Shown here one piece after another: positions 1-34,042 of a stretch of DNA of 34,042 bases (within the stretch, counting starts at the first letter, position 1; the number at the start of each line of letters is the position of its first letter). Origin of the DNA: Prevotellaceae bacterium (GTDB lineage: Bacteria; Bacteroidota; Bacteroidia; Bacteroidales; UBA932); contig JAISXV010000150.1 in the NCBI GenBank assembly GCA_031270335.1, positions 1 to 34,042 on the forward strand. The letters run 5' to 3'. Made by a program: the position numbers and the translations under genes. Below the pieces are notes generated by a model. That model was not told where the DNA came from. It worked only from the letters and a program-made list of their open reading frames with translations, and did not search any database.

Positions 1-530
1 ACTTCGCCGTCGCCGGCGACGCCAACAGCGCGTGTCAGCGGGTTGATTTGCAATCGTGGTAACATCATCTGTTGCAGGAGGTCGATACCGTTGCCGGAAG
101 CGTTAATTTGTTGTTCGGTGGGGAAAATGAGTTTCCGGTCGATACGGTTAGTCATGGAGGAGCCGCTCACAGTGACAGCGTCTAATCCGATAGCTTCTTC
201 TTCGACAAGAATATCCGGCAAAATGATGCTGTTTTTCAGTCCTTCCAACGCGATATACTGTGTTTCGTAACCGAGACAGGAGATTACAAGCCGGTAATCG
301 CCCTGAGCAATATTCGTAATCGCAAATTTGCCTTCGTCGCTTGAAGTTGTTCCCGTTACAAAGGCAGAATCAACCGTTTGCAACACTATGTTGGCAGATG
401 CAAAGACGTTGTTATTTTTCGCCTCCCTGACCGTACCTTTCAATTCGATTTTCTGAGCATAAACGCTCCCCGCAATACTGCTAACAAACAGTAGTATCCA
501 TACAATCTTTTTCATAATAATCTTTTTCAT
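1..530 (-). CDS. TonB-dependent / outer membrane beta-barrel receptor, N-terminal part (truncated by window)
   Basis: Minus-strand frame from ATG at 530: MKKIIMKKIVWILLFVSSIAGSVYAQKIELKGTVREAKNNNVFASANIVLQTVDSAFVTGTTSSDEGKFAITNIAQGDYRLVISCLGYETQYIALEGLKNSIILPDILVEEEAIGLDAVTVSG...; signal peptide plus CarboxypepD_reg-like plug region. Confidence 0.8.
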   Translation of the reverse strand, partial: MKKIIMKKIVWILLFVSSIAGSVYAQKIELKGTVREAKNNNVFASANIVLQTVDSAFVTGTTSSDEGKFAITNIAQGDYRLVISCLGYETQYIALEGLKNSIILPDILVEEEAIGLDAVTVSGSSMTNRIDRKLIFPTEQQINASGNGIDLLQQMMLPRLQINPLTRAVGVAGDGE

Positions 531-677
531 GTCGTATTTCTTTATTTTTTATATCAATAAGACGTATGAAAAAACATTTTGTTACAAATTAATTAATTAT
601 TTCTCCATTCTACAATTAGTTGTATAACCTTGAATCACACTAAAATACTTATATTGCCGGATTATTATCGAAAAAAA

Positions 678-711
678 TTTGTTGGAGTTAAAAAAATAAT
701 CACTACCTTTG
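678..711 (+). promoter_or_regulatory. Bacteroidetes-type promoter of the rplM operon (TTTG 678-681, TACCTTTG 704-711)
   Basis: TTTG-N22-TACCTTTG matches the known Bacteroidetes -33/-7 consensus (TTTG ... TAnnTTTG), upstream of rplM. Confidence 0.7.
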
Positions 712-782
712 CAGCCCCATTTTTATGGGATTTTAGGATCATAATGTATAAGTATTAATTATTTAAAAGAAAAAAAGGTAAA

Positions 783-1235
783 GTGAACACTTTAAGTTAC
801 AAGACAGTATCAGCGAACGCATCAACGGTCAATAAGACCTGGTACGTTATAGATGCTAATGATGTGGTTCTGGGGCGTCTTGCGTCGAGAGTTGCGTTAA
901 TTCTGCGCGGCAAGAACAAACCGGACTTTACCCCTCATGTCGATTGCGGTGATAATGTGATCATTCTCAACGCCGAGAAGGTGCGACTGACGGGTAAAAA
1001 GAAGACAGACAAGGTGTATGTACGCCATACCGGTTATCCGGGTGGTCAACGTTTTGCAAGCCCTAAACAATTGTTGGCGAGCAAACCAAACGCCGTAATC
1101 GAAGCTGCGGTAAAAGGCATGCTTCCGAAAAACAGACTTGGTTCCAAGTTATTTCAAAATTTGTATGTGTATGCAGGAAATGAACATCCTCATGAAGCAC
1201 AACAACCAAAACAAGTTACATTAAAAGAAATTTAA
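783..1235 (+). CDS. rplM: 50S ribosomal protein L13
   Basis: 150 aa, GTG start, [11 protein letters not shown]...[21 protein letters not shown]13 signature; followed by rpsI. Confidence 0.97.
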
Positions 1236-1243
1236 AATTGACG

Positions 1244-1633
1244 ATGGAAGTAATTAATGCACTTGGAAGACGAAAAGCTGCTATTGCCCGGGTTTATTTA
1301 ACCGCCGGCACAGGAGTTATTACGATTAATGGCCGTCCGTTGGAAAATTATTTCCCTTCCGGACTGTTGCAGTATGTGGTGAAACAACCGCTTACGGTAA
1401 CTGATAACGAAGGAAAATACGACGTTAAGGTGAACCTCAATGGAGGCGGAACCAAAGGTCAGGCAGAAGCATTGCGTTTGGGCATTGCCCGCGCTATTTG
1501 TAAGGTGGATGCCGAAGCATTTCGCCCGACGTTGAAAATTAACGGGTTCCTCACACGTGACCCGCGTACAGTCGAGCGTAAAAAACCGGGACGTCCGGGA
1601 GCGCGTAAAAGATTTCAATTTAGTAAACGCTAA
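1244..1633 (+). CDS. rpsI: 30S ribosomal protein S9
   Basis: MEVINALGRRKAAIARVYL...KKPGRPGARKRFQFSKR; ATG at 1244 preferred over the TTG at 1238 in the ORF track. Confidence 0.97.
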   Translation: MEVINALGRRKAAIARVYLTAGTGVITINGRPLENYFPSGLLQYVVKQPLTVTDNEGKYDVKVNLNGGGTKGQAEALRLGIARAICKVDAEAFRPTLKINGFLTRDPRTVERKKPGRPGARKRFQFSKR

Positions 1634-1797
1634 CAAAATGCAGTTTTTCTACAGCACAACGTCAGTCATGAATTATCCCGCATTATTGAGGATAATGCTG
1701 CGTTGCGGAAAATTTTTCCGATTGGAATTGAATCCACTACGTGAAAAATTGACGAAAAGAGTTAAAAAAATGTAAATTAAAAAAAAGAATTAAAAAG

Positions 1798-2595
1798 ATG
1801 TCAAAGACAACATTCCAGGATTTACTTGATGCAGGCGTGCATTTCGGACACATGAAAAGAAAATGGAACCCTAAAATGGCGCCATATATCTTTATGGAAA
1901 AAAACGGAATCCATATTATCGACCTGCATAAAACCGTTATTAAAATAGATGAAGCCGCAAAAGCGCTTTACGGTATCGCACGTTCGGGACGTAAAGTATT
2001 ATTTGTCGCTACTAAAAAACAAGCTAAAGATATTGTAGCAGAAAAAGTTAAAGCAATCGACATGCCTTATGTTACAGAACGCTGGCCCGGCGGTATGCTC
2101 ACTAATTTCCCAACAATACGTAAAGCCGTAAAAAAAATGAATTCTATCGACAGAATGCTCGTCGATGGAACGTTCGAAACATTGTCGAAACGCGAAAAAT
2201 TGCAGATTTCGCGCCAAAGAGCCAAACTGGAGAAGAATCTCGGCTCTATCGCCGACCTTTCACGTTTGCCCGCAGCGTTATTTGTTGTTGATATTCAAAA
2301 GGAAGCAAATGCAATAAAAGAAGCGAAACGTTTGAATATTCCGGTTATTGCAATAGTTGATACTTGTTGTGATCCTACTAACATTGATTATGTTATTCCG
2401 GCAAACGACGACGCTGCAAAATCTATCGAGCTAATCATTAGTATCGCCTGCGATGCAATGAAAGACGGACTCGAAGAACGTAAAGGCGAAAGAGAAAAAG
2501 ACGAACCGGCGGCAGCCGACGACGCTCCCCGTAAAATGAGAGCCCGTAAAACAAAAAAAGACTCACGTGAAAGAAATAATAAAGGAGACAATTAA
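1798..2595 (+). CDS. rpsB: 30S ribosomal protein S2
   Basis: MSKTTFQDLLDAGVHFGHMKRKWNPKMAPYIF..., classic S2; next gene is tsf. Confidence 0.97.
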   Translation: MSKTTFQDLLDAGVHFGHMKRKWNPKMAPYIFMEKNGIHIIDLHKTVIKIDEAAKALYGIARSGRKVLFVATKKQAKDIVAEKVKAIDMPYVTERWPGGMLTNFPTIRKAVKKMNSIDRMLVDGTFETLSKREKLQISRQRAKLEKNLGSIADLSRLPAALFVVDIQKEANAIKEAKRLNIPVIAIVDTCCDPTNIDYVIPANDDAAKSIELIISIACDAMKDGLEERKGEREKDEPAAADDAPRKMRARKTKKDSRERNNKGDN

Positions 2596-2597
2596 TT

Positions 2598-3425
2598 ATG
2601 GCAGAAATAAAAGCAACTGATGTTGCAAAACTGAGAAAAATGACCGGAGCAGGCATGATGGATTGTAAAAACGCTCTTGTCGAGGCTGATGGAGATTTTG
2701 ATCGCGCACAGGAAATCATTCGCGAAAAAGGAAAATTAATCGCCGCCAAACGCGCCGACCGCGAGACGACCGAAGGCGCCGTGATTGCCAAAGTAAACGA
2801 AAATGCTAAGGAAGGTATCCTTATCGCTCTCGGATGCGAAACGGATTTCGTCGCTAAAACAGATGATTTCAAGGCATTGGCAAACAAAATCGCCAAGGCT
2901 GCAATTACCGCTTTACCAAAAGATAAAGAGGCGTTGGAAGCTCTTGTTGTCGATGGATCGCCGATATCTCAACTTATCAGCGACCAAACCGGCAGAAGCG
3001 GTGAAAAACACGTTATTGCTACATACGAAAGAATTTCGGGCGAACATTTGGAATCGTATATCCACATGAACAACAAACTTGCTACTGTCGTTGCTTTCAA
3101 CAAGACCATTTCGGTCGAAGCCGGAAGAGACATTGCAATGCAGGTTGCTGCAATGAATCCCGTGTCGGTCAATAAAGAAGCTTGTTCTAAGGATGTTATC
3201 GAACGTGAACTGCAAATCGGAAGAGAGCAGGCGCGTCTCGAAAATAAACCGGAAAATATGATAGAGAAAATTGCCGAAGGTAAACTTAATAAGTTCTTTA
3301 AAGAAAATACTCTGAACTCTCAGGATTTCATTAAAGACCAGAAAATCTCTGTAAGCCAATATCTGAAAGGCGTTGACCCCGAAGTGTCGGTTACAGGATT
3401 TGTGCGATTCTCATTGAATGATTAG
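2598..3425 (+). CDS. tsf: Elongation factor Ts
   Basis: MAEIKATDVAKLRKMTGAGMMDCKNALVEADGDFDRAQEIIREKG..., EF-Ts N-terminal signature. Confidence 0.97.
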   Translation: MAEIKATDVAKLRKMTGAGMMDCKNALVEADGDFDRAQEIIREKGKLIAAKRADRETTEGAVIAKVNENAKEGILIALGCETDFVAKTDDFKALANKIAKAAITALPKDKEALEALVVDGSPISQLISDQTGRSGEKHVIATYERISGEHLESYIHMNNKLATVVAFNKTISVEAGRDIAMQVAAMNPVSVNKEACSKDVIERELQIGREQARLENKPENMIEKIAEGKLNKFFKENTLNSQDFIKDQKISVSQYLKGVDPEVSVTGFVRFSLND

Positions 3426-3634
3426 GCTTTAATTTATTTGTGAATATATTTGTGAAAGGTGGAAGGCTGTCTCGTAAAAAAGACGGCTTTCTTTTTGTAA
3501 GCCAATATCTGAAAGGCGTTGACCCCGAAGTGTCGGTTACAGGATTTGTGCGATTCTCATTGAATGATTAGGCTTTAAATTTATTTGTGAATATATTTGT
3601 GAAAGGCTGTCTCGTAAAAAAGGCGGCTTTCTTT
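3350..3634 (+). repeat. Tandem duplication (about 140 bp unit) of the tsf 3' end plus terminator
   Basis: GTAAGCCAATATCTGAAAGGCGTTGACCCC...GAATGATTAGGCTTTAA at 3351 recurs at 3497 (offset 146); coding part identical; later differences are 1-nt and 7-nt indels and one substitution. Confidence 0.92.
3463..3496 (+). terminator. tsf intrinsic terminator, copy 1
   Basis: AAGGCTGTCT-cgtaaaaa-AGACGGCTTT followed by CTTTTT. Confidence 0.75.
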
Positions 3635-3637
3635 ATT
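3603..3637 (+). terminator. tsf intrinsic terminator, copy 2 (duplicated)
   Basis: AAGGCTGTCT-cgtaaaaa-AGGCGGCTTT followed by T-rich tract; stem kept by G-U pairing. Confidence 0.7.
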
Positions 3638-3641
3638 TTAT

Positions 3642-3769
3642 AAAAAAGTAGTGGAATGTTAGAGGAATTGTTTAAAGTTTGAAGCAAATAATATTGAGTT
3701 TTCCGAAGGGATACACTCCACTACCTTATCTTTTTTTTATACCGCAAAAATAAAATCTCACATTTTGTC
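3642..3769 (-). ncRNA. Candidate small RNA A (6S-like / Bacteroidales-1-like architecture)
   Basis: Minus-strand TTTG (3801-3804)-N18-TACCTTTG (3775-3782) promoter; long closing stem GTAGTGGAgTGT/ACAtTCCACTAC (arms 3713-3724 and 3648-3659) then U-run (3647-3642); no ORF of note. Confidence 0.5.
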
Positions 3770-3774
3770 GGGCG

Positions 3775-3804
3775 CAAAGGTATATCTTTTTTTTACATTT
3801 CAAA
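3775..3804 (-). promoter_or_regulatory. Bacteroidetes-type promoter on minus strand for sRNA A
   Basis: TTTG-N18-TACCTTTG reading on the minus strand. Confidence 0.6.
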
Positions 3805-4003
3805 AAAAAATTGAAATATTTCTGTTGTTTTGTTCGATATTTGTAGCCATTATATGCGATAAATAATTAATATTAAATGAAATATAAAGTTTATCCGGAG
3901 GTGTAAAAAAATGAAATATAATTTGTTTTTATACCTTTACGGAGCAAATGAACGACGATTTTTTTAGATTTTTACAGAAATTTAACAAACTTTAACTGTA
4001 TTG

Positions 4004-4019
4004 TGGCACGGATTTTGCA
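4004..4019 (+). promoter_or_regulatory. Sigma-54 (-24/-12) promoter
   Basis: TGGCACG-GATT-TTGCA, exact match to TGGCACG-N4-TTGCW with GG-N10-GC spacing; 45 bp upstream of ATG 4064. Confidence 0.7.
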
Positions 4020-4028
4020 GAAAATTCG

Positions 4029-4036
4029 TAACTTTG
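4029..4036 (+). promoter_or_regulatory. Possible Bacteroidetes -7 element (TAACTTTG)
   Basis: TAnnTTTG match immediately downstream of the sigma-54 site. Confidence 0.4.
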
Positions 4037-4063
4037 TAAATTATTTGATACTGTATTTGTGAA

Positions 4064-6049
4064 ATGAAAAAGATATTTGTTATACTGTTATTAATCGTGA
4101 TTTTTCACGTAACTTCCAAAGCACAAGCCGTTGAAACGAGAATGTGCTTTGTTGACACAACTGCTTTTCCCTTTTCGGGAGAATGGCAATATTTATCAAC
4201 CGACATATTTCTGTTTAATGGTCATAAGTTTGATAAAGTAATAAACGACATATATTTACCTACTACGAAAAAGGGTAAAAAAAAGGCTCTTGGAAGCGAA
4301 AAACTGGAATACCTCTACATCACGGCTCAATTGATGAACGTCAAGTATTTTGGCGATAATGATGTTGTTTATCCATTATACAACTTCCAGATTTCGAATG
4401 ATAAAGAATCGAAATATCAGACATTTGTAAGCGAAAATATCGAAGCTATACGCATTATTGACAATCTGCCATTGTATTCGGCAGGCAACAATATTGATGC
4501 AAAAATAGATGTGAAAGCATTGACTTCCAACGATAGAGATAATATAATGGGATTTTTTGGCAAACAATTACAGAATCTCGCGCAAACGGGCGGTATAGGC
4601 AGACCAATTTTGGCTCTTATTGGCGAAATGGGTAATTTCATCGAATCAAATGCAAAGAAAAAAGAATACCGTTTCAGTTCGACGATTCGACTGTTTGAAC
4701 AGAAAAGTTTTGATTCCCGGCTCCATTCGATACGGGTTTATGTGATGGTAACGCCAAATACTCCTACTATCCATATAAATACGACTATTTTAAGCAAGTT
4801 TATGGATACTTGTATGGTGGCTGAACTGACAAAAGCTGATTTGGAAAAACTGCTGCCATACAAAACTTATCCAATGATTATTGTCGCCAATTACAAGTCG
4901 CTCTACAAACTCGACGAAATCAGCGGCGACGAAGTGAATTTTGCAAATATTGACAAACGAAAGGTCAATGTCGAAAACAATTACAGAGACAAACTGATAA
5001 GCGACGACACATATAAACAGGAAAAAACGTTTACCGATTTTCTTACTATCTTCGCTAATTTCAAGAGCCAGATAGAATTATATACGCTGAACGCACGAAC
5101 AGGAAATATTGATGCTGCAAACAACGCCTTGGGTGGAATCGTACAGTCATACGTGGGTTTACTTAACGAGTATAACCTGATTAACTTTAAATATAAGGAT
5201 AATAATATCTTTATCAAATCGTTCAAGTCCGAATATGCTTCGATTATTGATTTTGCTTCATACTATCTCGAAAATGACCCGATTCTAAGAGGAATCAAAA
5301 TCATGTGTTCTACTCTGATTGATTTGAACAAAAACGGTATTCCGTTAAAGCCTGCCGACCAGGAACATGCGTTGAGAAATCTGCGACATAGAGATAATCT
5401 CAACAGTGATTTTAATACGAAAACAAAAGAAGGACAGAATATTGCAACTCTAATCAAACAGATAGAAAATTCTCTGTTTGCTCAGGAGTTTAATCCTTTG
5501 ATAGCAAAACTCAATTCAACTCCCGTTGAGGAAGACGTTAAAGATGAAAATGTCAATCTGTTAAACGAAAAAATTTCATCGACTTCGTGCCAGATATGCC
5601 GCGACCGGACTCAAGATGCTATCAAACATTATTACAATCGGATGGAAGAAGTGCAAAAGACAAACAGATTGAAAGAATATACCGAGTTGTTACGAAATGC
5701 CGAAATGTTCCTTATCGGTCATGAAAAGACGCTTATATTGCTGAAAAATAACCTGAGCAAATATCCGCAAGGGTCAATAGAATTTAACGCATACAATCGC
5801 CGGATTTCCGAAATCGAAAGGGATATCAATAATCTCAAAGATATTGTTGTCATAAATATGACCGATAAAAATTCGCAGACGATAGAATCCGCCAATACGA
5901 AAATTCTCAGTCTGACCGATTCAATAAATGTAAATATCGAATTTATCAAACAGAATAGTCCCGCTTTGTTGGAAGAAATAAAAACAGAGGAACCAATAAT
6001 CGAGACTCAAACAGAAAGCGCCGACACTGTGAAAATTGAGGATATTTAA
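4064..6049 (+). CDS. Exported protein of unknown function, 661 aa
   Basis: ATG start, Sec-type signal peptide MKKIFVILLLIVIFHVTSKAQA; long single ORF; no family recognised. Confidence 0.85.
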   Translation: MKKIFVILLLIVIFHVTSKAQAVETRMCFVDTTAFPFSGEWQYLSTDIFLFNGHKFDKVINDIYLPTTKKGKKKALGSEKLEYLYITAQLMNVKYFGDNDVVYPLYNFQISNDKESKYQTFVSENIEAIRIIDNLPLYSAGNNIDAKIDVKALTSNDRDNIMGFFGKQLQNLAQTGGIGRPILALIGEMGNFIESNAKKKEYRFSSTIRLFEQKSFDSRLHSIRVYVMVTPNTPTIHINTTILSKFMDTCMVAELTKADLEKLLPYKTYPMIIVANYKSLYKLDEISGDEVNFANIDKRKVNVENNYRDKLISDDTYKQEKTFTDFLTIFANFKSQIELYTLNARTGNIDAANNALGGIVQSYVGLLNEYNLINFKYKDNNIFIKSFKSEYASIIDFASYYLENDPILRGIKIMCSTLIDLNKNGIPLKPADQEHALRNLRHRDNLNSDFNTKTKEGQNIATLIKQIENSLFAQEFNPLIAKLNSTPVEEDVKDENVNLLNEKISSTSCQICRDRTQDAIKHYYNRMEEVQKTNRLKEYTELLRNAEMFLIGHEKTLILLKNNLSKYPQGSIEFNAYNRRISEIERDINNLKDIVVINMTDKNSQTIESANTKILSLTDSINVNIEFIKQNSPALLEEIKTEEPIIETQTESADTVKIEDI

Positions 6050-6114
6050 GAATGAATCCGATTAGGATTGTAGGATTAATTTGTCGTACACCCTTTACAC
6101 ATTATGTTTTTCGT

Positions 6115-6286
6115 GGTAAAGTCCCAACCGACCCCGTTTGAGGGTTCCACCCGACGGGGTAAAGTCCCAACCGACCCCGTTTGAGGGTTCCACCCGACGG
6201 GGTAAAGTCCCAACCGACCCCGTTTGAGGGTTCTCCCCGATGGGGTAAAGTCCCAACCGACCCCGTTTGAGGGTTCCACCCGACGG
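6115..6286. repeat. Four tandem copies of a 43-bp GC-rich repeat
   Basis: GGTAAAGTCCCAACCGACCCCGTTTGAGGGTTCCACCCGACGG at 6115, 6158, 6201, 6244; only copy 3 varies (TTCTCCCCGATGG). Confidence 0.95.
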
Positions 6287-6355
6287 GTATTGACAATTTT
6301 TGATTGACGATTGATATACGCTTGAGCAAAAACAGTCAAAATCAATGCAGAAAAA

Positions 6356-6631
6356 TCATCCAAAGTTATGGCTTTTTTTATAAATATCTTTCCCAAGAGC
6401 GACACGTTCAGCAATAAGTTCCTGTTTCTCTTTATTCCAAGTCAACACTATTCGATAAAAACCAAGTCTTAGACGATATTTATTTTTAGCGCCTTTCATT
6501 TTGCGCAAATTAATTGATTCTGAAAGACTTTTTAACTTCCGTAAATTTCTTACAGTTTCAAGACTTTTTTCCTCATCATCACTAAATTTTGCGGCATCTT
6601 TGCGAAAAGTTGTTGTAATTCCGACATTCAT
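6356..6631 (-). CDS. RelE/ParE-family type II toxin
   Basis: 91 aa, LRKMKGAKNKYRLRLGFYRIVLTWN...VALGKDIYKK resembles the RelE-family core; directly downstream of small acidic ORF. Confidence 0.7.
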   Translation of the reverse strand: MNVGITTTFRKDAAKFSDDEEKSLETVRNLRKLKSLSESINLRKMKGAKNKYRLRLGFYRIVLTWNKEKQELIAERVALGKDIYKKSHNFG

Positions 6632-6636
6632 AATAA

Positions 6637-6939
6637 TTAAAAATCATAAATAATTTCGTCATTTTCACATTCTGCACACAATTTCAAAAGATATTCATCT
6701 TCTAAATCGTCGTCATCTTCATCCATCAAATCGACAAGACGCAGTATTTCGCTAAGAGTAAATGATTTATTCCGTTTTTTTACGTAGTAAGAAGATTCAG
6801 GAATGCCCATTTTTTTTGCGATAAACTTACCTTTGTACCCTGTTTGTTCGATAATTGCATCAACATTACCGACGACTTTACAATAATTGTTAACAACTTC
6901 GCTAACATAAGACTTTGATAATGACATACTTGTATCCAT
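6637..6939 (-). CDS. Putative antitoxin partner (HTH-like, acidic C-terminus)
   Basis: 100 aa, 5 nt upstream of toxin ORF; GKFIAKKMGIPESSYYVKKRNKSFTLSEILRLVD HTH-like; acidic DEDDDDLEDE tail. Confidence 0.6.
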   Translation of the reverse strand: MDTSMSLSKSYVSEVVNNYCKVVGNVDAIIEQTGYKGKFIAKKMGIPESSYYVKKRNKSFTLSEILRLVDLMDEDDDDLEDEYLLKLCAECENDEIIYDF

Positions 6940-6960
6940 ATAACATTAATATTTAAAGTA

Positions 6961-6968
6961 CAAAGATA
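6961..6968 (-). promoter_or_regulatory. -7 element TATCTTTG for the toxin-antitoxin operon
   Basis: CAAAGATA on plus strand, 22 nt upstream of the antitoxin ATG. Confidence 0.5.
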
Positions 6969-7007
6969 CAAAAAAACTATTGTATAATGAATTGATAATC
7001 CCTTCAT

Positions 7008-8969
7008 TCATCGATATTTCACTTCATAAATCATAGCGGGTTCATTGTCGTCGGTTCCGATTTGGTGTATTTTTCGAAAAACGCCCGGATATTTCAGTTC
7101 GACGAAGTTCATAAACCGTTTGATGGTATTTATCGTATTTCCTGTTTTCCGTGCCGGAAAACTGCGTAAACTCGCATCAATAATATGGGTGATATTCCGG
7201 TCTTTCAACAATTGCATTAACGCATCGGGAGAAATGGCATAGCCTTTATCTGATTTTTGCATAATAGCGATTAAATCTTCCGGTTTGTTGTATATCGAAA
7301 TGCCGGATTGTGCAACAACGGTATATAGCTGTTCGGGCATGTCGTATAAATAATAGAAATTGTTGCCCTCAATAAGCATCGCGACCATGTGAGGCATTAT
7401 AGCAAACAAAACCTCTCGCGGCACATCTTTACCGGCTTTTATTCCTGCAAAATGTTGTTTGTATTTCGACGCCGTCAAAACGGAATCGTAAGGTATGGAT
7501 GGAACACCAGCTATTGCGCTGAAACTTCTGCCGGTGTATATAAACGACATCGAAGCTTTGCGACATGCGATTACTTTGTCCTTATCCAGATTTTTCGCAG
7601 CCCATTCGCTCATCAGAAAATAGTTTATCCAGTCGGGTGTAAAACCATAGTATTTGTTGCCTGCCAGATTCTTCTGAAGTTGGGGATAATGCTCTTTTAC
7701 TTTGTCGGTGGCGTTGTTGAGATTCACCAAAACGAGCAGAATTATTCCTGCCGGATATACCCATCGAAACCGTTTTGCACGTTTGACTTTCAACAACATG
7801 ATGACGCCGTAAGATATTATGGCTACTATCATCGGAATATAAATCATGACCATTCGCGCCTGTTTCCACATTGCAGTCAGCGAGATGAACGTGACGCAAA
7901 GAAACGCTGTCACATACAGTATGAGCGCTATGATGTGTTTTTGTTTGTTGGCAATGGCAAAAAACAAACTTATGCCGGCAAATATGAGTAACAGTCCGAA
8001 AAACAGGTAACTGTGTTGAGCAGTCATTGACTTCATTCCGATAAGTTCGAAAAATTGCGAAGAATATGTTTTTGCGTTTTCGAAAAATCGAGTGACCATT
8101 CCCCAAAAATCTTCATATCCGGCAGCCGGATTGTAAGTGTCTTTCACAAATATAGCTCCGGCTTGTCCGGAAAAACCAATAGAGCCGAGATCTCCCCAAA
8201 GTATCGGCGCTATAACTTTGTGATATAATCCCCAGAATAACACAAATGAGCAGACGGAATATACTGCCGTCAGATACTTTCGATATACCATGAAATAGAT
8301 AAATATCACTATGATTGCAGTAATTGCGACGTTGCGTGAAAGGTAAAATACGAAAGTTGCAAATCCCAACAGCAGAAATTTTTTCCAGTTTTTCTTTAAA
8401 TCGGCTCCGTTTTGCGTAGCGTCATCCAACTTGAACAGTGTCAAAAAAAACAATCCTGCCAATGGCAACACAAAGGCTTCGGTGAAAGTTTGACTTGCGT
8501 AATACAGATACAATGAATTTAAAGCGGTAAGCAACAGGGCAGGGAAAAGGATAATATATTGGATTCTATCTTTCAACGCTATATATAGGACGTATATTCC
8601 CAACACAAAAAACACTACCGAAAACGCTTTCAGTATTACCAGATTCAGTCCGAAAAGGGCAATGGGTAAAGCCAAAAACATACAGTACAAAGGAGCGCTG
8701 GATGAATAATAATAGTTAAAAAAATCGGTTGCATATCTGTATCCCGCTTCGATGTACACCGAATCGTCGGAGGCTTCGGTGACATTGATATCGAACAGTA
8801 GAGCCGAAAATATCAATGCCGTTGCTAAACACAAAAATAAATAAACACGTCTGTATTTCGCAAAATGATTTTCCAATTTATCTAATAATTCTGTTTTTTG
8901 TGGCGCAACCGGTTTCAACGGTTTCGACGCCACTGTTTTTTGTTGCTTGTTTGTGTATTTTTTTGACAT
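7008..8969 (-). CDS. Multi-spanning membrane glycosyltransferase-like protein (GT-C / GT39-type)
   Basis: 653 aa, about a dozen hydrophobic segments after basic N-terminus; early loop acidic residues (NVTEASDDSVYIEAG); adjacent to GT4 and methyltransferase genes. Confidence 0.6.
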   Translation of the reverse strand: MSKKYTNKQQKTVASKPLKPVAPQKTELLDKLENHFAKYRRVYLFLCLATALIFSALLFDINVTEASDDSVYIEAGYRYATDFFNYYYSSSAPLYCMFLALPIALFGLNLVILKAFSVVFFVLGIYVLYIALKDRIQYIILFPALLLTALNSLYLYYASQTFTEAFVLPLAGLFFLTLFKLDDATQNGADLKKNWKKFLLLGFATFVFYLSRNVAITAIIVIFIYFMVYRKYLTAVYSVCSFVLFWGLYHKVIAPILWGDLGSIGFSGQAGAIFVKDTYNPAAGYEDFWGMVTRFFENAKTYSSQFFELIGMKSMTAQHSYLFFGLLLIFAGISLFFAIANKQKHIIALILYVTAFLCVTFISLTAMWKQARMVMIYIPMIVAIISYGVIMLLKVKRAKRFRWVYPAGIILLVLVNLNNATDKVKEHYPQLQKNLAGNKYYGFTPDWINYFLMSEWAAKNLDKDKVIACRKASMSFIYTGRSFSAIAGVPSIPYDSVLTASKYKQHFAGIKAGKDVPREVLFAIMPHMVAMLIEGNNFYYLYDMPEQLYTVVAQSGISIYNKPEDLIAIMQKSDKGYAISPDALMQLLKDRNITHIIDASLRSFPARKTGNTINTIKRFMNFVELKYPGVFRKIHQIGTDDNEPAMIYEVKYR

Positions 8970-8996
8970 AGTTTCTATAAAATATATAAAATTAAG

Positions 8997-9800
8997 TTAT
9001 GATTTTTTTCGTGCTTCCATAAATAATGAGGCAGGATCGTAAACCACGCCATCTTTAATATCAAGATTATATTCACTCCATTGTGGAATATCACTTTCGG
9101 ATGGACTTTTTTTGACAATGTCTATAAAGCCGCAATCTTTGAGCAATTGATGTAATGAATATCTATCGTACATCCACATGTGAATTTCTCCGTCCAACCT
9201 AAACCTTCCGAGTTCTTCCGCCTCACTTGATATCAATTTCGCTTTCATTTTGTTAAGGACATATCTTATTGCTTTTTTAAACATTGGAATAGAAGATAAA
9301 GCGATTCTGAAATTGCTGTTTCTGAAATTACTGCCAACATATCCTATTCTGTCAACAATATATTGTTCGTTGATAAGATTCGGTTGTCTGATAAATTTTG
9401 CCATCAATCCGCCACTGTAATGCCGAACCGATTGATCGTACATTTCAAGCATAATCCATTCGTAGTTGGCTCTTGATAAATCGGTCGGATTTTCAAGATT
9501 TTCATTTAGCAGCCGTTTGTATTCATCGACAATGTTCTCCAAATCGGGAACAACAATACGCATGATTCCATTGGGTTTTAAAACTCTATAACATTCCTTT
9601 ATGAAATCTGCAGCCTTTTCTTTCGGTATGTGTTCTAAAACCTGCGAATGATAAACTACTTCAAAGGAATTATCGGGAAAAGGTATTCCCTTTGTTAAAT
9701 CAACTACTTTTACTTGTGGGGAATATGATACCATATCAACGTTTACCCACTCGGGATGAAATTTAATCCCACATCCTACATTCAATTTATTCATAATCAT
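8997..9800 (-). CDS. Class I SAM-dependent methyltransferase
   Basis: MNKLNVGCGIKFHPEWVNVDM...VVYHSQVLEHIPKEKAADFIKECYRVLKPNGIMRIVVPDL, Methyltransf_11-type motifs. Confidence 0.88.
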   Translation of the reverse strand: MIMNKLNVGCGIKFHPEWVNVDMVSYSPQVKVVDLTKGIPFPDNSFEVVYHSQVLEHIPKEKAADFIKECYRVLKPNGIMRIVVPDLENIVDEYKRLLNENLENPTDLSRANYEWIMLEMYDQSVRHYSGGLMAKFIRQPNLINEQYIVDRIGYVGSNFRNSNFRIALSSIPMFKKAIRYVLNKMKAKLISSEAEELGRFRLDGEIHMWMYDRYSLHQLLKDCGFIDIVKKSPSESDIPQWSEYNLDIKDGVVYDPASLFMEARKKS

Positions 9801-11110
9801 TTTTCATTTTCGTACAACAATTTGTCCAATCTTTCTCCTACGGCTTCAAATGAGCAGGTTGACATTCCTGTATCCCGACATTCGACAGACATTCGAGCAT
9901 ACTCGTCAGGATTCCGATGAATAATAAAATCTATTCCATCAGCCAGATCGGCGCTGTCGCCGAGTTCGGCAAGATATCCGGTCTGTCCGGTCTGTATCAT
10001 ATCGACGGCGGAGCCTGTAGCAAAGGCTACGGTCGGAACGCCGCATAACATTGCCTGTCCCAAGATGCCCGGTCCGGAATCTTCCAGTGTCGGGCAAACA
10101 AATAACGTTGCTGCATTGAAGGCTTTTACCATATCCTGTTCCGACAGATAACCCAGATATATCATCGGAACAGAATTGAAACTGTTCGAAACAGGGATTT
10201 TCTTTCCCGCCGTAACTAATAAATAATCGGTAATTTGCTCTCCCGCCGTTTGCAATTTGCGAGCAAACAACTCTAATGCTTTTTGCAGTTCGGCAAATCC
10301 TTTACGTCGTTCATTGACATCGGTGGCGGCGAAGAATATGATTTTCTTGTCAAGCGGCAAATCCAAATCTTTACGTGCTTGCATTTTCGGAATAGGACGA
10401 AAAACAGTTTCATTTATCGGCAGAAAGATTAAAGATGCTTTACGATTGATATAAAAATTACATTTTTCAGCGCGTAACTTATCGGTAGATGAAAAGGTCA
10501 ACACTTGCATATCGGCGGGGAAATTTTCTTTTTTCAATCTAAAATTTCGTTGAGCGATATATTTTTTGGACGCAGTAAGCAGGGCGGGACAATCGTTGCA
10601 ATCGGTCGTATATCCTTTGCATGTCCACGGATAATGACAACCTCCGGTTATCGGCGCATTATCGACCATTACCCAATACATTTTGGCTTGAGTGAGTTTC
10701 GACAGTTCATTTATAGTAGCTGTGTTGATAAAATTACTGACCCAGTGTATGAAAATGGCGTCGGGTCGAAAATCTATTTTCCGCAGGACAGACTTTGCTG
10801 AAAAGTTTGATTTCCGTTCGTCGAGATTGTAAAAATAATAATCCGGATCTGTTTTACCTGCTTTCATGTAAGTCTGTATCTTGTGAAATATCAGAATGAT
10901 TTCATCCAACAATATTTTGATTCTTCGATTAATGGGTTTAATAAATCCGATGATGTCAGGATCGTTTTTGGTTTTGAATACTACTACTAATTTTGAATGA
11001 TATCCGCGAACATTCATCACTGTATTTAATGCCGCAGCAGCATTACCGGCGCCGCGCAAATCGGTCGAAGTAATATGGAGAATATTTTTGTATGTCCTAC
11101 TTTTAGTCAT
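9797..11110 (-). CDS. Glycosyltransferase family 4 (GT-B)
   Basis: C-terminal ...YLGYLSEQDMVKAFNAATLFVCPTLEDSGPGILGQAMLCGVPTVAFATGSAVDMIQTGQTGYLAELGD; overlaps methyltransferase ATG by 4 nt. Confidence 0.88.
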   Translation of the reverse strand: MTKSRTYKNILHITSTDLRGAGNAAAALNTVMNVRGYHSKLVVVFKTKNDPDIIGFIKPINRRIKILLDEIILIFHKIQTYMKAGKTDPDYYFYNLDERKSNFSAKSVLRKIDFRPDAIFIHWVSNFINTATINELSKLTQAKMYWVMVDNAPITGGCHYPWTCKGYTTDCNDCPALLTASKKYIAQRNFRLKKENFPADMQVLTFSSTDKLRAEKCNFYINRKASLIFLPINETVFRPIPKMQARKDLDLPLDKKIIFFAATDVNERRKGFAELQKALELFARKLQTAGEQITDYLLVTAGKKIPVSNSFNSVPMIYLGYLSEQDMVKAFNAATLFVCPTLEDSGPGILGQAMLCGVPTVAFATGSAVDMIQTGQTGYLAELGDSADLADGIDFIIHRNPDEYARMSVECRDTGMSTCSFEAVGERLDKLLYENEK

Positions 11111-11127
11111 TTGTCAAAAAATTTGTG

Positions 11128-11135
11128 CAAAGGTA
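11128..11135 (-). promoter_or_regulatory. -7 element TACCTTTG for the glycan gene cluster
   Basis: CAAAGGTA on plus strand just upstream of the minus-strand start at 11110. Confidence 0.55.
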
Positions 11136-11555
11136 AATATTTTTTTCTTATCATGACGCAAATACATAGGCTTTCCTGCGAAAATGAAAAAAAGAGGAAT
11201 AACTATTGAGAGTCTCGCTATTGCGAAAAAATTAAACAGTAAGTTAAAATAATAGTTAAGTTATATAGAAGTAACCCTTTTCCGAACAAAATGAAAAACA
11301 GAAGAATAACTACTGACGAACAGAAAAGTATTACCCTCTTTTTTGTTTATTGCCGGCGGAGAGACCGACGCCCGACCGACAGAATCCGCTTTTACCCTTG
11401 TATTGCCGACATCGACGACCACAGCGCCGTCTTTAAATCTCTCAAATCAACATTTTTCTTCGACTTGCGATTTGCAATATATGATTTCGCCGCTTCTTAT
11501 CTTCCTGTAAAAAAGCGATAAAACTTGAAAATAGATTTGATTAAAAAAATTATAG

Positions 11556-11563
11556 TATCTTTG
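11556..11563 (+). promoter_or_regulatory. -7 element TATCTTTG upstream of icd
   Basis: TAnnTTTG match with TTTG at 11536-11539 (N16). Confidence 0.5.
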
Positions 11564-11615
11564 GACTGTATTTTACTTACGAATATGGAAGTTTTTGCAT
11601 ATATAGAAAAAGGAA

Positions 11616-12872
11616 ATGAAGATAAAAAAAGATAAGACTAAACTGATTGTGCCGGACAGAATTACGATTCCTTACATCGAAGGCGACGGCGTGGGAGCGG
11701 AGATTACTCCCGTAACCCAACGCGTAGTTGATGAATCTGTCGCAAAGGCATATAACGGAAAACGCGCTATAAAGTGGAAAGAGGTGTTTGCGGGTGAAAA
11801 AGCGTTCAAAATCACGGGAAACTGGTTGCCGGACGAAACTATAACCGCTTTTCGCGAATACGTTGTCGGAATCAAAGGACCGTTGACAACTCCCGTCGGC
11901 GAAGGAATCCGGTCGTTGAATGTGGCGCTTCGTCAGACTTTGGACTTGTACGTTTGCCTTCGACCCGTCCGCTGGTTTAAGGGAGTAATGTCGCCAATCA
12001 AAGAGCCTCATAAAGTTAATATGGTTATTTTCAGGGAAAATACTGAAGATATCTATGCCGGAATCGAATGGCGGCAAGGGACGCCCGAAGCGCGGAAATT
12101 CCTGCAATTCCTGACCGGCGAAATGGGAGTTTCGAAAATCCGTTTTCCCGAAACATCTTCGTTTGGCGTTAAGCCAGTTTCGCAGGAAGGAACCGAGCGA
12201 TTAGTCCGTTCGGCGATAGAATATGCTCTGGCGAACAAATTGCCGGATGTTACACTTGTCCACAAGGGTAACATCATGAAATTCACCGAAGGAGGCTTTA
12301 AACTCTGGGGATATGCTCTGGCGGAACGCGAGTTTGGCGACAGGGTTTTTTCCATGATTCAATACGACAAAATAAAGAAGAAACAGGGTGAAAATGAGGC
12401 ATCTAAAGCCTTATCCGAAGCCAAATCGGCAGGGAAAGTAATAATCAAAGACGTCATTGCCGACGCTTTTCTGCAAAACACTTTGTTGACGCCTGAAAAT
12501 TATTCTGTTATAGCGACGTTGAATCTCAACGGCGATTATATTTCCGATCAGTTGGCGGCTATGGTTGGCGGAATCGGCATTGCTCCGGGAGCTAACATCA
12601 ACTATTCCAGCGGATATGCCGTTTTTGAGGCAACGCATGGAACTGCGCCCGACATTGCCGGTCAAAACATCGTAAATCCCTCATCGTTACTGCTTTCGTC
12701 GGTGATGATGCTCGAATATATCGGGTGGAACGAGGCGGCAAACCTGATAACTTCAGCTATGGAACAGACTTTTGTCAATGGAGAGGCAACCAGCGATTTA
12801 GCCCGTTTCATGCCGGACGGGAAAGCGCTTGGAACCACTCAATTTGGCGATACGCTTATAAATTTGATGTAA
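11616..12872 (+). CDS. icd: NADP-dependent isocitrate dehydrogenase
   Basis: [20 protein letters not shown]...[31 protein letters not shown]...[17 protein letters not shown]. Confidence 0.96.
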
Positions 12873-12894
12873 TGATGTAAAAAAATAAATTAAT

Positions 12895-14235
12895 ATGAGA
12901 AAGGAATATCTTATTTACAAACTGTCCGAAACAGTAAAAACAACATGTAAGATTGATAATGACCTGTTTACGAAATATAATGTAAAGCGCGGGTTGCGCA
13001 ACGAAGACAGGTCGGGAGTTTTGGTAGGATTGACACAGATAGGCAATGTTGTTGGATATGAACGTCTTCCCGAAGGAGGATTAAAAGCGATTCCCGGAAA
13101 ATTGTATTATCGCGGTTACGACGTGGATGATATCGTTCACGCTTTGATTGACGAAAAACGTTTTGGTTTTGAGGAAATAGCATACTTAATGCTGTCGGGA
13201 GAACTTCCTGATAAAGAAAATCTGCAAAATTTCAGGGAATTGTTGAACGACAATATGCCTCTCGAACAAAAAACAAAGTTATATATCATTGATTTGGAGG
13301 GACAAAACATAATGAATATTCTGGCTCGCAGCGTGCTGGAAATGTATAACTTTGACCCCAATCCCGATGATATTTCGCCTGATAATCTTATGCGACAGTC
13401 AATTGAACTGATTTCAAAGTTTCCCGCTATTATCGCTTATGCATATAATATTTATCGTCACACCACCTCGGGACATTCGTTGAATATCCGTCATCCGAAA
13501 GAGAATCTGTCGATTGCCGAAAATTTCCTGTATATGTTGAAAAGGACTTATACTCAATTGGAAGCCAGAACGTTAGACCTTTTGCTCGTATTGCAGGCAG
13601 AGCATGGCGGAGGAAATAATTCAACATTTACCGTTCGTGTGACAAGTTCAACAGGTACAGATATTTATTCGGCTATTGCTGCGGGAATAGGCTCGTTGAA
13701 AGGACCTTTGCATGGAGGCGCTAATATTCAGGTAGCGAATATGTTTGCCCATTTAAAGGAAAATATCGCCGACTGGACAAACGAAGACGAAATCGATACA
13801 TATCTCTCCCGAATGTTGAAAAAGGAAGTTTACGACAAGTCGGGATTGATATATGGCATTGGTCATGCGGTATATACAATCTCCGACCCGCGTGCTATCC
13901 TGTTGAAAGAACTTGCCCGCGACCTTGCAAAAGAAAAAGGATTTGAAAAAGAATTTGCTTTTCTCGAACTTTTGGAACAGAGAGCTATATATTGTTTTTG
14001 TAAATTCAAAGGGTCGAAACAGGTGTGTTCGAATGTTGATTTGTATTCCGGTTTTGTATATGAAATGATTGGTTTGCCGCAAATCATTTATACTCCGCTG
14101 TTTGCAATGGCGCGTATCGTGGGGTGGACTGCTCATCGCATCGAAGAGTTGAATTTTAAAAGTAAACGTATTATTCGTCCGGCGTATAAAAATATTCTTG
14201 ACGGACAGCAATATGTCCCGATTTTGGACAGGTAA
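12895..14235 (+). CDS. gltA: Citrate synthase
   Basis: 446 aa; YYRGYDVDDIVHAL, LQAEHGGGNNSTFTVRVTSSTGTDIYSAIAAGIGSLKGPLHGGANIQV, GIGHAVYTISDPRA. Confidence 0.94.
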   Translation: MRKEYLIYKLSETVKTTCKIDNDLFTKYNVKRGLRNEDRSGVLVGLTQIGNVVGYERLPEGGLKAIPGKLYYRGYDVDDIVHALIDEKRFGFEEIAYLMLSGELPDKENLQNFRELLNDNMPLEQKTKLYIIDLEGQNIMNILARSVLEMYNFDPNPDDISPDNLMRQSIELISKFPAIIAYAYNIYRHTTSGHSLNIRHPKENLSIAENFLYMLKRTYTQLEARTLDLLLVLQAEHGGGNNSTFTVRVTSSTGTDIYSAIAAGIGSLKGPLHGGANIQVANMFAHLKENIADWTNEDEIDTYLSRMLKKEVYDKSGLIYGIGHAVYTISDPRAILLKELARDLAKEKGFEKEFAFLELLEQRAIYCFCKFKGSKQVCSNVDLYSGFVYEMIGLPQIIYTPLFAMARIVGWTAHRIEELNFKSKRIIRPAYKNILDGQQYVPILDR

Positions 14236-14281
14236 TTTATTAATATTTAACTTAGTAGCATTAAAATATTGAAACGGTATA

Positions 14282-15715
14282 ATGTTAAAGCAAAATTTAC
14301 AGCAAAAAATATTTCAGAAGATTTCGCCTTTGCAGATTCAAACAATCAAACTGCTTGAACTGCCGCTGATTCAATTGGAACAAAGGATAAAAAAGGAATT
14401 GGAGGAAAATCCGATTCTGGAGGAAGATGATACAAAAAATATTGAGGAACAACCCGGTGAAGTTGTTGACAGTAACGAAGGCGAACTGTCGTTGGCAGAT
14501 TATATGACGGACGACGATACTCCAAATTATAAGACAATGATTAACAACAATCCGAGAGACGAACACAAGGAATATTCGACAATGAGCAATTCGGAGGGGT
14601 TACAGCAATTGTTGGATGAACAGCTTGCGTTTCAAGACCTTGACGAAAGAGAACAGACTTTGGCTTCGTTCATAATCGGAAGTATCGACAACGACGGCTA
14701 TCTGAGACGTAATCTCCTCTCAATCACCGATGATATCGCTTTCAAAATCGGAATCGAATCGACAGTGAAAGAGTTGGAGGAGATTTTGAAGATTGTCCAG
14801 ACGTTTGACCCTCCGGGCGTTGGTGCAAGAACTCTGAAAGAATGTTTACTTATACAGTTGAGAAACAAGGAACAAACAAAAGAAATCAAAACCGCCGAAC
14901 TTATTCTTGAGGATTGTTTCGACGATTTTTCGAAAAAACATTTTTCCAAAATAATGCTGAAACTCGAAATCGACGAGGATTTGTTGAAGGACGCTGTGCG
15001 CGAAATCCTGAAACTCAACCCAAAACCGGGAACAGGATACGAAAATATTTTCGTCGAACAGGCTCAACAGATTATTCCCGACTTTATCCTCGAATACAAA
15101 AACGGCAAACTCGAACTTACTCTCAATTCGTACAACATACCCGAACTTCGTCTAAATAAAGATTATGCGAATATGGTTAATAACTATTCGTCGAAGCGCA
15201 AACTCTCTCAGGAAGACAAGGATACGATAAATTTTGTGAAACATAAAATCGATTCGGCAAGATGGTTTATTGATTCTATCAAACAGCGACACGAAACTTT
15301 ATTGAACACAATGTACGCTATCATGGATTTTCAGGTGGAATATTTCAAAACTGGTGATGAAAACGACCTTCGTCCTATGATTTTGAGAGATATAGCATAC
15401 GAAACGGGATTGGATATTTCGACTGTGTCGAGGGTTGTGAACAGTAAATATGTGCAGTGCGACTGGGGAATTTTTCCTCTGAAATTTTTCTTTTCGGAAG
15501 GAATACAGTCCGATGCCGGCGAAGAGGTGTCAACTCGAGAAGTAAAAAATATTATTTTGGAATGTATTGAAAACGAAGATAAACAAAACCCTTTGAAAGA
15601 CGACGAAATAAAAGAAATATTGAAAACTAAAGGCTATTCCCTCGCCCGAAGAACCATTGCTAAATACAGGGAAAAACTGAATATCCCTGTGGCAAGGATG
15701 AGAAGGGAAATTTAA
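14282..15715 (+). CDS. rpoN: RNA polymerase sigma-54 factor
   Basis: MLKQNLQQKIFQKISPLQIQTIKLLELP...; IAYETGLDISTVSRVVNSKYVQCDWGIFPLKFFFSEG; RpoN box ARRTIAKYREKLNIP. Confidence 0.97.
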   Translation: MLKQNLQQKIFQKISPLQIQTIKLLELPLIQLEQRIKKELEENPILEEDDTKNIEEQPGEVVDSNEGELSLADYMTDDDTPNYKTMINNNPRDEHKEYSTMSNSEGLQQLLDEQLAFQDLDEREQTLASFIIGSIDNDGYLRRNLLSITDDIAFKIGIESTVKELEEILKIVQTFDPPGVGARTLKECLLIQLRNKEQTKEIKTAELILEDCFDDFSKKHFSKIMLKLEIDEDLLKDAVREILKLNPKPGTGYENIFVEQAQQIIPDFILEYKNGKLELTLNSYNIPELRLNKDYANMVNNYSSKRKLSQEDKDTINFVKHKIDSARWFIDSIKQRHETLLNTMYAIMDFQVEYFKTGDENDLRPMILRDIAYETGLDISTVSRVVNSKYVQCDWGIFPLKFFFSEGIQSDAGEEVSTREVKNIILECIENEDKQNPLKDDEIKEILKTKGYSLARRTIAKYREKLNIPVARMRREI

Positions 15716-15719
15716 TGTA

Positions 15720-16307
15720 ATGAATAAAATGAATAATATTGTATTTGCGACAAAAAACAGACATAAAATAAGTGAGATTCAATCGATTCTCGGCGAAAGA
15801 TATACGATTGTCTGTCCCGAACAACTCGGATTCGACGGCGAAATTCCCGAAGACGAACCGACTCTCGAAGGAAATGCTTTGCAAAAGGCGCGGTTTATAC
15901 ACAAAATGTTTAATCTTCCCTGTTTTGCCGACGATACAGGATTGGAAGTTAAAGCGTTAAACGGCGCTCCCGGAGTGTATTCGGCTCGATATGCCGGCGA
16001 AGGTAAAAAATCGGAAGACAATATCGTCAAACTGCTTAACGAATTGTCGGACAAGGATAATCGTGACGCTCGTTTCAGATGCGTCATTGCGTATATCGAC
16101 CATTCGGGAACGGAACATCTGTTCGAAGGCATTGTGAACGGGACTATTTTGTTCGAAAAACAGGGCGACGAAGGTTTTGGTTATGACCCTGTTTTCTCTC
16201 CTGAAGGGTTTTTGGTATCGTTCGCACAAATGAGTCAAGTCGAAAAAAATCTGATCAGTCACAGAGGGAAAGCTGTGAGTAAATTTGTTGAGTATGTTGG
16301 TATATAA
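15720..16307 (+). CDS. rdgB: Non-canonical purine NTP pyrophosphatase (RdgB/HAM1)
   Basis: IVFATKNRHKISEIQSIL...CFADDTGLEVKALNGAPGVYSARYAGE...GFGYDPVFSPEG. Confidence 0.95.
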   Translation: MNKMNNIVFATKNRHKISEIQSILGERYTIVCPEQLGFDGEIPEDEPTLEGNALQKARFIHKMFNLPCFADDTGLEVKALNGAPGVYSARYAGEGKKSEDNIVKLLNELSDKDNRDARFRCVIAYIDHSGTEHLFEGIVNGTILFEKQGDEGFGYDPVFSPEGFLVSFAQMSQVEKNLISHRGKAVSKFVEYVGI

Positions 16308-17559
16308 ATTTGGTGGAGCTTCGATAAATTCTCCCGAAGGAGTTTGTAATCTTGGCAGAATTGTCTCGAAATGTGATGATAAGCTCATTGTTGTTGTTTC
16401 GGCAATGGGCAAAACAACTAATATGCTGGAAACTGTAAACGCGGCATGTTTCGAGCGAAATATGGACGAAACTTTGCGAATATTGTCCGGAATTGAGGAT
16501 TATCATTATAATATGATTGATGGATTGACGGGAATGAGCAACTCTGTGAAAGACAAATTGCGATATTCGATTAAGTCATTGATTGATGGCGTCATAAACT
16601 TTGTCGAAAACACTAAAAATCACGATTTCGATTACTGTTACGGACAAATTGTTTCGTTAGGCGAATTGCTGTCGTCAACGATTGTCAACGAATACGTTAA
16701 CAGTATCGTAAGAACATCGGGACTTGTTGATGCACGGAGTTTTATTACTACCGACAGTTTGTTTCGCGAGGCAAACGTTTATTTCGACAGAACGGAGAAA
16801 AAACTTGCGGATATTTTTTCATTTCGCGATAATGTGAATTGCTATATAACACAGGGGTTTATAGGCTCAAATCCAAACGGCGATACAACTACTTTGGGAC
16901 GTGAAGGCTCGGACTATAGCGCTGCAATAATTGCATCGCTGATGAACGCCAACAGTCTGACTATCTGGAAAGACGTCCCCGGTGTTCTGAGCGCTGACCC
17001 AAAACTGTTTCCCGAAGCAAAACTTTTGCCCGAACTGTCGTATAAGGACGCCGCCGAATTGTCGTACTATGGAGCGCAAGTGATGCATCAGAAAACAATC
17101 AAGCCATTGGTAAACAAAAATATACCGCTGTATGTAAAGTCGTTTATTGACATTGATTTGCAGGGAACAGATATCTCGTCGAAAAAGCGACTGCAGGATA
17201 TTCCGGTGATTGCAACAAAAAAAAACCAGATACTGATTTCTATCCTGCCAAAAGATTTTTCTTTCGCACTTGAAGACGCTCTGATCGAAAACCTCCTGAT
17301 ATTGCAACGTTACAGGCTGAAAATCCATCTGATACAAAGCACTCCGCTCTGCATTTCACTCTGTGTGGACGACGGACGCAATACCCGTCTGGCAATCGAC
17401 GAATTGCGTATCAACGGTCTTGTTCAGTACAATGACAATCTCGAACTGATCACAATACGAAATTATACCGAAAATCTTATAGAACAGTATTCTGGAATTA
17501 GGGAAAAATTGATAATGCAACGTGACAGGTCAACTGTCAGGATTTTGCTGAAAAATTAA
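16294..17559 (+). CDS. lysC: Aspartate kinase
   Basis: MLVYKFGGASINSPEGVCNLGRIV...TTTLGREGSDYSAAIIASLMNANSLTIWKDVPGVLSADPKL; ATG 16294 preferred to TTG 16285. Confidence 0.93.
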   Translation: MLVYKFGGASINSPEGVCNLGRIVSKCDDKLIVVVSAMGKTTNMLETVNAACFERNMDETLRILSGIEDYHYNMIDGLTGMSNSVKDKLRYSIKSLIDGVINFVENTKNHDFDYCYGQIVSLGELLSSTIVNEYVNSIVRTSGLVDARSFITTDSLFREANVYFDRTEKKLADIFSFRDNVNCYITQGFIGSNPNGDTTTLGREGSDYSAAIIASLMNANSLTIWKDVPGVLSADPKLFPEAKLLPELSYKDAAELSYYGAQVMHQKTIKPLVNKNIPLYVKSFIDIDLQGTDISSKKRLQDIPVIATKKNQILISILPKDFSFALEDALIENLLILQRYRLKIHLIQSTPLCISLCVDDGRNTRLAIDELRINGLVQYNDNLELITIRNYTENLIEQYSGIREKLIMQRDRSTVRILLKN

Positions 17560-17598
17560 TTAATCTAAAATTTAGTGTATATTTGCACAAAAAATTAT

Positions 17599-19131
17599 AT
17601 GGCAAAATTACAAAAATATAAGTTTGAACCCGCTGAGGTAGCGGCGCTTGAGTTGGGAAAAAAACCGCCTCAGGCAATAGATATGGAAGAAGCTGTGCTT
17701 GGCGCATTGATGATCGAAAAAGGCGCGATAGTCGATATACAGGGTTTGCTTACTCCCGAAAGTTTTTATCTCGAAACACATCAGACAATCTACAAGTCGA
17801 TTGTTGATTTGGCGTCACGACACGAAGCCATTGATATATATACCGTTGCGGTGGAACTGAAAAAAACCGACAATCTCGAATTTGTCGGCGGCGCATACTA
17901 TCTTTCGGAACTTACGGGCAAAATCGCTTCGGCGGCGCATATCGAATATCATGCCAAAATCATTGCTCAAAAATATATTCAACGGAGATTGATAGAAATT
18001 TCGTCCGAAATACAGCGTGATTCATTTGACGACAAGACAGATGTGAACGACTTGCTCGATTCGGCGCAACAAAAAATCTTCGAAATAGCCGAGCGGAACA
18101 TGAGAAACGAAGCCAAACTCATATCCAGCATCATCGAAAAAACTATCGAAGAAATGGAAATCGCCTCAGCCAAAGGCGATTTCAGCGGCGTTCCCTCGGG
18201 ATTTACTTCGCTGGACAGAATCACTTCCGGATGGCAAGCGTCCGACCTGATTATCGTTGCTGCGCGTCCGTCGATGGGAAAAACGGCATTCGTCCTGTCG
18301 ATGGCTCGTGCGATAGCGGTAGATTTCAACAGAGGCGTTGCATTCTTTTCGATGGAAATGCCGGATATTCAACTCGTAAAACGTTTGATGATAAGCGAAA
18401 CAGGTATTTCGTCCGAAAAGATTAAAAACGGAAAACTCGAAGATCACGAATGGTATCAGTTGGAAACCAAGATACAAGCTTTGTCGGAAGCGCCTCTGTA
18501 TATTGATGATACGCCGGCATTGTCGATATTTGAGTTTCGTTCGAAAGCCCGTCGTTTAGTGCAAAATCACAAAATTGAAGTGATCATCATCGACTATCTG
18601 CAATTGATGACCGGACCTCCGGGAACAAACAATATGAGAGAACAGGAAGTGTCCGCTATCTCACGCTCGTTGAAAGCAATAGCTAAGGAACTTAACGTTC
18701 CGATTATTGCTTTGTCGCAGCTGAACCGTTCGGTGGAAACGCGTGGCGGAAGTAAACGTCCTCAACTGTCCGACCTTCGCGAATCGGGAGCTATCGAACA
18801 GGACGCCGACCTTGTCGCATTCATTCATCGTCCTGAATATTATGGTTTTAATGAAGACGAAGACGGAAATTCCTTAGTCGGTATTGCCGAAATCATTCTG
18901 GCTAAACACAGGAACGGAGCAACCGGAGAAATAAAACTCCGGTTCCGCAGTGAAGAAGCAAAGTTCTACGACCTCGAAGACCCGGGCATATCATCACTTG
19001 TTCAGACAAATAGCGCTCACACTATCAGCTCGAAAATGAATAACGATTTTTCGACAGACAGCATTCAAAATAACAGTTTTCCAGATAATATTTCGGAATT
19101 TGATATCGAAAATCCCGAAGCGCCATTTTGA
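17599..19131 (+). CDS. dnaB: Replicative DNA helicase DnaB
   Basis: Walker A ARPSMGKTAF, IIIDYLQLM, SRSLKAIAKELNVPIIALSQLNRSVE; ATG 17599 preferred to upstream GTG. Confidence 0.96.
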   Translation: MAKLQKYKFEPAEVAALELGKKPPQAIDMEEAVLGALMIEKGAIVDIQGLLTPESFYLETHQTIYKSIVDLASRHEAIDIYTVAVELKKTDNLEFVGGAYYLSELTGKIASAAHIEYHAKIIAQKYIQRRLIEISSEIQRDSFDDKTDVNDLLDSAQQKIFEIAERNMRNEAKLISSIIEKTIEEMEIASAKGDFSGVPSGFTSLDRITSGWQASDLIIVAARPSMGKTAFVLSMARAIAVDFNRGVAFFSMEMPDIQLVKRLMISETGISSEKIKNGKLEDHEWYQLETKIQALSEAPLYIDDTPALSIFEFRSKARRLVQNHKIEVIIIDYLQLMTGPPGTNNMREQEVSAISRSLKAIAKELNVPIIALSQLNRSVETRGGSKRPQLSDLRESGAIEQDADLVAFIHRPEYYGFNEDEDGNSLVGIAEIILAKHRNGATGEIKLRFRSEEAKFYDLEDPGISSLVQTNSAHTISSKMNNDFSTDSIQNNSFPDNISEFDIENPEAPF

Positions 19132-19412
19132 ATTGAGAATTGAGAATTGAGAATTGAGAATTTGAATTGTAGATTGTAGATTTACGATTTTAGATTTGCC
19201 TTCGGGCGTTCTGAATTGTAGATTGCTTTCGTGCGTAAGCAACAATCTAAAGTCGTAAATCGTAAATCTAAAATAAGTATGAAGTATGAAGTATGAACGC
19301 CTTCGGGCGTAAGCAACAATCTAAAATCTAAAATAAGTATGAACGTCTTCGGGCGTAAGCAACAATCTAAAATCGTAAATCTAAAATCTAAAATCTAAAA
19401 TCTACAATCGTA
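19129..19412. repeat. AT-rich simple-repeat array with repeated CGYCTTCGGGCG hairpins between dnaB and mreD
   Basis: (AATTGAG)n, (ATCTAAA)n, and three CTTCGGGCG(T) hairpin modules near 19198-19209, 19298-19309, 19344-19355, two followed by AAGCAACAATCTAAAATC. Confidence 0.9.
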
Positions 19413-19893
19413 AATATCTGATGATGCTAATCAGTATGATATTGGCGGCGGCGCTGACTAATGTTCTTGTCGCAATAAACAGTATTTCTTTCAGTTCGAA
19501 TGTTTCCAGAGTGAACAGCAGCAAGTGATGCAGAAGTATAAGTATCCCGGTATAGATAAAATACGGTACGAAATGAGTTCTGTTGATTGGCGGAATTTCG
19601 ATTTGATCGCTGGTAGAAATTCTTTTAAGCAGATATGGGCGCGCATAACCCATTGCTGTACAGGCTGCTAAATGCAATCCGAGGTCGCCCGACAACAAGT
19701 CCACGCAAAATCCCATCAAAGCGGACAAAAGCAACACCGGCAAACTCGACAAACCGGCGGGAAGAAACAGGATAAACATCAGATATATCTGAATGTTAAG
19801 GTAAATCCCGAGATATATGGTGTTGCAGACAAAAATCTGTAACAACAACAATACGACGAAATTTACCCCAACTATCAGCCAGTCTCTACTCAT
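19402..19893 (-). CDS. mreD: Rod shape-determining protein MreD-like membrane protein
   Basis: 163 aa, 5-6 TM segments; FLPAGLSSLPVLLLSALMGFCVDLLSGDLGLHLAACTAMGYARPYLL resembles MreD. Confidence 0.75.
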   Translation of the reverse strand: MSRDWLIVGVNFVVLLLLQIFVCNTIYLGIYLNIQIYLMFILFLPAGLSSLPVLLLSALMGFCVDLLSGDLGLHLAACTAMGYARPYLLKRISTSDQIEIPPINRTHFVPYFIYTGILILLHHLLLFTLETFELKEILFIATRTLVSAAANIILISIIRYLRL

Positions 19894-21085
19894 CTTTGTT
19901 ATTGGAATTGACAGTATAATAGATTTTCATCTGATTCGACAATATTTTCGTGAATCCCTTAACATCCTCGCCTGTAAATGCTTTGTTGATTTCGCCGTAT
20001 TCTCCAAACTTCGACGACATGAGGTCGTGTTCAGTCCTGCAGCCCGTAACATTAAAATGATATGGCTGTAAAACTACATCAACAGAACCGGTTACATATT
20101 TTTGCGAGGATTGCAGAAACGCCTCTATATCGCGCATAACCGGCTCTAAATATTGCGCTTCGTGCATCATCATTCCGTACCAGTTGCCCATTTGGTCTTT
20201 CCAGTACTGCTGCCATTTTGTCAGGACATGTTTTTCGAGCAACCGGTGAGCGCTTATAATTATCAGAGCGGCAGCGGCTTCGAACCCTACTCGACCTTTG
20301 ATACCGATAATTGTGTCGCCGATATGTATGTCACGACCTGTTCCAAACGGAGCGGCTATGTTTTCTATCTCTCTGATAACAAGCTCCGGAGAGAGTTTTT
20401 TACCGTTGAGACCGACAGGTTCGCCGTTTTCAAATTCGATGCTTATTTTTTCCTTACCCTGCTTAACTGCTTGAACCGGATAGGCTTCTTCCGGCAGGAC
20501 GCCATCGGACAATAATGTTTCGGCGCCGCCAACGCTCGTTCCCCATAAACCCTGATTGATAGAGTATTTCGCTTTTGCCCAGTTATAACTGTAGCCGTGT
20601 TTCGACAGATAATCAATCTCTTCCTGCCTCGACAGTCGAAGATCGCGGATAGGAGTGAGTATTTCGATTTCGGGAGAAATGACCTGAAACACTAAATCGA
20701 AGCGAACCTGATCGTTACCGGCGCCGGTGCTTCCATGAGCGACGTATGCAGCTCCGATTTCCCTTGCACGGTCAACGATAGCCAAAGCCTGAAAAATGCG
20801 TTCGGAACTGACCGATAAAGGATACGTATTTTGGCGCAGTGAATTTCCGAAAATCATGTATTTGATTCCTTTTTCGTAAAATTCTTTCACTTTGTCGATG
20901 TTAATGTGTGAAATGGCGCCCAAGTCAAGCGCCTTTTTTTCAATCGTTTTCAATTCTTCCTGATTGAAACCGCCGGTATTTACCAAAGCGGTATGCACTT
21001 CCAGATTTTTTTCGTTTTTCAGATACTGGACGCAAAATGACGTGTCCAAACCTCCGCTGAATGCTAATAATACTTTATTGTTCAT
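19886..21085 (-). CDS. argG: Argininosuccinate synthase
   Basis: MNNKVLLAFSGGLDTSFCVQYL...AHGSTGAGNDQVRFDLVF; ArgG PP-loop. Confidence 0.96.
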   Translation of the reverse strand: MNNKVLLAFSGGLDTSFCVQYLKNEKNLEVHTALVNTGGFNQEELKTIEKKALDLGAISHINIDKVKEFYEKGIKYMIFGNSLRQNTYPLSVSSERIFQALAIVDRAREIGAAYVAHGSTGAGNDQVRFDLVFQVISPEIEILTPIRDLRLSRQEEIDYLSKHGYSYNWAKAKYSINQGLWGTSVGGAETLLSDGVLPEEAYPVQAVKQGKEKISIEFENGEPVGLNGKKLSPELVIREIENIAAPFGTGRDIHIGDTIIGIKGRVGFEAAAALIIISAHRLLEKHVLTKWQQYWKDQMGNWYGMMMHEAQYLEPVMRDIEAFLQSSQKYVTGSVDVVLQPYHFNVTGCRTEHDLMSSKFGEYGEINKAFTGEDVKGFTKILSNQMKIYYTVNSNNKDE

Positions 21086-21119
21086 TATGTTATCAATATT
21101 TTATTCATTATCAAATTAA

Positions 21120-22106
21120 TTAAAAACCTGATGATTTCAATCGTAAACCGCAATCTTCTTCAAGTCCGTACATCAGATTCATATTCTGCACGGCTTGTCC
21201 CGAAGCGCCTTTTATCAGGTTGTCTATTATACTCGTAATCAAAATTTTATTGCCGTGTTTACTGATGTTGAGCAGACATTTGTTCGTATTCACAACGTCC
21301 TTCAGGCTCACCGATTTGTTTACCACGTGAGTGAAAGGGTGAGCGGCATAAAAATCGTTGTATAATTCCACAATATAGCGTTCATCCTTAGCGCAATCGG
21401 TGTACAGGGATGCAAAAATTCCACGCGTGAAATTTCCTCGCAAAGGGATGAAATTCAATTCCGGAATATTTCCCTGAATCTGTTTCAGGGTTTTGTTTAT
21501 CTCCTTGAGATGCTGATGCGTAAAAGGCTTATATACAGACAAATTATTTTCGCGATAACTGAAATGTGAAGTCTCGCTCAACGAGCGTCCCGCGCCTGTC
21601 GAGCCTGTGATTGCATTGATATGTACTTCGTTATTCAACAAATTTGCCGAAGCCAGCGGAATCAAAGCCAACTGTATAGCCGTCGCAAAACATCCGGGAT
21701 TAGCAATATTTTGAGCTTCAATTATATGTCGTTTATTTACCTCCGGTAATCCGTACACAAAATTTCGGCTTTCCGCACCGTCGTCAAATACCGTATTAAT
21801 CCGGAAATCGCTCCCTAAATCAATGATTTTCGTATTTTTGTCGAAATGATTGTTCGACAAAAATTCCCTCGAAATTCCATGTCCGAGACACAGAAAAAGT
21901 ACATCAACCGGTTTCAGTTTGTCAGTGAAATGTAAATTAGTATCGCCAAGCAAATCAGTGTGTACCGAACCGACCGATAGCCCCGGATTCGAAACGCTGT
22001 ACACAAATTCCACGTCCGCAAAAGGGTGATTTATCAATATTCTAAGGAGTTCTCCTGCTGTGTATCCGGTTCCTCCCGTAATTCCAATTTTCAATTTATT
22101 TCGCAT
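21120..22106 (-). CDS. argC: N-acetyl-gamma-glutamyl-phosphate reductase
   Basis: MRNKLKIGITGGTGYTAGELLRIL...NPGCFATAIQLALIPL; ATG 22106 preferred because the -7 element at 22128-22135 lies inside the longer ORF. Confidence 0.94.
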   Translation of the reverse strand: MRNKLKIGITGGTGYTAGELLRILINHPFADVEFVYSVSNPGLSVGSVHTDLLGDTNLHFTDKLKPVDVLFLCLGHGISREFLSNNHFDKNTKIIDLGSDFRINTVFDDGAESRNFVYGLPEVNKRHIIEAQNIANPGCFATAIQLALIPLASANLLNNEVHINAITGSTGAGRSLSETSHFSYRENNLSVYKPFTHQHLKEINKTLKQIQGNIPELNFIPLRGNFTRGIFASLYTDCAKDERYIVELYNDFYAAHPFTHVVNKSVSLKDVVNTNKCLLNISKHGNKILITSIIDNLIKGASGQAVQNMNLMYGLEEDCGLRLKSSGF

Positions 22107-22127
22107 TCTGTCACAGAATTTTTGGCG

Positions 22128-22135
22128 CAAAGATA
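22128..22135 (-). promoter_or_regulatory. -7 element TATCTTTG for argC-argG-mreD
   Basis: CAAAGATA on plus strand, 22 bp upstream of argC ATG 22106. Confidence 0.5.
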
Positions 22136-22176
22136 AGTCTTTTTTGACAAAAATGTTGCATTTCAAAAAAAATACT

Positions 22177-22184
22177 TACCTTTG
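22177..22184 (+). promoter_or_regulatory. -7 element TACCTTTG for ssrA
   Basis: TAnnTTTG, 25 bp upstream of mature tmRNA 5' end, divergent from argC promoter. Confidence 0.6.
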
Positions 22185-22208
22185 TACGCTTTTATTACTG
22201 ATAAAACT

Positions 22209-22613
22209 GGGGATGTTTTTGGTTTTGACAGCAAGGTTAGATTGAAATGTAAGCACGTCGAGCGTTGTGATTTAGCTCGTTAATCTCAGGTCTCAAGCCA
22301 TTAATTGGCAACAACAACTATGCTCTCGCAGCCTGATTTACACCAAGTGTAACGGCTTAATCCGACGACCCAAGGCTGGTCGTTGGACGAGAATCTCGCA
22401 AAAGACCCGCCTTTCGGTATTTTGATTTTGAGGTTTCATACATAGGAAGGATAGTGTGCGCGACACCTTTAAACGTACGCAAAAATTTCAAAGGCTAAGG
22501 ATAAAACCGATGGCTTCTTATCATGTTTTATCCCGACAAAATGAAAAGAAGATAAACGCGTAGAAAACATTTGGTCACTTGTTTGGACGCGAGTTCGACT
22601 CTCGCCATCTCCA
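22209..22613 (+). ncRNA. ssrA: tmRNA (SsrA), tag GNNNYALAA
   Basis: 5' GGGGATG pairs with 3' CATCTCC (22606-22612); T arm GCGAGTTCGACTCTCGC; tag ORF GGCAACAACAACTATGCTCTCGCAGCCTGA at 22307-22336. Confidence 0.95.
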
Positions 22614-23422
22614 CGATAGGGGTTAAGTCGCTCAAAATAAGACTGTTACAGGGCGCAAAAAAGTGGTAAGATACACTAAGATACACTAAGGATACATTTA
22701 AAAATAAGTTGGTAAGAATCAGAGTGTTACAAATAGCCAAAGCGACTTAAACGTATCGGAATGATAATTAACCGCAATTAACCGCAATGTTATGGCTGAT
22801 GCTTTAGTAGAGATAGAGTCTATAGCTAGCGCAATAGAAGGTTTACGGGAAGAAATATAATTATTAAAACGGGGGACTGGGAATATTGCAGTGCCCTAAA
22901 AAAAGAACTGTAGGAAATAAAGTTGGATAAAGATAATTGGCGTTATTGCTTATATGGTAAGTAAAATATTATAAATTAATTAAATGGATTTGGAAATAAT
23001 AAAGAGCCGGAATGGGAAAATATCTCATCACAATTTGTGATGACATCGCGTTCGAAACGCCCAAAGTCAGCTTTGCCGTTTGCCTTTACCGAACTGGGTG
23101 TCGCCATGTTAAGCAGCGTATTAAATTCCGGTGCGGCAATTGAAACAAACAAAGATATTATGCGTGCGTTCGTTGCATTGCGTCAATATGCCTTGAGCTA
23201 TGCGGAACTCAACCAAAAATTAGAGCAATTTATGATTGAAACAAATATGCAATTCAATGAAATATATCAAGCTTTGACCGAAATTGCAGAACAGAAGAAA
23301 GCAAACGAAAAGCCTCGCCGCCGGATAGGGTTGTCTTTGGAAATCAAAATGAAGAAAATGATTTTGAAAAATTAAAATCATAAATCCACGTTCCGCATAA
23401 TTTCTCTCCATCTCCACAATAG
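22606..23422. mobile_element. Putative decayed integration scar downstream of ssrA
   Basis: Bounded by near-identical 3'-ssrA sequences CCATCTCCACGATAG (22605-22619) and CCATCTCCACAATAG (23408-23422); contains inverted/tandem repeats and an ORF6N pseudogene; no integrase. Confidence 0.5.
22984..23375 (+). pseudogene. ORF6N-domain protein, internally deleted and frameshifted
   Basis: MDLEIIKSR (ATG 22984) resembles the ORF6N family start; a different frame then gives EWENISSQFVMTSRSKRPKSALPFAFTELGVAMLSSVLNS...MRAFVALRQYALSYAELNQKLEQFMIETNMQFNEIYQALTEIAEQKKANEKPRRRIG. Confidence 0.75.
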
Positions 23423-23566
23423 CATTTAAGCCAAAAAGCAAAATAAAATCAATACATTTGTTGCCGACATTTGTGTTCTTTTTAATAAAAATACTCCTTC
23501 TCTTTTACTAACATACTAATGGTTAAGTTACTGAACAAAAAAATTGCACATTTCATTGAAACGGTT

Positions 23567-23574
23567 TAACTTTG
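23567..23574 (+). promoter_or_regulatory. -7 element TAACTTTG upstream of GH13 gene
   Basis: TAnnTTTG, 50 bp upstream of ATG 23624. Confidence 0.45.
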
Positions 23575-23623
23575 CACATTAAATACTGACAACAGTAGAT
23601 GAAATTTCTAAAAAATTAAGTAT

Positions 23624-25438
23624 ATGACAAAAAAATTGGTTCTATTATTAAGTATTGCAGTGATATTTACGCAAACAATCACTGCGCAGGATTCTCCCGA
23701 ATGGGCGAAAGATTTGATTATTTGCGAGATTGCTACTCGCGGTTTTACGTCTCCCGATGGACCCGAAAGCGGCAATTTCAAGGGTGTACAGGAGAAATTG
23801 CCTTATCTTCAAAAGTTGGGAATCACCGGTATCTGGCTGACAGGCACAAATCTCGGCGACCCGAAACATTTCTACAACATTTGGACGCAGTACGCTTGCG
23901 TCGATCCGGCTAAACTTGATCCGGCATTGGGGACGTCCGGCGAATTTAAGGCGCTCATCGACGAGGCGCATCAGCGTGGTATCAAAGTATTTATGGACGT
24001 CATTACTCACGGAGTGATGAACGACAGCCCGCTGATTAAGGAACATCCCGAATGGTTTCGCGGAGGCAGTTGGGGAATGACCGATTTCGACTGGTACGGT
24101 AATCATAAAGATTTGGATGACTGGTGGGTTAAGACTTTTACCGACTGGGTCGTTGATTATGGTATTGACGGTTATCGTTTGGACGTCAATATTTATCGTC
24201 CCGATCTGTGGAAACTCATCAAGCAGAACGCAGTCGGCGCCGGTCATCCGATTGTGGTTTTCAATGAATCGTGGGTTCACAGCGAAGGTTCCGGCGATTT
24301 TTTGCAACGAATGGTAACGCTCTCGAATCAACGCATGGGACCCGATATGAATGTGTTGCTGCACCGGGATGTTACAAAGCATTATCAACAGTTTGACTAT
24401 TTCCGTATTCTTGAAGTCGAAATTCAATACACGGACAAAAGCGCAGATCATGGCTATTTTGACGTCAAACCGTTTTTAGACGCTGCCATTGTCGGACATT
24501 ACGACCCAAACCCGAAAGGCGCTTTGAAACTGACTCTACTCAATTCGCCCGTTCAGCCGACGCTCGAAAAACAGGAACCACAACGCCTGCTTATCGAAGG
24601 AGTAAATCCCGACAAAGTAATCCGCCGTGTCAGCATCCGTCCGCTTGGATGGAATTTGCGATATAACTTCGGGATACAAGGTTCGTTACTCGCAGGATTC
24701 ACAGGCAGTTCCCGTTACGAAATGGAAATCACGCCGTTTGTTCCCGACAGGTTGCTCTATTCGACACAACTCTCAAGTCACGACGACGGCTGGGAAGGTT
24801 CTCCCTTAGACAAAAATCCCTACGTCGCCGAAGGCAGTCGCTCGATGTTCGGCTACAGTTGCCTGTTTACGCCGTCGATACCGCTGTTTATGAGCGGCGA
24901 AGAGTTTAATGCCGATTATATTCCATTGCCCTCGCACACGCCCGACCTCTGGGGAAAAGGCGAACAGGGAAAAGGTCGCTGGCTATACGCTTCGATGATT
25001 GACTGGGAACAACTTAAACAGCCGTCGAAACAGGATATGCTCGACGACGTAACGCGAATGATAGCAATCCGCAAAGCCGACGTCGACCTTTTCCGTCCGC
25101 TGACCTCCGACAAAAAACCGCCTTTGAAAACGGTAGCATTGCAGACGACAGGCGTCGATAAGGATTCAATACCTGTGCCTTACATGTTGTATAACGAGCG
25201 TAAAGCCATTGTTGTTTGCGGCAACACAACGGACATGACCGTAAAAGGCGTTTTGAATATTTCGCTTGCCGGTACGCCGCTCGAAAATGCAAAGCGACTT
25301 CAAATCACCGACCTTTGGAACGGCGGTAAAGCCAAGCGTATCAAAGCTGAAGATTTGCAGAAATATCCTGTTGTCATGAAACCCGACAAAACAAAACGTG
25401 GCGGAGTTGCCGTGTTGAAAATCGAAGTCGTGCAGTGA
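23624..25438 (+). CDS. Secreted GH13-family alpha-amylase-like glycoside hydrolase
   Basis: Signal peptide; LGITGIWLTG, FMDVITHGVM, GIDGYRLDVN (nucleophile), VVFNESW (acid/base), SSHDD. Confidence 0.88.
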   Translation: MTKKLVLLLSIAVIFTQTITAQDSPEWAKDLIICEIATRGFTSPDGPESGNFKGVQEKLPYLQKLGITGIWLTGTNLGDPKHFYNIWTQYACVDPAKLDPALGTSGEFKALIDEAHQRGIKVFMDVITHGVMNDSPLIKEHPEWFRGGSWGMTDFDWYGNHKDLDDWWVKTFTDWVVDYGIDGYRLDVNIYRPDLWKLIKQNAVGAGHPIVVFNESWVHSEGSGDFLQRMVTLSNQRMGPDMNVLLHRDVTKHYQQFDYFRILEVEIQYTDKSADHGYFDVKPFLDAAIVGHYDPNPKGALKLTLLNSPVQPTLEKQEPQRLLIEGVNPDKVIRRVSIRPLGWNLRYNFGIQGSLLAGFTGSSRYEMEITPFVPDRLLYSTQLSSHDDGWEGSPLDKNPYVAEGSRSMFGYSCLFTPSIPLFMSGEEFNADYIPLPSHTPDLWGKGEQGKGRWLYASMIDWEQLKQPSKQDMLDDVTRMIAIRKADVDLFRPLTSDKKPPLKTVALQTTGVDKDSIPVPYMLYNERKAIVVCGNTTDMTVKGVLNISLAGTPLENAKRLQITDLWNGGKAKRIKAEDLQKYPVVMKPDKTKRGGVAVLKIEVVQ

Positions 25439-25467
25439 TGCAATCGGACAGGAAAATAAAAAATAAA

Positions 25468-25510
25468 AAAATAGTGTTATAATAGGATTTTGCATAACAC
25501 TATTTTTTTT
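25468..25510 (+). terminator. Intrinsic terminator after GH13 gene
   Basis: AAATAGTGTTAT-aataggattttgc-ATAACACTATTT followed by T-run. Confidence 0.75.
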
Positions 25511-25544
25511 GTTATTTTTTCACTGGTTACAAAGGAGGTTAGTT

Positions 25545-25689
25545 AAAAAAGAGAGGCATCAAGGAGAAAATAAAATAAAATAGGGTTGAAACAAAATATG
25601 AGAAGTTTCCCATGGAAGATGCCCCTCTAGATCTCAATAAAAAAATCCTTTTTTCAAAAACTACGAACCCAACTTCGCTACAAAATCAA
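25545..25689 (-). ncRNA. Candidate small RNA B (same architecture as sRNA A)
   Basis: Minus-strand TTTG (25725-25728)-N22-TACCTTTG (25695-25702) promoter; closing stem AGAGGggCATC/GATGCCTCT (arms 25618-25628 and 25552-25560) then U-run; no ORF. Confidence 0.5.
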
Positions 25690-25694
25690 GGGCG

Positions 25695-25728
25695 CAAAGG
25701 TACATATTTTTTTTGAATATAAACCAAA
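25695..25728 (-). promoter_or_regulatory. Bacteroidetes-type promoter on minus strand for sRNA B
   Basis: TTTG-N22-TACCTTTG followed by CGCCC, as at sRNA A. Confidence 0.6.
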
Positions 25729-25735
25729 AAAATAA

Positions 25736-27013
25736 TCACCATGCGAACAGATTTAATGATTTCATCAATATATTTACTTCTTTTTTAATATCTTGCAATA
25801 TGTTTTTATTTTCGATATTAGATAAAACTTTATCAATAAAAAGCACAATATTTTCCATATCGGCTTCTTTTAAACCACGTGTTGTGACGGCTGCGGCGCC
25901 AAATCGCAATCCCGAAGTCTGGAATGGCGAGCGGCTGTCGAACGGCACCATATTCTTGTTTGTGGTAATATCTGCCTCAACCAAAACCTTTTCCGCCTGT
26001 TTACCCGTCAGGTCGGGAAATTTCGACCGTAAATCTACAAGCATCAAGTGGTTGTCGGTGCCGCCGGAAATGACTTTATATCCTTTGTTTATAAGAGCGT
26101 TAGCCATTGCTACAGCGTTCTTTTTCACCTGTAACTGATATTCCTTATACTCCGGTTGAAGCGCTTCGAAAAACGATACCGCTTTGGCAGCGATAACGTG
26201 TTCGAGAGGACCGCCCTGTATTCCCGGGAAAACAGCGGAATTAAGTATCTGCGACATCAGTTTCACTTGACCCTTAGGCGTTTTGAGATTCCATGGATTT
26301 TCGAAATCTTCGCCCATCAGGATAATGCCGCCACGAGGACCTCTCAGCGTCTTGTGCGTGGTAGAAGTAACGATGTGAGCGTGTTTCAATGGATTATTCA
26401 AAAGCCCGGCGGCAATAAGCCCCGCAGGATGAGCCATATCGACCATCAACAAGGCGCCGATTTTATCGGCGATATCTCTCATGCGGGCATAATCCCATTC
26501 TCTCGAATATGCCGAAGCGCCGCCCACTATCAACTTGGGTTTATGCTCGAGCGCCGTCTTTTCCATTGCGTCATAGTCAATGAAACCGTTTTCATCTACT
26601 CCGTAAGACACTGCTTTAAACCACATTCCCGAAATGTTGACGCCCGAACCGTGAGTTAAATGTCCTCCATGCGACAAATCAAGTCCCATAAACGTGTCGC
26701 CCGGATTCAGGCACGCCACAAACACCGCCATATTCGCCTGCGCTCCCGAATGAGGCTGAACATTTGCATATTTAGCATCAAACAATTGACAGACACGGTC
26801 GATAGCTAATTGTTCCGATTTGTCCACGACTTCGCAGCCGCCGTAATATCTTGCTCCCGGATAACCTTCGGCATATTTGTTGGTCAACACCGAGCCCATG
26901 GCTTGCAACACCTGGTCGCTGACAAAATTTTCGGACGCAATCAGTTCTATTCCCGATATTTGTCGTTTCCGTTCTTCGCTTATTAAGTCAAATATTCTGC
27001 TGTCTGTTTTCAT
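25736..27013 (-). CDS. glyA: Serine hydroxymethyltransferase
   Basis: [44 protein letters not shown]...[16 protein letters not shown]. Confidence 0.97.
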
Positions 27014-27024
27014 TCGTTATTTAA

Positions 27025-28461
27025 TTATTTTTTACCTATTACTATTGTATTGAACGAGTTGGGTTCTAATATGGGTTTAATATTGTATCCGTCGATTTTG
27101 ATTGCCGGATTGATTACAGTATCTTTATCGTTTTGTATCATAAGCACGTAACTGTTGTCGGTATTTCTGAAAACCAACAGGTTGGTGAATGTTCCCGAGG
27201 TTGCCAGACGTTGAGCGCCGGGCAGTACGTAATGGCTCAGATGTTTCAAAAGATAATATTCGTATGTAAACTTGTAGGTTTTATTTTCCTTGTTTACAGT
27301 GACTAACGAATTTTGTCGCCATCCCCAGCGGCTCATGCCTCCTTCTTCGAGCGAGGTGTTCCAATAATCGTACACATTTGTTCCGTTGTTGAGATAATGT
27401 TTCATCAATCCCCATGAATAACAGCATAATTTCCAGTCGTTTTGACCGTTGCCGCATTCCTGTTCGGTCTGGTAGAGTTTGATGGTGGGATATTTTTTGT
27501 GAATGGCGCTTATGGACTTTTTCCCAGCCCATTGAAAACCGACGCCCGTAATGTATTGACTGCTTTTGGGGTCTTGCAGCAGGGTATCGACCATTGCCGG
27601 AGTTGGGCGTTCCATTGTGCCAAACATCAGTTCTACGTCGAGTTGCTTCATTGCCGGTCCAAGATACTCGCCTACAAACTTGTTAAGCCCCGACGACAGC
27701 CATGTACAGCTCGGAAACGGCTGGCACGAGTTAAATTCGTTTTGCGGCATGACCATCGCTATCGGAATATTTTCGTTGCGATAGGCTTCGATAAATTTCG
27801 AGAAATACAGTGCATACGCCTTAAAATAAGCGTCTTCCTGAATAAACATGTTTACGCCTTCACGACTGACCTGTTCGGGTTTGATGTCGTTGCGATACGC
27901 CGAATCGAAAAACGAACTCGTTGGACAGCAGGCGTAATGTTTGTTGTATTTCATCCATGTGGGAGGCGACCATGGCGATGCCCAGACTTTCAGTTTTGGG
28001 TTGTATTTCAGCGCGTTCTTGATGAAGGGAACAAGCGTTTTCCTGTCATTGTCGATACTGAAATTTTTCATTTCGAAATCGCCGTCGGTTTCGTTGTACG
28101 AATACCAGTTAAGCGAAAAGTCATTGGCGCCCACAGGCATACGGCAAACGGTAAAATTTGCTCCAGCGCCCGGCTCGAAAAGTTCTTTCATGATCTTTTC
28201 CCGGTCGGCGTCGTTCAATGCGCTCAACGATGTCCATCCCAATTCGTTGAAGCATGTTCCGAACCCTTCAATTGTCTGTTTGGGATTCTCAATGTCAACT
28301 TCTACATCGAAATTGTTGTTGTCAATAAATTCAATACTGTCGGCATTTTGCAGTTTCCACGAGTATTCTTGCGTCGAAACGACCCATTGAACAGAAGGTT
28401 TGTTGTTGCAGGCAACAAATAGCCCGCACATAAAAATCAAAGTAAAAGTAATATTTTTCAT
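27025..28461 (-). CDS. GH30-family glycoside hydrolase, lipoprotein
   Basis: Lipobox LFVAC; QTIEGFGTCFNELGWTSLSAL, WASPWSPPTWMKYN, VMPQNEFNSCQPFPSC, LYQTEQECGNGQNDW. Confidence 0.88.
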   Translation of the reverse strand: MKNITFTLIFMCGLFVACNNKPSVQWVVSTQEYSWKLQNADSIEFIDNNNFDVEVDIENPKQTIEGFGTCFNELGWTSLSALNDADREKIMKELFEPGAGANFTVCRMPVGANDFSLNWYSYNETDGDFEMKNFSIDNDRKTLVPFIKNALKYNPKLKVWASPWSPPTWMKYNKHYACCPTSSFFDSAYRNDIKPEQVSREGVNMFIQEDAYFKAYALYFSKFIEAYRNENIPIAMVMPQNEFNSCQPFPSCTWLSSGLNKFVGEYLGPAMKQLDVELMFGTMERPTPAMVDTLLQDPKSSQYITGVGFQWAGKKSISAIHKKYPTIKLYQTEQECGNGQNDWKLCCYSWGLMKHYLNNGTNVYDYWNTSLEEGGMSRWGWRQNSLVTVNKENKTYKFTYEYYLLKHLSHYVLPGAQRLATSGTFTNLLVFRNTDNSYVLMIQNDKDTVINPAIKIDGYNIKPILEPNSFNTIVIGKK

Positions 28462-28593
28462 CTCTATTAATATTTATATAGTATTATTATTCAAATCAAT
28501 CAATCATTTTATAACCATCGTTTTCGGCGGTAAAGGTACTAATTTATTTTAAATACTCAAATAAAAGATTTTTATATCCAGATTTATAAATAA

Positions 28594-29088
28594 TCACATT
28601 TGCACATTAATCCATTCATACTGGTTTTGCATATAATGCATAAACCGGATAAAATCTTCATTTGTAATGATTAGCGATGCAGTATTGACACATGGATGAA
28701 AACTCAGTCGTTCTGCTTTTTTGAGATTTTCATCTATAAAGACATGTACATGACGTCCTTCGTCGTAAATCAGACCGAAAGGCGTTACCGACCCGGGCAT
28801 TACGCCCAGATATTTCAACATTCGCTGTTCGGAAGCAAAACTTAATTTGCCTTGCCGCAGTTGTTTTTCGATTCTGTGAATATCCATATCGCAGTCACAA
28901 TCAAGGATAACCAGATAATGCTGATTTCCTTTGTGATTTCGGAAAAACAAGTTTTTACAATGTTTGGCGTCATGTCCGGACCAGTATTGTTTAGCGATTT
29001 CAATGGTCGGCGCAGGAGGATGCTCCAGATATTCAAACCGGATATTTAACTTCGCAAGTAGCTGATACAATTTGTCATGTCCATTCAT
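28594..29088 (-). CDS. YbaK/ProX-type aminoacyl-tRNA deacylase
   Basis: FEYLEHPPAPTIEIA...HCKNLFFRNHKGNQHYLVIL...LGVMPGSVTPFGLIYDEGRHVHVFIDENL, YbaK/ProX motifs. Confidence 0.88.
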   Translation of the reverse strand: MNGHDKLYQLLAKLNIRFEYLEHPPAPTIEIAKQYWSGHDAKHCKNLFFRNHKGNQHYLVILDCDCDMDIHRIEKQLRQGKLSFASEQRMLKYLGVMPGSVTPFGLIYDEGRHVHVFIDENLKKAERLSFHPCVNTASLIITNEDFIRFMHYMQNQYEWINVQM

Positions 29089-29115
29089 TTTGCATAACTG
29101 CTAAAATATTCTTCG

Positions 29116-31728
29116 CTAAACTATTGTCACTGTAATCGACTTCAAAACTGCATCGTCGGACGAGCCGCCATACAGGATTTCGTATTTACTCGGCTTGACG
29201 GTCATTTTGTTTGTTTGCGGGTCGAAAAACTCGAATGAGTTTGGTTCCAGCTTAATCGCAACAGATTCACTGGCTCCCGCCTTAACATTGATACGCTTGA
29301 ACGCCCGCAAACTCTTGATTGGACCTTCGGCGTCCTGTGGGTTACGGATATACACCTGCACAACTTCGTCGCCATTGAGCGACCCTGTGTTTTTGAGGTC
29401 GAAACTCAGCGTGACCGTTTCTTTCTTTTTGATACTGCTTTTGCTGAGGTTTGCCGTTCCATACTCGAAAGTCGTGTAACTCAGTCCATATCCGAAAGGA
29501 TACAGCGGTTCGCCTTTGAAATACCGGTAAGTCCGTCCTTTCGACATGTCGTAGTCTTCGAAATCAGGCAGTTGCTCCGACGAAGCGTAGAATGTCAACG
29601 GCAACCGTCCTGCCGGATTATAATCTCCGAAAAGAACGTCGGCGACAGCAATTCCGCCCTGTTGTCCACCATACCATGCGTTAATCATGGCGTCGGTGAG
29701 TTCAGCCTCGCGGGTCAAAGCGAATGTGCTTCCCGTACAGATGACAAACACTACCGGTTTGCCGAGTTTGGCGAGCGCCTTCAACAAATTGACCTGTACC
29801 TGCGGCAAATCAATGTTCGTACGGTCGCCGCCCTTGAATCCGGGATAGTTCACGCTCATTTCTTCACCTTCGAGGAAACGCGAAATGCCGCCGACGAAAA
29901 CAATTGCGTCAGCGTCTTTAACCTTCTGCGCCACCGCTTCGTAATTGATATCTTTCAGGTAACCGAAATCGAAATTCAATGCGCCGTTTCCCTTGTCTGC
30001 TTTGAAGAACTCTATCAGAATCGGGTATTTTTGACCCTTATTCACTTTCAGCAGATAAGTATCTTTGAACGATTTGTTATCCTGTCCCCAACGGTCGATG
30101 ACCTTTTGATCGCCGACAGTCAGACGATAGCCGTCGCTTCCCGAAATCCGGAAAATAACTTCGCCCGCTTCGGTAGCGGTAAACGTCGATGCAAATTTAG
30201 CGGAGAAATTGTTGAGATTCACTCCCGGAACGAAAACAGTATTGCCGCCGGTGTGGAACTCAAACGGTTGTGAGATTTGGGATGTAGCCGCCACATCGCC
30301 TGTGAAATCCTTGGTATTCCAGAACGTAGCCTTGAAACCCTGTTTTCCGCTGTACACGCTTTTGTTAAACTGGCTGAAAAACACTTTGTCGTCCACCAGG
30401 TCGCATCCTTTTTCGTAAATCACAGCGCCTTCCGGCAATTTTGCCTGTATCCCCTGAAGGATGGTGACCGTTTTTGTCGGCGTGCCGGAATAGTTTGCCC
30501 ACAACATCACGGAATCGTTTGCGTTAGGTCCGATTACGGCTACTTTTTTCAAATCTTTCGACAGCGGCAAAGTTTTGTTTTTGTTGCTCAACAGCACTAT
30601 TGATTTGCGAGCCATTTCCAGCGCTTTGGCTTTGTGTTCTTCGCTTTCGACCACAGAATAGGGTATCGACGACCACGAAACATCTTCGTCCTTGTCGAAC
30701 AGCCCCAGTTGAAAACGTGCGCGTAACAGCCTGAATACCGCAACGTCGATTTGCTTTTCGGAAATCAACCCGGCTTTGCATGCGTCAACAATCGTTCTGT
30801 AAACGCCTCCACATTCGAGGTCGGTTCCGGTGATAACGGCGTCAGCGGCTGCTTCTTCCGCTGTTTTGTGAGTGCCATGCCGTCCTTCCCTGAAAAAGTC
30901 GTCGATAGCTCCGCAGTCCGATACGACCACATTGTCGTAACCCCATTCCTTGCGGAGAATATCCACCAGCAGCGTATTGCTTCCGCAGCAGGGTTTGCCT
31001 TCGAAACGGTTGTAGGCGCACATCACTTCCTTGACTTTGGCTTCGGTCACTAATGCTTTAAACGCAGGCAGATAAGTCTCGTACAAATCGCGTTTCGAAA
31101 TATTTTCAGCGTTGTACGAATGCCTGTTCCATTCCGGTCCGCTGTGGACGGCGTAATGTTTTGCGCAAGCGTGGGCTTTGTTGTACTTGCCGGTCAAATC
31201 GCCCTGTAACCCGCGCACAGCCGCAACGCCAATCCTGCCTGTCAGGTACGGGTCTTCGCCATACGTTTCCATTCCCCGTCCCCAGCGCGGGTCGCGGAAA
31301 ATGTTGATGTTTGGCGTCCAGAACGTCAGTCCCCGATAGCGTCTCAACTCGTTTTTGTTTTTAAAATCATGATGTTTGGCACGCGCTTCGTCGGAAACGA
31401 TGTCAAACATTTCGTACACGGCATTGTCGTCAAAAGTGGCAGCCAATCCGATAGATTGCGGAAAAACAGTAGCCTGTCCCGCGCGTGCAACTCCATGCAG
31501 AGCTTCGTTCCACCAGTCGTAAGGCGGAATCCCCAAACGTTCGACGGCTGCGGACTTGTTAGTCATCAACGACACCTTTTCTTCCAGTGTCAATCGGTTC
31601 AACAAATCTTTCGCCCTCTTGTCAAAACTCAACGACGTATTCTGATACGGAAAACCGCCGTCGCTGTTACTGCAGCTCACAAATGCGAGCGCTAAAAACG
31701 ACAGTAGAATAAATGTTCGAATTTTCAT
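29116..31728 (-). CDS. GH3-family beta-glycosidase with probable PA14 insert, lipoprotein
   Basis: Lipobox AFVSC; WWNEALHGVARAG, DPRWGRGMETYGEDPYLTG, HACAKHYAVHSGP, VVSDCGAIDDF; PA14-like KATFWNTKDFTGD...FRISGSDGYRLTVGDQKVID; FnIII-like C-terminus. Confidence 0.93.
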   Translation of the reverse strand: MKIRTFILLSFLALAFVSCSNSDGGFPYQNTSLSFDKRAKDLLNRLTLEEKVSLMTNKSAAVERLGIPPYDWWNEALHGVARAGQATVFPQSIGLAATFDDNAVYEMFDIVSDEARAKHHDFKNKNELRRYRGLTFWTPNINIFRDPRWGRGMETYGEDPYLTGRIGVAAVRGLQGDLTGKYNKAHACAKHYAVHSGPEWNRHSYNAENISKRDLYETYLPAFKALVTEAKVKEVMCAYNRFEGKPCCGSNTLLVDILRKEWGYDNVVVSDCGAIDDFFREGRHGTHKTAEEAAADAVITGTDLECGGVYRTIVDACKAGLISEKQIDVAVFRLLRARFQLGLFDKDEDVSWSSIPYSVVESEEHKAKALEMARKSIVLLSNKNKTLPLSKDLKKVAVIGPNANDSVMLWANYSGTPTKTVTILQGIQAKLPEGAVIYEKGCDLVDDKVFFSQFNKSVYSGKQGFKATFWNTKDFTGDVAATSQISQPFEFHTGGNTVFVPGVNLNNFSAKFASTFTATEAGEVIFRISGSDGYRLTVGDQKVIDRWGQDNKSFKDTYLLKVNKGQKYPILIEFFKADKGNGALNFDFGYLKDINYEAVAQKVKDADAIVFVGGISRFLEGEEMSVNYPGFKGGDRTNIDLPQVQVNLLKALAKLGKPVVFVICTGSTFALTREAELTDAMINAWYGGQQGGIAVADVLFGDYNPAGRLPLTFYASSEQLPDFEDYDMSKGRTYRYFKGEPLYPFGYGLSYTTFEYGTANLSKSSIKKKETVTLSFDLKNTGSLNGDEVVQVYIRNPQDAEGPIKSLRAFKRINVKAGASESVAIKLEPNSFEFFDPQTNKMTVKPSKYEILYGGSSDDAVLKSITVTIV

Positions 31729-31770
31729 CTTTTCTTGTAATTATTTTGAAAATTAGACTAAAAATTTTGC

Positions 31771-31778
31771 TGCAAAAG
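31771..31778 (-). promoter_or_regulatory. -7 element TACTTTTG upstream of GH3 gene
   Basis: CAAAAGTA on plus strand, about 43 bp upstream of start. Confidence 0.45.
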
Positions 31779-31831
31779 TAATACAATTTATGATAATTTA
31801 AAGGAAGAACTCCGGAATCAAAAATATTTCA

Positions 31832-31839
31832 TAATTTTG
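31832..31839 (+). promoter_or_regulatory. -7 element TAATTTTG upstream of EamA gene
   Basis: TAnnTTTG about 53 bp upstream of ATG 31892. Confidence 0.4.
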
Positions 31840-31891
31840 CGCTCTGTAATAACATATAATAAAAGTATAAATATGGATTCAGAAAAGATAA

Positions 31892-32863
31892 ATGGATGAT
31901 AAAAATTTCAAAGGTCATGCCTCTCTTTTAATTGCTTACGTCATTTTCGGGCTGAATACGCCAATAACCAAAGCCATACTGACGCACGGAGAAACATCGG
32001 CAATGGCGTTGACGTTTTACCGGTTTGCGGGAGCGGCGGCGCTTTTCTGGCTGGCGTCATTGTTTGTCAAACGCGAACGCGTCGGCGTCCGGGATATTAT
32101 TTTGCTGAGTATAGCGTCGTTGTTTGCGATAGTAATCAACCAGACGTCGTTTATCATGGGACTTTCGATGACTTCGCCTATCGACGCCTCGGTTATCACC
32201 ACTCTTGTACCGATAATGACCATGATTTTTGCGGCTTTTTTCCTCAAAGAACCGATAACGTGGAAAAAAGTTATCGGCGTATTAGTCGGGGCATTCGGAG
32301 CTTTACTGCTGATTTTCAACGGTAATATAGTGTCGCACAATTCGGCGAGCGTCGAAGGCAATTTGCTGTGCATGTTGAGCTGTCTTGCTTTTGCGATATA
32401 TCTGACGGCGTTTAAGAGGCTGATTGTTCGCTACAGCGCTGTAACATCGATGAAATGGATGTTTCTGTCGGCGACGGTTTGCAGTTTTCCGTTTTGCTGG
32501 AGCGACATATCGGCAATCAATTACGGAACAATTCCGGCAGACATATATATACGTATAATATTTGTTGTTCTCATGGCAACGTTTGTCTCGTATCTGCTGA
32601 TTCCCGTCGGACAGAAACTGCTGCGTCCTACGATAGTCAGCATGTACAATTATTTACAGCCACTTGTATCCTCGTTTGTCGCCGTCCTGCTTGGCATGGA
32701 TACTTTCGGCTGGGTAAAAAGCATTGCCGCCGTTTTGATTTTTATGGGGGTTTATATTGTGACGCAAAGTAAGTCGCGCGCACAAATGGAACAAGAAAAA
32801 ATTGATAAATGTAAAGCACTGATATTAAGCGATTTTACAATAAACAGCAATAAATTTTCATAA
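31892..32863 (+). CDS. EamA/DMT-family transporter
   Basis: 323 aa, about 10 TM segments; LLIAYVIFGLNTPITKAILTHG...STSMALTFYRFAGAAALFW-type EamA repeats. Confidence 0.88.
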   Translation: MDDKNFKGHASLLIAYVIFGLNTPITKAILTHGETSAMALTFYRFAGAAALFWLASLFVKRERVGVRDIILLSIASLFAIVINQTSFIMGLSMTSPIDASVITTLVPIMTMIFAAFFLKEPITWKKVIGVLVGAFGALLLIFNGNIVSHNSASVEGNLLCMLSCLAFAIYLTAFKRLIVRYSAVTSMKWMFLSATVCSFPFCWSDISAINYGTIPADIYIRIIFVVLMATFVSYLLIPVGQKLLRPTIVSMYNYLQPLVSSFVAVLLGMDTFGWVKSIAAVLIFMGVYIVTQSKSRAQMEQEKIDKCKALILSDFTINSNKFS

Positions 32864-32879
32864 AATATTCGACAAATAT

Positions 32880-32910
32880 TTTGTGGGAATAAAAAAAAGC
32901 AGTACCTTTG
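32880..32910 (+). promoter_or_regulatory. Promoter of the tRNA-tuf operon (TTTG 32880-32883, TACCTTTG 32903-32910)
   Basis: TTTG-N19-TACCTTTG upstream of the tRNA cluster. Confidence 0.7.
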
Positions 32911-32977
32911 TCCCCGCTTTTGAAGGCAAAAAGATGCCCGAAAGCATGTTCATTGAATTATGAAACAAATGATTAAA

Positions 32978-33051
32978 GCCGATGTAGCTCAGTTGGTCAG
33001 AGCAGCTGATTTGTAATCAGCTGGTCGGGGGTTCGAATCCCTCCATCGGCT
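32978..33051 (+). tRNA. tRNA-Thr (TGT)
   Basis: GCCGATG...CATCGGC acceptor stem; anticodon loop TTTGTAA. Confidence 0.95.
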
Positions 33052-33066
33052 CGTTAATCGTTTTTT

Positions 33067-33149
33067 GGGGAGATACCAAAGTGGCCAACTGGGGCAGACT
33101 GTAAATCTGCTGTCGTACGACTTCGTAGGTTCGAATCCTGCTCTCCCCA
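33067..33149 (+). tRNA. tRNA-Tyr (GTA)
   Basis: GGGGAGA...TCTCCCC; anticodon loop CTGTAAA; long variable arm. Confidence 0.95.
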
Positions 33150-33164
33150 CGAAAATCAGTATGC

Positions 33165-33237
33165 GCGGAAGTAGCTCAGTTGGTAGAGCATCAGCCTTCC
33201 AAGCTGAGGGTCGCGAGTTCGAACCTCGTCTTCCGCT
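33165..33237 (+). tRNA. tRNA-Gly (TCC)
   Basis: GCGGAAG...CTTCCGC; anticodon TCC. Confidence 0.95.
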
Positions 33238-33259
33238 CTAAGAAAAGGTAAAGGGAAAC

Positions 33260-33331
<72 letters not shown>

Positions 33332-33406
33332 CAGAATGAATTAAGAATTAGAAATTTAAGAATAATAAAAGAATAATAATTTTAACGTTAAAAATGATTC
33401 ATAATT

Positions 33407-34042
33407 ATGGCAAAAGAAAAATTTGACAGGTCCAAGCCGCACGTAAATATTGGTACCATCGGTCACGTTGACCATGGTAAAACTACTCTTACTGCCGCTA
33501 TTACCTCTGTTTTAGCTAAACAAGGCTACAGTGCCGAAGTCCGCACTTTCGATTCGATTGACAATGCTCCCGAAGAAAAAGAAAGAGGTATAACTATTAA
33601 CACTGCTCACGTTGAGTATCAGACGGCTAAACGTCATTATGCTCACGTTGACTGCCCCGGTCACGCTGACTACGTCAAAAATATGGTTACAGGAGCTGCC
33701 CAGATGGACGGCGCTATTTTGGTTTGTGCCGCTACCGACGGCCCTATGCCCCAAACTCGTGAACATATTCTGCTGGCTCGTCAGGTGAACGTTCCCCGTA
33801 TCGTTGTTTTCATGAACAAAGTTGATGCGGTTGATGATCCCGAAATGTTGGAATTGGTCGAAATGGAATTGCGCGAATTGTTGAACTTCTATAATTTCGA
33901 CGGTGACAACCTTCCTATTATCCAAGGTTCTGCATTAGGCGCATTGAACGGCGACCCACAATGGGAAGCAAAAGTACTTGAATTGATGGACGCGGTTGAC
34001 GAATATATTCCTATTCCTCCGCGCGACAACGAAAAACCGTTC
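33407..34042 (+). CDS. tuf: Elongation factor Tu (truncated by window)
   Basis: [33 protein letters not shown]...; ATG 33407, open to the window end. Confidence 0.97.

Follow-up and report, generated by a model that had tools for sequence, protein, structure and literature searches.

The minus strand between a GH13 gene and glyA, in the 34,042-nt stretch of DNA analyzed here (the window), raises the question of whether it encodes a small RNA and, if so, of what kind. An earlier note on this DNA had proposed that the locus (sRNA B) and a second one in the window (sRNA A) are two paralogous sRNAs with diverged closing stems, possibly duplicate 6S-like RNAs.

Anatomy and conservation of sRNA B

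The genes flanking sRNA B converge as described, with GH13 (plus strand) ending at 25438 and glyA (minus strand) ending at 25736. Inspection of the minus strand between them recovers the proposed anatomy, in which a promoter, an AU-rich leader, a 77-nt rod and a T-run each lie where they had been placed. The promoter (25695-25728, minus) reads TTTG-N22-TACCTTTG and is of the Bacteroidota primary sigma type, with elements at -33/-7 and the TTTG/TAnnTTTG consensus taken from PMC7366714. Read on the minus strand, CGCCC directly follows the TACCTTTG box and gives way to the leader. The rod, AGAGGGGCATC...GATGCCTCT, occupies 25628-25552 (minus, 77 nt); the string reported for the locus was correct throughout, save that a single C (25551) between the 77-mer and TTTTTT had been omitted. 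These six letters (25550-25545, minus), read directly, form the T-run of the terminator. With the start inferred from the -7 box and the 3' end from the T-run, the predicted transcript covers 25545-25690 (minus, about 140-146 nt). Its 5' leader (25629-25690, minus; 66 nt here) is variable, ranging from 60 to 94 nt among species with 43-83% identity between them. Two further features of the window were observed alongside. A bidirectional terminator-like hairpin (AAATAGTGTTAT...ATAACACTATTT, 25465-25509) lies between GH13 and sRNA B and probably serves the GH13 gene, and a tmRNA (22209-22614; tag GNNNYALAA) is preceded by a TACCTTTG promoter box.

A DNA search of 100 relatives found B homologs in 11 of the 13 genomes of the genus (this one and 10 of the 12 others). 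Homologs of A were found in 11 of 13 by the same search, with one A and one B per carrying genome. Outside the genus, this search returned nothing for B except a 32-nt match in one relative (G066) that covers only the T-rich 3' end, and 87 genomes from other genera held no match to a covariance model of B. When 84,980 species were scanned with the 23-nt motif shared by A and B, rods were returned in this genus only, always either A or B, and the remaining hits were attributable to chance. No Rfam family matches A or B; the family is unannotated in Rfam and, as far as searched, confined to one genus. It belongs to a group of insect-gut Bacteroidota, of which at least the Kf353 genomes were recovered from termite gut (Kalotermes flavicollis; PMC11707648).

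Conservation of B is concentrated in a 33-nt block, GGGAAACUUCUCAUAUUUUGUUUCAACCCUAUU (25579-25611, minus), which comprises the 5' strand of an inner helix (P2, below) and most of the apical loop. The block is identical in 8 of the 9 glyA-linked B homologs tested and unchanged in 9 of 11 aligned homologs, being altered only in G012 and G008. Across the glyA-linked comparisons, four-fold degenerate sites of that gene show 36-64% identity. That is to say, the loop block is invariant where neutral glyA sites are near saturation, which indicates strong purifying selection on the RNA. Between distant species, leader identity falls to 43-51%, and a TAnnTTTG box is present upstream in all 11 homologs. 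In 10 of these, B follows glyA immediately on its 3' side and on the same strand; the G008 copy, which keeps its core and its own promoter, is flanked by genes for an AsmA-like protein and a tadA-like deaminase (names by reading of translations). Because the core is kept where B is not beside glyA, B appears to act in trans with a function independent of glyA. Judged by these sequence features, sRNA B is a genuine, conserved and independently transcribed small RNA.

Fold and paralogy of A and B

The predicted sRNA A (about 3642 to 3771 or 3774, minus; ~130 nt, start inferred) is preceded by a promoter, TTTG-N18-TACCTTTG (3775-3804, minus), whose box is kept in 11 of 11 A homologs. Adjoining A in the window is a ~70-bp direct duplication downstream of tsf (3420-3650; AAAGCCG(C/T)CTTTTTTACGAGACAGCC...CACAAATATATTCACAAATAAA), and the A homolog of one relative (locus L030 of G011) carries a 7-nt CTTCAAA duplication within an otherwise invariant loop.

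Both rods fold better than shuffled sequences, with z = -3.2 for B (0 of 200 shuffles as good) and z = -3.0 for A (1 of 200), and folding of the whole 151-nt B transcript is no better than chance (z = -0.9). The closing stem of B, P1, is an 11-bp stem enclosing a 57-nt interior, in which the 5' arm (AGAGGGGCATC, 25618-25628, minus) pairs with the 3' arm (GATGCCTCTCT, 25550-25560, minus), the latter also forming the intrinsic terminator stem. P1 of B varies little; its homologs show one compensatory pair and two wobble pairs. The closing stem of A (5' arm 3713-3724, 3' arm 3648-3659, both minus) shows eight pairs changed on both sides, a score matched by 0 of 500 shuffles and far above that of slid controls; all eight doubly changed pairs come from the single divergent G008 sequence.

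Within P1, the minimum-free-energy inner hairpin of B, GGGAAAC..GUUUCAACCC, was rejected upon finding that a G-to-A change in G012 breaks its pairing. For this reason we prefer an inner helix P2 formed by GGGAAA (25606-25611, minus) and UUUCUC (25564-25569, minus), which was assigned manually and has the backing of few changes: at its second base pair, most homologs have GU, G012 has AU and G008 has GC. P2 of A is GGAA/UUCC, extended in G008 to GGAAA/UUUCC. In the fold modeled for both RNAs, P1 would lead through a small internal loop into P2, capped by an unpaired apical loop of ~33-37 nt.

The interior blocks said to be shared by A and B are real, in that they beat shuffles and the covariance models of each RNA detect the other. 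A and B align gaplessly as AAACTYNNYATWWTTTGYTTCAA, the motif with which the 84,980 species were scanned. A global alignment of the loops alone reaches a score matched by 17 of 6000 dinucleotide shuffles in this genome and by 4 of 6000 in G008, the most divergent species. With a model built from A homologs only, B is the second-best hit in the window (24.8 bits, E = 0.002); with one built from B homologs only (R2), the second-best hit is A (30.5 bits, E = 5e-5). Conservation, compensatory changes and these reciprocal matches thus bear out the proposal of two paralogous sRNAs with diverged closing stems, and support the conclusion that A and B are ancient paralogs. A covariance-model search of the genome for further copies yielded no third paralog; the weaker R1/R2 model matches considered for that role had no promoter, stem or T-run.

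Complementarity between the 5' end of A and the loop of B

Complementarity scans link the two RNAs. The 5' end of A, GACAAAAUGUGAGA (3756-3769, minus), lies directly after the -7 box and is antisense to a site within the B loop, UCUCAUAUUUUGUU (25590-25603, minus). In 9 of 11 species the two segments form 14-16 contiguous pairs, an extent equaled by 0-2 of 400 shuffles, and in G002 the leader of A has changed such that complementarity is longer (16). G010 shows a weaker match (11 nt, reached by 81 of 400 shuffles), and that of G008 (10 nt, 159 of 400) lacks significance. Across the 11 species, no consistent signal was obtained for the B leader against the A loop, the B leader against the B loop, or the A leader against the A loop. 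Given the relatedness of the species, these nine cases do not count as independent observations.

Of the 260 leaders that follow a promoter in 0.86 Mb of this genome, the A leader matches the B loop best (14 nt, the next reaching 12). Within this genome, exact copies of the 13-mer ACAAAATRTGAGA are confined to the A leader and the complement of B itself; the other twelve genomes hold four unrelated matches, and a reversed control gives two in all thirteen. When G-U pairs are allowed, 14-nt matches to the B loop elsewhere are not rare, so the case for A-B pairing rests on position and conservation and not on uniqueness alone.

A search for other partners gave less. Whole-genome searches with the 18-nt complement of the B loop showed no excess over a reversed control, and near-full or long complements of the loop in mRNAs are not enriched in the genomes. 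Duplex energies against ~570 translation-start regions were slightly, though not significantly, more favorable than those of shuffles for B (z about 1.6-1.8) and no more favorable for A. Matches to rRNA (with E. coli rRNA as a stand-in), tmRNA and 6S RNA did not exceed those of shuffles. The B loop is more conserved than a single co-evolving partner requires, so further partners, or else a protein that binds it, must exist. The genome encodes three proteins matching RRM_1, one nearly full-length (G000:C251:4962-5159) and two partial (C114:3713-3841 and C260:3830-3949). These are candidates for a counterpart of RbpB, an RRM_1-class protein of Bacteroides thetaiotaomicron that binds single-stranded regions of sRNAs (PMC11697453).

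From these observations we lean toward a model in which A and B are diverged paralogous, trans-acting, base-pairing sRNAs with a seed in the large loop of the terminator hairpin, wired to each other; we rate this reading slightly above even. B would be transcribed from its own primary-sigma promoter, and its locus closes with a terminator hairpin whose loop is very large. The compensatory and wobble-preserving changes suggest that P1 and P2 hold this ~33-nt apical loop open as the functional part, and the open loop may serve as a single-stranded seed pairing with other RNAs, much as described for the terminator-loop seeds of LhrC (PMC4132741). Because A begins with ~14 nt antisense to the B loop, it probably binds B, which would sponge or titrate B, or the reverse. 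The sequences themselves display the locus, promoter box, stems, paralogy, conservation and complementarity; transcription, A-B pairing in the cell, control of one RNA by the other and mRNA targets are predictions drawn from them. More tentatively, and with somewhat less than even confidence, we suggest that after duplication the 5' end of A became antisense to the hairpin loop of B, as a built-in sponge or regulator, with the activity of each RNA's regulon thereby set by the opposite locus.

Alternative readings and related systems

The idea that A and B are duplicate 6S-like RNAs binding RNA polymerase draws on their intergenic position, primary-sigma promoters and rod-like form, and 6S RNA (RF01685, 6S-Flavo; RF01693, Bacteroidales-1) is likewise a stable intergenic RNA with a long closing stem. 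This part of the earlier note did not hold up against the lack of an Rfam match, the presence of a separate 6S RNA in the genus or the difference in fold. Neither RNA is similar to Rfam families: no 6S family is found among matches up to E = 10 for B or A, and Bacteroidales-1 (RF01693) is absent. Sub-threshold, full-length matches to 6S-Flavo (RF01685) occur in 17 relatives of other genera. Twelve of these were aligned, revealing invariant ACUCAACA and ACAGGCC-type blocks, and a 6S model built from the twelve finds a well-formed ~140-nt 6S RNA in 10 of the 13 genus genomes, this one included (G000:C289:6695-6834; locus L182, 1501-1640; 74 bits, E = 4e-15). As the genus has a normal, separate 6S RNA, A and B are something else, which agrees with their different sequence, half the size, single apical loop and lack of a central bubble. 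We consider the 6S-like reading exceedingly improbable. The genus thus does carry a 6S RNA, one that current models overlook; in many Bacteroidales relatives, 6S RNA goes undetected or receives too low a score with the Rfam 6S-Flavo model (27-43 bits versus a cut-off of 85).

That B immediately follows glyA, in the same orientation, in 10 of 11 homologs would also suit a mere terminator or 3' UTR element of that gene. This is very unlikely given that every B copy has its own promoter box, that G008 keeps the core away from glyA, that the loop is constrained far beyond the needs of termination, and that the paralog A is located elsewhere. Least probable of all is a short membrane peptide (MGNFSYFVSTLFYFIFSLMPLFFN) encoded in the B rod: a 24-codon ATG frame is open in this genome, but it is disrupted among homologs by length differences of 3, 5 and 7 nt, ends at an early stop in G002 and lacks an ATG in G008. 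The main rival to base-pairing is that A and B work mainly via protein, where the invariant loop would be a ligand that sequesters an RRM or other RNA-binding protein in a CsrB-like manner. A long invariant single-stranded block in a genome that encodes an RRM_1 protein is in keeping with this, as is the binding of single-stranded sRNA regions by RbpB of B. thetaiotaomicron (PMC11697453). However, the loops of A and B differ at many positions, each being invariant in its own lineage, so one shared protein would not explain both. There is also no repeated short motif, and a protein ligand does not predict the complementarity between the A 5' end and B. We consider this rival unlikely, and base-pairing remains the reading we prefer.

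Paralogous Bacteroidota sRNAs (FopS), terminator-loop seeds and sRNA sponges are each already known. FopS/GibS of B. thetaiotaomicron (PMC11697453, PMC7366714) share with A and B the phylum, an intergenic paralogous arrangement and an intrinsic terminator. The canonical TTTG/TAnnTTTG primary-sigma promoter of FopS is found at A and B too, and an RRM_1 protein is encoded in both lineages. FopS comprises 12-15 copies of 65-70 nt with a conserved seed at the 5' end (PMC11697453, PMC7366714). In contrast, A and B are two copies of ~130-145 nt in which the loop of the terminal hairpin is conserved, and the 5' end of B is variable. None of the Bacteroides sRNAs in Rfam matches, BTnc231 reaching 15.6 bits against a cut-off of 80.

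LhrC of Listeria (PMC4132741) offers a likeness of a different kind, namely paralogous sRNAs with a terminator loop able to pair with target mRNA, an ability that is predicted for A and B. A conserved single-stranded seed in a terminator loop, as in the LhrC-like mode, is consistent with the 33-nt invariant block of B and with the covariation of the A stem. LhrC, from Firmicutes, has short CU-rich seeds repeated in several loops, whereas A and B have no sequence relation to it and a loop of ~33 nt that is AU-rich. In sponge or sRNA-sRNA pairs, one sRNA pairs with and may titrate another, as described in reports of a C. difficile network (PMC10267692) and of a PinT antagonist (PMC12721325). Relative to those pairs, A and B are distinct in that the partners are themselves paralogs and that a 5' end would meet a hairpin loop, in an interaction that is predicted.

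If true, a pair of paralogs in which one 5' end is antisense to the loop of the other would be new. A and B form a family that lacks annotation and whose loop is under exceptional constraint, and the predicted pairing of one paralogous sRNA with the other is concrete enough to be probed by mutation. To our knowledge, very few Bacteroidota sRNAs have been described outside Bacteroides, and how sRNAs of this phylum recognize targets without Hfq is an open question. Elsewhere in this genome, tandem TAGGGTATGGGGA-type repeats were observed at two loci (L239, 10589-10660; L253, 18290-18320).
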